Assembly (NCBI RefSeq): GCF_001606025.1
Contig: NZ_CP014945.1
Coordinates: 62,001-126,000, forward strand
Origin: Psychrobacter alimentarius
Lineage (GTDB): Bacteria > Pseudomonadota > Gammaproteobacteria > Pseudomonadales > Moraxellaceae
Direction: 5' to 3'
Length of the DNA: 64,000 nucleotides
The translations under genes were made by a program, and so were the position numbers. The notes under the pieces were generated by a model. That model made no database searches and was not told where the DNA came from. It saw only the letters and a program-made list of their open reading frames with translations. Below are positions 1 through 64,000 of the stretch, piece by piece; the stretch's first letter is position 1; every line of letters begins with the position of its first letter.

Positions 1-287
1 CCCTGATAGACCAATACATGCAGTTGACGGAGCATGTTTAGTGTCTCTTTTGGGGAGGTTTTGGGATCCGTGATGAGCTCAAGTAGGCTTTCTGAATAAT
101 CTGTGGTGATAAAAGGATGGGTGAGTTTTGACCCAAGTTTGGTAGGATGCGGCGTTTGAGACAAAAAACCATCAGGCTTAACGCGCAGGCCTTCTTTTTC
201 GATACCACGCAGCATACCTGTTAAATGTTTGCTGTCAAACCAGTTGGGAATGTCAAAGCTGACAAAGCTACTCGCTGAATTACTCAT
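1..287 (-). CDS. gshA: Glutamate-cysteine ligase, N-terminal part (cut by window edge)
   Basis: Only the first ~95 codons are present; the gene runs off the left edge. The product would join glutamate and cysteine with ATP in the first step of glutathione synthesis in the cytoplasm. The translated stretch contains GIEKEGLR near residues 28-35, followed by TPHPTKLGS and TTDYSESLLELIT, the conserved N-terminal signature of the proteobacterial GshA family. The ATG at 287 begins MSNSASSF. An in-frame ATG at 296 would add three residues. Neither start has a strong ribosome binding site. Family assignment is by recognition of the motif; the catalytic core lies outside the window. Confidence 0.88.
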   Translation of the reverse strand, partial: MSNSASSFVSFDIPNWFDSKHLTGMLRGIEKEGLRVKPDGFLSQTPHPTKLGSKLTHPFITTDYSESLLELITDPKTSPKETLNMLRQLHVLVYQ

Positions 288-619
288 AATAGTCATCTAT
301 TGTTATTTATTATGGCGAATCAAAACACGACTGACGTTTGACCATAAAAGAAGTAAATATTGGATTTAGAATTCCGTCAGTTTAGCTCAAAGCTGCTTTG
401 AAAACCACGAGCGATTACAAATACAATAAGCTTTGCAAAGGCACACCCGCCTATCTTTTGGCAGCTGTTTGGCTTCCATAACATTTCTGCTAGACGATAT
501 AAAAATCGATAAAAAAAGCATCTACCAAATAGATAGATGCTATGAATGTGCTGCACTAGGCGATGTACCATAGCGTCAGCTCACCATATAAGGCATCCTG
601 ATAATAATACACCGATACC
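288..619. other. Intergenic gap between gshA and erpA
   Basis: AT-rich gap of 332 bases. It should hold the gshA promoter, which reads leftward, and the erpA terminator at 511-540. A 64-codon minus-strand frame at 377-571 crosses the terminator hairpin and looks like nothing known, so I do not call it a gene. Confidence 0.6.
511..540 (-). terminator. Rho-independent terminator of erpA
   Basis: A 7-bp inverted repeat GCATCTA (518-524) and TAGATGC (534-540) is followed on the minus strand by a run of seven T (A at 511-517 on the plus strand). It sits about 80 bases past the erpA stop codon. Confidence 0.7.
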
Positions 620-1000
620 TTAAATCGAGAATGACGAGCCACAGCCACAAGTGGTGGTGGCATTGGGGTTGGTCACTATAAAGCGCGCCCCTTCTAATCC
701 TTCCGTATAATCAACGGTAGAACCTTGTAAGTACTGATAACTGAGCGAGTCTACGACCAGCGTCACATCACCATTATCAAAATTGGCATCGTCTTCGTTT
801 AAGTCATTAGCGAAATTAAAGCCATAAGAAAAACCTGAACACCCACCGCCTGTCACATAGACACGCAGCATAAGGTCACTGTCACCTTCTTCTTCACGTA
901 GGCGACGTACTTTTTGTGCGGCACTATCGGTCAGTCTTAATACCGTTGGGTCTACAGGCTGGCTTGCGCTTGGATTAAATTGGTTGGCTGATTCGTTCAT
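620..1000 (-). CDS. erpA: Iron-sulfur cluster insertion protein ErpA
   Basis: A-type carrier that passes [Fe-S] clusters to apo-enzymes in the cytoplasm. The 126-residue product has the three family cysteines: C54 in GGGCSG, and C118 and C120 in the C-terminal CGCGSSFSI. The frame stays open to a TTG at 1024, but I choose the ATG at 1000 because GAGG lies five bases upstream of it and the protein then has ordinary length plus a short polar N-terminal tail. It is a single gene with its own terminator. Other A-type proteins (IscA, SufA) share the cysteines; the overall sequence and stand-alone setting favour ErpA. Confidence 0.9.
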
Positions 1001-1460
1001 ATCTACCTCAGTTGCTAGGATCAAATGCTTTCGTCATCCTGTTTGGGTTTGCTCTATATAGGTTGCAAATAAAGATACGTACGGCGTTTGATTCGATTGG
1101 GTGCTGTCATTAGGGCGGTGCTATGGGCGCATTTTTTCTATTCTATCGAATGCCATCGCCACCATTTTGTGGCGTACTGACACTCATCTGGTAGCAGTAT
1201 ATCATAATGGGGATAAGGATTCGTTTGTCAAGCGTGTTACTGCCAACCAAATTTAACGCTCTAGTACAAATCACTTATCGCGCTATTATTTATAATAAAT
1301 CACATCAATTATTCATCAAATAAATACTTAGTTTTGAAATAGTTATTTAATCATTTGCCTATGCGGCAAGCGTTTGAAATAATAGCCGCCATTAACATGC
1401 CAGATGTGTGTTTTTCTGCTTGCCCCATATTTTATATTACTGTTGAGATGAAGAGATTAT
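1001..1460. other. Divergent promoter region between erpA and the ABC-F gene
   Basis: 460 bases without a supported gene. It holds the divergent promoters. A GC-rich perfect 6-bp hairpin, CGCCAC (1157-1162) and GTGGCG (1169-1174), lies about 160 bases upstream of erpA and has no T run, so it is not a terminator. The part nearest the ABC-F gene is very AT-rich. Confidence 0.5.
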
Positions 1461-3521
1461 ATGATCGAATTTAAAGACGTTGGTGTTCGCCGTGATGGTC
1501 GTGAATTGTTTGCAGGTGCAAGCTTCCAGCTACATCCGGGCCACAAAGTTGGCTTAACGGGCAATAACGGCACAGGCAAATCTACGTTGTTTGCTTTATT
1601 GTTGACACAGATGGGCAAGGGCGATACCGAAGTCACACTGGATAGGGGCGAAGTCAGCATTCCTGATAGCTGGCATGTAGCACACATGGCGCAAGAAGTG
1701 GGTGCCAGCGCTCAGACCGCGATTGACTATGTACTCAGTGGTGATGAGCAGTGGTATGAGATTAATGCCGCTTTGAATGATTTGAGTAGCGTGAGTGATG
1801 AGCAGATTGGCGTATTGCATCAGCAATTTGATGAGATTGATGGCTATCGCACACCAACCAAGGCGGCGCAAATCATGGCAGGTCTTGGTTTTAATACCAG
1901 CCAGCATGAGCTACCCGTAGAAGGGTTTTCGGGAGGCTGGCGCATGCGCTTAAACCTTGCCAAAACCCTGATGAGCCGAGCCGATTTGATGTTGCTCGAT
2001 GAGCCAACCAACCATTTGGATTTGGATGCGATCTTGTGGCTTGAGACGTGGATTAACGCGTACACAGGGTTGGTCATTGTTATCTCGCATGACCAAGCAT
2101 TCTTGGATGCGACCGTTGGTCATATCTTGCATGTCGAACAACAAAAAATCACCCTTTATACGGGTAATTATCAGCAGTTTATTCGTACGCGTCATGAGCG
2201 TATGGCGCAGCAGCAGCAAGCGTTTGAAAAGCAGCAAGCGACCAAAGCACATTTGGATGACTTTATTCGTCGCTTCCGTGCTAAGGCCAGTAAAGCCAAA
2301 CAAGCCCAAAGTCGTATCAAACAGCTTGAGCGTATGGCAGAGTTGTCACCCATGATGGCAGACAATCCTTTTTCTTTCCGATTTTATGAGCCTGCAAATA
2401 TGAGCTCGCCACTGATTGAGCTGACACAGGCAGACATCGGTTATAGCGACACACCGCTATTGCACAACGCCAATGTGCAAGTCACGCCCGATACGCGTCT
2501 TGGTTTGCTTGGGATGAATGGCGCGGGTAAATCCACCTTAATCAAAGCCTTGGTGGGTGAGCTTGGGGTGTTATCAGGCACATACCGTGCATCTGACACT
2601 CTCAAACTTGGTTACTTTAACCAGCATCAAATGGACGTGCTTGATGCTGCCGCAACGCCGCTACAAATGATGCGCCGCTTGGCAGGCAAGACCTCGGATG
2701 CCGAACTGCGTTCTTTCTTGGGCAGTTTTGATTTTCGCGGTGATCGCATTGATACCCCAAGTGAGTTATTTTCTGGTGGCGAACGCGCGCGCCTGACTTT
2801 GGCTTTGATTGTCTGGCAACGTCCAAACGTCCTTGTTCTCGATGAGCCAACCAACCATTTAGATTTACAAATGCGTCAGGCCTTGACCATTGCATTGCAA
2901 GGCTTCCAAGGAGCAGTGGTACTGGTGTCGCATGACCGTGAGCTGATCGCCAATGTCTGTGACGAGTTGTTTTTAGTCCATGATGGTCAAATTGATGAGT
3001 TCGAGGGCGATATCAGTGACTATGGTAAATGGCTTGCTGAAAAGCGTAAGCAAGAAAACGCGCAAGACAAAACTGCCAGCAAGAAAAAGAACAAAAAAGA
3101 CAGCAAAAAATTTGTTTCACGTGAAACAACAAATGCAAAATCTGTTCATCAAGCGGCGTCTGGCTCAGAGACCAAATCAGGTTCAGCTTCGAGTAGCACA
3201 GCAGCGCACAAGAAAGTTTCTACTCAACCGACGCTAAGCAAAGAAGAACAGCGTAAATTGGCCGCAGAACAACGCAAACTAACTGCGCCTGTACGCCGTG
3301 ATATTGAGAATACAGAAAAAACATTGGCTAAAATTAATGAAAAACTGAATGCGCTTGAAGACAAGCTGGCTGATACCAGTCTCTATGAAGAAAGTCGCAA
3401 AGCTGATTTGATGGTTTTATTGAATGAGCAGACGGCATTACAGCAGCAGCACAGTGACAATGAAGAGCAGCTATTGCAGTCAATGACGACGTTAGAAGAG
3501 ATGGAAGCAAATTTTGAGTAA
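1461..3521 (+). CDS. yheS: ABC-F family ATPase, YheS type
   Basis: Soluble ABC-F protein of 686 residues with two ATPase domains and no membrane segments. Members of this family bind ribosomes and modulate translation. Domain 1 has Walker A GNNGTGKS (34-41), signature FSGGW (156-160) and Walker B LMLLDEPTNHLD (176-187). Domain 2 has GMNGAGKS, FSGGER and LVLDEPTNHLD. A lysine/serine-rich linker (about 540-590) leads to a C-terminal coiled coil. The N-terminus resembles YheS rather than Uup or EttA. The linker-coding DNA contains a perfect parS sequence at 3113-3128. Start ATG follows GAGATT. The symbol is by similarity to E. coli YheS; the precise role is not established here. Confidence 0.85.
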   Translation: MIEFKDVGVRRDGRELFAGASFQLHPGHKVGLTGNNGTGKSTLFALLLTQMGKGDTEVTLDRGEVSIPDSWHVAHMAQEVGASAQTAIDYVLSGDEQWYEINAALNDLSSVSDEQIGVLHQQFDEIDGYRTPTKAAQIMAGLGFNTSQHELPVEGFSGGWRMRLNLAKTLMSRADLMLLDEPTNHLDLDAILWLETWINAYTGLVIVISHDQAFLDATVGHILHVEQQKITLYTGNYQQFIRTRHERMAQQQQAFEKQQATKAHLDDFIRRFRAKASKAKQAQSRIKQLERMAELSPMMADNPFSFRFYEPANMSSPLIELTQADIGYSDTPLLHNANVQVTPDTRLGLLGMNGAGKSTLIKALVGELGVLSGTYRASDTLKLGYFNQHQMDVLDAAATPLQMMRRLAGKTSDAELRSFLGSFDFRGDRIDTPSELFSGGERARLTLALIVWQRPNVLVLDEPTNHLDLQMRQALTIALQGFQGAVVLVSHDRELIANVCDELFLVHDGQIDEFEGDISDYGKWLAEKRKQENAQDKTASKKKNKKDSKKFVSRETTNAKSVHQAASGSETKSGSASSSTAAHKKVSTQPTLSKEEQRKLAAEQRKLTAPVRRDIENTEKTLAKINEKLNALEDKLADTSLYEESRKADLMVLLNEQTALQQQHSDNEEQLLQSMTTLEEMEANFE
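3113..3128. promoter_or_regulatory. parS: parS site, perfect 16-bp palindrome
   Basis: The sequence TGTTTCACGTGAAACA is the canonical ParB-binding parS site used in chromosome segregation. It lies inside the ABC-F gene, where it encodes part of the flexible linker (V-S-R-E-T). parS sites usually cluster around the replication origin. That this site is bound by ParB is inference from the exact match. Confidence 0.85.
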
Positions 3522-3583
3522 ATAGTTAAATGTAGAGGTTTTTAATTATTTATTAGGCAGTATTCTGTCTGAAAAACAGTTGT

Positions 3584-3616
3584 AAAAAAGGGAAGGCATA
3601 GGCCTTCCCTTTTTTA
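3584..3616. terminator. Bidirectional terminator between the ABC-F and RlpA-like genes
   Basis: GGGAAGGC (3590-3597) pairs with GCCTTCCC (3602-3609) around a 4-base loop, flanked by six A on the left and six or more T on the right. It can serve both convergent genes. Confidence 0.88.
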
Positions 3617-3628
3617 TTACAGCATTCT

Positions 3629-3991
3629 TTATTCTTTACGGTATTTACCATCTCCATACGAGAGGATTTTCATCGTAGTGGTACATAGCTGACAATCTAT
3701 TTGACTGGCAGCAGCTTTTGATAAATCAAGAATACGGCCTCTAATATAGGGGCCTCGATCTGTGATTTTTACCACAACACTTTCTTTTGTCTTTTGGTTG
3801 GTTACTTGTACTTTTGTACCAAACGGCAGGGTTTTGTGCGCCGCTGTGAGAGAGTTCATATTGAAGATACTACCACTTGCGGTACGTTTACCATGAAACT
3901 TACTACCGTAATAACTCGTGTTACCAGCAAACACCGTGGTACTCAGCAATATTGACAACGTCACAACCAGAGACTTAATTAAATAAGACAT
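3629..3991 (-). CDS. Small secreted RlpA-like double-psi beta-barrel protein
   Basis: 120-residue protein with a hydrophobic signal peptide (1-22, likely cleaved after VFA). The mature part matches the RlpA-like double-psi beta-barrel: YYGSKFHGKRTASG (27-40), LPFGTKV, and TDRGPYIRGRILDLS with the conserved D78. Full RlpA is a lytic transglycosylase with an added SPOR domain; this protein has the barrel alone and no lipobox, so it is probably a free periplasmic cell-wall-associated protein. Two cysteines (C100, C103) could form a disulfide. The start is preceded by AAGG. I leave the symbol blank because it is not full-length RlpA. Confidence 0.8.
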   Translation of the reverse strand: MSYLIKSLVVTLSILLSTTVFAGNTSYYGSKFHGKRTASGSIFNMNSLTAAHKTLPFGTKVQVTNQKTKESVVVKITDRGPYIRGRILDLSKAAASQIDCQLCTTTMKILSYGDGKYRKE

Positions 3992-4611
3992 TTAATACCT
4001 TTTTTCTATGAACGAAATAGACAGAAATATCTGCCTATGTTATCCATACCCCCTATGAGTATAAATAATGGGGGTATTCTACAAGCAAGAACTTGTTATA
4101 TTCTTACCGTGATGTAGGAGAACTTTCAAAGGCAAATGTCTGTTTTTTAAGAGAAAAAAGTGTTTTTAAGCATAAATGTGCAAGTTATAAATTCGTATAA
4201 TACCTTACGAAGCATTGATTTTTATGAGCGAGAGTAAAAAAACTCTCACCAAAACCAGTTAGAAAAAGATATTTTTTATTCTCATGACAGCGTGTGTATC
4301 CAAAAAGCTACGAGTAACATTTGAAGTTGCCAGTAACATTTGTAGGAGAATATATTTGTGACGTAGTTATGGTTAACCATTTATGGATCCTATACTTTCT
4401 TATCTATATCGCTGTTTTACTGAGAAAGAACGGCAGCTTGGTATCACTACTGGTAATATTTATATAACGGTATTTGTTCGTTTTATTGATATCATCGTCT
4501 ATAGACGATAGTCATCATCTGTTATGTCGCAGTCAAACAAATTTCCACACCATAACGTTTTAAATTGGCATATCAGTATCATTTACCTGCTTTTATTTTG
4601 AGGAAAACAAC
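3992..4611. other. Long intergenic region upstream of cbpA
   Basis: 620 AT-rich bases with no convincing ORF. Visible structure: an 8-bp perfect inverted repeat ATACCCCC (4046-4053) and GGGGGTAT (4070-4077) just upstream of the RlpA-like gene; a GAGAGT/ACTCTC hairpin near 4227-4245; and an 11-bp direct repeat AGTAACATTTG at 4313-4323 and 4332-4342. Promoters for both neighbours must lie here, but no clear consensus was picked out. Confidence 0.5.
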
Positions 4612-5625
4612 ATGGCAGAGAAAAATTACTATGACATTTTAGGGGTCAAAAAAGACGCTTCAGACGCTGATATCAAAAAAAAATACCGTAAGCTTGTGCG
4701 TCAATACCATCCAGATGTTAGCGATGATCCAGATGCTGATAATAAGATTGCAGAGATTAATAACGCCTATGAAACCATTAGAGATAAAGACAAGCGCGCC
4801 GAATATGATGCCATGCTAGACAATCCTTTTGCTGGTCAAGGGAGGGGCTTTAATGGTCAATCCGCTGGTGGGCAAGGTGGGTTTCGCTGGGAAGATATTA
4901 AGGGACAATTTGGTGACGGCGAAGCGTATGGCGATGGTGGCTTCCGTTTCGACGATATATTTTCAGCGTTTGGCCGCGGCGCACGTGGCTCAACCAATGA
5001 TCAAGCAAGCGGGCAGTCTCAACGCGGAGGTTTTGATCAATTCGGTGGCGGATTTGGTCCGCAAGACAGCAAAGGTCAAGATCAGCATGCCGAGATTATG
5101 GTTGACCTAGCCTCTGTTTATAATGGGGACGACTATAGTATTAAGTTAAATGTACCCGTTCGCCAGCCTAATGGTAGCGTCGATTATGACAACAAAACGC
5201 TCAAAATTAAAATTCCTAAAGGCATCACTGATGGTAAACAAATCCGCTTAGCAGGACAAGGTGCTGCTGGTAGTGGTGGTGGTAAAAACGGTGACTTATT
5301 CTTAAAAGTAAAAATTCGCCATGCAGACAATATTCGTATCGAAGGTGCGGATGTCTATCAAACCGTGAACATCGCACCATGGGAAGCAGCATTGGGTGAA
5401 AAAATAAACGTCACAACACCAGCAGGTACGCTGGCAGTCAGTATTCCCAAAAATAGCAAGTCGGGTAGCAATTTACGTCTAAAAGGCAAAGGCATTCCGG
5501 CCAAGCAAGCAGGTGATTTGTACTTGACCTTAAATATCGTCAATCCTGATATCACGACTGACGCAGCCACCCAAGCTTATGAGCAGTTAAAACAAGCCTT
5601 TGCCGATACCAATATTGACCGTTAA
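4612..5625 (+). CDS. cbpA: DnaJ-class co-chaperone CbpA
   Basis: Hsp40 co-chaperone that stimulates DnaK; the family member CbpA also binds curved DNA. The 337 residues contain a J domain (1-70) with HPD at 33-35, a Gly/Phe-rich stretch (about 73-155), and two C-terminal substrate-binding beta domains. The CxxCxGxG zinc fingers of true DnaJ are absent, which places it in the CbpA class. It is followed 90 bases downstream by the gene for its modulator CbpM, in the same direction. The start follows AGGAAAACAAC. Assignment is strong because of the cbpA-cbpM pair. Confidence 0.92.
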   Translation: MAEKNYYDILGVKKDASDADIKKKYRKLVRQYHPDVSDDPDADNKIAEINNAYETIRDKDKRAEYDAMLDNPFAGQGRGFNGQSAGGQGGFRWEDIKGQFGDGEAYGDGGFRFDDIFSAFGRGARGSTNDQASGQSQRGGFDQFGGGFGPQDSKGQDQHAEIMVDLASVYNGDDYSIKLNVPVRQPNGSVDYDNKTLKIKIPKGITDGKQIRLAGQGAAGSGGGKNGDLFLKVKIRHADNIRIEGADVYQTVNIAPWEAALGEKINVTTPAGTLAVSIPKNSKSGSNLRLKGKGIPAKQAGDLYLTLNIVNPDITTDAATQAYEQLKQAFADTNIDR

Positions 5626-5715
5626 TGACAGTGATTCATCATCGCTAAAAACCATTGTAAGAGAGATAAAACCATACGAGAACGACGACATAAAGCGTAA
5701 ACGAGGATAATAACT

Positions 5716-6039
5716 ATGAAACACTCGCCTGAATTTACCGATATTATCATGAGCCTAGATGAGCTGGTATCTACCTGTGGTCAAGAGCGCCAATGGGTCA
5801 TCGAATTGATTGAAGAAAATATTATTGAATATGATGTGCCAGAGCGTGAGCAGTTCACGGGTTACCAGCTAACGACTGTGCGCCGCGCGTCACGTTTGAG
5901 TCGCGATTTTGACGCCAGTGTGCCAGCGATTGGTCTGATACTTGAGCTGTTGGACGAGCTTGAGCAGTTACGCCAACTAAAACGTCAGCTAGACACACAA
6001 ACGCCAGTAATTGAAGTGGATATCGACCATTTGAAGTAG
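5716..6039 (+). CDS. cbpM: CbpA modulator CbpM
   Basis: 107-residue MerR-fold-like protein of the CbpM family, which binds the CbpA J domain and blocks its stimulation of DnaK. The sequence has the helix-turn-helix-like pattern (FTGYQLTTVRRASRLSRDFD) and a C-terminal coiled-coil helix LELLDELEQLRQLKRQL. It follows cbpA closely, with a GAGG ribosome site, and shares the terminator at 6066-6091. It probably acts through protein contact rather than by binding DNA. Confidence 0.88.
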   Translation: MKHSPEFTDIIMSLDELVSTCGQERQWVIELIEENIIEYDVPEREQFTGYQLTTVRRASRLSRDFDASVPAIGLILELLDELEQLRQLKRQLDTQTPVIEVDIDHLK

Positions 6040-6065
6040 TGAGATAATCATACAGAATAGACGAT

Positions 6066-6091
6066 AAAAAAGAGCCAAGTGGCTCTTTTTT
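6066..6091. terminator. Bidirectional terminator after cbpM
   Basis: AAAAAGAGCC, a four-base loop, then GGCTCTTTTT. It lies between cbpM and the convergent MFS gene. The stem is nearly the same as that of the terminator at 7868-7893. Confidence 0.85.
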
Positions 6092-6174
6092 ATGTTTATA
6101 AATAACCGAAAATAGCAGATATACGTTGATATTTCATCAAGCGTATTCTCTTTTGGGTCGTAGTATTTTGAGTT

Positions 6175-7362
6175 TTAGCTCGAAACAAACCCATTTCTTC
6201 TAGCAGACCATACTACTGATAGTCCTAATAAGGCAAGCGCAAGGACTGCCCACGGAAACGATACCGCCCCAATGCGTTGTAATAGTATCGCCCCCGCTAC
6301 CCCGCCGCAGGCTATCGCTAGGTTAAATACGGTCACAAGCATGGACTGTGCAACATCAGCGTTATCGCCTGCGGCTCCTGCAAGCGCAGTCTGTAGTAAT
6401 ATTGGTGCGCCGCCAAAGGTCAGTCCCCATATGGCTATACCCACCAGAACAATAGCTGTAGAACCACCAGAGAAACCCAATACTAATGCTCCTATCGCAA
6501 ACACACTCAGACTTATCAAAGCCATCAACCGTAGCCAGTTATCTACTAGCAGTCCAGTAAGCCAAATTCCTACTATGGCAGCAATACCGAATAACAGCAA
6601 TATAGCATCCACTCGCTGTGCCAGCCCAACCGATGCTAAAAATGGCTCGATGTAAGTATAGAGAATGTTGTGAGCCGCGATCCATACAAACAACGTTAGC
6701 AATACAGGGCGAATACCTGGCATCGAAAAAACGTGCCGGATTGATAGGCGCTGTTTGGCTGACTGACCGGCGAAGTCAGGTAATGCCAGACGTACCCAGA
6801 TCAACGATAGCAATGTTAACGCTGACATGATCCAAAACACGCCGCGCCAGTCTAATAGTAGACCGAGCCATGTTCCTAAAGGTACGCCAAAGGCCAGCGC
6901 AATTGGCTGACCCACTCCTGTTATTGCTAACGCACGTCCCCGCATATTGTCTGCCACCATACGCAATACATAGCCAGGTAGTAATCCCCATATGACTCCA
7001 GCTGCCATACCCGCAGCAAAGCGTGCCGCTATAATGATTGCATAGCTGCTTGACAAGGCAGTAACAATATTGAATACCAATAGGCTACCAATTGCCAATA
7101 AGAATAACCGGCGGCGATTCCAACTACGAGTGGCGGCAATCACTGGGATGGCGGCTAGCACAGAACCTAGTGCATAAAACGTTATCAACTGGCCTGCTAG
7201 CGCTTTAGAGACCCCTAATGACTCACTAATTTGTGGTAACAAACCAGCTGGCATGGTTTCGGTCATGATAGTGAGAAAGCCTGCTAATGTGAATGCCAGT
7301 AGCTTCCAGATAGGTAAACTTGGGGCGTTAAGCTCAGAGGTTTTAGGTTCGTCGATATTCAT
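6175..7362 (-). CDS. MFS drug/sugar efflux transporter (DHA1-type)
   Basis: 395-residue inner-membrane protein with about 12 hydrophobic segments, typical of the major facilitator superfamily. It opens with WKLLAFTLAGFLTIMTETMPAGLLPQI, and the RSWNRRRLF loop after TM2 is the usual MFS motif-A position. Closest family feeling is to the AraJ/YdhP/NepI group of exporters; the substrate cannot be read from sequence. The start ATG has GGAGG ten bases upstream. It stands alone: convergent with cbpM, with the MITE-like element upstream. No linked regulator gene is present. Confidence 0.82.
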   Translation of the reverse strand: MNIDEPKTSELNAPSLPIWKLLAFTLAGFLTIMTETMPAGLLPQISESLGVSKALAGQLITFYALGSVLAAIPVIAATRSWNRRRLFLLAIGSLLVFNIVTALSSSYAIIIAARFAAGMAAGVIWGLLPGYVLRMVADNMRGRALAITGVGQPIALAFGVPLGTWLGLLLDWRGVFWIMSALTLLSLIWVRLALPDFAGQSAKQRLSIRHVFSMPGIRPVLLTLFVWIAAHNILYTYIEPFLASVGLAQRVDAILLLFGIAAIVGIWLTGLLVDNWLRLMALISLSVFAIGALVLGFSGGSTAIVLVGIAIWGLTFGGAPILLQTALAGAAGDNADVAQSMLVTVFNLAIACGGVAGAILLQRIGAVSFPWAVLALALLGLSVVWSARRNGFVSS

Positions 7363-7594
7363 ATCGCTTTTGCCTCCGTTACCGTACAGAAAACAAAATT
7401 AATATAGGATATAGGGAAAATGATGCTGTTAATGTTCATGTTAATTTCTTTTAATAATAGGTAAAACCCCTGTCCATAAATGGCTAGGGTATTCGTGTAT
7501 TTTGAGTATCTATCGATCGATGCGATTAAGCACCAAAACTGATGTAGACAAGGCTACAAGGGTGACTGTGGAATAGATTGAATTGTACAACTAA

Positions 7595-7750
7595 GGCGTG
7601 TCCTCAATTCAAACGGTTGTATCTAAATAGGCTAGATTTTGCAAAATACTATCAAATAGTTGATTGATAGCTTGATATTATTTGCACTACTTTCCTCGTT
7701 TGACTGCCATCTATTTCATTTTACGACCCTTTTTAAAATAAGGACACGTC
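7595..7750. mobile_element. Candidate MITE (non-autonomous IS5-like element)
   Basis: The ends are near-perfect inverted repeats: GGCGTGTCCT (7595-7604) and AGGACACGTC (7741-7750), whose reverse complement is GACGTGTCCT, one mismatch in ten. The flanks are CTAA (7591-7594) and CTAG (7751-7754), both matching the YTAR target of the IS5 group with one difference between copies. The 156-bp interior is AT-rich, full of stops and too short for a transposase. I infer a miniature element; copy number in the genome is unknown. Confidence 0.55.
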
Positions 7751-7867
7751 CTAGAGTCTAAAGTAGATGTGAAGTATAACTGGGTTTTTAAAACAGACGT
7801 ATGGTGCTATGTATCGTTTTCAGATTGAGAAAACATCCTAGTTCATAGGACCAAATTTTTTAGCAAT

Positions 7868-7893
7868 AAAAAAGAGCCAAATGGCCCTTTTTT
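7868..7893 (-). terminator. Terminator of sstT
   Basis: AAAAAAGAGCC, AAAT loop, GGCCCTTTTTT, with one stem mismatch. It lies 24 bases past the sstT stop and resembles the terminator at 6066-6091. Confidence 0.75.
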
Positions 7894-7916
7894 ATTTGTG
7901 AGCGTGTTTCTAACTA

Positions 7917-9119
7917 TTAACGTGAATAGGTAGGATCAGCCGCCGCTGTGAACAACACATCGGTTGATGAGTTCAGGGCCGTTTCTGCTGAGTCTTGAAT
8001 CACACCGATGATAAAGCCAATGGCAACCACTTGCATGGCGATGTCGTTTGGAATATTAAACAGACTAGCAGCGAGAGGGATTAGTAGCAATGAACCACCA
8101 GCAACCCCAGAGGCGCCACATGCACTAATCGTTGCAACCAAGCTTAATAATAGCGCTGACGCGAAAGTCACTTCGATACCAAGCGTATGTGCTGCGGCAA
8201 GCGTCAACACGTTAATAGTGATTGCCGCGCCTGCCATGTTGATAGTGGCGCCTAAGGGAATCGTCACCGAATAAGTGTCTTCATGTAGACCCAGTTTGCG
8301 CGCCAAATTCATGTTGACAGGAATGTTGGCCGCTGAACTACGGGTAAAGAATGCTGTAATCCCTGACTCACGCAAACATCTAAATACCAATGGGTAAGGG
8401 TTTTTGCCCGTTTTGACAAGGACAATAATAGGGTTGGCGACGAGAGCGATAAATAGCATACAACCGATCAGTACCATCAAAATACGTGCATAACCAGCTA
8501 AAGCCTCAAAGCCTGTCTCAGCTACCGTATTGGCGACCAAACCCAATATACCGAAAGGTGCTAAGGCAATGACCCATTTTACTACTTGTGAGATCGCATC
8601 AGAAAAGTCGCTGACCACCGCACGCGCAGTGTCGCTGGCCTGACGTAAGGCAAAACCGATGATAATTGCCCAAGCCAAAATACCAATATAATTGGCTTCA
8701 GCAATTGCATTGACAGGGTTTGCGACCAGATTCATAAGTAAGTTGGTCAACACTTCTTTTAGACCTGCTGGTGGTACTTGCTCAATCGTGGCATTTACTA
8801 ACACCAACTCAGTTGGGAATAAAAAGCTTGCCATGACTGCGGTGAGGGCTGCCAAAAAAGTGCCGAACATATACATAATCAGCACTGGCTTAACATACAC
8901 TTCATTGCCACTGCGGTGTTGGCTAATGGCGGCCATGACCAGAACAAAGACCAACACGGGAGCAACTGCTTTTAAGGCACCAACAAATAGTGTCCCTAAC
9001 AATCCCAATGCGACACCAACGCTTGGCGCTAACCAACCAATCAATACTCCCAATACTAAACCGATAATAATCAGCGGTACCAGTCCTATACGCTGATACA
9101 TCGCAATCAATGAACGCAT
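7917..9119 (-). CDS. sstT: Serine/threonine:sodium symporter SstT
   Basis: 400-residue inner-membrane symporter of the dicarboxylate/amino acid:cation symporter (DAACS) family that takes up serine and threonine with sodium. Features include many membrane helices, the [17 protein letters not shown] re-entrant serine-rich loop, and [28 protein letters not shown], all characteristic of SstT. Length agrees with the E. coli family (about 414). The start ATG is preceded by GAGGGTGTATAG. It is a single-gene unit with its own terminator at 7868-7893. Confidence 0.93.
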
Positions 9120-9247
9120 CTATACACCCTCGAATTAGTCAGTAAACAAACAAATAATGATAAAAAGTAAAAGTAGGCGCAAGATAGTAACATTTTTCAA
9201 CATGAGCGCCTACCTTTAACCCTTCTCTATACAGACCGATATATCGC

Positions 9248-9285
9248 AAAAAAAACGCCCGTATCACAAAGGATAGGGCGTTTTT
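9248..9285 (-). terminator. Terminator of the pepA-holC operon
   Basis: AAAAACGCCC (9251-9260) pairs with GGGCGTTTTT (9276-9285) around a 15-base loop, with a T run on the minus strand. It lies just past holC. Confidence 0.75.
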
Positions 9286-9322
9286 AGGGTTACAACACTG
9301 AATAATACAGTACCTTTATGCA

Positions 9323-9805
9323 TTAGACTTTAAAGTGGGTCAACTCATAGCCCAATTGCTGATAACTTTTGTACTTATGACGACCTGCTTCCACGCTGCT
9401 AGAATCTGGTTTGATTAGCTCAAGAACCCGCGTAGGATGCGCGTTATGAGTCGCCGCCATAAATTGATTCACAGGATGTGCAGTGGTATTCAGCACAATC
9501 CCTTTAAAATCAGCTGGCATGTGGTTACCCAGCAAAACAGGAGCAGATGTTTTATCATTCATAGAGGAAGAAGTAGCGTCAGGACGAGTCACTGTATCAG
9601 AGTCATCGATACGCTGATGCGGTATAAAGCTGGTTGCCTCTTGTGCCCATAAAGACGCATCAAGTGACGACAGCAATGCTTCGTCCTCAATCAGTATCAG
9701 TACCGATTGGGTGCTCTTGTTAAGGGCTGTTTGAGTGAGCTGACAAATAAAGCCCAAGAAATCTTGGGCTTTATTTTCGCTTAAAACATAAAAGCTAATA
9801 TTCAT
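9323..9805 (-). CDS. holC: DNA polymerase III chi subunit HolC
   Basis: 160-residue subunit that links the clamp loader to single-stranded-DNA-binding protein. The start MNISFYVLSENKAQDFLGFICQL and the later VLLGNHMPADFKGIVLN / PTRVLELI pattern match the chi family. E. coli HolC has 147 residues; the extra length is a polar insertion around 75-92. It begins 21 bases after the pepA stop, the usual pepA-holC order, and has no visible ribosome site, so it may be translationally coupled to pepA. Confidence 0.88.
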   Translation of the reverse strand: MNISFYVLSENKAQDFLGFICQLTQTALNKSTQSVLILIEDEALLSSLDASLWAQEATSFIPHQRIDDSDTVTRPDATSSSMNDKTSAPVLLGNHMPADFKGIVLNTTAHPVNQFMAATHNAHPTRVLELIKPDSSSVEAGRHKYKSYQQLGYELTHFKV

Positions 9806-9826
9806 AAGGTGGTGTTCATCAATGGA

Positions 9827-11491
9827 TTAAACCATAGTGGCGCTGTTTTTTAAGTATTGCATAAACAGCGGTACAGGACGACCAGTGGCGGCTTTATTGG
9901 CACCTGAGTTCCATGCCGTGCCAGCGATGTCTAAATGCGCCCATGCTTGACCTTCTTCAACAAAACGCGATAAGAAGCAAGCTGCAGTCACAGCGCCTGC
10001 ACCTTTACCACCAATGTTTTGCATGTCAGCGATAGGCGAGTCGAGCTGCGCTTGATACTCATCATCGAGTGGCATATGCCAGATAAGATCGCCTGATAGG
10101 TTACTGGCGTTTTCAAGATCAAACAAAACGTCTTCATCATTACTAAAGACCGCTGAACGGACATGACCTAACGCCACCACACAAGCACCAGTCAAAGTTG
10201 CCACATCGATAATGGCTTTTGGGTTATAGCGTTGTACATAGCATAGTGTGTCTGCCAACACCAAACGACCTTCGGCGTCTGTATTTAAGATTTCAACAGA
10301 TTTGCCGTTCATGGCTTTGACGATGTCACCTGGGCGAGTGGCATCTCCTGAAGGCATGTTTTCAGCACAAGCAAGAGCGCCAACGACATTGATCGGTAGG
10401 CGCGCTTCACACAAGGCCTTAATTGTGCCAAGTACTGAGGCCGAGCCGCCCATGTCAAACTTCATCTCATCCATTGCCGCACCAGGTTTGATTGAAATAC
10501 CACCTGAGTCAAAGGTTACGCCTTTACCTACTAAGACGATAGGAGCATCATCGTTAGTCACTGGAGTAGAGGTTTCGTTATTTTTGTCTGTCTTTTTAGA
10601 CGCTTTCTTACTTGGCAGCTTGGTTGGCAATTTATCAGTTAGGGCTTTTAGGCCGCCTGTTACTTTTGCACTACTAACAGACGCTTTGCCCGTGTTGGCA
10701 CTAAATGCTGACTTACCTTGATATTCCATCAATACCAGCTTGCCTTCTTTGGTAGAGCCCTGCGCCACTGCTAAGAAGCAATTCATACCCAATGCTGACA
10801 TCTCATCTTCACCCAATACGGTGACTTTTAATAGATCGGGATAGGTTTTGGCCAAGGCTTGTGCTTGTTCTGCCATATAAGCTGGGAAGCAGATGTTACC
10901 CGGTTCATTAGCAACGTCACGAGTCAGGCTTTGACCTTTAAAGACAGCTTCAGCAAATACGAGTGAATCTTGCAATGACTTATCAGCCAACAAATAAATA
11001 TCGGTCAATACAGGCGTTTTTTGTTCAGACTTATATTTATCAAAACGATAGCTTGCGGCCAATAAATTCAGCGCAAACTGACCAAATTGATTTTCTTCCA
11101 ACGCATCGCCTAGGGCAACAGTAATAGAATCCACACGTTTTTGCGTGCTTTGATAAATGGTATTGGCAATTTTTTGCAAGGCGCTCTGGTTAAGCTTTTC
11201 AAGCTTACCAACACCTACCAATAATAATTGTACAAGGTTTTGCTTGGTGGTCTTTTTATCGCCTGCCAGCGCATAATCTTCTACTGTTTCACAAGCACTA
11301 CCACTGAAGTGTGAGACTTCAATCAATTGTTCAATGCGTGTTTGATAGTCGCTCAAGGCTGACTCAGCAATGATGTTTTTCTTATCATCGACCAAGACCA
11401 CAAGACAAGCCGCATCTTTGCTCTTGGCTTCTTTTTTGAGAATTTTTTGCGTGTGCGTCTTTGGTAAACTTTGGGTTAATTTGATATTCAT
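9827..11491 (-). CDS. pepA: Leucyl aminopeptidase PepA (M17)
   Basis: Cytoplasmic two-metal aminopeptidase; in E. coli it also binds DNA in Xer recombination at plasmid sites. The C-terminal catalytic domain shows VGKGVTFDSGG with K323 and D328, FDMGGSASVLG with D346, and NTDAEGR (403-409). At 554 residues it exceeds the usual ~500 because of a Lys/Ser/Thr-rich insertion (about 261-316) just before the first metal-binding motif. The start ATG follows AAGGATAATTAT. It forms an operon with holC. Assignment is certain at family level. Confidence 0.95.
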   Translation of the reverse strand: MNIKLTQSLPKTHTQKILKKEAKSKDAACLVVLVDDKKNIIAESALSDYQTRIEQLIEVSHFSGSACETVEDYALAGDKKTTKQNLVQLLLVGVGKLEKLNQSALQKIANTIYQSTQKRVDSITVALGDALEENQFGQFALNLLAASYRFDKYKSEQKTPVLTDIYLLADKSLQDSLVFAEAVFKGQSLTRDVANEPGNICFPAYMAEQAQALAKTYPDLLKVTVLGEDEMSALGMNCFLAVAQGSTKEGKLVLMEYQGKSAFSANTGKASVSSAKVTGGLKALTDKLPTKLPSKKASKKTDKNNETSTPVTNDDAPIVLVGKGVTFDSGGISIKPGAAMDEMKFDMGGSASVLGTIKALCEARLPINVVGALACAENMPSGDATRPGDIVKAMNGKSVEILNTDAEGRLVLADTLCYVQRYNPKAIIDVATLTGACVVALGHVRSAVFSNDEDVLFDLENASNLSGDLIWHMPLDDEYQAQLDSPIADMQNIGGKGAGAVTAACFLSRFVEEGQAWAHLDIAGTAWNSGANKAATGRPVPLFMQYLKNSATMV

Positions 11492-11760
11492 ATAATTATC
11501 CTTATTAGAGTTATAAAATCAGATTCATAAAAATGATCACGTTTATTTAATTGGTTTTACTTATTAGATCCTTTGGCCTATTGAGCCACCGCCCTAGTGT
11601 AGCATATTGCAAGACCAGTGCGCAGTGAGCAAGGCTTAGGTAATATGTTAGAACAAGTTTGCTAATCTAGTTTACGTTTATCAGTATTATTAAAGGTAAA
11701 TTTTTATTATAAAGTTGATGATGTAGTGCATTGTGTCAAAAAATAATGGATGGATTGATG

Positions 11761-12366
11761 CTAGCCATTGATTAAATCATTTGTCGTCACCAAAGCGGCA
11801 AACCTGTCTTGTAGCGCTGCCATCGCGGTATCGTGCATCATCTCAGCACTGATGGTTTCTCTTTGAGCGCTTGGCAAATCACGAGTGGCGCAGGCGTCGT
11901 GACAAACGACATTATCAAACCCTAAGTCAAACGCGGCTCTGACACTTGAGCTGACACACATGTGACTCATAAACCCAGCAAAGATGATTTGCTGCTTTTG
12001 CGCTTTTTTAAGCAGGGCGTCAAGCTGCGTCTCATAAAAGGCATTGGGGTGTTTTTTGACGATAACGGTCTCGTTGTCCTGGGGCTGTAAGGCACTGACA
12101 ATATCGATGTTGGCTGATAAAGGGTCGAACACTTGACCGTTTTCTGCACCATGATGGGTAATATGAAAAATAGGTACATTCAGCTCGCGCGCTTTATTCA
12201 GCAATAGGCGTGCATTTTCAGTCGCTTTTGCACCGGCTTGCCCTAGCGGCATGGCACCATTGACGTATTCGTTTTGAAAGTCAATCAATACGAGAGCGCA
12301 GTTAGACCAATCAGGGGGCGCAAAGGCACCGCCAGCAAGTTCAAGTAAGGTAGAGGGCGTAGACAT
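11761..12366 (-). CDS. Isochorismatase-family cysteine hydrolase
   Basis: 201-residue enzyme with the complete catalytic triad of the isochorismatase-like hydrolase family: D29 in LVLIDFQNEY, K105 in VKKHPNAF, and C137 in FMSHMCVSSSVRAA. Such enzymes hydrolyse amides or vinyl ethers (nicotinamidase, isochorismatase, N-carbamoyl hydrolases); the substrate is not determined by these motifs. The frame extends to a TTG at 12384, but the ATG at 12366 has AAGGAC at good distance. It stands alone between pepA and lptF, genes that in many relatives are direct divergent neighbours. Confidence 0.85.
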   Translation of the reverse strand: MSTPSTLLELAGGAFAPPDWSNCALVLIDFQNEYVNGAMPLGQAGAKATENARLLLNKARELNVPIFHITHHGAENGQVFDPLSANIDIVSALQPQDNETVIVKKHPNAFYETQLDALLKKAQKQQIIFAGFMSHMCVSSSVRAAFDLGFDNVVCHDACATRDLPSAQRETISAEMMHDTAMAALQDRFAALVTTNDLING

Positions 12367-12940
12367 GGTAAAGTCCTTAATCAATATGATTTGTGATATT
12401 TGAAGAGTCGTATAAAATCACAGAAGCGAACGCTTTAAAAATATAGAGAGATTAGTCTAGCAATTATTGTCAAATATACGAGCGTCATGATACGAATGAC
12501 AAACAAACCTTTCTAAAGTACATAAACCAAAAACGTCTAAGTAGAAATATACTCAATTTCAAACAGTTGTATGTTTTGTGCGCCCTTTAATTTTTGATTA
12601 TTGCCTTTATATTAGGCAGATATAACAAGCCACCAGCAAGGTGAGCGCAATCTCTTTCAAACACATTTCACAGCCATTTTTAACCAAAATATGCTAGGAT
12701 TAGCGGCTATCTTTATCGCTGATATTTGTAGAGTATGGCGCAAAAATGATGCCGTTATTACGGTCACGATATTATGGTCATTATGTATATAGTTGATTGA
12801 TCAGGATAGAGCCGATACAGCGCTAACATAGTGCTGATAAGTACCAATAACTGTGCTTGAAACTCCCTATAATTTATCGATAAGCATGTGATGACTCGCG
12901 CGACTGCCAATCCATTACCAACCCATGAAGAGTACCTATT
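12367..12940. other. Intergenic region upstream of lptF
   Basis: 574 bases without a gene. It holds the divergent promoters of the hydrolase and lptFG. A -10-like TATAAT lies at 12868-12873, without a good -35 at 17 bp. At 12552-12572 there is a 21-base match, with one mismatch and one inserted base, to the left interior of the MITE-like element (7603-7622). Confidence 0.5.
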
Positions 12941-14245
12941 GTGATATTACGCCGCTATATGACTCAGCAAGTTGCCTCAACGACCGCTTTGGTGTTGGGG
13001 TTTTTAGTGGTAATGATGCTGGGCGGTCGTTTGATCCGTTACTTTGGTATCGCAGCAGAAGGCAATCTGGATATCAGTTTGTTATTCACTATTATCGGTT
13101 ATAACCTGCCGTACTTCTTAGAGTTGATCTTGCCGCTGGCATTTTTTATTGCATTGATGCTGGTTTTCGGACGCTTGTACGTCGACCAAGAAATGGCAGT
13201 CATCAACGCCAGCGGCATCTCGCGTGGTAAGCTTGCACGTTTGATGACGCCATTGATACTAGCTCTATTTGTGGGTGAGGCGGCGCTTTCGGTGGTTGGA
13301 AAACCGTGGGGTGTGCGTTCATCTGAGAGCGTCTGGCAACAGCAAGCATTGACCAGTGCGTTTGATTTGATTCGCCCAAACCAGTTTATTAGTAGTGGTA
13401 ATTATCATTTGTACGTGGGCAGTTTGAGCGACGATAAGAAGCAATTACAAGACGTGATACTCATCCAGTCGAAGCCCAAAGCAAAAGGCAGTAAATCTGT
13501 TGATATGGATGACAGTACGTCTGTTGATATGGATAACCGCATCGATGCAGAAACTGCTGAGCAGTTGGACATTCCAGAGCTGCCGAACGCACTGATGAGC
13601 AAGAACGATATTAGCAAAGACACCATCACGTTAGCCAAACGGGCTGAGCAAGTAGATACAGAGGCGAGTGGTGTGACGCAATTGGACTTATTCCAAGGAC
13701 GTCGCTATGAGGTTGGCGCAGGCAATCTAAAGTATAACCAAGTCGGCTTTGATCGCTATCGCATCACGTTGACGGAATCCTCAAAAGAAGTCGTTACCGA
13801 AGACAATATCGAAACCCAAGCGATTGGGCCGTTGTGGCAAGCCGCCACGGGCGGTACGCAAGTGGGCAGTGATAATGCGTTGCGAGCCGCACAAGGGGAG
13901 CTTGGTTATCGCTTGGCGCTGCCGTGGCTGATGATTATCGCCCCCATGCTGGCCGTACCACTTGCCCAAGTACGCCCACGTCAAGGGCGCTGGTTGCGTC
14001 TGTTTCCTTCTATCTTATTATTTGTCAGCTGTGCACTCGGTATTATTTCGCTTAAAAATGCCGTGAGTAAAGGTAGTGTCAGCGTGTGGGCATACGCATG
14101 GTTTATTTTAGGATTTATGGCATTGGCGCTTTATATGAATTGGGGTAGCCGTGTGCAGCATCGATTACGCTTTCGCAAACAAGAGAATGAGCCGTTGATG
14201 ACAGCTGATAGCCAACATAGTGGCTCACAAGGAGGGCAACCATAA
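12941..14245 (+). CDS. lptF: LPS export permease LptF
   Basis: 434-residue inner-membrane subunit of the LptB2FG complex that extracts lipopolysaccharide and hands it to LptC. Membrane helices occupy roughly 10-30, 50-75, 97-115 and three more after residue 325, around a large periplasmic domain, the YjgP/YjgQ arrangement. The periplasmic domain carries an Asp/Ser-rich low-complexity stretch near 183-197. The start codon is GTG. The stop overlaps the lptG start as TAATG, so the two are translationally coupled. LptB and LptC genes are not in this window. Confidence 0.93.
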   Translation: MILRRYMTQQVASTTALVLGFLVVMMLGGRLIRYFGIAAEGNLDISLLFTIIGYNLPYFLELILPLAFFIALMLVFGRLYVDQEMAVINASGISRGKLARLMTPLILALFVGEAALSVVGKPWGVRSSESVWQQQALTSAFDLIRPNQFISSGNYHLYVGSLSDDKKQLQDVILIQSKPKAKGSKSVDMDDSTSVDMDNRIDAETAEQLDIPELPNALMSKNDISKDTITLAKRAEQVDTEASGVTQLDLFQGRRYEVGAGNLKYNQVGFDRYRITLTESSKEVVTEDNIETQAIGPLWQAATGGTQVGSDNALRAAQGELGYRLALPWLMIIAPMLAVPLAQVRPRQGRWLRLFPSILLFVSCALGIISLKNAVSKGSVSVWAYAWFILGFMALALYMNWGSRVQHRLRFRKQENEPLMTADSQHSGSQGGQP

Positions 14246-15453
14246 TGCGCTCCTTATTTTCAAAATCCTCAGCGACCGATCAGCTGGCAAGACTGCCGAG
14301 TAACCTCAAGGTGCTTAGCCGTTATGTCAAGCTCAACGCCTTACTCGCCATTATCGGAGCGGTACTTGGTCTGTGGGCGCTGCAATTGGTATTTTCTTAT
14401 TTATCTGAGCTAGATTCGCTGGATGACAGCTACACGATGGGTGAAGCCATCAAATACATATTCTATCGCTCACCTTACTTTTTAGAGCAGTTTATTCCGA
14501 CGGGCGCCTTGCTTGGTGCGGTGGTTGGTTTGGGATTGCTGGCAAACAAAAGCGAGCTGGTCGTGATGCGCGCGGCTGGGGTAAGTGTGTATCGTATCGT
14601 CAGCTGGGTGCTACAACCTGCCTTGATTTTTGTAATTTTGGCCTTGGCAATCAATCAGTTTGTCTTGCCGACCTCCAATCAACTGGCAAAAGAGATCAAC
14701 GATGCTGACAGCAAATCGCTAGTGACGTCGGTACGAGGCTATTGGACCGTGCAGCCACGGTTTGAAAAATCAGAAGATGGCGGTGCCAAACCGGATGGTA
14801 GCGACATTCTTTATATCGATTACGCCGATGTTAACGGCAATATCGGTGAGGTCAAGCGTTGGCATTTGGACAATAGTGGTGACTTACAAACCGCGGTTCA
14901 CGCTGAGGGCGGGAAGTATATTGGTCGTGAATCTTTAGATACCACCACTGACAAACTGAGCGAGCAGTATCGTTATGATTGGCAGCTCAATAACATGACT
15001 GAGCTGAGTATCAACCAAGGGTTTGAGAGCAGTCAGGCCATCTCGACATCTGATACGTTAAGCTTGCCATTTGCGCCTGAGTCCGTGTATTTGCTGACCC
15101 GTAAAGCAGAGGATTTGTCATTGACTCAATTGTATGAGCATCGGCAGTTTATGCGCCAACAAGATCAACGCTCCTTGAGTCATGAGCTGGCATTTTGGCA
15201 AAAACTGCTGTCGCCGTTGTCTATTTTATCTTTGGTCATTGTTGCCTGCTCATTCGTTTTTGGCTCATTACGCACGCACAGTTTGGGCTTGCGTATCGTG
15301 GTGGCATTGCTGTTCGGTTTGCTGTTCAGTTATGTGCAGGATTTGGTCGGTTTTGTCTCGCTGGCTACTGGGTTTTCGCCCATGCTGATGGTGATACTGC
15401 CAATTATTGGCAGTGCGATCTTGGGTGGCTATTTACTCAAACGGCAAATGTAG
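14245..15453 (+). CDS. lptG: LPS export permease LptG
   Basis: 402-residue partner of LptF in the LPS export ABC transporter. It has the YjgQ pattern: helices at the N-terminus (YVKLNALLAIIGAVLGLWALQLVFSYL), a periplasmic beta domain, and C-terminal helices beginning ELAFWQKLLSPLSILSLVIVACSFVFGSLR, the conserved family segment. Its ATG overlaps the lptF stop by one base. A strong terminator follows at 15623-15662. Confidence 0.94.
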   Translation: MRSLFSKSSATDQLARLPSNLKVLSRYVKLNALLAIIGAVLGLWALQLVFSYLSELDSLDDSYTMGEAIKYIFYRSPYFLEQFIPTGALLGAVVGLGLLANKSELVVMRAAGVSVYRIVSWVLQPALIFVILALAINQFVLPTSNQLAKEINDADSKSLVTSVRGYWTVQPRFEKSEDGGAKPDGSDILYIDYADVNGNIGEVKRWHLDNSGDLQTAVHAEGGKYIGRESLDTTTDKLSEQYRYDWQLNNMTELSINQGFESSQAISTSDTLSLPFAPESVYLLTRKAEDLSLTQLYEHRQFMRQQDQRSLSHELAFWQKLLSPLSILSLVIVACSFVFGSLRTHSLGLRIVVALLFGLLFSYVQDLVGFVSLATGFSPMLMVILPIIGSAILGGYLLKRQM

Positions 15454-15622
15454 GTCACAACGGACAATGCAAAACCAAATCGCCCTGTACATAGTGACAA
15501 GTATTTATAGTAATAAGCGACTGGTATAAAACTTCCTTGCTTACTATAATATAAAGGCTGCAAAAAATTCATCTCAGTCGCACTGTACATTATCAAAGTA
15601 ACTCAACTAGACAGTTCGCCAT

Positions 15623-15662
15623 AAAAAAGCCCGTCGAAACTTATTGTTTTGACGGGCTTTTT
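15623..15662. terminator. Bidirectional terminator after lptG
   Basis: GCCCGTC (15629-15635) pairs with GACGGGC (15651-15657), extended by flanking AAAAAA and TTTTT. It separates lptG from the convergent methyltransferase gene. Confidence 0.88.
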
Positions 15663-15747
15663 GTTTGCTCAACTTTTAAAATCTCAATTCTCAAAACTTT
15701 GAGCTTTTTAACCAGCTAAGTGTTTAAAAACTTATTCTTTCCTAAAA

Positions 15748-16356
15748 TTAGTCTTTGGTTGCCATGGTAATCGTGTACGTTTTGCCTTGTTTGACCTTTT
15801 CGCTATTGCCAAACACTTCGGTAAATGAGCGCTTCATAAATTGACGTAAGCCATTGATGGTCACTACATAAAAACGGCCACCTTGACGCATGCGTGCATA
15901 GGCATCAAGGAAGTACAGATAGTGTTGCTCTTTGCCGACTTTGGCGGGCAAGTTTGACATCACAAGGCTAAAGTCTTTGTCTTTTGCTACGTGATTAAAG
16001 CCATTGGATAAATGCACATCGACATTTTTTAAACCGTTTTTTTCACAATTCAAGCGTGCATACTCTACTGCCATAAAATCTTTATCAATCAGTGTGTGCT
16101 GACCATTTGGACATTCGCGCGCGGCCGTCATGCCAAGCACACCATAACCACAGCCCAAATCGATCGAATCGTCATCTGCCTGAAAATCCACGTAATCCAG
16201 CAGCATTAGGCTACCATCATCGAGCTTTTGCGGTGAAAAAATACCCCACGTGGTCGCAAAATCAAACGGCTTACCCAGCACGTCTTGGCGAAAATTGATG
16301 TCTTCGCGCCAGTGTTGGGCGTTCTTTAGCAGGTCAGCAGGCGGTCTATGGCTCAT
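15748..16356 (-). CDS. RsmC-like class I SAM-dependent methyltransferase
   Basis: 202-residue single-domain methyltransferase of the MTS/RsmC-like type. The SAM-binding motif DLGCGYGVLG begins near residue 66. The usual NPPF catalytic tetrapeptide of RsmC and RsmD is replaced by SNLPAK. E. coli RsmC has two such domains and is about 340 residues, so this is a half-length relative. The frame continues to a TTG at 16401, but the ATG at 16356 (MSHRPPADLL) with GAGAAT upstream fits better. The likely substrate is an RNA guanine or a small protein, unresolved. Confidence 0.72.
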   Translation of the reverse strand: MSHRPPADLLKNAQHWREDINFRQDVLGKPFDFATTWGIFSPQKLDDGSLMLLDYVDFQADDDSIDLGCGYGVLGMTAARECPNGQHTLIDKDFMAVEYARLNCEKNGLKNVDVHLSNGFNHVAKDKDFSLVMSNLPAKVGKEQHYLYFLDAYARMRQGGRFYVVTINGLRQFMKRSFTEVFGNSEKVKQGKTYTITMATKD

Positions 16357-16588
16357 GATATTCTCAAATAATAGATAAGGAAGAGGGGGTGCGTGGTGCA
16401 ACTAGACAGCTCACGCAGTATGACGAGTATTGTAACGAGAAAAGGGCAGGTTTGCAGCTATGGATTATAGTCGTTTCTCAGATTACTCTTTTAAATAGAA
16501 AAATGTTGCTATGACTGAAAGAAAAATTATACTTTTATCAAGATAGGCAAGTGCATAATTCTACAGCGGTGACTTAAAGGAAAACAAT

Positions 16589-17290
16589 GTGACAAGTGAT
16601 CTTAATAAAGACTGGACACCAACATTTGGTACCGTTTATACATGGTTTGCCATGGATAAAGAAGGGCGAATTGCGGTTATGGTAAATAACTGCTGGGGTG
16701 ACCTACCGCAATCAGTTTTAAATATTCCTAATGCTGAACCGTTATTGGATGATTTAAATGATTATATATGGGAAGAGTCGAATAAGTACACGGACTACCC
16801 TCAAGATAAAGCAGGAGAGCTAATAGTGGATCTATATTCTTATTGGAGTAATAAGGATAGGTACCGCAAAAAAGTTTCGATAAGAACAGTGGGTAGAATT
16901 GGGAAATGGCATGGATACATTATCGACTTCTACTGCTTTTTCGAAAATAAAACAATGATTCGTCGTAAGATTACTAAAAAATTAACTGCTGAGCTTAAAC
17001 GAATAAAAAATTATAGTGACGCGAATTTTTCAGTAAACAAAGGTTACTTTTTATACTTTGCAGTAGACGGGTATAACGAAGGTGATGATTATCCAGTAGG
17101 CTATAAGGGCGCGACCAAAATAGGTGATTATTACCGTTATCTTGTACCTACAGTCTACGCGTCAATTGAGGGTTTTCCGCAAGAGTTATGGCACGGTATA
17201 GCCGTTTCAGATACTCTAGATTTTACCAAAGATAGAATGCTTGATAATGATAAGATTAATACTTATTTTCCTAGAAATTATCGTAACTAA
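16589..17290 (+). CDS. Hypothetical protein, AT-rich orphan gene
   Basis: 233-residue protein that I do not recognise. It starts with GTG (an overlapping ATG is followed at once by a stop) and has AAAGGAAAA upstream. It has no signal peptide or membrane helix and is rich in Tyr, Trp, Asp and Lys (TWFAMDKEGRIAVMVNNCWGDLP; FPQELWHGIAVSDTLDF). Size, composition and isolation resemble orphan immunity-type proteins of polymorphic toxin systems, but no toxin gene is beside it and this is only an impression. Its bases are visibly richer in A+T than the neighbouring xerD-tusA genes, which suggests separate acquisition. Confidence 0.6.
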   Translation: MTSDLNKDWTPTFGTVYTWFAMDKEGRIAVMVNNCWGDLPQSVLNIPNAEPLLDDLNDYIWEESNKYTDYPQDKAGELIVDLYSYWSNKDRYRKKVSIRTVGRIGKWHGYIIDFYCFFENKTMIRRKITKKLTAELKRIKNYSDANFSVNKGYFLYFAVDGYNEGDDYPVGYKGATKIGDYYRYLVPTVYASIEGFPQELWHGIAVSDTLDFTKDRMLDNDKINTYFPRNYRN

Positions 17291-17345
17291 CCAGCTATGT
17301 AGCTTGGTTGGTTCGAGAGTAACTTATCATCCAATGTTTCCATGC

Positions 17346-17807
17346 TTACATTTTTCTTAGAGAATTTAAGCTTTTCCTTATATTAATGTCTTCTGGATCT
17401 ATAGCCATAGCATCCTCATAGCACTTCCTTGCAGAGGCAAACTCTCCTATACTTGCCATCAAAGCTCCTAAATCAATATAGGCATCAACAAACTCTGGGT
17501 CTAAATCGATAGATTCCTGATAGTATTCAAATGCCTGAACTAAATCACCTTTAGCAAAGAAATCAGAAGCCCATAGATAATAGTATCTTGATATTCTGTA
17601 CTCATTATCTATATCAGTCACTTGACCATAAATTTCAAAAGCATTCTGATAATTTTTTTTATAAAACTCAGCATTGCCCTCACATTCTAGAGTAGCTGCA
17701 TGTGACAAATTTGAACTTTTGAGCATCTTGTAGCCTGCATCAAAGTCCATATTTTTAAAATGCTCAGTAATTTTTTTAATAATATTATGATCGTTATGTC
17801 CTATCAT
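17346..17807 (-). CDS. TPR-repeat protein
   Basis: 153-residue protein of stacked tetratricopeptide repeats, clearest at AFEYYQESIDLDPEFVDAYIDLGALMASIGEFASARKCYEDAMAIDPEDINIRKSL (about 90-148), preceded by a degenerate repeat. There is no signal sequence, so it is cytoplasmic. TPRs mediate protein contacts; the partner is unknown. The ATG at 17807 has GGAA upstream and lies 20 bases beyond the xerD stop, so it may be transcribed with tusA-xerD. Like the gene at 16589 it is AT-rich compared with xerD. Confidence 0.72.
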   Translation of the reverse strand: MIGHNDHNIIKKITEHFKNMDFDAGYKMLKSSNLSHAATLECEGNAEFYKKNYQNAFEIYGQVTDIDNEYRISRYYYLWASDFFAKGDLVQAFEYYQESIDLDPEFVDAYIDLGALMASIGEFASARKCYEDAMAIDPEDINIRKSLNSLRKM

Positions 17808-17827
17808 ATGTTCTTTCCTTCAAAAGG

Positions 17828-18766
17828 CTAACCTCTCGGATGATGCTCTGCATGCAACTGCTGCAATCTCGCTGTCGCCACATGAGTATAGATTTGCGTG
17901 GTAGACAAGTCACTATGCCCAAGCAACAACTGCACGCTACGTAAGTCTGCGCCATGATTGAGCAGATGCGTGGCAAAAGCGTGACGTAAGGTGTGCGGTG
18001 ACAACTCTTTATCGATACTGGCGACTTTCGCGTATTTTTTGAGCAAATACCAAAAATTCTGCCGCGTCATATAACCGCCTTGCGCCGTCAAAAACACCGC
18101 TTGGCAGTTGCCCGATTTTAAATGCGCAATCAAATCCCCACGTCCATGCGACAGATAGTCTTCTAGCGCGTCCGCTGCATATTCACCGAGTGGCACCAAT
18201 CGCGTTTTATTGCCTTTACCGGTGATTTGTAGCCAGCCTGAATTGAGATTGACTTGTTCTAATGACAGATTAATCAGCTCACTGACACGCAAACCGCAAG
18301 CGTAGAGCACCTCTAACATGGCTTTGTCACGCAGTCCCAGCGCCGTACTGGTATCGGGCGCGGCCAGCAGATTATCGACATCTGCTTCGCTCAAATCTTT
18401 CGGCAACGGGCGACCAAGTTTGGGGCTTTTGACGCGCTCACACGGATTGTCTTCACGCAAATTGCTCGCAATCATCCACAAGTAGAACTGACGCAGGCTG
18501 GACAGCATACGCGCTTGAGTACGGGGCGTTTTGCCGTCTTGAGTGAGGAGAGAAAGACAATGCAGCACATCATCAGGCTGCCAGCGTGTCAGCGCGATAG
18601 GGTTGGTCAACTCACAAGAACGCAAGTCGCGCACATAAGCGTTACGGGTACGCGTCGCTAAACCACGAGCCAGCATGGCTTGACGAAACTCCGTCATATA
18701 AGACGGCTCATCATCGACGGCCAAGGACTTGGGCTGCCTTTGTTGTACGGCACGATCACGGCTCAT
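17828..18766 (-). CDS. xerD: Site-specific tyrosine recombinase XerD
   Basis: 312-residue recombinase that, with XerC and FtsK, resolves chromosome dimers at dif. All catalytic residues are present: R160 (CGLRVSEL), K184 (TGKGNK), H258 and R261 (HTLRHAFATHLL), H284 (LLGHSDLST) and the nucleophile Y293 (TQIYTHV). The PKLGRPLPKDLSE hinge and the LHAEHHPRG C-terminus are typical of XerD rather than XerC. It follows tusA by 48 bases. No dif-like sequence was identified in the window. Confidence 0.94.
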   Translation of the reverse strand: MSRDRAVQQRQPKSLAVDDEPSYMTEFRQAMLARGLATRTRNAYVRDLRSCELTNPIALTRWQPDDVLHCLSLLTQDGKTPRTQARMLSSLRQFYLWMIASNLREDNPCERVKSPKLGRPLPKDLSEADVDNLLAAPDTSTALGLRDKAMLEVLYACGLRVSELINLSLEQVNLNSGWLQITGKGNKTRLVPLGEYAADALEDYLSHGRGDLIAHLKSGNCQAVFLTAQGGYMTRQNFWYLLKKYAKVASIDKELSPHTLRHAFATHLLNHGADLRSVQLLLGHSDLSTTQIYTHVATARLQQLHAEHHPRG

Positions 18767-18814
18767 AAGACGATTCTCAGTGAATGACGAAAGATAAAGA
18801 ATAGGTCAGAGCGA

Positions 18815-19141
18815 TTATGCGCTTTTTTTCTTCACCAAATAACGATATAGCGTACTATTTACGGGCGTCTCATTATCGCCAGCAACAGTGATTTCATCAG
18901 GATCAATATCCAAACTCACATTGTCAGCCAACGTTTCTTGACCGAGCAACTCATGACCCAGATGACGACAAAAATTAGGAATGTCGCGTGTGGTGGCAGG
19001 ATCAGTGGCGAGTATCTCAATCACCTCACCGCTATCTGCTTTACGGATCACTCGGTGTAGCATCATCACAGGCTCAGGACAGATCAGGCCTTGCGTGTCT
19101 AAATGATGGTGAATAGTCGTTTGCATCGTTGAGGTCGTCAT
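18815..19141 (-). CDS. tusA: Sulfur carrier protein TusA
   Basis: 108-residue sulfur carrier that relays persulfide sulfur for tRNA 2-thiouridine and other pathways. The defining CPEP motif is at 21-24 with active cysteine C21, followed by the DSGEVIEILATDPATTRDIPNFCRHLGHELL pattern. E. coli TusA is 81 residues; this one has a longer C-terminus and a possible internal start at Met6. It lies directly upstream of xerD in the same direction. Confidence 0.9.
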   Translation of the reverse strand: MTTSTMQTTIHHHLDTQGLICPEPVMMLHRVIRKADSGEVIEILATDPATTRDIPNFCRHLGHELLGQETLADNVSLDIDPDEITVAGDNETPVNSTLYRYLVKKKSA

Positions 19142-19327
19142 AATGTATTATTTGAATCAATTAGGTGAGTTTATAGTATAAAAGTGACGCATAAAAAGTG
19201 CGCTACTTAGATAATTTTTTTACTTGCTGTGCCGTTGCAGACAGAGGCTTCAAAAAATCTATCCCAGCAGTACGGTATGCTTTTTAAATAAACGATACAT
19301 TTATCAAAGAGATTTCATTCGAGCATC

Positions 19328-19813
19328 TTATGTCTCTTCAATGATATCAACGTCTTCTTGCATTTCTAAAAAGTTAAAAAAGCGTTTAAAAGTCACTTTA
19401 AATAAAAACGCCACGCCCAGCCAGCAGGACAATCCTAACCACGCCGTATTAGAAAACAGTAACTCACCGATCAGAATAAGGGTAGACACACCGATACTCA
19501 TGGCAATCATTGAGGGCTGGTTGAGCCGATAGCGGTAAATCACAAAAGCATCATAAATAGTAATAGGAATGGTCAGTGCCACCAACGCATAAGGCAAATT
19601 GTAAAACAATTGATACAGCAGCTGATTGTCATGGAACGCCTTGATACTGGCAATGGTACCAAAAATCACAAATGCCAAAATCGCGGCATAAATAAGATAA
19701 ACTGCTATCTGGTTTACGCGCTGAGCGCCTTTGATACGTGCGATCGCAAGCGGAGCAAAACCATGTTGCGACTTATTTTGCAAGGCTTGGTCTGGGGCAT
19801 CGGTCATAGTCAT
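19328..19813 (-). CDS. Conserved hypothetical inner-membrane protein
   Basis: About 161 residues with four predicted membrane helices (near 37-57, 70-92, 104-120 and 125-146) and short charged ends, the C-terminal tail being acidic (MQEDVDIIEET). I do not recognise a family. The open frame begins with TTG at 19816; the ATG at 19813 is the more likely start, and there is an alternative at 19807. No ribosome site is evident. It sits downstream of ruvX and upstream of tusA in the same direction. Confidence 0.6.
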   Translation of the reverse strand: MTMTDAPDQALQNKSQHGFAPLAIARIKGAQRVNQIAVYLIYAAILAFVIFGTIASIKAFHDNQLLYQLFYNLPYALVALTIPITIYDAFVIYRYRLNQPSMIAMSIGVSTLILIGELLFSNTAWLGLSCWLGVAFLFKVTFKRFFNFLEMQEDVDIIEET

Positions 19814-19908
19814 CAATCACGCATTCGTTTGGAGGGGCAATAGGGTAAAAAACAACAAGGCTACAATGCCTGCCATTTATGTCTGTCACTTTTGCCGCTG
19901 CTGTATCT

Positions 19909-20439
19909 TCATTCTGGTTTGATAGCATCAATAGCGATACTGCTATTAGGGTCAGCAAAATAAGTCGACATCAAAATACAGGCAGAGATATCATCAATGG
20001 GGTCGCGCTCATGTTTGATCCAGCCATTCTCCCATGCTATTTCTCTGGCGGCGACAGACGTCAAGCGCTCATCACATAGAGACACCGTCACAGGCAAATG
20101 CTGCTCCATGATTCTATGTGCCAAGCGACGGGCAAACTTGTGCGCACGCTTAGACAGCATGGAACTGCTGCCATCCATGTTCAGTGGCAAACCAACCACC
20201 ACTCTTGCCACGCCCCACACTTTGATAATACCCAGTAAATTATCCCAGTCTGGCTGACCATTATCCATGGCCAAAATATCAAAGGCACGCGCGGTCTCGG
20301 TAACGGTATTGCCTAAAGCCATACCCATCTTTTTAACGCCGTAATCCAGAGCTAAAATAAGATGCGGTTTGACGGTTGATTCAGAAATGCTGTCATCAAT
20401 CGCTTCTACGGCATCTTTTATAAGCGTGCTATCTACCAT
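19909..20439 (-). CDS. ruvX: Putative Holliday junction resolvase / pre-16S rRNA nuclease RuvX (YqgF)
   Basis: 176-residue RNase-H-fold nuclease of the YqgF family, which matures the 5' end of 16S rRNA and may cut Holliday junctions. Family motifs: ILALDYGVKKMGMALG with D32, VVGLPLNMDGSSS, CDERLTSVAA, and the C-terminal DPIDDISACILMSTYF. It is about 35 residues longer than E. coli YqgF because of an N-terminal extension. It follows algH by 47 bases, the conserved yqgE-yqgF pairing. Confidence 0.9.
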   Translation of the reverse strand: MVDSTLIKDAVEAIDDSISESTVKPHLILALDYGVKKMGMALGNTVTETARAFDILAMDNGQPDWDNLLGIIKVWGVARVVVGLPLNMDGSSSMLSKRAHKFARRLAHRIMEQHLPVTVSLCDERLTSVAAREIAWENGWIKHERDPIDDISACILMSTYFADPNSSIAIDAIKPE

Positions 20440-20486
20440 AATAAGGGAAGTTTCCTATCGTTGAGTGTGTTATTAAGCTTGGAAGA

Positions 20487-21050
20487 TTAAGCATGACCAA
20501 TATCACTGCTCAAATAATCAAAATTCACACCAATTTTGTCAGCGGCGATTTGCCAACGCTCTTCAAAGGGCGTATCAAACAATAAGTTCAAATCAGCGGG
20601 ACAGACCAACCAATCGCCATTGCCCAGCTCTTTTTCCAGCTGTTTTTTGCCCCAACTGGCATGTCCCAAGCACAACTGATAATGACCCACGCCTTGACCG
20701 GCTGCAATACGTTTGAGAATGTCTTGGCTGGTGGTAATACAGACGTTTTCTGAAATGGCAAAAGAAGACGCCCACTCCGGTTGTCCTGTATGCAATACAA
20801 ACCCCACCTCTGGATACATGGGGCCACCTTCTAATGCCAAGTCTTCCATCACTTGGCGGTTAGTCACTTCAATATCCAAGTCTTCCAAGAGTTTACCGAC
20901 GCGCGCTTGCTCTAATGGACGATTGACCATAAGACCAAGTGCGCCATATTTATCATGACGACAAATATAGATTAAAGCCTGTGCAAACCTTGGATCTGAT
21001 AGCTCTGGCGCCGCAATTAAGAAATGATGGGTCAAATTGGCTTTAGACAT
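20487..21050 (-). CDS. algH: YqgE/AlgH family protein (UPF0301)
   Basis: 187-residue protein of the UPF0301 family. Recognised by [42 protein letters not shown] and the later [29 protein letters not shown]. The molecular role is uncertain; in Pseudomonas AlgH has been linked to alginate regulation. It precedes ruvX in the usual order and lies 117 bases after recN. Confidence 0.9.
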
Positions 21051-21166
21051 AAAAAAACACGTAACCTAAATAAAGGTGAGAGACCACTATATGGCGATAA
21101 TGAGGTAAAAATCAACCAAAGTTGTTGTTTATCAACGCCTAGTCAAGAATTGAGAGTCGCTTGTTT

Positions 21167-22846
21167 TTACTTAACATCGGTCAACAAACTACGCGCATGT
21201 TCGCGCGTCACATCAGTGATGGTCACGCCGCCCGACATACGTGCCAACTCATCCACTTGCGCATGACCTGTCACGATGAGCAGCTCGCTTTCTGTCTGTT
21301 CTTGATGATGTTTTTGTACCAAGATATGCTGATGGGCTTGTGCGGCGACTTGGGCTTGGTGAGTGATGGCGAGCAATTGCTGCGTCTGTCCAAGTGCGCG
21401 TAATAGCTCACCGACCACTTGTGCGGTGCCGCCACTGATACCGACATCGACCTCATCGAATACCAACATCGGCTTGGCGGCATTGTTATCAGCACTGGTT
21501 GCTTGCAATACTTGCATCACAAGCGCCATACGCGACAGCTCACCGCCTGAGGCGATTTTATGTAGTGGCTGCATGGGCATACCCACATTGGCACTAAACA
21601 ACAAGTCAATATCAAAGCAGCCTTGTGCATTATATTGGCTGGTTTCTACTTTTTTGGTAAACACAAACTCGCAGCGAGCATTGGGCAAGGCAAGAGGCTG
21701 TAGTTGCTCAATCAGCTGTTTACTCACCATGGGTGCAGCTTTCGTTCGCGCTTTATTCAATTGTGTGGCAAATGCCAAATACGCTTGCCATGCTTGTTCG
21801 ATTTGCGACGCCATGGCATCACTGCTTGGCTCATTTTCCAATTGATCTAATTGTTCTTGCCAGCCTTTTGCTTCATGAACCAATTCACCAGCGGGCAAAT
21901 TGTGCTTGCGTGATAAGCGGTGACCTAAGCTTATTAAACTGTCTAGCGTTTGCAGGCGCTCAGGGTCAGGCAATTGTTGTTCTGCATAATCCGACAGTAA
22001 CGCAGTCACTTCTGTAATTTGCTGCTGTGCCAAATGCAATTGCTCAGAGGCTTGCTCAAACGTTTGGCTGACACCCACTTGGTGGTCACAGATTTTGATC
22101 GCTTGACCCAGCAAGGTCATGACATCTGGCTCATCGGTATCATTGTCCAATAAATGCAAACCATGACTGGCCTCGGTCATTAGCGCTTCGATATTAGATA
22201 GCTCTTCGTGCTCCGCCTCGACATCTGCATAGTCGACCGCCAGCAAGGGCGCTATGTCTGCCAGCTGGTTTTGCAAAAGCTGAATACGATCTTGACGCTG
22301 GGATTCGCGGCTAGCGATATCATCGGCGCGGCGTTTGAGCTGCTGATACTGCTGATAGCTATTTGCTGTTTGTATGGCAAGAGGCGTGGTTTGCGCCATC
22401 TCATCTAACCATTGCACCACAAATTGCGGCTTTAATAAGGCCTGCTGAGCATGTTGGCTATGAATATTGACCAGTAATGCACCCAAGCTTTTTAATTCAG
22501 CGAGACTCACTGGTGTACCGTTTAACCAGGCTTTTGAGCGCCCTGTATTGCTTAGTTGACGACGAATCAATACTTCAGGCTCTTCTAGTAGCCGCTCGTT
22601 TTTTACAAACCACTCGGCAACGACAGGATTGCTTTCTACATCAAACTGCGCATAGATATCTGCATGCGCTGCGCCATGTCTGACCATGGCACTGTCTGCG
22701 CGCTCACCGATACATAAGGACAAAGCATCAAGTAATAGCGACTTGCCAGCGCCCGTCTCACCGGTGATGACATTAAAGCCACAAGCCACGTTTAGCTCAT
22801 GTTGAGCGATCAACGCAAACTGATGTAAAGTTAATGATACTAGCAT
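21167..22846 (-). CDS. recN: DNA repair ATPase RecN
   Basis: 559-residue SMC-like protein acting in double-strand-break repair. The N-terminal Walker A GETGAGKS is near 29-36, a long coiled-coil region fills the middle, and the C-terminal half supplies the ABC signature ASGGELSRMALVMQ and Walker B MLVFDEVDVGISGGTAQVVG. I start at the ATG at 22846 with GAGAGG five bases upstream; the frame also has a TTG one codon earlier. In E. coli recN is SOS-induced; I see no LexA-type box upstream here. Confidence 0.95.
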   Translation of the reverse strand: MLVSLTLHQFALIAQHELNVACGFNVITGETGAGKSLLLDALSLCIGERADSAMVRHGAAHADIYAQFDVESNPVVAEWFVKNERLLEEPEVLIRRQLSNTGRSKAWLNGTPVSLAELKSLGALLVNIHSQHAQQALLKPQFVVQWLDEMAQTTPLAIQTANSYQQYQQLKRRADDIASRESQRQDRIQLLQNQLADIAPLLAVDYADVEAEHEELSNIEALMTEASHGLHLLDNDTDEPDVMTLLGQAIKICDHQVGVSQTFEQASEQLHLAQQQITEVTALLSDYAEQQLPDPERLQTLDSLISLGHRLSRKHNLPAGELVHEAKGWQEQLDQLENEPSSDAMASQIEQAWQAYLAFATQLNKARTKAAPMVSKQLIEQLQPLALPNARCEFVFTKKVETSQYNAQGCFDIDLLFSANVGMPMQPLHKIASGGELSRMALVMQVLQATSADNNAAKPMLVFDEVDVGISGGTAQVVGELLRALGQTQQLLAITHQAQVAAQAHQHILVQKHHQEQTESELLIVTGHAQVDELARMSGGVTITDVTREHARSLLTDVK

Positions 22847-22980
22847 CAACGCCTCTCATGACAGATTGAAAGCTTTATATAGGCTCAAAAATCATGTCTA
22901 AAATAGGATAAAAAAAGAATAAATAGGTTCAGCTAACAGCGCGAATAGATAAGTGTGATTGGCAAATATTATGGTGTTAA

Positions 22981-23061
22981 ATGTCTTTAAATACAAATAT
23001 TAAAGCCAGTAAATCTAATAAATGGGTCTGGCAAGACTACCACAAAATCGGTGGAGGTTGA
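22981..23061 (+). CDS. Candidate 26-residue small ORF
   Basis: ATG to TGA reading M-S-L-N-T-N-I-K-A-S and ending K-I-G-G-G. It is basic and has two tryptophans. The upstream ribosome site is weak. Its last codons form the strong ribosome site of the next tiny ORF, two bases beyond its stop. Whether it is translated is unknown. Confidence 0.25.
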   Translation: MSLNTNIKASKSNKWVWQDYHKIGGG

Positions 23062-23063
23062 CT

Positions 23064-23156
23064 ATGTGTGGTCTTTCTTTTTCTTATAATACTGATGATA
23101 AAGGTGTGCCCTTTGGCCAAATAGAGCCTGTCAAAGTAAACGTCTCAAATCAATGA
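23064..23156 (+). CDS. Candidate 30-residue small ORF
   Basis: The product starts M-C-G-L-S-F-S-Y and ends V-N-V-S-N-Q. GGTGGAGGT lies just upstream, one of the best ribosome sites in the window. The Met-Cys-Gly start is the hallmark of class II glutamine amidotransferase domains, so it could be the leftover 5' end of such a gene as well as a genuine peptide. Confidence 0.35.
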   Translation: MCGLSFSYNTDDKGVPFGQIEPVKVNVSNQ

Positions 23157-23564
23157 AAGTGGCTAACTGTAATCACGAAAGTAGCGAGGAATAAAGAAGT
23201 GTGACAGCATCATGATCCGCCTAGCCAAGAGAATTTACCTGCCGCTGTAACAAACTTTATAGAGATAATGTGGTAGCATAATCTCACATAATGATAAACT
23301 CTGACTATGGGTTCCATCCACTCTTTATCATGTTGCAAGTCATGGTTTCGTAAAATTAGAGGCTTATAGTAAAAGAACAGAGAACTCAGTGATGATGTCA
23401 AAATATTTTTATAGAACCTGCTCCTATAGTTAGCGGGCAGGTCTTTACCGTAATACAATCCAGCATTTAAGATTGAGCGCTTCTTCAAAAACGCCCACAC
23501 TAGCTGACTCAACTCAGTTACTTATTTTTTAGTTTTATAATAATTATTTGATAAGGAAGCCACT

Positions 23565-23900
23565 ATGACAGCGGCGCAATTTACTAATGTAACCGTCAAT
23601 GCCCACGCAACCGTCTCTTACGATGGACGCTGTTCAAGCCATACCATTATGTTTGAAGATGGGCGCCATAAAACGCTAGGCGTGATCTTGCCTTGTGACA
23701 ACTTGGTTGACCACTATCACTTTAGTACCAATACCTCTGAGCGTATCGAAATCACTAGCGGTGAGTGTGAAGTCAAAATAAACGGTGATGAAGAATTCAG
23801 CTACTACCGTGCAGGTCAATCATTCGTGGTTGAAGGCAACAGCGGTTTTAATCTGCGTACCGAAGAGATTGTTCAGTATGTTTGCCACTTAGAAGGCTAA
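23565..23900 (+). CDS. ppnP: Pyrimidine/purine nucleoside phosphorylase PpnP
   Basis: 111-residue cupin-fold enzyme (YaiE / DUF1255) that phosphorolyses several nucleosides to base and ribose 1-phosphate. Recognised from KTLGVILPCDNLVDHYHFSTNTSERIEITSGECEVKI and the C-terminal GQSFVVEGNSGFNLRTEEIVQYVCHLEG. Length is close to the family norm (about 94-110). The ATG has AAGGAAG upstream. A strong terminator follows at 23962-24001, so it is a single-gene unit. Confidence 0.9.
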   Translation: MTAAQFTNVTVNAHATVSYDGRCSSHTIMFEDGRHKTLGVILPCDNLVDHYHFSTNTSERIEITSGECEVKINGDEEFSYYRAGQSFVVEGNSGFNLRTEEIVQYVCHLEG

Positions 23901-23961
23901 TCGACAGCCAGATGAATGTCACGATAAGGTGACCTATCACGCTGTGCAGAGAGGATTCAAA

Positions 23962-24001
23962 AAATAAACAATATCGGATTGGTATTGTTTATTTCTTTTT
24001 T
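23962..24001 (+). terminator. Terminator of ppnP
   Basis: A perfect 12-bp stem, AAATAAACAATA (23962-23973) and TATTGTTTATTT (23983-23994), is followed by CTTTTTT. It is AT-rich but long. Confidence 0.75.
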
Positions 24002-24112
24002 GGCCAGTATTAATAATAGCCAACCATTGATTGACTGGTACAATTGGGCCATATATCCTTTTTTATCTTGTCGCAATATGCGATACCCACTAATATTTAT
24101 AGTAGGCCTATT

Positions 24113-24883
24113 ATGGCAAAACCCATTTATTTTTATGGCATTCACGCGATTGATGCCTTACTTGAACACCGTCCGCTTGATGGACTTAGCCTGTTTGTAC
24201 AGCAGGGGCGTGAGAGTGACAGCCATGTGCAAGCGATCATGGCGCAAGCGCGCGACAATGGTATTAGTATCCAAACCGCACAAAAAGACAAGCTAACGCA
24301 ATTGTGTGATAGCCCGCAACATCAAGGCGTTGTATTGCATGCCCGTCCATTGGGCTTCGCTGATGAAGGCTTACTGGACACGATTGCTGGACGTGATCAG
24401 TGCTTGTTATTGGTGCTCGATCAAATCACGGATGCCCATAATTTTGGTGCTTGTTTGCGTACCGCTGTGGCGATGGGCGTGGACGCCGTTGTTTGTCCTA
24501 AACATCATGCCGCAAGCCTAACACCAACCGTTGCCAAAGTCTCAGTTGGCGCGGCCGAAATGATGCCGATCATCAGTGTGACCAATTTGGCGCGTGCGTT
24601 GTCACAGATTAAAAATGCAGGGGTATTTGTTTTTGGGACTGCCCTTAATGCAGATGCCAAACCATTACATGCTGCTGATTTGACAGGTAAGACAGCGATT
24701 ATTATGGGCTCAGAAGGGGAAGGGATGCGTCGTTTAACCACAGAAAGCTGTGATGAGCTGGTTTACATCCCGATGTCAGGCAATGAGCATGGCAACTTGC
24801 AAAGCTTGAATGTCAGTGTTGCCACTGGTATGGCACTGTATGAGGTCAATCGGCAGCGTACTTTAGCTGCTGGGCAAGCGTAA
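24113..24883 (+). CDS. rlmB: 23S rRNA (guanosine-2'-O-)-methyltransferase RlmB
   Basis: 256-residue SPOUT-class methyltransferase that modifies G2251 of 23S rRNA in E. coli. The three SpoU motifs are clear: LVLDQITDAHNFGACLRTA, IIMGSEGEGMRRL and IPMSGNEHGNLQSLNVSVA, after an N-terminal substrate-binding region starting AKPIYFYGIHA. The open frame begins at 24044, but the ATG at 24113 matches the family N-terminus. The last 38 bases overlap the convergent coaE gene. Confidence 0.93.
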   Translation: MAKPIYFYGIHAIDALLEHRPLDGLSLFVQQGRESDSHVQAIMAQARDNGISIQTAQKDKLTQLCDSPQHQGVVLHARPLGFADEGLLDTIAGRDQCLLLVLDQITDAHNFGACLRTAVAMGVDAVVCPKHHAASLTPTVAKVSVGAAEMMPIISVTNLARALSQIKNAGVFVFGTALNADAKPLHAADLTGKTAIIMGSEGEGMRRLTTESCDELVYIPMSGNEHGNLQSLNVSVATGMALYEVNRQRTLAAGQA

Positions 24884-25529
24884 GATATTGTTGATGTAAG
24901 GGCTCAAGCTTGACGTAAAGAGAAGCCAAATCACTTTCATTGAGAATGACATGATCTGCATGGCGATTGCGCTCTTCTCGGCTAAGCTGATTGGTCATAA
25001 TGGCTTTGATCTTTTGTACACTTTGCTCATCACGTCGGCTGGCGCGTGCCAGCTGAGTCTCCTCAGTGGCATCCATCACTAAGATGCGCTGACATAAATT
25101 GGCCAGTCCAGCCTCTGCGCCTTCAATAAGCAGGGGCGCTGACAACACCACATAAGGCGATGTACTGGCGGCCAGTTGCAGCTTTGCGGCCTCACGTATC
25201 GCTGGATGCGTGATCGCCTCTAGCTCAATAAGTGCTTCAGGGTACGTAAATACGTGTGTTCTGACCGCCGCTCTGTCCATTGTGCCGTCACTGTTCAATA
25301 CCCAATCACCAAATTTTTTCTGAATCTTGCGTAAGGTTGGGCTGCCTTTAGCGGCTACTTCATGAGCAATGACATCTGCATCAATGATATCGATACCTTG
25401 CTCAGCAAACCAAGCACTGGCAGCAGACTTGCCACTACCGATGCCACCCGTCAAACCGACTACTAGCGTCTTGTTTTTGGTTGGCAGGTTTTGTGATTGA
25501 TGCGAATAAAGGGTCGTCTGTTTTGACAT
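24846..25529 (-). CDS. coaE: Dephospho-CoA kinase CoaE
   Basis: 227-residue P-loop kinase that adds the 3'-phosphate to dephospho-CoA, the last step of coenzyme A synthesis. Walker A is GLTGGIGSGKS near 25-35; the family motifs DIIDADVIAHEV and LSREERNRHADHVILNESD follow. It is about 20 residues longer than E. coli CoaE, mainly at the N-terminus. It lies downstream of pilBCD, the common gammaproteobacterial order, and its 3' end overlaps rlmB on the other strand. Confidence 0.94.
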   Translation of the reverse strand: MSKQTTLYSHQSQNLPTKNKTLVVGLTGGIGSGKSAASAWFAEQGIDIIDADVIAHEVAAKGSPTLRKIQKKFGDWVLNSDGTMDRAAVRTHVFTYPEALIELEAITHPAIREAAKLQLAASTSPYVVLSAPLLIEGAEAGLANLCQRILVMDATEETQLARASRRDEQSVQKIKAIMTNQLSREERNRHADHVILNESDLASLYVKLEPLHQQYLTLAQQLKYAAD

Positions 25530-25659
25530 AATGGTGACTTATCTGACTGATATAATGAGGATGGCAGTGACTTATTAATAATCACACCTCAAGGCCAAAT
25601 GGCCTTTAAAGGTTGATAATAATTAAAAATGACTGCCGACAATTGGCTAAAAGAGTTTG

Positions 25660-26559
25660 TTAAGTATACATGCCAAGATACCAGCTGACGATATCTGAAC
25701 CATATAATAACGCAACGATTCCCGCAATAGCGATATAAGGCCCAAAAGCGAACGGCCGGCTCTCACCCTGTTTTTTCATCAAGATCAATCCAACGATAGA
25801 TCCCAATAAGGAAGACAACAATATAATGAGCGGTAACATTAGTGGCCCAAGCCAAGCACCCAGTACGGCCAGTAATTTAAAGTCTCCTTGGCCCATGCCG
25901 TGCTTTTTGGTAATAAGATAAAAAATCTTAACCACTATCCACAATGACAAAAATCCAAGCAATAAGCCCCAGATGGACTGAGTAGGGGAGACAAACCAAC
26001 CTTGTGAGTTGACGGCCAATCCCAAACCTGCCAATGGAAAGGTTAGACGGTCGGGCAATAGCTGGGTATCAAAATCAATGCCTGTTAAAGCGACGAGCGT
26101 CCATACCAAGATTAATGCGGACAACCCAGTAGCATTGACCCCAAATTTGTAAATTACTAATACCGATAGTAGGGCAGTAACCAACTCAACCAAAGGATAG
26201 CGCAGATTAATCGAAGCTTTGCAGTCTGAACAACGACCGCGCAACACCAACCAACTGATTAAAGGGATGTTTTCATACCATTTAATTTTATGAGCACAAT
26301 GAGGGCAGCGTGAGGCTGGTCGACTCAAGGTAATGGGTTGGTCATTTGCGACAATATTTGTCAAAGGTTGCGTATGTTCACGTGGCATATCGACCTGATC
26401 AGAGATGAACTGACTACATTCTTGTCGCCAGTCATAGATCATTATTAGTGGAATACGGTGAATAACCACATTCAAAAAACTGCCAACACAAAGACCCAAT
26501 AAACCAAATACGAGTAAAGCTAGGGTCATATTGTCTTGTAGTAACTGTATAAATTGCAT
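25660..26559 (-). CDS. pilD: Type IV prepilin peptidase / N-methyltransferase PilD
   Basis: 299-residue inner-membrane bifunctional aspartyl protease that cleaves prepilin leaders and N-methylates the new N-terminus. Two CxxC pairs (about C85/C88 and C110/C113) mark the cytoplasmic zinc-binding loop, present in bifunctional members. The catalytic aspartates are in GIDFDTQLLPD and GQGDFKLLA. About eight membrane helices. The frame begins with TTG at 26562 followed at once by ATG at 26559; I use the ATG. It starts seven bases after the pilC stop, so it is co-translated. Confidence 0.94.
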   Translation of the reverse strand: MQFIQLLQDNMTLALLVFGLLGLCVGSFLNVVIHRIPLIMIYDWRQECSQFISDQVDMPREHTQPLTNIVANDQPITLSRPASRCPHCAHKIKWYENIPLISWLVLRGRCSDCKASINLRYPLVELVTALLSVLVIYKFGVNATGLSALILVWTLVALTGIDFDTQLLPDRLTFPLAGLGLAVNSQGWFVSPTQSIWGLLLGFLSLWIVVKIFYLITKKHGMGQGDFKLLAVLGAWLGPLMLPLIILLSSLLGSIVGLILMKKQGESRPFAFGPYIAIAGIVALLYGSDIVSWYLGMYT

Positions 26560-26566
26560 CAAATCG

Positions 26567-27790
26567 TTATCCTACCACTGAACCCATTTGGAAGATTGGC
26601 AAGTACATTGCAATGACCAACCCTCCTACTAAAACCCCTAACACTGCCATAATGAGTGGCTCCATCAGACTGGTTAAGCCATCTACGGCATTGTCGACTT
26701 CGTTCTCGTAGTAGACAGCCACTTTATCAAGCATCTCTTCTAAACTACCTGATTCTTCTCCAATACCGACCATTTGGATGACCAAACTTGGAAACAGATT
26801 GGTCGAGCGTATCGAAAATTGTAGCTGTTGCCCGGTTGATACATCATTTTTAATCTGCTGAATGGCATTATAAAAAACGACATTGTTTGCTGCGCCTGCC
26901 GTAGAATCTAATGCATCAATAAGTGGTACACCAGCCGCAAAAGTCGTCGATAGCGTACGAGCGAAACGGGCAATAACCGCTTGATAAGCAATGTTGCCGA
27001 ATATGGGCGCTTTTAAGGCGGCGCGATCTAAAAAATCACGGAATTTTTTGGAGCGTTTTTTAGCCTCTGAAAAACCAATAATAGCACCACCAATAATAAT
27101 AATTAAAATAAACCACCAAGACTGCATCCACTCAGACATACCAACCACCATTTGTGTAAATGCTGGGAGCTCGGCACCAAAAGATTCAAACAAGCCAGAA
27201 AAGACAGGCACTACTTTGATGAGCAAAATCATGGTAACAATAATGGCTACGATAATAACCGCAATCGGATACTTCATGGCCTTCTTAATCTTGGCCTTCA
27301 GTAATTCACTCTTTTCTTTATAAGTAGCAACCCGCTCCAGCATGGTCTCAAGCGCCCCTGATTGTTCACCAGACTCAACGAGCGAACAAAAAAGGTCGTC
27401 AAAATAGCGCGGATGTTTACGTAAGGCAGAAGCAAAGGTGCCCCCTGCCTCGATATCCGCCTTTATCTGTAATACCAACTCTTTCATGCTCGGATTGTCT
27501 AGTGAGTCAGCCACAATTTCAAAAGACTGGGTCAGTGGTACACCCGCTTTCATCATGGTTGCTAGCTGCCGTGCAAAAATAGCAATATCAATGGCTTTGA
27601 TAGACTTTTTAAAGGTATATAGGGGTTTGGGTTTTTTCTTAATCCCTTTGACGGTAATGCCTTGTTTACGCAATGTGGCTTTTGCTAGCTCTAAACTACG
27701 ACTGGTGGTCTCGCCTTTTACTTTTTGTCCGCGCCGGTTCACTCCATCATAGACAAAGTCTAACAGCATATCGGTCTTAGCTTTTGCCAT
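26567..27790 (-). CDS. pilC: Type IV pilus inner-membrane platform protein PilC
   Basis: 407-residue GspF/PilC-family polytopic protein that couples the pilus ATPase to pilin assembly. Two homologous cytoplasmic T2SSF domains are seen, beginning FARQLATMMKAGVPLTQSFEIV and FARTLSTTFAAGVPLIDALDS, each followed by membrane helices (KYPIAVIIVAIIVTMILLIKVVPVF; EPLIMAVLGVLVGGLVIAMYLPIF). The start at 27790 follows AAGGATAATAAT; an upstream in-frame start at 27826 is less likely. It lies between pilB and pilD. Confidence 0.94.
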   Translation of the reverse strand: MAKAKTDMLLDFVYDGVNRRGQKVKGETTSRSLELAKATLRKQGITVKGIKKKPKPLYTFKKSIKAIDIAIFARQLATMMKAGVPLTQSFEIVADSLDNPSMKELVLQIKADIEAGGTFASALRKHPRYFDDLFCSLVESGEQSGALETMLERVATYKEKSELLKAKIKKAMKYPIAVIIVAIIVTMILLIKVVPVFSGLFESFGAELPAFTQMVVGMSEWMQSWWFILIIIIGGAIIGFSEAKKRSKKFRDFLDRAALKAPIFGNIAYQAVIARFARTLSTTFAAGVPLIDALDSTAGAANNVVFYNAIQQIKNDVSTGQQLQFSIRSTNLFPSLVIQMVGIGEESGSLEEMLDKVAVYYENEVDNAVDGLTSLMEPLIMAVLGVLVGGLVIAMYLPIFQMGSVVG

Positions 27791-28008
27791 ATTATTATCC
27801 TTAAAAATTGTCTGATGAAGTATCAAGAAGTAAAACAGTGCTTAGCTCACACTTTTAATTTTACCTACTGCATTTTAGCGCAAAAAACCAGACCTTATCT
27901 GTTTTATTTTTAAGCGGTTAAAGTCATTGTTACTTGCTAATAGCTGTTATATAAGTAACAAACCCAAAATATAAAAGAGGCTACTCATAAATATGTGAAA
28001 CTTTACCC

Positions 28009-29715
28009 TTATTCCGAGGTTACTCGCATCATTTCTTGGATACTGGTGACCCCTTGTAAAACCTTTAAAACACCTGAGCGGCGCAGATCTCGGAAACCAT
28101 TTTTGAGTGCCGCATCTTTGATATCTATCGCATTTCCATCTTCCATAATAATGCGTGAAATATCAGGTGTGACTTTCATGACTTCATAAATACCGACACG
28201 TCCTTTATAGCCTTCACGGCACTCATTACAACCTACTGGTTCATAAATGATATTATCTGGATTGTCTAAATCCACATCCTTAAATCCAAGCTCAAGTAGG
28301 CTTTGGCGAGGGATATTGATAGGCTTTTTACAGTTTTTGCATAGACGTCGTGCCAAGCGCTGAGCGATAACCAAGTTGACGGAAGTAGCGATATTGAAAG
28401 AAGCCACACCCATGTTACGCAGACGGGTCAATGTTTCAGGAGCGGAATTGGTGTGCAAGGTTGAGAGTACCATGTGACCCGTCTGAGCGGCTTTAATGGC
28501 AATCTCTGCCGTTTCAAGGTCACGAATCTCCCCAACCATCACAATATCAGGATCTTGGCGCAAAAAGGACTTAAGGGCGTTAGCAAAGGTCAACCCCACT
28601 TTGGGATTGACGTTAACCTGATTGATACCCTCTAAATTGATCTCGACAGGGTCTTCAGCAGTTGAGATATTGGTCGCGCCTGTATTTAATATATTGATAC
28701 CTGTATATAATGAAACAGTTTTACCGGAACCCGTAGGACCAGTAATCAATAGCATGCCTTGCGGCTTATGCAGCGCTTCTAAGAACATCTCTTTTTGATC
28801 TGGCTCATAACCCAAGGCTTCAATACCTAGCATGGCTGAAGAAGGATCCAAAATACGCAGAACGATTTTTTCACCGAACAGTGTTGGTAAAGAGTTCACA
28901 CGAAAATCAATGGCTTTACTTTTAGATATTTTAAGTTTAATACGTCCATCTTGTGGCACACGGCGCTCTGAGATGTCCATCTGTGACATGACCTTTAAGC
29001 GCGCTGCGATTTTTCCTGCCAGCTGTACGGGCGGATTAGACATTTTCTGCATCACGCCATCGACACGAAAGCGAACACGATACGTTTTTTCATAGGGCTC
29101 AAAATGCAAATCAGAGGCGCCCATACGAATGGCATCCACCAGCATTTTATTGACAAACTTTACCACAGGGGCCTCATCCACGCTGTCTGTAAGTTTGACT
29201 TCACCTTCTTCTTCGTTTTCTTCAAAACCAACGTTTAGATCACTGTCAGAGAAGCTATCGAAACTTTGCATAGTATCAGCATAAATTTTTTCGATATGCC
29301 TTTTAAGCTTGTCTTCTTCGACGACAATGGTTTCAATAGAAAGTCGAGAGTTAAAGGCGATGGCATCAATCGCATCGACACGGGTTGGGTCACTTAACGC
29401 AATAAATAAACGCTGTCCTCGCTTAAAGAGTGGCAAGGCATTAAATTTACGGACGATTTTTTCGTCCACCAAATCTCTTGGAATGACATCAAGATTGAGC
29501 GCATCTAAATCGAATAAAGGATCGCCAAAGGCCTGTGACAGCATCTGAGCAAGGTGGGACGCGTCGGCCAGTTTGTTGTCTACCAGATACGGCACTAATC
29601 CTATTTGCTGCTGCTGAGATTCGGTTTGCGCCGTTTTCATATTCGCTTCGCTAACGACACCTTCACTGATTAGCTGCTGCGCCAACCCGCCATATTTACT
29701 CGTTGTGACAGACAT
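28009..29715 (-). CDS. pilB: Type IV pilus assembly ATPase PilB
   Basis: 568-residue hexameric ATPase that powers pilus extension. It has an N-terminal MshEN domain (QLISEGVVSEANMKTA, LVPYLVDNKLADASHLAQMLSQAFGDPLFDLDAL), Walker A GPTGSGKT, the Asp box, Walker B region VMVGEIRDLETAEIA, and the C-terminal four-cysteine zinc motif CKNC...CNEC. The start is the ATG at 29715, with GGAG eight bases upstream; an earlier ATG at 29748 is in frame. pilC follows 218 bases downstream. Confidence 0.95.
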   Translation of the reverse strand: MSVTTSKYGGLAQQLISEGVVSEANMKTAQTESQQQQIGLVPYLVDNKLADASHLAQMLSQAFGDPLFDLDALNLDVIPRDLVDEKIVRKFNALPLFKRGQRLFIALSDPTRVDAIDAIAFNSRLSIETIVVEEDKLKRHIEKIYADTMQSFDSFSDSDLNVGFEENEEEGEVKLTDSVDEAPVVKFVNKMLVDAIRMGASDLHFEPYEKTYRVRFRVDGVMQKMSNPPVQLAGKIAARLKVMSQMDISERRVPQDGRIKLKISKSKAIDFRVNSLPTLFGEKIVLRILDPSSAMLGIEALGYEPDQKEMFLEALHKPQGMLLITGPTGSGKTVSLYTGINILNTGATNISTAEDPVEINLEGINQVNVNPKVGLTFANALKSFLRQDPDIVMVGEIRDLETAEIAIKAAQTGHMVLSTLHTNSAPETLTRLRNMGVASFNIATSVNLVIAQRLARRLCKNCKKPINIPRQSLLELGFKDVDLDNPDNIIYEPVGCNECREGYKGRVGIYEVMKVTPDISRIIMEDGNAIDIKDAALKNGFRDLRRSGVLKVLQGVTSIQEMMRVTSE

Positions 29716-30166
29716 TACGACTTCTCCTTGATACCAAGTACTCAGCATACTTATCCAAAATTCACAGACTATTTATAGTGATAGTTGCTTATAGATATCT
29801 TTTCTGAAGGTGTATTTTCTGAGTCAGCAAAACGTTACTTTCGCAAAAGATCTCGCTATCCTTACCTTTTATTAATAGTCTATATTTTTGGTCGTGCACG
29901 CTATAAGCATTTCAATGAATTAAGTTTTTGATAATATTGCGTTATTTATGAATGTTATACTATTAAAGATTTGCTTCAGTTTAAAGGCTTTATATACACT
30001 ATATAACCTGTCGCACGCAAAGAATCCTTACGGGTATCAGGTTGGTTGAATCGGTACTTCAAGTGTCTTTCCATTTCTGGCGATGGCATACTATAGCACT
30101 TGTTAATTATTTGTTATACTGGCGCGCATATTAGCCGAATTGGCATGAATACATGAGACAAGGTAG
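29716..30166. other. Divergent promoter region between pilB and tpiA
   Basis: 451 bases without a gene. A -10-like TATACT at 30115-30120, about 47 bases before tpiA, is the only promoter element I would point to; no matching -35 is clear. Confidence 0.5.
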
Positions 30167-30979
30167 ATGAGTATGCAAGCTTGGGTAATTGGCAACTGGA
30201 AACAAAATCCAGCAACGAACCACGACGTGAATGCACTGTTGAACGACTTACTGGCTGTGACCGATGCACAAGCTGATACGACGCCAGTGACAAGTCGTTT
30301 CCAATTGATGGTGGCACCAAGCTGTATTCATTTGGCGGCCGTTAGTGCGCGTTTGAAAGGCAGTACCATACAATGTGCTGCGCAAGATATTAGCCAACAT
30401 AGTGCGAGTACAGGCGCATACACAGGCGATTGTTCAGCGCAACAAGTGGCAGATGCTGGGGCAACTTGGACAATACTGGGTCACTCTGAGCGCCGTCAAT
30501 ACCATAAAGAATCTCACGATACCTTAATCAAAAAGCTGACTCATGCCTTTGCAAAAAACCTAGGCGTGGTTTTCTGTATTGGTGAGACTCAAACTCAGTA
30601 TGATGATCAGCAAACCTTAAACGTCATCAATGATCAGTTGTCAGTGCTCAAAGATTTACTTACCCAGCAGCCAGAACTCCTCTTATCGTTGTCTGAGCGC
30701 TTAATTGTCGCTTATGAGCCAGTATGGGCAATTGGTACTGGAAAAGTGCCAACGGTAGAAGAAGTCAGCAAAACGCATCAGTATATAAAACAAACGATTG
30801 CCAGTTTTGCCAAAACAGTAGACAACATGACCGTGTTGTATGGCGGTAGCGTAAATGCCAGCAACGCTGATAGCTTCGCTGCTGATGCTATGATTGATGG
30901 CGCATTGGTTGGTGGTGCTTCTTTAAAAGCTGAGAGTTTTTTAGCCATTGCTAATGCTTTTAGCCATACCCACACATAA
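30167..30979 (+). CDS. tpiA: Triosephosphate isomerase TpiA
   Basis: 270-residue TIM-barrel enzyme of glycolysis interconverting dihydroxyacetone phosphate and glyceraldehyde 3-phosphate. Catalytic residues are visible: K12 in GNWKQN, H106 in LGHSERR and E184 in [13 protein letters not shown]; the phosphate loop YGGSVNASN follows. It is slightly longer than the usual ~250 residues. It precedes secG, as in many gammaproteobacteria. Confidence 0.96.
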
Positions 30980-31053
30980 TACTCTGAACAAAGCTTGGCG
31001 CAGGCATTGCTAACTTGCCCAAAAAGTATCTTTTTTAGTTGAAAAAAGTAGGT

Positions 31054-31082
31054 TTAACAGTGCCCTTGCAATCGTGTACAAT
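31054..31082 (+). promoter_or_regulatory. Probable sigma-70 promoter of secG
   Basis: TTAACA (31054-31059) and TACAAT (31077-31082) are separated by 17 bases; each matches consensus at five of six positions. It lies about 110 bases upstream of secG. Confidence 0.55.
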
Positions 31083-31194
31083 GCGCCTTATTTATAAAAA
31101 TGATTTGGCATCAACATATATTGATCGCTACCCCTATTAAAGTTAAGATTTATTTTCCGTTATTAGTCGTCATCACACGGCAAAAGAGGACACC

Positions 31195-31503
31195 ATGTTT
31201 ACGTTTATATTAGCCCTGCACATCATCGTGGCCATTGCCATGATCGGCTTGATTTTGATACAGCATGGTAAAGGGGCAGATGCTGGAGCTTCTTTTGGTG
31301 CTGGCTCATCGGGTACCGTATTTGGTGCAGCGGGAACGGCCAACTTTTTGACTCGTGCAACCGCCGTGCTTACCGTCATCTTTTTCATCACCAGTATGAC
31401 CTTAGCTGTCCATGCTCGTAAACAGGCGGAAGATCAGTTTCGTTTAGATGCACCAGTTTCAGCGCCACAAACACCGCGCCCGTTGACACAAAATCCGCAA
31501 TAA
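31195..31503 (+). CDS. secG: Preprotein translocase subunit SecG
   Basis: 102-residue inner-membrane subunit of the SecYEG channel. Two membrane helices (about 1-20 and 50-70) flank the conserved cytoplasmic loop QHGKGADAGASFGAGSSGTVFGAAG. The C-terminal tail is polar and proline-rich. It is followed by the tRNA-Leu gene, the usual secG-leuU order. Confidence 0.94.
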   Translation: MFTFILALHIIVAIAMIGLILIQHGKGADAGASFGAGSSGTVFGAAGTANFLTRATAVLTVIFFITSMTLAVHARKQAEDQFRLDAPVSAPQTPRPLTQNPQ

Positions 31504-31525
31504 AAGGATTTTAAACAAGCAGCCC

Positions 31526-31554
31526 TTGCTATTTTGCTACGTTAGATTTACAAT
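31526..31554 (+). promoter_or_regulatory. Possible promoter of the tRNA-Leu gene
   Basis: TTGCTA (31526-31531) and TACAAT (31549-31554) with a 17-base spacer, about 95 bases upstream of the tRNA. Confidence 0.4.
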
Positions 31555-31649
31555 GCTTTTCTGTTTTTACAGGTCCTTTTCTATCAACGCCTACCTTAAG
31601 CGTTATTGATGATAGGTTTGAGACTAAAAGACAGAGTAATAAGAAAGAT

Positions 31650-31734
31650 GCGATTGTGGTGGAATTGGTAGACACGCCATCTTGAGGGGGTGGTGGCGCA
31701 AGCTGTGGGGGTTCAAGTCCCCCCAATCGCACCA
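31650..31734 (+). tRNA. leuU: tRNA-Leu (anticodon GAG)
   Basis: 85-nt class II tRNA with encoded CCA. The acceptor stem is GCGATTG with CAATCGC, the anticodon stem CCATC with GGTGG, the loop TTGAGGG (anticodon GAG), followed by a variable arm and the GTTCAAGTC T loop. The symbol follows the usual name at this secG-linked locus. Confidence 0.97.
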
Positions 31735-31814
31735 AGTTTTTATTACGCAGCACAGCGTAAGGTTGTTTTTATAAATAGTCATTTGGTTCATTTAAATTTA
31801 TTTTAAAATAAACA

Positions 31815-31843
31815 TTGACACTTCTATAAAACCTCCCTATAAT
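31815..31843 (+). promoter_or_regulatory. Perfect consensus sigma-70 promoter of tRNA-fMet
   Basis: TTGACA (31815-31820), a 17-base spacer, then TATAAT (31838-31843): exact consensus at all twelve positions. Transcription would begin about 10 bases before the tRNA at 31860. It may also feed the downstream rimP-nusA genes past the terminator at 31984-32010. Confidence 0.88.
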
Positions 31844-31859
31844 GTGCGTTCTAGATTGA

Positions 31860-31936
<77 letters not shown>

Positions 31937-32359
31937 CTTTTTATACTGATGTTTTGTACACTAAACTTGTCAGTAACGATTAGCCCACCATTATGTTTGT
32001 GGGTTTTTTTGTATCTGATGGTCAGTGTTATCGCGGTATCTATCCTACTTGTGCTAAGCTCTAGGTCTATAGAGTAAAATACTCTTCGTCACTTACCGCT
32101 ACTAACGCGATTTTTCTTAAGCGACACTATCTGCTATTCCTTACTCTTTTATCGATAGTATTGCTTTATGAATCATAAAAGCATTGTCTGACTGAGCTTG
32201 ATGTTTTCTGTGCTCGTCCCTATATAAATGCATAGCATACGAAGATTATGGTTTAAAATACAGTATCATCTATGATGCTGACGAGTAAGAAATACATTAA
32301 AATTTTGAGACGGTTTATCAAGTACGATAGATGAGTGAATAGGAAAATACAAAGAGATT
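31937..32359. other. Leader region between tRNA-fMet and rimP
   Basis: 423 bases without a gene apart from the terminator at 31984-32010. The rest is AT-rich and presumably carries a promoter or leader for the rimP-nusA-infB genes; no consensus promoter was clear. Confidence 0.5.
31984..32010 (+). terminator. Terminator after tRNA-fMet
   Basis: CCCAC (31984-31988) pairs with GTGGG (31999-32003), followed by seven T. It could attenuate read-through from the strong tRNA promoter into rimP. Confidence 0.65.
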
Positions 32360-32860
32360 ATGAAGCTTTCGACCAAAGTTGCAGAACTGACCAATATTAT
32401 TGCTCCAGCAGTGGCCGCTTGTGATGTGGCACTATGGGGTATAGAATTCGCGCCACAAGGCCGTCGTTCTTTGTTGCGTATTTATATTGAGGCATTGCCA
32501 GAAGAGCAAGCTCAAGATAAGCATGTCACGATTGAAGATTGCGCTGCGGTAAACCATCAAGTGAGCGGTATTCTTGAGGTTCATGATCCTATTGCTGGTG
32601 AATATATTTTAGAAGTATCATCGCCAGGGTTCGACCGTGCGTTTTTCTCAGACGAACAAATGCATGCGTATGTTGGTCAAAAAGTGAGCCTACGTCTGAT
32701 TCAGGCTATTGGTGAAGGCGATCAAAAACGCCGTAAAGCAACAGGTACTTTAGATAGTATCGATGCAAACGTTTTGACACTCACATCAAATGATGGTGAG
32801 CAGTTCGAAATTGCCCTAAGTAACATAGATAAAGCCAATTTGATCTATGAAGATGCATAA
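32360..32860 (+). CDS. rimP: Ribosome maturation factor RimP
   Basis: 166-residue factor for 30S subunit maturation. It shows the RimP N-terminal domain (VAACDVALWGIEFAPQGRRSLLRIYIE; ITIEDCAAVNHQVSGILEVHDPI) and the conserved LEVSSPGFDRAFFSDEQ, then a C-terminal SH3-like barrel. It is the first protein gene of the rimP-nusA-infB cluster, downstream of metY as in E. coli. Confidence 0.94.
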   Translation: MKLSTKVAELTNIIAPAVAACDVALWGIEFAPQGRRSLLRIYIEALPEEQAQDKHVTIEDCAAVNHQVSGILEVHDPIAGEYILEVSSPGFDRAFFSDEQMHAYVGQKVSLRLIQAIGEGDQKRRKATGTLDSIDANVLTLTSNDGEQFEIALSNIDKANLIYEDA

Positions 32861-33047
32861 TCTATTGAGAGGTTGCATTTAAGGACATTCTTAAATGAAT
32901 ACAATAGGCTATATAGGTTACGAGAAATAAGAAGATTATTCTCCAAACACATCTCTTTAATTAAATAATAGCTTGCGGTAAAACCATACTATTGATACAC
33001 AAATTATAAAATTTAAGTCAATTAAAAAATGATAGGACAGGTATAGC

Positions 33048-34532
33048 ATGAGTCGTGAAATCTTAACGGTAGTAGAAACTGTCAGTAATGAAAAGGGCTT
33101 AAATCCTGAAGATATCTTCGAAGCCATAGAAGACGCTTTGGTGGTATCGACTAAGAAAAAAGTCTACACCGAACAGCCAGAAGTGGCTGTACGCGTTGCT
33201 ATTGACCGTGCAACAGGTGACTATGATACGTATCGTTACTGGACAGTGGTTGCAGATGAAGACCATGAAATGCCTGCCTGCCAGTTAGCTATCAGTGACC
33301 TTGATGAAAATGAATGGTCAATCGGTGATGTTAAAGAAGAGCAGATTGAATCCATTGAATTTGGTCGTATTGCTGCGACTCAAGCCAAACAGGTCATCAT
33401 CCAAAAAATTCGTGAAGCTGAGCGTGCGTTAGTAGCCGATGCTTTTGAACCACGTGTGGGTGAAATGATGTATGGCGAGGTCAAAAAACAGACACGCGAT
33501 GGTTACATCATTGATTTGGGTGACAATGCAGAAGGCTATTTGTCACGTGATCAGATGTTGCCACGCGAACAGCTACGTGCAAAATCTCGTATCAATGCGA
33601 TTTTGTACCATGTAAACCGTGAAAATCGCGGTGCACAGCTATTGCTTTCTCGTACACATCCAGAAATGCTTTCAGCATTGATGCAAAAAGAAGTACCTGA
33701 GATTGCAGAACAAATTATCGAAATTCGTCATGTTGCTCGCTTGCCAGGTACACGTGCCAAAATCGCAGTAAAAACAAACGATCATCGTATTGATCCAGTT
33801 GGCGCTTGTATTGGTATGCGTGGTACGCGTATCCAAGCAGTACAGCAAGAGCTTGATGGTGAGCGCATTGATGTGGTCGTTTGGTCAGATGATCCTGCCC
33901 AATTTATCATCAGCGCTTTAGAGCCAGCTGACGTTAGCAGTATCATCCTGGATGAAGACACTCAAACAGCTGACATTATCTTTAGCACCAATGATCAGTT
34001 GGCGCGTGCGATTGGCTCACAAGGCCAGAACGTACGTTTGGCTTCTGAGTTGACAGGCTATAAGCTAAATATGATGCTAGAAGAAGAGTATCAGCAGCGT
34101 CAAGAAAATGAATCAAAAGCCTTTATCGAATTGTTCTATGAGCGTTTAGAAGTCGATAAAGACTTGGCACAAGCGCTTGTGGATATTGGTTTTACCAGTA
34201 TCGAAGAAGTGGCTTACGTACCTGTTGAGACTTTCTATGATATAGAAGGCCTAGACGATGAAGCGATTGAGATGATTCAAGAGCGTGCGAAAGAAGTGGT
34301 CATCGCTGACGAGCTGGTCAAACAACAAAACATGAAAGAGCCAAGTCAAGAACTTCAAGATCTTGAAGGTATGACTGTCAGCTTGGCCTATAAAATGGCA
34401 CAAAAAGACATTCTTACCGTTGATGACTTGGCAGAACAAGCCGTCTTCGATCTAGAAGATATCGAAGGTTTAGATTCTGAAACCGCAGGAAAACTCATTA
34501 TGAAGGCTCGGGAATCTTGGTTCAATGAATAA
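33048..34532 (+). CDS. nusA: Transcription termination/antitermination factor NusA
   Basis: 494-residue RNA polymerase-associated factor controlling pausing, termination and antitermination. Domains in order: N-terminal polymerase-binding domain (1-125), S1 domain (about 135-200, GEVKKQTRDGYIIDLGDNAEGYL), two KH domains (about 230-345, with IGMRGTRI and IGSQGQNV), and two C-terminal acidic repeats (365-494), as in E. coli NusA. It lies between rimP and infB. Confidence 0.96.
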   Translation: MSREILTVVETVSNEKGLNPEDIFEAIEDALVVSTKKKVYTEQPEVAVRVAIDRATGDYDTYRYWTVVADEDHEMPACQLAISDLDENEWSIGDVKEEQIESIEFGRIAATQAKQVIIQKIREAERALVADAFEPRVGEMMYGEVKKQTRDGYIIDLGDNAEGYLSRDQMLPREQLRAKSRINAILYHVNRENRGAQLLLSRTHPEMLSALMQKEVPEIAEQIIEIRHVARLPGTRAKIAVKTNDHRIDPVGACIGMRGTRIQAVQQELDGERIDVVVWSDDPAQFIISALEPADVSSIILDEDTQTADIIFSTNDQLARAIGSQGQNVRLASELTGYKLNMMLEEEYQQRQENESKAFIELFYERLEVDKDLAQALVDIGFTSIEEVAYVPVETFYDIEGLDDEAIEMIQERAKEVVIADELVKQQNMKEPSQELQDLEGMTVSLAYKMAQKDILTVDDLAEQAVFDLEDIEGLDSETAGKLIMKARESWFNE

Positions 34533-34541
34533 GCGGTAACT

Positions 34542-34568
34542 GCATATCGCTGTCTTTTAGTGATATGC
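34542..34568 (+). promoter_or_regulatory. Intercistronic hairpin between nusA and infB
   Basis: GCATATC (34542-34548) pairs with GATATGC (34562-34568), ten bases past the nusA stop. There is no T run, so it is more likely an mRNA processing or stability element than a terminator. Confidence 0.4.
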
Positions 34569-34678
34569 TATCGAAATAAAGCGCTGGTATGTAATATAAA
34601 TACTGGCCTTACCCCAATCATTTGTAGCCAACAACTGAATTGAACATATAGCAAATAATAGACAGTAGGTGATAATAA

Positions 34679-37405
34679 ATGGCAGATAAGACCGTCAAAG
34701 AACTGGCAGATATGGTAGGCAAAACGCCAAGCGCTGTAAAACAGCAATTGGTAGATGCTGGACTGCCTGCTCGTGCAGAAAGTGACCTAGTCACTGAGCT
34801 TGAGCAAGAGAAGTTGGTGACGTATTTAAAGCAAAGTCATGGTCAGCAAGAAAAGCGTCGTATCAGTCTGAAATCTAAGACGACTAGCACTGCGCGTGTG
34901 ACCGGCTCTTCAGGAAAATCTAAGAGCGTCAATGTTGAAGTGCGTAAAAAGAAAGTTTTCGAAAAGCCTGATCCAGAAAAGATGGCTGAAGAATTGGCTG
35001 CGCGTGAGCAAGCGATGATTGAGTCGCAAGAACGTGCCGCTAAAGAAGCTGAAGAACGTGCGGCTACTAAGAAAAAAGCTGAAGAACGTCAAGCAGCAAC
35101 CTTAGCAGCAATGCGTGCAAGTTTGGGCTCTAGCAAAAAGTCAGACGATAAGAATGACGATATCTCGACGTCAGTGGTCGTGAAAAAAGGCGGTAAGGCT
35201 ACGGTAGAAGTTAAGCCAAAAGAGCAACCGAAGAAAAAAGTTGCTGCCACAAAACCTAAAGTTGAAACAGCCACTGAGCGTAAAGCGCGCGAAGCACGTG
35301 AGAAAGAGGAAGCTCGTCTGCGTGAAATCGAGACTGAAACACGCCGCGTTCAAGCCGAAGAAGCACAAAAACGTACGCTTGAGCAGATGCGTAAAATGGC
35401 TGGCAAATATACAGATCAACCAGCTTCTGAAGTTCGTAAAGACGAACCATTAGCAGAAGGTTTGGTAGGCGATGCTTTAGAAGAATCGTTTGAAAAAGAA
35501 CGCCGCGAAATCAAGCGTGGCACCAGTAGTACTAGTGCACGTGGTCGTGGTCGTCGTAAGAATCAAGACGAGCGCGAGATCAAAAACCGCAAAAATGGTT
35601 TGCGTTCAACACAAGCATCACAGCATAAGTTTGAAAAACCAGTCGAAAAAATTGTCTATGATGTTGAAATTAGCGAGCACATTACCGTTGCCGATCTTGC
35701 TCAACGTATGGCAGTGAAAGCTCGTGAAGTCACCAAATTGCTTATGAAAATGGGTGAAATGGCTCGTGAATCAGATATGATTGACCAAGCCACAGCAAGT
35801 TTGCTTGTTGAAGAAATGGGTCACAATCCAGTACCTGTTAGTGATACGAAGGTGGAAGACGATCTGCAAGACGCAGTTGATGAGCGTAGCAGTAACGTAC
35901 AAACACGTCCGCCAGTCGTGACTATTATGGGTCACGTTGATCATGGTAAAACATCATTACTAGACAAAATTCGCGAAACGAAAGTGGCAACGGGCGAAGC
36001 AGGTGGTATTACCCAGCATATTGGTGCTTACCATGTAAAAACTGATCGTGGCGTTATTACTTTCCTTGATACGCCAGGTCACGCAGCTTTTAGTGCGATG
36101 CGTTCACGTGGTGCTCAAGCGACTGATATCGTTGTATTGGTTGTTGCAGCTGACGATGGCATGATGCCGCAAACCGCAGAAGCCATTGATCATGCACGTG
36201 CTGCTGGTACACCAATTATTGTCGCTATTAACAAAATGGATAAGCCAAGTGCCGATCCTGACCGTGTTCTTAATGAGTTGACCACAAAAGAAGTGGTTTC
36301 AGAGGAATGGGGCGGTGACACACCAATGGCTCGTATCTCTGCCAAAACTGGTGAAGGTATTGATGAGTTGTTAGAATTCATTAGCTTGCAAGCTGAGCTT
36401 ATGGAGCTAGAAGCCCCACTAGATGGTGCTGCTCAAGGTGTTGTTATTGAGTCAAGACTTGAGAAAGGTCGTGGTCCAGTGGTTAGTGTCCTTGTTAAGA
36501 AAGGCACACTGAAGCAAGGCGATTTGGTGTTAGCGGGTGAGCATTATGGTAAAGTCCGTGCAATGACGGATGAGAATGGTCAACGTATCAAATCTGCGGG
36601 TCCTTCTATTCCTGTTGAGATCTTAGGTTTGCCTGAAACGCCAGCTGCTGGTAGCGAATTCCTAGTAGTGACAGATGAGAAAAAAGCACGTGAAGTGGCT
36701 GACTTTAGAACCAATCGTGAGCGTGAGCGTCAACTTGAACGTCAGAATGCGATGCGTTTAGAAAGTATGTTTGACCAGATGGGTCAAGGCGATGTGTCTT
36801 TCTTAAATATCGTATTGAAAACAGATGTACGTGGCTCACTCGAAGCATTACTGTCAGCATTGAACGAGCTGTCAACTGATGAGGTCAAGGTCAGAGTCAT
36901 CAGTTCAGGGGTCGGTCCTATTTCTGAGTCTGATGTTACATTGGCAGAGTCTAGTGAAGCTGTGCTATTGGGCTTCAACGTTCGTGCAGATGCAACTGCA
37001 CGCCGTAAAGCAGATTCGGCTAACATGGATATTCGCTACTATAGTGTTATCTATGGCTTGATTGATGATGTCAAAGCCGCAATGAGTGGTATGCTTGCTC
37101 CTGAACATCGTGAGAAGATTCTTGGCGTTGCAGACGTTCGTGAAGTCTTCCGTTCTAGTAAGTTTGGTGCGGCTGCTGGTTGTATGGTGGTTGAAGGTAC
37201 AATCTATCGCAACAAACCAATCCGTGTATTGCGTGATGACCAAGTTATCTTTACGGGTCAATTGCAATCATTACGTCGCTATAAAGAAGACGTTAATGAA
37301 GTACGTACAGGTATGGAATGTGGTCTGGCTGTTCGTGGCTATGACGTCGAAGCGGGTGATAAGATCGAAGTATTTGAAATCCAAGAGTTCGCTCGTACGA
37401 TTTAA
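34679..37405 (+). CDS. infB: Translation initiation factor IF-2
   Basis: 908-residue GTPase that positions initiator tRNA on the 30S subunit. It has an N-terminal IF2_N domain, a long Lys/Glu/Ala-rich linker (about 90-320), a second IF2_N domain (328-380), then the G domain with GHVDHGKT (418-425), DTPGHAAF and NKMD, and beta-barrel and tRNA-binding domains to the end. Length is close to E. coli IF2-alpha (890). Internal starts for shorter isoforms are possible but not evident. Confidence 0.97.
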
Positions 37406-37422
37406 AGCGACGACTTGATAGT

Positions 37423-37473
37423 AGGATATCTAGCCATACGATACGCCATATCGGCTAAGTATGTAGATATCCT
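37423..37473 (+). promoter_or_regulatory. Long structured hairpin between infB and rbfA
   Basis: The outer stem AGGATATCTA (upstream arm) and TAGATATCCT (37464-37473) is perfect over ten bases. An inner stem TAGCC (37431-37435) and GGCTA (37453-37457) gives an alternative or stacked fold. It is followed 20 bases later by the terminator at 37494. Confidence 0.5.
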
Positions 37474-37493
37474 CTTAACCTCTAGCTGTACTT

Positions 37494-37527
37494 AGGCCTA
37501 ACAGGTACACCCTGCTAGGCCTTTTTT
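37494..37527 (+). terminator. Terminator/attenuator between infB and rbfA
   Basis: AGGCCTAACAGG and CCTGCTAGGCCT form a 12-bp stem with one mismatch around TACAC, followed by six T. Since rbfA and truB lie downstream in the same direction, it may act as an attenuator. Confidence 0.75.
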
Positions 37528-37607
37528 AGCAAATAGTTATTATCAAGCGATTAATCAGCAAATGTATTCACAAATAAAATGAGCCATATTAGAGACAAGG
37601 TAAAAAC

Positions 37608-37997
37608 ATGAACCAACGTTTACAACGCTTAGCCGATCAAATTCAGCGTGAGCTTGCTGTACTTATCCGTGACGAAGTCAATGACCCTCGTCTAACGGGT
37701 TTTGTCACTATTTCTAGCGTTAAAGTTAGCCCAGATTTAGGCTACGCTGATATCTACGTCACCATCATGGAGCCTGAGCTTAACGATGCCATGACGAAGA
37801 CCAATCATGAAGAGAGTATCAAAGTATTAAATAAAGCAGCAGGATTTTTGCGTACTGAGCTAAGCCATAGCCTAAAAACACGCACCACACCGCGCCTGCG
37901 TTTTCATTATGATGAAGTCACTGCCCGTGGCAATTACATGATGGATCTAATCAATAAAGCCGTCACTAAGACAGAACAAAATGAGAATGACGAGTAA
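37608..37997 (+). CDS. rbfA: Ribosome-binding factor A
   Basis: 129-residue KH-like cold-shock factor for 30S maturation, needed for growth in the cold in E. coli. Recognised by QRLADQIQRELAVLIRDEVNDPRLTGFVTISSVKVSPDLGYADIYVTI and the C-terminal RTTPRLRFHYDE. It has its usual place between infB and truB. The terminator-like structure upstream suggests separate control from infB. Confidence 0.95.
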   Translation: MNQRLQRLADQIQRELAVLIRDEVNDPRLTGFVTISSVKVSPDLGYADIYVTIMEPELNDAMTKTNHEESIKVLNKAAGFLRTELSHSLKTRTTPRLRFHYDEVTARGNYMMDLINKAVTKTEQNENDE

Positions 37998-38006
37998 ATA
38001 ACCCTT

Positions 38007-39029
38007 ATGTCCATACCGATCAAGCAAGCCGATAAAATAAGAGTCTCTGGAGTTGTCTTAGTAGATAAACCTCAAGGGATGACTTCTCAGCAAGTCGTGT
38101 CAAAGGTGAAGTATCTGTTTAAGTCGCCAAGTCATGACAGTAAAAAAGCGGGACATACGGGCACGCTTGATCCAATGGCAACCGGTCTATTGCCTATTTG
38201 TATGGGCGAGGCTACTAAGTTTAGTCATTATCAATTGGATGCTGACAAGTCTTATCAAGCCACCATATTACTTGGTCGTCAGACCGACACTGGTGACGCC
38301 GATGGTAAAATCATTGAACAATCACCTGTACCAACATTTGATGATGTGTCATTGAATAAAGTTGCTCAGCAGTTTTTGGGCGTTCAGCAGCAGATACCAC
38401 CGATGTATTCTGCTTTGAAAAAAGATGGCAAAAAGCTATACGAGTATGCTCGCGCGGGCATTGAGGTAAAGCGACCGCCAAGAGACATCGTTATCAAGGC
38501 CATTGAGATAAAAAAGATTGATAATGAGCAGGTTCAACTGATGGTAACCTGTACCAAAGGTACTTATGTACGTGTATTGGGCGAAGATATTGCCAAAGCA
38601 ATGGGGACGTTAGGTCATCTGACGACGCTTCGACGTACGCAGGTTGGAAAGTTTACCATTGATGGTGCGATTACGTTATCAGCGTTAGAGGCCATGACAC
38701 TGGCTAATCGAGAAAAGCGATTGATGCCAGTTGATGCTTGCATTGATATCGACGCCACTTTGCTACTAACATCTGAGCAATGTACGCGTATACATATGGG
38801 TCAACGATTAAACGTGTTTGAACAGCTTACAGATGATCTTAAAGGATACATATCAGAGACAGTCAATAAGCAGCTTTTGAGAGATAAAGATGAGGCTCAT
38901 AAAGAGCAGCAGATTGAGCACGAAATACCCATCGATGTCCGGTTGATCAATGAGGAAGGCGAGTTTCTTGGATTGGGAGCAATCAGTCTAAATGGTCGGT
39001 TACAACCCAAAAAGCTGATTCAACGTTGA
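38007..39029 (+). CDS. truB: tRNA pseudouridine-55 synthase TruB
   Basis: 340-residue enzyme that makes pseudouridine 55 in the T loop of tRNAs. The catalytic aspartate is D55 in AGHTGTLDPMATGLLP; KSYQATILLGRQTDTGDADG and the PUA-like C-terminal domain follow. A polar insertion around 285-315 makes it longer than E. coli TruB (314). It starts nine bases after rbfA and ends before a strong terminator, so rpsO is not co-transcribed with it as it is in E. coli. Confidence 0.95.
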   Translation: MSIPIKQADKIRVSGVVLVDKPQGMTSQQVVSKVKYLFKSPSHDSKKAGHTGTLDPMATGLLPICMGEATKFSHYQLDADKSYQATILLGRQTDTGDADGKIIEQSPVPTFDDVSLNKVAQQFLGVQQQIPPMYSALKKDGKKLYEYARAGIEVKRPPRDIVIKAIEIKKIDNEQVQLMVTCTKGTYVRVLGEDIAKAMGTLGHLTTLRRTQVGKFTIDGAITLSALEAMTLANREKRLMPVDACIDIDATLLLTSEQCTRIHMGQRLNVFEQLTDDLKGYISETVNKQLLRDKDEAHKEQQIEHEIPIDVRLINEEGEFLGLGAISLNGRLQPKKLIQR

Positions 39030-39463
39030 TGGTAGCTTTTGACAGCGCCTTGAGATTAAACCGATTTACTAACAGTTTACACTAATCACATATCGTCACA
39101 TTTCATTGCAGGTTTCGCCTATAGCGAAACCTGTTTTTTTTGTACATTAGTTACACCAGCTAGGGAGAGCGGATAAAGACAAAAAAATAATAATGAAAAA
39201 TTATAACGACGATAAATAGAATAATAAGAAACATCAGACGTCACTAAGAAATGAAAAATAACTAAAACGATTGTCGACTATGAAGATGACCAAAGTAGAA
39301 AAAAACGAAAATATAAAATAAAAAGTATGGATACCTACAGACAGGACGTTTTTTTATAAAAAGAAGAAGCAAAGCTTCCTATGTATAATAACTAGAAATA
39401 ATAAAATAGCCAGACAGACAACTTATTGATTAACCATTCACTAATAGAAAAAGAAGAGATATT
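39030..39463. other. A-rich intergenic region between truB and the PfpI gene
   Basis: 434 bases. The truB terminator is at 39109-39141. The remaining 320 bases are unusually rich in A on the plus strand, with many short A runs and a small GAAGC/GCTTC hairpin near 39364-39380. No ORF of note; probably promoter and leader. Confidence 0.55.
39109..39141 (+). terminator. Terminator of rbfA-truB
   Basis: CAGGTTTCGC (39109-39118) and GCGAAACCTG (39124-39133) form a perfect 10-bp stem followed by eight T. A very strong intrinsic terminator. Confidence 0.92.
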
Positions 39464-39988
39464 ATGAAAACGATTGCCTTTTTACTCCATAGTAACTTTG
39501 AACAAGCAGAGTATGAAGACGTCAATAACCAGTTGAAAGACAAAGGTTATAAGACAGTTCTCATTACTACTAATAAAGAAAAAGAAGTTCAAGCAATGAA
39601 CCAAGATGTCGATAAAGGCGATACTTTTACTGCCGATATCTTTGCAAGTGAAGCAAATGTAGATGATTATGATGCCTTGGTTCTACCAGGTGGTACAGTA
39701 AACGCTGACACCATCCGTGGTAACGAAGAAGCTCACAAAATTATCAATGCGATTAATGATGCAGGTAAGACACTAGCTGCTATTTGCCATGCACCTTGGG
39801 CACTTATTAATACAGGCATTGCTAAAGGTAAGACGCTTACCGCTTACCAATCGCTTCAAACAGATTTAGAAAATGCGGGTGCCAATTTTGTAGACAAAAC
39901 AGTACAGGTAGATGGTAACCTCATTACCTCACGTAATCCAGATGATATCGACAATTTTGTCGAAGCAATTGACAAAGCGCTTTCTTAA
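39464..39988 (+). CDS. PfpI/DJ-1 family protein
   Basis: 174-residue member of the DJ-1/PfpI superfamily. The nucleophile elbow AAICHAPWALI has C108 followed by H109, and the upstream acidic motif FEQAEYED (12-19) supplies the usual glutamate. PfpI/YhbO-type relatives are described as stress-protection proteins, glyoxalases or deglycases; the true reaction is disputed and cannot be chosen from sequence. The ATG follows AAGAAGAGAT. It lies between truB and rpsO, adjacent genes in many relatives, with two tiny acidic ORFs downstream. Confidence 0.85.
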   Translation: MKTIAFLLHSNFEQAEYEDVNNQLKDKGYKTVLITTNKEKEVQAMNQDVDKGDTFTADIFASEANVDDYDALVLPGGTVNADTIRGNEEAHKIINAINDAGKTLAAICHAPWALINTGIAKGKTLTAYQSLQTDLENAGANFVDKTVQVDGNLITSRNPDDIDNFVEAIDKALS

Positions 39989-40054
39989 TTCGATATTTTA
40001 TAATGCACGACATAACGTAAAAAACCAATCATAACTAAAACTAAGGATATCCTC

Positions 40055-40216
40055 ATGTCAAACCCTAATCCAAATGATACCGCTCTTGAACAAGAACGTT
40101 CTGAATCTGCAACTGCTGCTCTTAAGAGCCAAACTGAAAACAATCACACAGAAGACTCTGAAGGTGCAGCAGATCGTATTGCTGATAATTTAAACAGTGC
40201 AAAAGAAGATAAGTAA
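40055..40216 (+). CDS. Small acidic hydrophilic protein (53 residues)
   Basis: A complete ORF with AAGGATATCCTC before its ATG. The product is rich in Asn, Glu, Asp, Ser and Ala (begins MSNPNPNDTALEQ, ends NLNSAKEDK) and has no hydrophobic core, so it is probably unstructured. It follows the PfpI-family gene by 66 bases and precedes a terminator-like hairpin, so the two are probably co-transcribed. No family recognised. Confidence 0.6.
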   Translation: MSNPNPNDTALEQERSESATAALKSQTENNHTEDSEGAADRIADNLNSAKEDK

Positions 40217-40287
40217 TTGATCAATTGTCCTATAACTCCAACAGTTATGGGGCAATGATTACTGAGTTGATAATGGCAAATAGTCAT

Positions 40288-40313
40288 AAGGGAAAGAAAG
40301 CTTTTCCTTTTTT
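40288..40313 (+). terminator. Terminator after the first small acidic gene
   Basis: A GGAAA/TTTCC stem around a short loop with a following run of T (about 40303-40313). Moderate quality because the stem has a bulge. Confidence 0.5.
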
Positions 40314-40417
40314 AATGCCTAATATTTGAAAAACAATAACTGAATAAATTACGTTTATACAAATCGTAGCTAAACATGTAAAAGGGATACTTTACTAATA
40401 ATAATTTAGGAGCCAAA

Positions 40418-40591
40418 ATGAATAACGCATCCAACGAATTAGATGAACAAGAGCAAGAGATTCAAGAACTTGCAGCAGATATCAACCCTAGTGAAGAAAC
40501 CACGCCTGATAGTCTAGCAGAAGCGACTACTGCGCCTCTTGCAGACAATGAGCTGGGCGATAACGCGACCAATGATAAGGCTAAAAAATAA
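40418..40591 (+). CDS. Second small acidic hydrophilic protein (57 residues)
   Basis: ORF with TAGGAGCCAAA before the ATG, a strong ribosome site. The product (begins MNNASNELDEQEQ, ends NDKAKK) is strongly acidic and free of hydrophobic stretches. In composition and size it resembles the protein at 40055, but the sequences do not align closely by eye. It is followed by a good terminator. No family recognised. Confidence 0.6.
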   Translation: MNNASNELDEQEQEIQELAADINPSEETTPDSLAEATTAPLADNELGDNATNDKAKK

Positions 40592-40953
40592 GTATATTGA
40601 CTTAAGACAAGTGATTTCATGCTTATCGTGTTAATAAAACTATTATGAAAAACTGCTGCTAGTTCAGCAGTTTTTTGTTATAATTGCCCGCACATTTGAA
40701 TTGAGTTTTAGATAGCGCGTTGTTCTTAATCTCGCTGCTTTAGATAGTGAGCTGAGTTCTGTACTATTTCGCGTTGATTTACTTCTATTTTAAATGATGG
40801 TTACAATAATTGAGCTTATCGTACACTAGGTCAACTCTAGTAATGCAGGGTTGTCCTGAATGGCGTATGAGTTACTTTATTTATTATTTTACTGTTTTTA
40901 TGAAGACTCAATTTGAGTCTGTCTGAGAACTTTTAGCATTGCCGGAGATATTT
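40592..40953. other. Intergenic region upstream of rpsO
   Basis: 362 bases. It contains the terminator at 40648-40677 and, just after it, a -10-like TATAAT (40679-40684). The rest should be the rpsO promoter and leader; no ORF. Confidence 0.5.
40648..40677 (+). terminator. Terminator after the second small acidic gene
   Basis: AACTGCTG (40651-40658) pairs with CAGCAGTT, flanked by A and followed by six T. Confidence 0.82.
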
Positions 40954-41220
40954 ATGCTAACTAATACCGATCGTGAACAAATCATTGCACAATACCAGCG
41001 CGGCGAAAACGACACTGGTTCACCAGAAGTTCAAGTAGCTCTATTGAGTGCTCGTATCAACGATTTGCAGAACCATTTCAAAGCACACAAAGCTGACCAT
41101 CACAGCCGTCGCGGTCTTATCCGTATGGTTAACACCCGTCGTAAACTGCTTGATTACCTAAAAGGTAAAGATCTTGGTCGCTATACCACCCTTATTAGCC
41201 AGTTAGGTCTACGTCGTTAA
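40954..41220 (+). CDS. rpsO: 30S ribosomal protein S15
   Basis: 88-residue primary 16S rRNA-binding protein of the small subunit. The sequence [34 protein letters not shown] and [22 protein letters not shown] is typical S15. The open frame begins earlier at 40939, but the ATG at 40954 has GGAGA upstream and gives the standard length. S15 represses its own mRNA in E. coli; the leader here was not checked for that fold. Confidence 0.96.
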
Positions 41221-41340
41221 TTTAGCGACAAAAGTGCAAGTGGTTGCTGAAATAAAAAGCACCATTAGATGGTATCTTTTTAAGACTTTTGCTAAACCGC
41301 TTAGAACTTACTTGCTAATATTGATACAATAGATTTTTCT

Positions 41341-41376
41341 AAAAACGGTGTGGAATAGTTTCACGCCGTTTTTTTA
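41341..41376 (+). terminator. Terminator of rpsO
   Basis: AACGGTGTGGAA and TTTCACGCCGTT form a 12-bp stem with one G-T pair and one mismatch, followed by seven T. Confidence 0.82.
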
Positions 41377-41893
41377 TGCGTATTGGAATAGGTTTTGATG
41401 TATAGACTATTTACGCTACTATAACGGTCTGATATCAGTTTGCGAAGATAGTAAAACCCCAGATTCACCGTAGCATGAGCAGACTAAGATTACAGTAATC
41501 AGAGCTATCAAAAATGAGTAGATGCTCAGTTTTGCAATTCATTGGTCAATGCCCATAAATCACTGTAAAATAATGTATTGTGAGTTTTACCCATGACCAT
41601 TGTTTATACAGCAAGTAGTGATAGTTGATGGTCAATTAAAGAAAGTAATAAACGATAAAGTGAAAATGATACTTGCAAGGGATTATCGAAACTAAAGAAT
41701 ATCTTGTGGGTTTCATTTTTACCATTTGACAGTATTTATAATAATATCGATATCAAATGATGAGAGACATATGATAGTGCAATGACTATCGTAGATATAC
41801 AGATAATTAAATCACAGTATGAATCCTAGTTTATATGGCTTTTTATGAAAAGCATATCGATTAGCGGTTATATACAACGCATTTTAATGACAG

Positions 41894-41919
41894 ATATCAG
41901 CTTGTTAATATGCTGATAT
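41894..41919 (+). promoter_or_regulatory. Hairpin in the pnp leader
   Basis: ATATCAGC (41894-41901) pairs perfectly with GCTGATAT (41912-41919), 31 bases upstream of the pnp start. In E. coli a leader hairpin cut by RNase III lets PNPase control its own mRNA; this could be the counterpart, by inference. Confidence 0.45.
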
Positions 41920-41950
41920 TATTTTTGTCAGTCAACATTAGGAATATTAT

Positions 41951-44053
41951 ATGACAATGTTTAATACCATTAAGCGTGAATTCCAGTATGGCAACCAGCA
42001 GGTTGTTATCGAAACTGGTCGAGTTGCACGTCAGGCCAATTCTATTTTGGTACACATGGGCGGTGTTACGGTACTAGTCGCAGCGGTTGTAAAATCAGAA
42101 GCCAAAGAAGGACAAAACTTCTTTCCACTTACCGTAAACTATCAAGAAAAAATGTATGCGGCAGGTAAAATCCCAGGTGCTTATGGCAAACGTGAAGGCC
42201 GTGCTAGCGAATTTGAAACGCTAACCTCACGCTTGATTGATCGTCCGATTCGTCCACTATTTCCAGAAGGTTATGTAAACGAAATCCAGATTACAGCTAC
42301 CGTTGTATCATCAGATAAAACTCAGTCTGCAGATATCGCTGCATTGATTGGTGCTTCAGCGGCGTTGGCTATCTCTGATGCGCCATTCAACGGCCCTGTT
42401 GCTGCTGCGCGTGTTGGTTTCATCAATGGTGAATACGTTCTTAACCCAACACTTGAAGAGCTTAAAGAAAGTGATCTTGACTTGGTTGTCGCTGGTACCA
42501 AATCTGCGGTATTGATGGTTGAATCTGAAGCGGCAGAGCTGTCTGAAGATCAGATGTTAGGCGCTGTATTGTACGGTCATGAGCAGCAGCAAATCGTCAT
42601 TGACAATATTGCCTCAATGGCAGAAGAAGTGGGTACGGCTAAGCAGCAGTATTCTGCGCCTGAGCGTGATAAAGCCTTAGAAACCAGCATGAAAGAGCAG
42701 TTTGGCGAGCAAGTAGCTGACGCTTATACCATCACGGATAAGCAAGAGCGCTATACCAAACTTGACGACATTAAGCAGTCAGTTATTGATGCGCTTGCTG
42801 GTGATGCTGAATCAGAAAACTATGCTGAGACCGTATCTGAGTTAAAAGAAATCTATAACGACCTTAAATATCGTACGGTTCGTGACAATATCTTGTCAGG
42901 TAAGCCACGTATCGATGGCCGTGATCTTGAAACCGTTCGTGCGCTTGATGTACAAGTTGGTGTACTCCCTTATACGCATGGTTCAGCACTATTTACTCGC
43001 GGTGAGACGCAAGCATTGGTTACGACCACGCTTGGTAACAGCCGTGACGTTAACATGATTGATTCACTAGGTGGTACGATTCGTGATCATTTCATGTTGC
43101 ATTATAACTTCCCACATTTCTCTGTTGGTGAGACAGGTCGTGAAGGTATTCCAAAACGTCGTGAAATCGGTCATGGTCGTCTAGCGCGCCGCGGTGTAGA
43201 AGCGATGCTACCAGATAGCGAACGCTTCCCATATGTTATTCGTGTGGTGTCAGAGATTACTGAATCAAACGGTTCATCTTCTATGGCTTCTGTTTGTGGC
43301 GCAAGTTTGGCATTGATGGATGCGGGTGTACCATTAAAAGCCCCTGTTGCTGGTATCGCAATGGGTCTGGTTAAAGAAGGCGAACGTTTTGCTGTCTTAT
43401 CAGATATCTTAGGTGATGAAGATCATCTTGGCGATATGGATTTTAAAGTGGCAGGGTCTAAAAATGGTATCACTGCGCTACAGATGGATATCAAGATTGA
43501 AGGCATCACGCCTGATATCATGGAACAGGCGCTTAAACAAGCCCATGCTGGTCGTATTCATATCTTGGACGCCATGAACAAAGTATTGCCAGAAAGCCGT
43601 ACTGAAATCAATGCTCATGCGCCTAACTATGCTGTTATCGAAATCAACCCAGATAAGATTCGTGACGTCATCGGTAAAGGCGGCGCAATGATTCGTCAGC
43701 TAACTGAAGAGACCGGTGCGGTTATCGACATCGATGACGGTGGCACGATTCGTATCTTTGGTGAAAACAAAGCAGCAACCAAAGCGGCTATCGGTAGAAT
43801 CGAAGCATTGACGGCTGAAGTTGAAGTTGGCAAAACGTATGAAGGTACGGTTGCTCGTATCGTCGACTTTGGTGCTTTTGTGAATGTTCTACCAAATACA
43901 GATGGTTTGGTTCATATCTCACAAATCGCAGAAGAGCGCGTAGAGAATGTATCAGACTACCTAAAAGAAGGTCAGGTTGTTAAAGTCTTTGTACAAGACG
44001 TTGATAATCGTGGTCGTATCAAGTTAACGATGAAAGGTATCGAGCAAAACTAA
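41951..44053 (+). CDS. pnp: Polynucleotide phosphorylase
   Basis: 700-residue phosphorolytic 3'-5' exoribonuclease and degradosome component. Two RNase PH domains (about 1-220 and 310-545) flank an alpha-helical domain; the C-terminus has a KH domain ([26 protein letters not shown]) and an S1 domain ([29 protein letters not shown]). The catalytic second core shows [18 protein letters not shown]. The start has AGGA eight bases upstream. A strong terminator follows. Confidence 0.97.
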
Positions 44054-44083
44054 TTTTTAACCATTAGTTTGGTCTAGATATTT

Positions 44084-44132
44084 AAAAACCGCTTTGAGAG
44101 ACTTTTTATGAGTCCTCAAGGCGGTTTTTTTT
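44084..44132 (+). terminator. Terminator of pnp
   Basis: AAAACCGCTTTGAG and CTCAAGGCGGTTTT pair with one wobble around a 16-base loop, then eight T. Confidence 0.85.
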
Positions 44133-44310
44133 ATGTGTTAGAGGTATGGTCAATCCAAAGTAAAAGTGGTAAATACGGTCATCATGTTCTACTGGTATAA
44201 ATTCGACTCACTGGCTGTTCGCAAGCGTGACAGATACTTCGTAAAATTGACCCCAGTAGAACCGTACTCTTTTTAAGACGGGTCGACTATAGTCAAAGGC
44301 TGTGATGGAT

Positions 44311-44874
44311 TTATATAATAATGCTTTTAGGAAGATGAATATCAATACGAAGTTTGGGTAAGGGTTGTAGCTGCTGAGTCAATAACGGCAACGTATCGTG
44401 GTGCCAATCTAAAGGCAGTATATTAACTGAGCCGGACGAATCAGTCTTATGGTCTCGCGGGTTATCATACACCAGTGGGCGGGCAAGTAGAGCTACTTTA
44501 CGGATGCCTTGGTAACGAATCAGCGGTAAAAGCTGCTGTTGTAAATCTAGTAGAGCCGCATCAAGCCAACTTGTGCGTGCTGGATGATAAGGGTGATCAG
44601 ATACGACGAGGTTGGCAATATAACTGGGCTGATTACCACTACTGCTGGCACCTAGACCTGTTTGCTCAAGTACGCGCTTAATCAACAAGCAGCTACCAAC
44701 ATTTAGATTACCATCACGACACGCTTGGTAGTAAGACTGATAATTATCAGAAAATAAGGTTTTGGTTCGTGCCAGCACAGGATCTAAAAGAATGCCTGCT
44801 GTGTTCACTGGCAAGATAAGTAGCTGTGCGCTGCTATTTAAAATAGGGGCATGCGTTAATTGTATGTTCGCCAT
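44311..44874 (-). CDS. Macro-domain-like protein
   Basis: 187-residue cytoplasmic protein. Its N-terminal half (LLILPVNTAGILLDPVLA near 18-35, then FSDNYQSYYQACRDGNLNVGSCLLI) follows the pattern of ADP-ribose-binding macro domains, closest in feel to the DarG-type group (PVN..G, Y..Y..AC..G.L..G). The glycine-rich loop after PVNTAG is replaced by ILLDP, so ligand binding or hydrolysis is uncertain. No DarT-like toxin gene is adjacent. The ATG has AAAGG upstream, and the gene lies 35 bases after the membrane-anchored coiled-coil gene. Confidence 0.6.
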   Translation of the reverse strand: MANIQLTHAPILNSSAQLLILPVNTAGILLDPVLARTKTLFSDNYQSYYQACRDGNLNVGSCLLIKRVLEQTGLGASSSGNQPSYIANLVVSDHPYHPARTSWLDAALLDLQQQLLPLIRYQGIRKVALLARPLVYDNPRDHKTDSSGSVNILPLDWHHDTLPLLTQQLQPLPKLRIDIHLPKSIII

Positions 44875-44909
44875 TTTTTGCCTTTAGCCCCTTGATAAAT
44901 ACAGTGATT

Positions 44910-45422
44910 CTATTCTACAGCTGTCTCATTCGCTTCAAGCTCAGCAATTTGTTGTTCTAGTAACGCGATTTGTTCTGCTTTCATTTCAGTCAGTTTTTTG
45001 TTCATGGCCAATTGCTCAGCTGCCAGCTTTTCCTGCTCAGCCATGCGTTGACGCTCATCTTCTAAGCGATCAATCTCTTCTTTGGCGAGACTGTTTGTTT
45101 TTGGTAGGGGTGCATTTAATATAAGTTTGGGATCAATGGGTTGATTGGTTGAGTTATTATCAAAGTCTGAGCCTGCATTTACCACTTCGTCACTAAATGG
45201 CGCATCTACATTTAGTTCTGCGTCATTTATTTGCCCAGTTACTGAGCTAGAAGCGATTGGTTTGGCATCAGTTTGTTCTACTGTTGAGGGTGCAGTCGCG
45301 TCAACAGGCGCAGTATCAGATAAAACACTTCTCCAAACCAAATAACCAATCAATAGTGCTACTAATACAATGAGTAGCCACCATTTTTGAGGGAACTTAG
45401 TAGAGGTTTTTTTGCGGTTCAT
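44910..45422 (-). CDS. Membrane-anchored coiled-coil protein
   Basis: 170-residue protein of no recognised family. A basic N-terminus (NRKKTSTKFPQK) precedes a single membrane helix (about 13-30). A Ser/Thr/Asp-rich region follows, and then a Glu/Lys/Gln-rich heptad-like coiled coil (about 105-168). The topology suggests an inner-membrane anchor with the coiled coil on the periplasmic side. It probably shares an mRNA with the macro-like gene downstream. Confidence 0.65.
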   Translation of the reverse strand: MNRKKTSTKFPQKWWLLIVLVALLIGYLVWRSVLSDTAPVDATAPSTVEQTDAKPIASSSVTGQINDAELNVDAPFSDEVVNAGSDFDNNSTNQPIDPKLILNAPLPKTNSLAKEEIDRLEDERQRMAEQEKLAAEQLAMNKKLTEMKAEQIALLEQQIAELEANETAVE

Positions 45423-45478
45423 ACGATGTTCAAATTTAAGTTAAAAATATAGGTAGGTATAATATAACAAACTCAAAA

Positions 45479-45508
45479 TAAAAAGCCTATCTATTGCTAG
45501 ATAGGCTT
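45479..45508 (-). terminator. Terminator of prlC-yheV
   Basis: AAGCCTATCTA (45483-45493) pairs perfectly with TAGATAGGCTT (45498-45508) around TTGC, with a T run on the minus strand. It isolates prlC-yheV from the next minus-strand pair. Confidence 0.9.
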
Positions 45509-45565
45509 AAGTCAGTATTAAATAGTGAGTTGTTTAGGCGGTAGTCTAGAAACAATACTGGATAA

Positions 45566-45823
45566 CTAGGGTTTGAACTTGACTGTACCACTGGTTCCCG
45601 TAACCATTGCATCGCGAGCAAGCTGATCCTCAAGATTGTTTTTGGCACTAATGGCATCAGGGTCAGGGCGATGCTCAGTATGGCCACACTGGGTGCATTC
45701 GATGTACTCATCGGGCGTCGGCGTGACGATATTCACTTGTACGACAGCATCCATCGTCTGGCACTTGGGACAGCGCACCCCTGCCAAAAATTGACGCTTT
45801 GGACGTGATGACTGATAGCGCAT
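45566..45823 (-). CDS. yheV: YheV-family zinc-ribbon protein
   Basis: 85-residue protein with two CxxC pairs (C18/C21 and C43/C46) forming a likely zinc ribbon, after the conserved KRQFLAGVRCPKC start, and a C-terminal acidic tail ending GTVKFKP. This matches the YheV/DUF2387 family of unknown function. Its ATG follows the prlC stop with no gap (TAAATG), so translation is coupled. Confidence 0.8.
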   Translation of the reverse strand: MRYQSSRPKRQFLAGVRCPKCQTMDAVVQVNIVTPTPDEYIECTQCGHTEHRPDPDAISAKNNLEDQLARDAMVTGTSGTVKFKP

Positions 45824-48034
45824 TTAAATCACCTCGCGCGTCGTTTGAGTATTATCAGCATTAGCGGCAGCGTTGGCGTTGGCAAACCCACTATGACGCA
45901 ACAAGGCGTCGATACTGGCACTACGACCACGGAAGTTCTCAAAATTGGTCTTGGCTGGGAAACTGCCACCAACTGACAAAATCGTATCGCGGAACGCTTT
46001 GCCAGTGTTTGGATTAAAAATACCGTCTTCTTCAAACTTACTGAACGCATCTGCTGAGAGCAGCTCAGCCCATTTATAAGAATAATAACCTGCGGCGTAG
46101 CCTCCAGCAAAAATATGACTAAAACCATTGGCAAAACGATTATAGTCAGGTGTTTGCATGATAGCGATATCGCTTCGAACAGCGTTCAAAGTGGCGAGAA
46201 TACCCTCATAGTCGAGTGCTGGCGTATGTGCATGAATCAATAAATCAAACAGCGCAAATTCGATTTGACGCAATGTTTGTAGTCCACTTTGAAAATTCTT
46301 GACCGCCAGTAACGCGTCTAACTTATCTTTAGGTAAGGCGTCGCCTGTCTCGACATGGCTACTAATCAGCGCAATGCCTTCAGCATCCCATGCCCAGTTT
46401 TCCATAAACTGGCTGGGTAGCTCGACTGCGTCCCATTCCACGCCATTGACCCCAGCGACATCGCCTACAGTCACTTGCGTCAGTAAATGATGCAAACCAT
46501 GACCGAATTCATGGAATAAGGTCAGTACTTCATCATGCGTCAATAAGCTTGGTTTGCCATCCAGTGCAGGCGTAAAGTTACCAACCATAAAGCAAACAGG
46601 CAGCTGTTGATGCCCTTGTTCTTCGTAACTATAACGCGCTTGGAAACCATTCATCCATGCGCCGCCACGTTTGCCACTACGAGCAAACAGATCAAAGTAA
46701 AAGCCACCGATCAGCTGATTATCTGCATCGAATAATTGATAAAAACGTACGTCACCATGCCAGCGAGAGACTGATTGGTCAGTCGTATTTTCTATACTTT
46801 CAATAGGCTGTTCTTTGACTGTGATGCCGTATAAACGCTCCACAATGGCAAACAGGCCACTAATAACTTTTGGTAATGGGAAGTAAGGACGGATTTCTTC
46901 TTGTGACAAGCTAAACTCAGTTTGTTTTACTTTTTCGGCAATGTACGCGCTGTCCCAAGGTTGCAGCTCGTCAATACCATAGTCATGGGCATACTGTTGC
47001 AACTGAGCCAAATCTTGCTTGGCGGCTGGCGTTGCTTGTGCTGCCAAATCTCTCAAAAACGTCTCAACTTCTGCCACACTATCGGCCATTTTAGTCGATA
47101 GCGACACGTCTGCATAATGCTCAAAACCCAGCAATTTGGCTTTTTGTTCCCGCAATTGCAAAATTTCACTCATGATAGCTGCATTATTTAGAGAGTCACC
47201 TTTTACATTGGTATGCTCGTCAAACTCAGAGGCGCGGGTGACATAGGCTCGGTATAGTGTCTCACGTAGACAACGGTCATCTGCATGAGTCATCACTGCC
47301 AGATAAACAGGGATGTTTAGGCTGGCAACATAATAAGGTGTTGGTAAAGCCGACACTTCTTCTTGAGTCAGTGTACCGCTGGCAAGTAGCTTTGCTTTGT
47401 GCTGCTCGCCTGCATCAGCCAGTAGAGCCAGACCGCTTTCTGTCAATCCTGCTAATTGCTCATCATTGAGCACCAAAGCATACGCTTGAGTTGCATCCAA
47501 AACATGATCAGAAAAAGTCGCTGATAGCGTTGAGAGTTTGCTTTGAATAGCGGCGAACTGCTCTTGTTTGTCTGTTGGCAAAGCGACCCCCGATAGCTCG
47601 AAGCTCTGTAGCGCAAGCTCAATAGCACGCGCACGGGCAGGTTCAAGTGTCGCAAAAAACGCCGTATCGTTCACGATCGTTTGATAGCGACTGAATAAAG
47701 GCTGATGCTGTCCCACGCGCGTACCGTAGGCGGAGAGGGTGGGCAGTAGCTCATGATGGACATGACGAATGTCATCAGTACTTGTCACGCTATTTAGGTG
47801 CGACAAAACACCCCAACTGCGATCCAGTGCCAAATTAAGATGGTCAAATGCCATGACATCCATTAATGCTTGTTCGGCGCTGATATCGGCATCATGGTTA
47901 GTCTCTGACGCCGCTGTCATATCGTCCAAAAAGGTATTGGCCTTATCAATAGCGCTAATGACTTCGTCGTGTAATGTATTTGGTGCGACATTGGCAAAAT
48001 CAATGAGATGCAAGTCGGTAAAAGTAGCGTTCAT
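45824..48034 (-). CDS. prlC: Oligopeptidase A (M3 metallopeptidase)
   Basis: 736-residue cytoplasmic zinc peptidase that degrades short peptides, including cleaved signal peptides. The HExxH zinc site is HEFGH (508-512) in LTLFHEFGHGLHHLLT, with the downstream glutamate in GVEWDAVELPSQFMENW. Length is a little over E. coli PrlC (680). The frame opens at 48052, but the ATG at 48034 has GGA seven bases upstream. It is the first gene of the prlC-yheV pair. Confidence 0.94.
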   Translation of the reverse strand: MNATFTDLHLIDFANVAPNTLHDEVISAIDKANTFLDDMTAASETNHDADISAEQALMDVMAFDHLNLALDRSWGVLSHLNSVTSTDDIRHVHHELLPTLSAYGTRVGQHQPLFSRYQTIVNDTAFFATLEPARARAIELALQSFELSGVALPTDKQEQFAAIQSKLSTLSATFSDHVLDATQAYALVLNDEQLAGLTESGLALLADAGEQHKAKLLASGTLTQEEVSALPTPYYVASLNIPVYLAVMTHADDRCLRETLYRAYVTRASEFDEHTNVKGDSLNNAAIMSEILQLREQKAKLLGFEHYADVSLSTKMADSVAEVETFLRDLAAQATPAAKQDLAQLQQYAHDYGIDELQPWDSAYIAEKVKQTEFSLSQEEIRPYFPLPKVISGLFAIVERLYGITVKEQPIESIENTTDQSVSRWHGDVRFYQLFDADNQLIGGFYFDLFARSGKRGGAWMNGFQARYSYEEQGHQQLPVCFMVGNFTPALDGKPSLLTHDEVLTLFHEFGHGLHHLLTQVTVGDVAGVNGVEWDAVELPSQFMENWAWDAEGIALISSHVETGDALPKDKLDALLAVKNFQSGLQTLRQIEFALFDLLIHAHTPALDYEGILATLNAVRSDIAIMQTPDYNRFANGFSHIFAGGYAAGYYSYKWAELLSADAFSKFEEDGIFNPNTGKAFRDTILSVGGSFPAKTNFENFRGRSASIDALLRHSGFANANAAANADNTQTTREVI

Positions 48035-48511
48035 AAAGGTATCCGATATCAATGAGTGAAGTATAAAAGGATCAAATGGATGTTATTAATAGTCGTATGC
48101 TGCCGTCATCATGGACGGTATAGAATCTTTTTAATTTTTTATATAGGTTATACAAAAGATGGGTTCATTTACCAAAAATGCAACCTAGCCACCTATATAG
48201 TTGATTGACTTTGGAAACGGGCAAAAGAAAATCATTCAAAATAGATAGAAGGTGTTTTTAACAATACTGATTGTTCTACTTACAAAGCATCATCATTTGC
48301 TTGCAAATTCATCCTATAGTGGTTGATATCCAACTGTTAGCATCAGTGTAATGGAATAAAAAATAACTATTAAAACAAACCAGAAGCGTTCAACAGTCTA
48401 AATCCTAATATTAAGAAAAGTGATCGTATTAGGGTTAGATAATAAGTAAAAAATGCTTAATAAATGAAAATAACCGTCGAACATAAATGATAATAAAACA
48501 AGGAGTCATAC
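48035..48511. other. Divergent promoter region between prlC and the baeRF gene
   Basis: 477 AT-rich bases, no ORF with a ribosome site and no strong hairpin noticed. It should carry both promoters. Confidence 0.5.
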
Positions 48512-49624
48512 ATGAAAGCTACCCTTAAAAGCTTACGTCAGACCAAAGCCAATCCTGCGGTCAGTATCTTTGTAAAAACGCATCGCGCGCATCCTGCCAA
48601 CGATCAAGACCCGATTGCCTTAAAAAATCAATTAAAAGTAGTTGAAGAGCGCTTGACCAACGAGTATGACAAGCGCACAGCTACCACTATTTTAGAAAAT
48701 ATCCATGCTAAGACAGATGAGCTGAACCACAACTATAATCTCGATACCCTAGCGATATTTGCCAGTACAGACGATGTACAAATCATCCGTATGCCAATTG
48801 ATACCCAAGAGCGCGTGGTTATCTCCAATCGCTTTGCCACTCGTGACTTGGTACGCGATATGGCAAGTGCGGTTCATTATTATACGGTCGTACTAACGCG
48901 TGACCATGCACGTCTGATCGAAGCGTCTAATGATCGCGTCGTTAAAGAATTCGATAAAGATGATAATGCGCAAAACAATATGGAAAACATCCCGTTCCCT
49001 GTTGAAAATAATGGCCTATATACTACAGGCGATGCTGGTTCGGATCGCTCAGCAAACAATGAAAGCAGTTATTTAAAAGAGTTCTTTAACCAAGTGGATA
49101 AAAGTGTACAAGAGCTGTGGGGCGAGCATAAGATGCCATTGGTCGTTGTTGGTGATGCAAAAAATATTGCTTACTATAAAGAGGTCTGTGATCGTCCGGA
49201 CAATATTATCGCCACAGTCTCGAACGCGACTCACCTAGATGACGGTAGTGCTCAGCATATTGTCGATAGTGTACAAGAAGCGGTAGAAGAATATCGTGCT
49301 TCGCTGCATCAAGCGGCCTTAGGTGAAATTGATAAAGCACGTGGCGCCAATATGCTGCAAACAGACTTGCAAGAAGTGTATCGCAGTGCTTTCCAAGGCG
49401 CAGGCGAGACCCTTTATGTGCGTCGTGGTTATATACAATCAGCTAAAATTGACGAGAAAGCACAGACGTTGAGTGTGACAAATGATCCTGCTGCTGAAGG
49501 CGTCACCGATGATGCCATTGGTGAAGTGATTGAGCATGTGATTCATAATGGTGGTAAAGCCGTGTTTATGCCACAAGATATCATGGGCGAAGATCAACCG
49601 ATTGCTTTAGTGACCCGTTACTAG
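48512..49624 (+). CDS. Bacterial eRF1-like (baeRF family) protein
   Basis: 370-residue cytoplasmic protein. The opening SIFVKTHRAHPANDQDPIALKNQLKVVEERL, the central RFATRDLVRDMA...YYTVVLTRDHARLIEASNDRVVKEFD, and the C-terminal domain ending GKAVFMPQDIMGEDQPIALVTRY fit the bacterial archaeo-eukaryotic release factor (baeRF) group, probably family 3. These are predicted ribosome-associated relatives of eRF1/Pelota; their function is untested in most species. The ATG has AAGGAG upstream, and a very strong terminator follows, so it is a single-gene unit. Confidence 0.72.
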   Translation: MKATLKSLRQTKANPAVSIFVKTHRAHPANDQDPIALKNQLKVVEERLTNEYDKRTATTILENIHAKTDELNHNYNLDTLAIFASTDDVQIIRMPIDTQERVVISNRFATRDLVRDMASAVHYYTVVLTRDHARLIEASNDRVVKEFDKDDNAQNNMENIPFPVENNGLYTTGDAGSDRSANNESSYLKEFFNQVDKSVQELWGEHKMPLVVVGDAKNIAYYKEVCDRPDNIIATVSNATHLDDGSAQHIVDSVQEAVEEYRASLHQAALGEIDKARGANMLQTDLQEVYRSAFQGAGETLYVRRGYIQSAKIDEKAQTLSVTNDPAAEGVTDDAIGEVIEHVIHNGGKAVFMPQDIMGEDQPIALVTRY

Positions 49625-49706
49625 TTTGGCAAAACTGATTTTATAAAACTGTCGATTGATGTTACTGGCAAATGCATAAGTCAGTAATACAACTTTGCTA
49701 TCTTTC

Positions 49707-49742
49707 AAAAGCATTGGCTTATATTAAGCCAATGCTTTTTTT
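49707..49742 (+). terminator. Terminator of the baeRF gene
   Basis: AAAAGCATTGGCTTA and TAAGCCAATGCTTTT make a near-perfect 15-bp stem followed by T. Confidence 0.92.
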
Positions 49743-49801
49743 ATGGACGGTCTCATATCTGTTCTATCCCAAAAGCGGCGTCATTTATTATATGTGTCAG
49801 C

Positions 49802-49833
49802 AGCACTGATGCTTACAATGTCAGTGCTTTTTT
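49802..49833 (+). terminator. Second terminator hairpin with no assigned gene
   Basis: AGCACTGA (49802-49809) and TCAGTGCT (49821-49828), then a T run. It could be a back-up terminator or the end of a small RNA. Confidence 0.65.
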
Positions 49834-50228
49834 GTGGTTAATGCTTATTTTGCCACATATATTTGGGTTTTATGCGTTGACGAGGTGGTGCAGAATATGG
49901 CGCTATTTATCACTGTGGTGCACGATATACTACGATAGTGCGCTCGGCAATTTCATTAGTATTGCCCTAAAAAATTATCTGTACTGTGGTCAAATGGCAT
50001 GACGATAGGAGTTTTTGGCTGGCATAGGGATTGCACCATTGTTATAAATCACACAAGGCAACGGTTGTGTATCGCCGCGATGGTTTATAAAAAGTGAGTC
50101 ATAATAAATATGCGTTATAGGTCAGGCTCGCTTAGCAATACTACAACGCGTTATCTCTGATTAACTACTGTTGATGAATCAGACTGCTGTTATACTCAAT
50201 AGCGTATTCATCTGCTTATCGACCTTTT

Positions 50229-50999
50229 ATGACGACTGAATTTATGACTACTCCCTCTTTTGTTTTGACCAGCTACAATATTCACAAAGGCATGTCACCG
50301 CTAAATCGCCAAGTAAAATTACAAGGCATTGCCAAAGCGCTTGAGATCATCGGCTCTGACGTGCTGTGCCTACAAGAAGTGCAAGGCCAAAACCTAAAGC
50401 GTAATATGCAATATAACGAATACCCCGACCAATCGCAGCACGAATGGTTTGGTGAGTATTTGCAGCTGCAAAATAGTTATGGTAAAAATTCTGAATATGA
50501 CAATGGTCATCATGGTAACGCGGTGCTTAGCCGCTTCCCTTTAGACCCAAAACACAACGTCAATATCACGGTCAACAAGCTTGAACAACGCGGTGTACTT
50601 CATTGCGAAGTACAACCAGTTGGGTGGGAGACGCCTGTAGTGGTACTGTGTGCTCATTTAAATCTGCTTGAGCGTGATCGTATCAAACAGTATCAGGCAA
50701 TTAGCGATTATGTGCGCAATGAGATCGCTCATGACCAACCGCTGATCTTGGCAGGCGACTTCAATGACTGGAAAAAAATGTCTTGTGATAAGCTTGCTAC
50801 CAGCTTAGGAATGACTGAGGCTTTTAAGCATTGCCATGGCAAACTGTCAGCGACCTTCCCAGCCAAACTGCCCGTGCTCAGCTTGGATCGAATCTACACC
50901 CGTAATCTGGGCGTCAAAGATGCGTGGGTACATACTGGCAAACCGTGGTCGACATTGTCAGACCATCTGCCAATCAGTGCAGAGCTGGTATTATTGTGA
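50229..50999 (+). CDS. Endonuclease/exonuclease/phosphatase-family protein
   Basis: 256-residue single-domain EEP (DNase I-like) hydrolase. Metal and catalytic motifs in order: TSYNIHKG, LCLQEVQ, HHGNAVLSR, LCAHLNL, LAGDFNDW and TLSDHLPI. These proteins cut DNA or RNA or dephosphorylate lipids or nucleotides; the substrate is unknown here. It has no signal peptide, so it is probably cytoplasmic. Two ATGs (50229 and 50244) are possible. The next gene follows 75 bases later in the same direction. Confidence 0.85.
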   Translation: MTTEFMTTPSFVLTSYNIHKGMSPLNRQVKLQGIAKALEIIGSDVLCLQEVQGQNLKRNMQYNEYPDQSQHEWFGEYLQLQNSYGKNSEYDNGHHGNAVLSRFPLDPKHNVNITVNKLEQRGVLHCEVQPVGWETPVVVLCAHLNLLERDRIKQYQAISDYVRNEIAHDQPLILAGDFNDWKKMSCDKLATSLGMTEAFKHCHGKLSATFPAKLPVLSLDRIYTRNLGVKDAWVHTGKPWSTLSDHLPISAELVLL

Positions 51000-51073
51000 T
51001 AGGGTGCTAAAGCAGGCAAAACTGAGATGTAGTGCAAAAATAAAATAATAGCAACTTATAAGGATATAAAACG

Positions 51074-52069
51074 ATGTCTAACAATCAATTACCAACCACC
51101 CAACACGCCGTACTCATACGTGAATTTGGCGAACCAGAAGTCATGAAATATCAGGACAGCGTTGCCATTCCTGAGCTACAAGACAATCAAGTACTGGTCA
51201 AAATTGCTTATGCTGGTATCAATCCAGTTGATTACAAAACCCGTCAAGGAAAAGGCTGGGGCGCCGATAATATTCGTAAAGAAAAATTTGATAATGATCA
51301 GCCCGCTATTTTAGGCTTTGACATGGCAGGGGAAGTGGTCAAAAGCAATAGCGATCAGTTTAGTGAAGGTGAGCAAGTCGCTGCACTGTCATTCAATGGC
51401 GGATGTTATGCTGAGTATGTGGCCATCGATGCCAAGCTGTTGGCCAAAGTACCAACCTCTGTCACGCTAGAGCAAGCAGGCGCGTTGCCTTGTATCGGGC
51501 AAACGGCACTACAATTTGTAGAGTTTGCCGATATAAAAGCAGGCGAGCATGTGGTCATTAATGCACCCGCAGGCGGCGTTGGTCACTTGTTGATTCAACT
51601 ATTAGCAGAAAAAATTACCAAAGAGAATATCAAAGTCACTGTCATTTGCTCACCAGAAAAATATGCCAAACTTGAGCAATTAATAGATACCAGCAAGCTG
51701 ACAGGCTGGATCGATTATACCAAGGATGAAGAGCTTCCTGATCTACAAGCCGATATGCTATTGGACTTGGTTGGCGGTGAAGCAGGGGTTCGCGCACTGA
51801 GTGTGCTCAGATCTGGCGCACGAGTGAACGTATTACCCACCATTTGGGTTGATAAGCTCAAAGAAGCGGGTCAGCAGAAAAACTTAGATGTGGCGGGTTA
51901 TAAAGCACAGCGTAGTGGAGAAGACATGGCGCGCGTTTTACAGCTGGTCGCGGATGACAAGTTGACCTTAATCATTCAGCAAGTGTATCCATTGTCAGAA
52001 GTCGTTACGGCCCATCATGCGCTTCAAAAAGGTGATGCATTTGGTAAAATAGTTTTAAAAGTTGATTAG
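51074..52069 (+). CDS. NADP-dependent quinone-oxidoreductase-like enzyme (MDR superfamily)
   Basis: 331-residue medium-chain dehydrogenase/reductase without the zinc-binding cysteines, hence quinone-reductase type. An N-terminal GroES-like domain (KIAYAGINPVDYKTRQGKG; ILGFDMAGEVV) precedes the Rossmann fold, in which the nucleotide loop is APAGGVGHLLIQL. Such enzymes reduce quinones or enones with NADPH. The ATG has AAGGATAT upstream. Its last four bases overlap the convergent alkB-like gene. Confidence 0.85.
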   Translation: MSNNQLPTTQHAVLIREFGEPEVMKYQDSVAIPELQDNQVLVKIAYAGINPVDYKTRQGKGWGADNIRKEKFDNDQPAILGFDMAGEVVKSNSDQFSEGEQVAALSFNGGCYAEYVAIDAKLLAKVPTSVTLEQAGALPCIGQTALQFVEFADIKAGEHVVINAPAGGVGHLLIQLLAEKITKENIKVTVICSPEKYAKLEQLIDTSKLTGWIDYTKDEELPDLQADMLLDLVGGEAGVRALSVLRSGARVNVLPTIWVDKLKEAGQQKNLDVAGYKAQRSGEDMARVLQLVADDKLTLIIQQVYPLSEVVTAHHALQKGDAFGKIVLKVD

Positions 52070-52683
52070 ACATTATGCATTCGTCGAAACGTTAAACTAA
52101 TACGCCCCGTTGCGACGGTTTTCGTTTTAGTAATGGTGTGCTTCCAAAATGTTTGGGTATCACCATGCATGACGATGAGCTGACCGGACTCAAGACCAAG
52201 CGTTACTTTGTCTTGAGTTTTTTTATGCTTAAAGACAAATTTGCGCGTGGCTCCTAACGACAGTGAGGCAATGATTGGCTGATCACCCAATTCTTTTTCG
52301 TCGTCAGCATGATAGCCCATACCGTCAGTACCTGACGGATAATAATTGAGTAGGCATGAGTTAAAATCTGCCGTAATTCCTATGTTACTTAATAGTTGTT
52401 CAATACGTTGTTTCACGTGGAACACTGAATCTGACCATGGAATGGCTTGTCGTTCGTGTCCTGAATAATGATACATCACATCTTCTGCACCCATCCAAAC
52501 AATCTGACGAGTCGTCACATGGGTTTTGCCAAACAGCGTCACGATATCAGACTGCCAAGGCAGCCCTGCTAATAAGGTGTCATACAGCGTACGAGAATCG
52601 TCAATGACAATACCCAAGTCATTGACTTGGCCGTCATAGGGCAATAGATTGTCTGTGGGCGCTGGCGCGAAGAGGTCGGTCAT
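52066..52683 (-). CDS. AlkB-like 2-oxoglutarate/Fe(II)-dependent dioxygenase
   Basis: 205-residue enzyme of the AlkB group (closest to AlkB2/ALKBH2-like), which removes alkyl lesions from bases by oxidation. Iron ligands H125, D127 (GYHADDE) and H182 (FWKHTI) and the 2-oxoglutarate arginines R194 and R200 (GRISLTFRRM) are all present, as is NYYPSGTDGMG. No Ada or other adaptive-response gene is adjacent. Its coding sequence contains a parS match at 52409-52424. Confidence 0.88.
   Translation of the reverse strand: MTDLFAPAPTDNLLPYDGQVNDLGIVIDDSRTLYDTLLAGLPWQSDIVTLFGKTHVTTRQIVWMGAEDVMYHYSGHERQAIPWSDSVFHVKQRIEQLLSNIGITADFNSCLLNYYPSGTDGMGYHADDEKELGDQPIIASLSLGATRKFVFKHKKTQDKVTLGLESGQLIVMHGDTQTFWKHTITKTKTVATGRISLTFRRMHNV
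52409..52424. promoter_or_regulatory. parS: Second parS site
   Basis: TGTTTCACGTGGAACA on the plus strand; the minus strand reads TGTTCCACGTGAAACA, which fits the TGTTNCACGTGAAACA consensus at every fixed position. It lies in the alkB-like coding sequence (F-H-V-K-Q). Binding by ParB is inferred from the match. Confidence 0.75.
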
Positions 52684-52908
52684 GGTTATGCCTATTCATC
52701 GTAGGGATAATGATTAATGAGAAATTGAGAAGCTGGAAAGTAATGACAGGCAGTAAGAGGTGCTTGGTTTTTAAATAAATGCTACGTTTTTGAGCAATGA
52801 CTAAACTAAGTGACTACTAAGTTGAGTGCATATTAAATAGCGAGTCTAAAATAAGAGTCGACACGTCCTTGTGTCAGATTTTTAGTGACAGTTTTTAAAT
52901 TATAGCGA

Positions 52909-54813
52909 TTAGCTGTCTTCGCCTAAGAAACCGCCGCTTTGACGATGCCACAAGCGCGCATACACACCTTGCAACGCCAATAGCTCATCGTGACTACCTT
53001 GCTCGATAATCTGACCTTTGTCCATCACCACCAGTCGATCTAGTGCTGCAATGGTTGAGAGACGATGCGCGATCGCAATCACTGTCTTGCCAGTCATGAT
53101 GTCGTTTAGACTCTCAGTAATGGCAAACTCAATCTCAGAATCAAGCGCACTTGTCGCCTCATCCAACAATAAAATGGGCGCATTTTTGAGCATGACCCGT
53201 GAGATAGCGATACGCTGACGCTGACCGCCAGAGAGTTTGACACCGCGCTCGCCCACTTGCGTATTCAGCCCCGTGTTGCCTTTATCGTCATATAAGTCTT
53301 TGATAAAGTCCCATGCTTGCGCTTGCTTGGCAGCTGTTATGATCTCTTCGTCAGTTGCATCAGGACGACCATAAGCGATGTTTTCACGCACCGTACGATG
53401 GAGTAGTGAAGTGTCTTGAGTGACCATGCCGATCTGTTGACGCAATGACTCTTGAGTGACGTCATCGATAGCCTGTCCATCGATTAAGATTTTGCCTTTA
53501 TCAACATCAAAGAAGCGCAGTAACAGATTAACCAACGTAGATTTACCTGCGCCTGAACGTCCAACTAAGCCAATCTTTTCGCCCGGTTTGATATCTAGAT
53601 AAAAGTTATCAAGAAGTTTGGTCGTCTTGGTCGCGGAGGCATTGACTTCGTCTATATGCTCACCTTCTATATCACTGTTATCATCATGCTCATAACTGAA
53701 ATCAACATGATCGAATACGATACGGCCCTCGGTGACTTTGACCGTCGGTGCATTTGGTTTATCGACGATGGTTTGTGGCGCAGATAATGTGCGCATGCCA
53801 TCTTGTACCGTACCGATGCTCTCAAATAGGCTGGCAGTTTGCCACATAATCCAGCGTGTCAAACCGTTTAGGCGTAGTGCCATTGCTGTCGCGGCTGCGA
53901 TAGCACCCACACCGACGGCACCTTGTTGCCATAAATAAATACCAATACCTGCAGTGCCACTGACCAAAATCACACTAATCATATGGGTTGATACTTCTAA
54001 ATAGCTGACCCAGCGCATTTGTGCGTGTACAGTACCCAAAAACTGACCCATGGCGTTTTTGGCATAGCTCAACTCACGGCGCGAATGACTAAACAGCTTA
54101 ACCGTCATGATATTGGCATAAGCATCCGTGATACGCCCAGTCATCAGCGCACGGGCATCGGCTTGTACGATGGCAGTGAGCTTTAACTTAGGAATAAAAT
54201 ACCAGATGCACAAAGCGACCAAGACAAACCAGACGATAAAAGGAATCAGCAGTAGGCTGTCTAGATTAAAGAGAATAACACCTGAGGTGATAAAGTAGAC
54301 GGCAACATACATGAACATGTCGGTGACCGTCATAACGGTATCACGTACAGCCAAAGCCGTTTGCATCACCTTGGCTGACACGCGTCCTGAAAATTCATCT
54401 TGATAAAACTGCATCGATTGCCCGAGCATGCGTTGATGAAAGCGCCAGCGCATCTGCATGGGAAACACCCCTTGCAAGGTCTGGAAGTGCACCAATGATG
54501 ACAAGGTAATCCAGATGGGGCTCACTATCATGACGGCAAGCATCAAGAGTAGCATATCGCCTTTTTCTGCCCATAGGTTTTGCGGGGTATAGACACCCAG
54601 CCAATCAACGATGTTACCAATCCAAGCAAACAGCATGGCCTCATAGATACCGATTCCTGCTGACAAGACCATAAATAGCAAAAGCCAGCCGCGTAGACCA
54701 TTGGTACACGCCCACAAAAATTTAAGCATGCCGTCACGAGGTGAGGGCAGTGGCATAGGCGTTTCAGGAAAGGCAGGTAGGCGGTTTTCAAAAAATCGAA
54801 ATAGAGCATTCAT
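52909..54813 (-). CDS. ABC exporter, fused permease-ATPase
   Basis: 634-residue type IV (B-family) ABC exporter half-transporter. Six membrane helices fill about 1-340. The ATPase domain (about 360-625) has Walker A GRSGAGKS, signature LSGGQRQRIAISR, Walker B ILLLDEATSALD and the H-loop AHRLST. An acidic insertion (DDNSDIEGEHIDE) sits in the early ATPase domain before the Walker A. It would act as a homodimer exporting lipids, drugs or peptides; the substrate is unknown. No partner gene is adjacent. Confidence 0.9.
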   Translation of the reverse strand: MNALFRFFENRLPAFPETPMPLPSPRDGMLKFLWACTNGLRGWLLLFMVLSAGIGIYEAMLFAWIGNIVDWLGVYTPQNLWAEKGDMLLLMLAVMIVSPIWITLSSLVHFQTLQGVFPMQMRWRFHQRMLGQSMQFYQDEFSGRVSAKVMQTALAVRDTVMTVTDMFMYVAVYFITSGVILFNLDSLLLIPFIVWFVLVALCIWYFIPKLKLTAIVQADARALMTGRITDAYANIMTVKLFSHSRRELSYAKNAMGQFLGTVHAQMRWVSYLEVSTHMISVILVSGTAGIGIYLWQQGAVGVGAIAAATAMALRLNGLTRWIMWQTASLFESIGTVQDGMRTLSAPQTIVDKPNAPTVKVTEGRIVFDHVDFSYEHDDNSDIEGEHIDEVNASATKTTKLLDNFYLDIKPGEKIGLVGRSGAGKSTLVNLLLRFFDVDKGKILIDGQAIDDVTQESLRQQIGMVTQDTSLLHRTVRENIAYGRPDATDEEIITAAKQAQAWDFIKDLYDDKGNTGLNTQVGERGVKLSGGQRQRIAISRVMLKNAPILLLDEATSALDSEIEFAITESLNDIMTGKTVIAIAHRLSTIAALDRLVVMDKGQIIEQGSHDELLALQGVYARLWHRQSGGFLGEDS

Positions 54814-55191
54814 AGGCAGTCATAAAGCATCAATAGCAGTACGCCAAAATCAACGATATCACTCGTTATTTTGAATCGTTACTGTTGTTATTAGGGATAT
54901 GGGCTATTTTAACAAATTTCATAATTAGACCTGCAGGCGAATTGTAATTTGCACCCTTTATACTGTCTTTACCATTCATCAATTCATGTATAAATGCATT
55001 GCTGTAATAGAAATACTTTGTTACCTTCCATAGGTTTAAAACACCTGAGAATCTTTATTCTAGGCTCATAAAATTTATACCAGCAGCATATGGCTGTCGA
55101 TGTATCGATCTCATTTCTAAATCACGATATAAATGACTCAATATATAAATAGTCATCATACGAAAATGGCGGCTTTAAAAGGTAGAAGTAA
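54814..55191. other. Divergent promoter region
   Basis: 378 bases between the ABC exporter and DMT transporter genes, AT-rich, with no ORF, hairpin or consensus promoter that I can support. Confidence 0.5.
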
Positions 55192-56040
55192 ATGATGTAT
55201 TTAACGATGGCGGTACTCTGTAGTGTCGCTGTGTCAGTGTTGCTAAAAATATTACGGCAAAAACAGATAGACATTCGTCAAACCATTGTTGCTGGTTATC
55301 CAGTGGCCTTTTTGTTGACTTGGTTTTTATTAAAACCAGACCTTGGCGCAATCAATACACTTGGCAATGCATGGGGCGTCATTATTGCACTTGGTATCAT
55401 ACTGCCGACTGTGTTCATCTTACTTGGACGTGCCATTGAAGCCGTCGGCATGGTGGCAACCGATGCCGCGCAGCGTTTATCTTTGATCATTCCGATTGTG
55501 GCCGCTTTTTTATTATTTGGTGAAGTATTGACGGGTACACGTGTTTTCGGATTGGCCTTGGGGTTCTTAGCACTCGGCGCTTTGGTATATCGCCCACAGT
55601 CTGGCAGCATCAATAAAGTAGCCAAAAATACGCCACTCTGGCTGTTGGGCGTATGGCTCGGCTATGGGATCGTCGATATTTTATTCAAGCAAGTTGCCAA
55701 GCATGGAACGGCTTTTCCACTCACGCTGTTTGTCAGTTTTGGTTTGGCAGGACTGCTATTGTTTATTTATCTACTGTTCACTCGCGTACGCTGGCAAGGG
55801 GAAGCGCTTGCAGCGGGGCTACTCTTAGGAGCGCTTAACATGGGAAATATTTATGCCTATGTTCGCGCCCATCAAGTATTGTCCGAGTCACCAAGTATCG
55901 TCTTTACGGGTATGAACGTTGGCGTCATTGCGGTCGCTACCCTGATCGGTGTTGGTGTATTTAATGAAACGCTTAATCGCGTTAACATCGTCGGTCTATT
56001 GCTTGCGGTTTGTTGTGTGGGTGTTTTGTTTTTGGCCTAA
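55192..56040 (+). CDS. EamA/DMT-family transporter
   Basis: 282-residue inner-membrane protein with about ten helices in two halves, typical of the drug/metabolite transporter superfamily. RAIEAVGMVATDAAQRLSLIIPIVAAFLLFGEVLTGTRVFG in the first half and SPSIVFTGMNVGVIAVATLIGVGVFNETLNRVNIVGLLLAV in the second match the EamA repeat. The substrate is unknown. The ATG has AAAGG upstream. The fructose-bisphosphate aldolase gene follows 160 bases downstream. Confidence 0.8.
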   Translation: MMYLTMAVLCSVAVSVLLKILRQKQIDIRQTIVAGYPVAFLLTWFLLKPDLGAINTLGNAWGVIIALGIILPTVFILLGRAIEAVGMVATDAAQRLSLIIPIVAAFLLFGEVLTGTRVFGLALGFLALGALVYRPQSGSINKVAKNTPLWLLGVWLGYGIVDILFKQVAKHGTAFPLTLFVSFGLAGLLLFIYLLFTRVRWQGEALAAGLLLGALNMGNIYAYVRAHQVLSESPSIVFTGMNVGVIAVATLIGVGVFNETLNRVNIVGLLLAVCCVGVLFLA

Positions 56041-56200
56041 AAACAGAATCCAGTTTTATAAAAGCGTTAACGTATCGTATATAGGCAGGCAGAGTGTCCT
56101 ATGCTAAGGTTAGCTAAAAATAGTGAGGCTTATAGCACTAATAATAAGCCAATCATTTGTGACCTTTGACTTCAATAGATAAAAATAGGATGCACTCTCA

Positions 56201-57091
56201 ATGGAATACGAAAAACAATTACAACGTATCAAAAACGGTTCAGGTTTTATTGCAGCACTCGATCAAAGTGGCGGCAGCACCCCAAAGGCACTAGAAAACT
56301 ATGGTGTCAATGGCGATGCTTATGACAGTGACGAAGCGATGTTTGATTTGGTGCATGAGATGCGCGCGCGTATCATAACCTGTGATGCTTTTGACAATGA
56401 GCGTGTGCTTGGTGCGATTTTATTTGAAGATACGATGGAGCGTGAGGTCAATGGCAAATCGACTGCCAACTATCTTTGGGAAGACAAAAATATCGTCCCA
56501 TTTCTGAAAGTAGATAAAGGTTTGGCTGAGCAAATGAATGGGGTGCAAGTCATGCGTCCTATGCCAGAGTTAGACCAATTGTTGGACAAGGCCAAAAATT
56601 ATCCAGTATTTGGCACCAAAATGCGTTCTGTTATTTATGAGCCAAGCGTTGATGGTATCGAGCTGGTCGTACAGCAACAATTCGATGTAGCAAAGCAAAT
56701 TATCTCAAAAGGCTTGATGCCGATTGTTGAGCCAGAAGTGGACATCAACAGTGACAAAAAACATGAGAGTGAGCTGATACTTAAAACCAGTATTTTGCAT
56801 AATCTAGAGCGTTTGAATGACGATCATCAAGTGATGCTCAAACTGACGCTGCCTGAAGAAGCAGGATTTTATCAAGAGTTGATTGATCATCCCAAAGTAC
56901 TCAAAGTGGTCGCATTATCTGGTGGTTATAGTCGTAGCGAGGCGTGCGCCAAGCTCAAGCAAAACCCCGGTATGATTGCCAGCTTCTCACGTGCTTTCAC
57001 TGAAGGATTGAGCAAACAGCAAAGCGATGAAGCCTTTGCTAATACGATTGATACTTCAATCCAAGAGATTTATGAGGCATCGAAGGTTTAG
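56201..57091 (+). CDS. fda: Class I fructose-bisphosphate aldolase
   Basis: 296-residue Schiff-base (class I) aldolase of the bacterial FDA type, splitting fructose 1,6-bisphosphate in glycolysis. Recognised from GSGFIAALDQSGGSTPKALENYG, LFEDTMERE, LMPIVEPEVDI and VMLKLTLPEEAGFY, where the Schiff-base lysine lies, and VALSGGYSRSEA. It has the length of the Staphylococcus-type enzyme. A class II enzyme may also exist elsewhere. AGGA precedes the start, and a strong shared terminator follows. Confidence 0.92.
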   Translation: MEYEKQLQRIKNGSGFIAALDQSGGSTPKALENYGVNGDAYDSDEAMFDLVHEMRARIITCDAFDNERVLGAILFEDTMEREVNGKSTANYLWEDKNIVPFLKVDKGLAEQMNGVQVMRPMPELDQLLDKAKNYPVFGTKMRSVIYEPSVDGIELVVQQQFDVAKQIISKGLMPIVEPEVDINSDKKHESELILKTSILHNLERLNDDHQVMLKLTLPEEAGFYQELIDHPKVLKVVALSGGYSRSEACAKLKQNPGMIASFSRAFTEGLSKQQSDEAFANTIDTSIQEIYEASKV

Positions 57092-57127
57092 GTAAGTAGT
57101 AATCTCATTTCTTCAAGCTAATTTGTG

Positions 57128-57166
57128 AAAAAGCCCGAACCTAGTAATTAGGTTCGGGCTTTTTTA
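57128..57166. terminator. Bidirectional terminator between fda and the autotransporter gene
   Basis: AGCCCGAACCTA, GTAAT loop, TAGGTTCGGGCT, flanked by A and T runs. The stem differs by one base pair from the terminator at 60991-61028. Confidence 0.93.
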
Positions 57167-57186
57167 TGCTAAAAATATATTAAGCT

Positions 57187-60100
57187 TTAAAAGGTGGTTT
57201 GAAGCGCGATACTAGCACCTTGGTCATCATAATTCTCGCGCCACTCACTGCGATAGCCGGCAGATAAGGTGGTTTTAAGCGTAGGCATGTAGCTGATGCC
57301 AATACCTACGATACCAATCTCACGTCCAACTTCTTGTCCAATCGTTGTAAAACTATCATTTGGCATACCAACGAAGTTCGCAGTGATGTCTGAGTGCTGA
57401 TCACCATTTTCGATAGCGGCTGCTAACTGTCCTGTAATAGCAAACTGCGGCGTAAGATACTGTGACATTTTTAGACCTGCCGTCCAGCGCATGGACTCAT
57501 ATCTGTTTTCATCAACGTTTAAGTTATAAACGCCAGCGCCTGTTTCACGATAGCTATCGCTCTTCGCTTGCGCATAATTTACTTTTGCAAATGGTGTTAC
57601 ATGACGCTGTTCACTACCAATGCGATGATCGACACCCAATCCCGCTCGTAAGGTATCGACATCGTAGTCAGAACGAGCAACAGCATTAGTCAGGATGGAC
57701 AAATGACGCTCGCCTTTAACTGAGCTTCTACCAGCGCCAATATGGAAATTCACATCTGTGGCATCACTCGCTCCATAATTACCGTAGCCTAAGACCTGCC
57801 AATTTTTGGCAATCAGTTTATGATCCAGACGGCTACCATCAGTATCGGCATCAGTGTCAATATAAGACACTGCTAAGCCTAAATTAAGGTCGCTATTTAT
57901 TGGTGTATCTAAACCAACAATAGCGCCATAGCTATCTGCTTCATAGCCTGTCACTCCGTTTTCGGCGTCATGACTGCCTGTATTACCGATCAGTTTCGCC
58001 CAAACATTTCGCTCGGTTGTAGTAGCGCGATGCTCAGTAACAGCCTCACTTGCCGCATAATTAGTATCTGTAATGATATGATTGGCTGCACCCATGAATA
58101 ATGGTTGCAGTTGGTTGGCAGCGACTGCCAACTGATTTTGATTAAAATTGGTGGTTGAACTAATAAGTGCTTTAGCCAGATCATTATCGCCATTTACAAT
58201 TTGATCTTGAATGGCTCGGTCTAGCGCGTAAGCAATACCGACATCATTACGTTGTGATTGAGTATTGACTGACTCTACAAAGGTAGTATCAGTAACTGGC
58301 GGCTCAGGCGTAACTACTGGCGGCTCAGGTGTGACTACTGGCGGTTCAGGCGTGACTACTGGTGGTTCAGGTGTGACTACTGGTGGTTCAGGTGTGACTA
58401 CTGGCGGCTCAGGTGTGACTACTGGCGGTTCAGGTGTGACTACTGGTGGTTCAGGTGTGACTACTGGTGGTTCAGGTGTGACTACTGGCGGCTCAGGCGT
58501 GACTACTGGCGGTTCAGGCGTGACTACTGGCGGTTCAGGCGTGACTACTGGTGGAGTAGGTGCTCCCATTTTTAGATGAACGGCATTAGGATCACTATAG
58601 TCTGCATAGAAGTTTACTAATGGGCTATTATCGCTTACTTGTGTAAACTCACCTACGCGAGTCGTGGCTTTTACAATATCCTTCCATTCATTATTGCCGG
58701 ACAAGTTAGCAACTGCTTCTGAGGCATTGACTTCTAACTGACCTTGACTGATATTGGCTCTTCCTTGAACAATCAACTGACCGTAATCATCAAGCGTGTT
58801 TAATCCAATTCCCAAGATTTCGCCATCTCTCATGGTATAGTTGCCATCAAGACGTAGTGTTCCCTGATTGATATTAGTAGCGCCTGTCCATTGTTTGGCA
58901 GTTGTCGCCATAGCTAGTAAGCCAGTGCCTTCTTTGGCAAAGTCACCTGCACCAGTGATAACAGCACTATTAACTACCTTCGTATTAAAGCCTTGCGTGT
59001 CTATATTAGCACCGCCTGCTTTGACGTTAATGCTACTTTCACCAAAACCGCCAAAGCCATTAAATAGAGCATCTTGATCGGCTGTCAAGCGCAAAGTACC
59101 ACCATCAAAATTAACTACGGAATTTGAAGTGGCACTAGTAGCGCGCACGAGTGACTCAGTTGACAATACACCCTTACTATTTAGATTGACAGTGGCTGAG
59201 CCATTATTACCGACTACTAAATCTTTGGTAGCAAAGGTACTATTACTGCTGATATCCAATGACCCTGCTGCACTAATATCTTCACCTAAATGAGTAGATT
59301 CAGCAACTTCCACTCTACCATTATTGTCAAGAGTTAAAGTACCGCTACCACTGCCACCTATTGAAAGGTTATCGGTAGTTAGCGCTGAGTCAGCATCAGT
59401 GATATTGACAATACCTCGACCCATACCTTGTAGGCCAATGACTGTTAAGTCAGCAGTTACCTTGCCACCTTTGGCAATATCTAACTGTCCGTTATTATTA
59501 AAGCCAACTTGTAGTTCTTTACTATCCATGGTAGAGCCCGCATCACTGATACTGACGCGATTTTTGTTGTTGCCTATACCTTGACCTAAACGCACAATAT
59601 CATTAGCCGACGCTTTGGCACCTTGAGCGACGCTAAGACTGCCTTGACCATTATTACCTATGATGATATTTTCGCTAATAAGTGTACTGTTATTGCCCGT
59701 TACTTCAATCAAGCCTTCACCTGAGAACTCATCTCCTATGATACTTGAATTATCTATAGTTACCTTGGCACCATCTTGAATTTTTAAAGTACCGTTACCG
59801 CTTTGAGCGATAGTAATCTCTGGTGCTATTAATACAGAGTCTGTACCTTTGACGTCGATAGTCCCATCACTGTCTCGGACAAGGCCTGTACCTGCAGCTA
59901 TTGTACTAGTTACTTTGGCACCATTACTGATGATCAACAAACCTGTCCCTCTACCGCCAGAAACAATTCGCGCTGCTGTAGCCGTAGTGCCGCTGCCATC
60001 GACAGTAGCAGTACCGTTACTACCAACGCCAATACCAACACCAATATCACTAGTGGCTGTTAGTTTGGCCGAGTCGTTGACCACTAAAGTGCCTTCGCCT

Positions 60101-60840
60101 GTATCACCGACTATAATTCTATCAGTGCTTAAGCTGGAACCTGCACCTGTGATAGTAATCTGACCTTTAGAGTCGCTAGCGATGCCAGCACCTACCTCAG
60201 ACTGAAACTTGCCAGCTGCGCCATTTTTTATTGTCAGAGTACCTTCGCCCTTATCGCCTACTAAGATGGACTTACCGTTGAATACGGTATTTTTATCCGT
60301 CAAAGTCATATTAGCGACGCTACCTACTTCTAATCCCAAAACGGTTAAATCATTTATCGTAATATTAGCACCGTTTTGTGCGGTCAGCTCAGCCTGACCC
60401 TCTTCAGAGATAGTAAGGAATTCGGCGTTCAGTGAGCTACCAGCGCCGTCAATGGTAACGACACTAACGCTATCAGGTCTTACTGCCAGACTAATGAGAT
60501 CATTTGAGACCACGCTACCAGCAGTATTGATATTTAGAGCAGCGGCGTCTGCAAACCCAAATACCATCTCACTACCAGTGACTTTAGAGCCATTGCTGAC
60601 TGTTACGACTTCATCCACAGCAAAACTACTCGGCAAAGCTGTTGTTGCGCCATCATCATAAGTCACATCAGCCAGTGCTGAGCCAGAAGCGCAAAGCATC
60701 GCTACCGCCAATGGAGTTAATAAAAGCTTGCTCGCTACTTGAGACTTACCAGAAGACTTACCACGAGATTTGGCAAGTTCAGACACGCATTGATAAACAC
60801 CTAGAGAATGATTAAAAACAACACGATAGACATGATTCAT
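57187..60840 (-). CDS. Autotransporter adhesin-like protein with ESPR and Pro-rich stalk
   Basis: 1217-residue type Va secretion protein. An extended signal peptide (MNHVYRVVFNHSLGVYQCVSELAKSRGK) leads to a hydrophobic core ending about SALA. The passenger (about 58-760) is a tandem array of 40-50-residue beta repeats of the T5SS/PEP-CTERM-associated type (VGD.G.GTL.V..GA). Then come twelve PPVVTPE repeats, and a C-terminal beta-barrel (from RNVWAKLIGNTGSHDAENGVTGYEAD) ending in the usual aromatic residue (ALQTTF). It would be displayed at the cell surface, probably for adhesion. AAGG precedes the start. Confidence 0.9.
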   Translation of the reverse strand: MNHVYRVVFNHSLGVYQCVSELAKSRGKSSGKSQVASKLLLTPLAVAMLCASGSALADVTYDDGATTALPSSFAVDEVVTVSNGSKVTGSEMVFGFADAAALNINTAGSVVSNDLISLAVRPDSVSVVTIDGAGSSLNAEFLTISEEGQAELTAQNGANITINDLTVLGLEVGSVANMTLTDKNTVFNGKSILVGDKGEGTLTIKNGAAGKFQSEVGAGIASDSKGQITITGAGSSLSTDRIIVGDTGEGTLVVNDSAKLTATSDIGVGIGVGSNGTATVDGSGTTATAARIVSGGRGTGLLIISNGAKVTSTIAAGTGLVRDSDGTIDVKGTDSVLIAPEITIAQSGNGTLKIQDGAKVTIDNSSIIGDEFSGEGLIEVTGNNSTLISENIIIGNNGQGSLSVAQGAKASANDIVRLGQGIGNNKNRVSISDAGSTMDSKELQVGFNNNGQLDIAKGGKVTADLTVIGLQGMGRGIVNITDADSALTTDNLSIGGSGSGTLTLDNNGRVEVAESTHLGEDISAAGSLDISSNSTFATKDLVVGNNGSATVNLNSKGVLSTESLVRATSATSNSVVNFDGGTLRLTADQDALFNGFGGFGESSINVKAGGANIDTQGFNTKVVNSAVITGAGDFAKEGTGLLAMATTAKQWTGATNINQGTLRLDGNYTMRDGEILGIGLNTLDDYGQLIVQGRANISQGQLEVNASEAVANLSGNNEWKDIVKATTRVGEFTQVSDNSPLVNFYADYSDPNAVHLKMGAPTPPVVTPEPPVVTPEPPVVTPEPPVVTPEPPVVTPEPPVVTPEPPVVTPEPPVVTPEPPVVTPEPPVVTPEPPVVTPEPPVVTPEPPVTDTTFVESVNTQSQRNDVGIAYALDRAIQDQIVNGDNDLAKALISSTTNFNQNQLAVAANQLQPLFMGAANHIITDTNYAASEAVTEHRATTTERNVWAKLIGNTGSHDAENGVTGYEADSYGAIVGLDTPINSDLNLGLAVSYIDTDADTDGSRLDHKLIAKNWQVLGYGNYGASDATDVNFHIGAGRSSVKGERHLSILTNAVARSDYDVDTLRAGLGVDHRIGSEQRHVTPFAKVNYAQAKSDSYRETGAGVYNLNVDENRYESMRWTAGLKMSQYLTPQFAITGQLAAAIENGDQHSDITANFVGMPNDSFTTIGQEVGREIGIVGIGISYMPTLKTTLSAGYRSEWRENYDDQGASIALQTTF
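58298..58549. repeat. Twelve tandem 21-bp in-frame repeats
   Basis: Each unit reads GG(C/T)GG(C/T)TCAGG(C/T)GT(G/A)ACTACT on the plus strand and encodes one PPVVTPE heptapeptide of the autotransporter on the minus strand. Units differ only at a few silent positions. Copy changes would keep the frame and change stalk length. Confidence 0.95.
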
Positions 60841-60990
60841 AAATGGACCTTATTAGTAGATGATGAGGACATAACAATTGCTTGTAAAGTTACCCGTATC
60901 TTACTCCAAGTAATGGTTTTGTCTATCTATTTTTACACAAATGTTTATATGTTAGATTCCATATATAAGATAAATATTGCATTACTCATT

Positions 60991-61028
60991 AAAAAAGCTC
61001 GAACCTAACAACTAGGTTCGAGCTTTTT
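60991..61028. terminator. Terminator of thiC
   Basis: AGCTCGAACCTA, ACAAC loop, TAGGTTCGAGCT, flanked by six A and seven T. It lies just past the thiC stop, in the autotransporter promoter region. Confidence 0.9.
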
Positions 61029-61051
61029 TAATATTTTTATACTAGCGTCTG

Positions 61052-63232
<2,181 letters not shown>

Positions 63233-63449
63233 TCAACACCGCCAGTAGCTGCGGGGTAAAGCCATGTGATACGAACAAATACAATCAAAAAGCAAACGTG
63301 CGCCCGAAATGAGACGTAGTGAGTCACTAAAAGTTTGATGGACACAAATTATTAGCACCATACATCGGCAAAAAACCGCTGTTAAACATTGGCAATAATA
63401 AAAAGGCATTTCTGCGCGCCCTTTGTACATATAGAACATAGGCTTAAGA

Positions 63450-63575
63450 CTTCCCTGCGTCGGTACTAACCGCATCAGGTTCGGCGGGTGATCTCTCAGC
63501 GAATGTATAAAGGCAATTGTTTTAGTAAAGCAAGTTTAATAAAACAGGCCAATATGACACCGCACCCCGAGTCTG
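63450..63575 (-). ncRNA. TPP (thiamine pyrophosphate) riboswitch
   Basis: On the minus strand the conserved core is read as CGGGGTGCGG, then GCTGAGAGATCACCCG, GAACCTGATGCGGTTAGTACC and GACGCAGGGAAG, the standard THI-box elements in order. It should shut off thiC when thiamine pyrophosphate is bound. A long leader follows before thiC; the expression platform was not resolved. Confidence 0.93.
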
Positions 63576-63741
63576 TCAGTGTTGTAAATCAACTTCATAC
63601 TAGCAAAATTCTGTTCTAACGGCTAATGGTATTTGGAGAAAACCTTGGGCTCGAGAAACGATTGCCTTATGTACTGAGCTTATAAAGGCAGGTAGAAGGG
63701 AACAATGCGCTGTTATGGGCGAAACTAAAAGATTAAAGTCA

Positions 63742-63759
63742 TTGTCATTAAACTGTCAT
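63742..63759 (+). promoter_or_regulatory. Pho box (PhoB-binding site)
   Basis: TTGTCAT, TAAA, CTGTCAT: the 7-4-7 direct-repeat layout of the PhoB box (consensus CTGTCAT-N4-CTGTCAT). A third TTGTCAC follows at 63766. A -10-like TATAGC at 63773-63778 is at a suitable distance. It points to phosphate-starvation control of the gene at 63834. Confidence 0.75.
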
Positions 63760-63833
63760 AAAAACTTGTCACTATAGCTCGCATGTCACAAACAATGTTT
63801 TTTTGTATCGTTGTCAAACTTTAGGAGTCTTAC

Positions 63834-64000
63834 ATGCGTTATTCGTTATTAGCAGTGGCCGTCAGCTGTACCTTAGTACTTACGGCGTGTAACAAATCGA
63901 CCGATACGACAGAGCCGGCTGCTGATACTAGCAGTAGCGCTGCCGCAACGACTGAAACAACTGGCAATGCAACCACCAGCACAGCATCTGCTGCTACTTC
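63834..64000 (+). CDS. Lipoprotein, N-terminal part, probable PstS phosphate-binding protein
   Basis: Cut by the right edge after 55 codons. It has a lipoprotein signal: MRYSLLAVAVSCTLVLTAC with lipobox LTAC and the cysteine to be lipidated at 19. A Thr/Ser/Ala-rich tether follows. TAGGAG precedes the ATG. The Pho box upstream suggests the phosphate ABC transporter binding protein PstS, but no PstS domain sequence is visible, so the name is inference only. Confidence 0.7.
   Translation, partial: MRYSLLAVAVSCTLVLTACNKSTDTTEPAADTSSSAAATTETTGNATTSTASAAT

Follow-up and report, generated by a model that had tools for sequence, protein, structure and literature searches.

Does a parS-type palindrome that lies inside a protein gene answer to the chromosome or to the gene, and which of the two sets the amino acids that it encodes? 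The question is raised by a 16-bp palindrome, TGTTTCACGTGAAACA (3113..3128, no strand assigned), in the 64,000-nucleotide stretch of the Psychrobacter alimentarius genome analyzed here (the window; C1:62001-126000).

The palindrome and its setting near the origin

The TTTC form of the parS consensus is a 16-bp palindrome, and the site matches it at 16 of 16 positions, confirming the perfect parS reported by the first-pass annotation. The same annotation held that an exact match exceeds chance in 64 kb, and a first-order Markov model of the window bears this out, with 3.4e-5 exact copies expected per 64 kb and 0.0018 per genome. A looser count is by itself no proof of a site: at up to three mismatches to the 16-mer we found two matches in the window against a shuffle mean of 0.56, and two or more occurred in 9 of 100 shuffles. 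The 16 bases touch codons 551-556 of a 686-aa open reading frame (1461..3521, + strand), the first of them being the last base of a Phe codon. In the frame of the gene they give xxT-GTT-TCA-CGT-GAA-ACA (V-S-R-E-T), directly after a lysine-rich run (KKKNKKDSKKF-VSRET) in the C-terminal linker.

The product of this frame contains two ABC_tran stretches. Its best NCBIfam match was PRK10636.1, which we take to be the YheS model, with a score of 701.2 (curated cut-off, 917); on the general ABC-F model it scored 408.6, above the cut-off of 380. Because only the general cut-off was reached, 'YheS-type' is a safe name for this ABC-F ATPase (yheS below for short), and the product falls short of a formal YheS equivalog. 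Thus, where the first-pass annotation had placed the site in the lysine-rich linker of YheS, the lysine-rich run and the ABC-F family stand, and the strict YheS identity does not. Variation and indels among the sequences suggest that the linker may be flexible. The 72 best of the gene's named relatives were titled Psychrobacter, and the nearest among the matches listed was Psychrobacter sp. JB385 (96%).

We then placed the site on the genome (3.35 Mb, two contigs). Contig C1 (3,332,539 bp) begins at dnaA, which was matched at C1:121-1524, and the site lies 65 kb from it. Searching with GTTYCAYRTGRAAC gave 15 genome matches, all 15 between -22 and +114 kb of dnaA (~136 kb; from C1:3,310,692, 22 kb before the contig end, to C1:114,410), with C1 presumed circular for distances across its end; the same pattern read backwards gave none. 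At up to two mismatches, the 16-mer itself gave 14 sites, all within the same stretch round dnaA, and its backwards control gave 1. The window is therefore origin-proximal, as the annotation had suggested, and the yheS site belongs to a cluster of 15 palindromes round dnaA. In 13 Psychrobacter genomes with dnaA and the gene on one contig (our own included), yheS starts 36-106 kb from dnaA.

Sites of this type lie on either side of dnaA, some within genes and some in intergenic DNA. Judged on ORFs of at least 100 codons, 8 of the 15 palindromes lie inside ORFs taken for genes: recF (two sites), a 198-aa gene, yheS, an AlkB-like gene, and genes of 522, 237 and 485 aa. From the appearance of their proteins we take the last three to be rsmB, riboflavin synthase and mnmE, respectively, and recF was presumed in the same way. 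All 8 intragenic palindromes are read in one of two open frames, as F-H-x-K/E-Q or V-S-x-E-T; the remaining frame, which would read a TGA stop within the palindrome, is used by none of the 8.

Some arrangements within the cluster recur. Two sites whose starts are 27 bp apart (C1:3,325,370 and 3,325,397; L041) lie outside the listed ORFs, and this spacing is repeated in at least G022 (3395906/3395933) and G058 (3054087/3054114). A trio at C1:47,555, 51,105 and 52,401, two of whose sites flank a dnaJ-like gene, has similarly spaced counterparts in at least G022, G029, G044, G058 and G038; G038 keeps the trio, and its yheS site is absent.

The window holds a second parS-type site that was absent from the first-pass annotation, TGTTTCACGTGGAACA (52409..52424, no strand assigned; C1:114409), with one mismatch. 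It lies in a 2OG-Fe(II) oxygenase (AlkB-like) gene (52066..52683, - strand) whose product falls well under the NCBIfam AlkB cut-off; the minus-strand reading is F-H-V-K-Q, from the coding-strand form TGTTCCACGTGAAACA (FHVKQ). Among the best 30 of 57 genomes with this gene, our own included, the site was an exact 16-mer in 17, had one mismatch in 8, two in 1 and three or more in 4, so that 26 of 30 genes carried it with at most two mismatches. On this comparison it is probably a more labile member of the cluster.

With regard to the proteins that such sites would need, the genome encodes one ParB (164 bits, above cut-off) at C1:1,235,754 (L073 1153-2301). The ORF directly before parB is ParA-like, a call made by reading its sequence. 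SMC is also encoded, above its cut-off once pieces in one frame were summed, and therefore the parts of a ParABS-SMC system are present. Aligned to Caulobacter ParB (6t1f), the encoded ParB has Arg at 173 and Gly at 201, and Leu and Gln at the other two specificity positions (numbers are chain position +10, counted by hand on the alignment). Excerpts of a study of ParB and Noc specificity describe R173 and G201 as absolutely conserved in ParB and altered in Noc, and the remaining two positions as variable among ParBs (PMC7383237). The first-pass annotation might have led one to expect parAB near the origin as well; instead parAB lies ~1.24 Mb from dnaA, although the parS-type sites cluster round dnaA. 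This distance was roughly 0.7-1.9 Mb in 21 of 22 relatives, those with a ParB match (one has a second, weaker ParB); the remaining relative, G109, had no match to ParB or to DnaA.

Selection on the DNA or on the peptide

If the peptide mattered to the protein, its codons should be free to vary, so we compared palindrome and residues across 160 distinct coding sequences (212 loci, including a few cut or broken genes). Palindromic codons were present in 73 of the 74 distinct genes that encode VSRET, against ~1% expected from the codon usage of the same genes, in a count uncorrected for relatedness. Conversely, VSRET was absent from 78 of 79 distinct palindrome-free genes. The exception in both counts, L113, comes from a metagenome-assembled contig and is one synonymous change from the palindrome; it was the only case (1 of 74) of the pattern that the first-pass annotation had named as contrary evidence, namely a palindrome lost while its residues are kept. 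A loose pattern also matched VAKDS, in L060. Seven palindrome-bearing distinct genes encode other residues: VSHET (GTTTCACATGAAAC) in four, VPRET in two and VPRGT in one. The VPRGT gene is that of Moraxella boevrei (L146), whose perfect palindrome, TGTTCCACGTGGAACA, has two residues changed with the symmetry kept.

We also counted synonymous changes on a tree of this one gene, made without the linker from 74 clade members (at least 80% identity, near-full length; the broken genes L062 and L072 dropped). The five VSRET codons underwent 13 synonymous changes, compared with 60.9 expected for codons of the same residues elsewhere in the gene, and as few as 13 arose in 2 of 200,000 resamples. This stretch was the third lowest of 262 five-codon windows, and the two lower ones overlap each other at the gene start. 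The Thr codon, which ends on the outermost position of the palindrome, took ten of the 13 changes. On the same tree, the first four codons of the site took 3 changes in total, and the mean over 528 degenerate columns was 11.9 per column.

Because one palindromic codon set recurs in 73 of 74 genes, 78 of 79 palindrome-free genes lack VSRET, and 13 changes stand against 60.9 expected, we read the sequences as selection holding the DNA, not the peptide, with the DNA setting the five amino acids. This upholds the suggestion of the first-pass annotation that the DNA site may dictate the residues.

Distribution in Psychrobacter and the Moraxellaceae

To see how widely the site is kept, we searched the linker-holding stretch of the gene in 60 Psychrobacter genomes, our own included, drawn from a larger group. 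A parS-type palindrome was present in yheS in 52 of 60 (exact in 24, core-14 in 27, degenerate in 1). The 8 genomes without it comprised six of a ~70%-identity group with an alanine-rich linker, L071 and L060. L071 has a divergent partial gene, with a degenerate site, TGTTCCACATGAAACA, at most 1.5 kb after it, and L060 has TGTTTCACATCAAACA. The site is therefore dispensable at the yheS position, as expected with many other sites in the genome.

Among named loci (the best 80 of 124, which overlap the 60 genomes, so that the counts are not additive), the site was exact in 30, core-14 in 27, degenerate in 7 and missing from 16: ten of the ~70% Psychrobacter group, five Moraxella and L113. Psychrobacter sp. 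WY6 (L129) has a frameshifted gene and keeps the exact site out of frame; we give this no weight, because apparently the same genome (G059) is rated 85% complete and a sequencing error could explain the frameshift. A Moraxella-like yheS gene that includes a parS-type site also occurs on a contig titled Streptomyces cinereus JCM 3040 (L147, BMPS01000009.1), and our guess is that this record is mislabelled or contaminated.

For the family as a whole, 81 Moraxellaceae genomes were drawn. The gene was matched in 75 of them at E 1e-150, and all 62 of these outside Psychrobacter were read with flanks of up to 1.5 kb. The site lay inside the gene in 5 of the 62, which are all five genomes of the Moraxella-like genus g7 with a gene match; the sixth g7 genome, G080, had no gene match at E 1e-150. 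In another 10 of 62 it lay past the gene, starting 13-64 bases from the first base of the stop codon (g9, 4/4; g11, 4/4, one of them a split gene, L225; g8, 1/1; g15, 1/11), and three other g15 genomes had a site 870-893 bases on. The remaining 44 of 62, including 11/11 of g10, had no site in the gene or in flanks of up to 1.5 kb. Where 15 sites are spread across ~136 kb, finding one anywhere within 4.6 kb is by itself unremarkable. Its repeated placement just past the stop codon is remarkable.

A gene tree of 81 rows, from which the cut pieces L195, L200, L201 and L225 were left out, needs three changes of the 'linker' site label, and the node at which the ~70% Psychrobacter group joins the others is weakly supported (81/48). 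Either a single origin with losses or two origins may account for the linker site of Psychrobacter and g7. As a tentative proposal, in which we place somewhat less than even confidence, the yheS locus could be a position-conserved centromere element of the Moraxellaceae, its site moving between the linker (Psychrobacter, g7) and the post-stop stretch (g8, g9, g11 and one g15), and held by a chromosome-organizing need some way from the origin, not by the gene. If so, a site conserved in position would write protein sequence whenever it falls inside the gene.

Proposed role and comparison with known systems

Taken together, the site at 3113..3128 is very probably a working chromosomal parS centromere element. 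It has the consensus 16-bp palindrome (16/16), clustering round oriC/dnaA (15/15), a cognate ParB of parS specificity with a ParA-like neighbour, and selection on the DNA beyond coding need. These sequence features, conservation and synonymous constraint among them, were observed together with the encoded SMC; binding, clamp loading, segregation and the role of SMC are taken from established ParABS biology. On that model ParB, encoded elsewhere, would load at the site as a CTP-dependent clamp and slide to flanking DNA, and the bound site would join the other 14 origin-region sites in a partition complex. ParA would then move this complex, from which SMC would be loaded. Because the palindrome lies inside a protein gene, selection on the DNA would at the same time fix five residues, VSRET, in a linker that tolerates change; the frame used is one that keeps clear of the palindrome's TGA stop.

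We weighed this reading against three others. VSRET might be a conserved ABC-F linker motif with the palindrome as a by-product of its codons, and in the clade each of its residues is almost fixed (96-100%), with variation at several nearby linker positions, chiefly on the C-terminal side. A motif held for its residues would, however, hardly use one codon combination in 73 of 74 genes where ~1% is expected, nor be missing from all but one of 79 palindrome-free genes, the one being a single synonymous change away; parS-type sequence is moreover kept with VSHET, VPRET and VPRGT. We consider this account extremely unlikely. It is likewise exceedingly improbable that the site is a chance occurrence, or a relic that arose once and persists merely for want of time. 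Its absence from some lineages and the three label changes on the gene tree would suit such a relic, but not the 3 synonymous changes in its first four codons against a mean of 11.9 per degenerate column, nor the 0.0018 exact copies expected per genome.

Other proteins can recognize palindromes centred on CACGTG, and the one in yheS could belong to another DNA-binding protein or be an mRNA element of the gene. Against this, all 15 copies cluster round dnaA, on either side of it and both inside and outside genes, a pattern that fits parS and not a gene-specific element, and the genome encodes a parS-type ParB. A binder other than ParB thus seems very unlikely, and a working parS remains our preferred reading.

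Read in this way, the locus would be a clean case from nature in which a DNA-binding site, and not the function of the protein, fixes amino acids in most members of a genus. Tests are built in: palindromes of this kind occur with other residues, and where the gene lacks the palindrome the residues are gone too. It may also give a comparative handle on why parS sites keep particular places relative to the origin. In the open-licence literature, no title among the matches listed concerned a parS site in yheS of Psychrobacter.

Several known systems resemble this one. According to the excerpts consulted, Bacillus subtilis likewise has several 16-bp sites scattered round the origin and uses ParB as SMC loader; its sites spread over ~0.75 Mb, and most bacteria have theirs within 5-40 kb, so the ~136 kb seen here is intermediate (PMC8357415). 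Noc-binding sites (NBS) are a related palindrome read by the same protein family, going by portions of the Noc study. We rejected an NBS here: parB_part has a single match in the genome, and the encoded ParB has R and G, unlike the Noc residues Q173 and R201 (PMC7383237).

An intragenic parS is itself an ordinary, known kind of site. In the sections of the P. aeruginosa PAO1 study that we draw on (PMC4368675), parS1-10 are 16-bp palindromes, several of them close to oriC, as here; most likely nine of these ten lie inside coding sequences, and the authors mutated intragenic sites with the coding sequence unaltered. The perfect PAO1 sites parS2/parS3 given there are of the TTCC form, TGTTCCACGTGGAACA, which also occurs among relatives of the Psychrobacter gene (Moraxella boevrei). 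Unlike the PAO1 set as described in those sections, the P. alimentarius set comprises 15 sites over ~136 kb, is dominated by the TTTC form and has parAB ~1.24 Mb from dnaA. What sets the yheS site apart, judging from the sequence comparisons, is how unusually clearly DNA can be seen to dictate protein sequence: the conservation of a site within a gene across the genus, and what it does to the encoded protein, were measured here and go beyond the PAO1 case as those sections present it.
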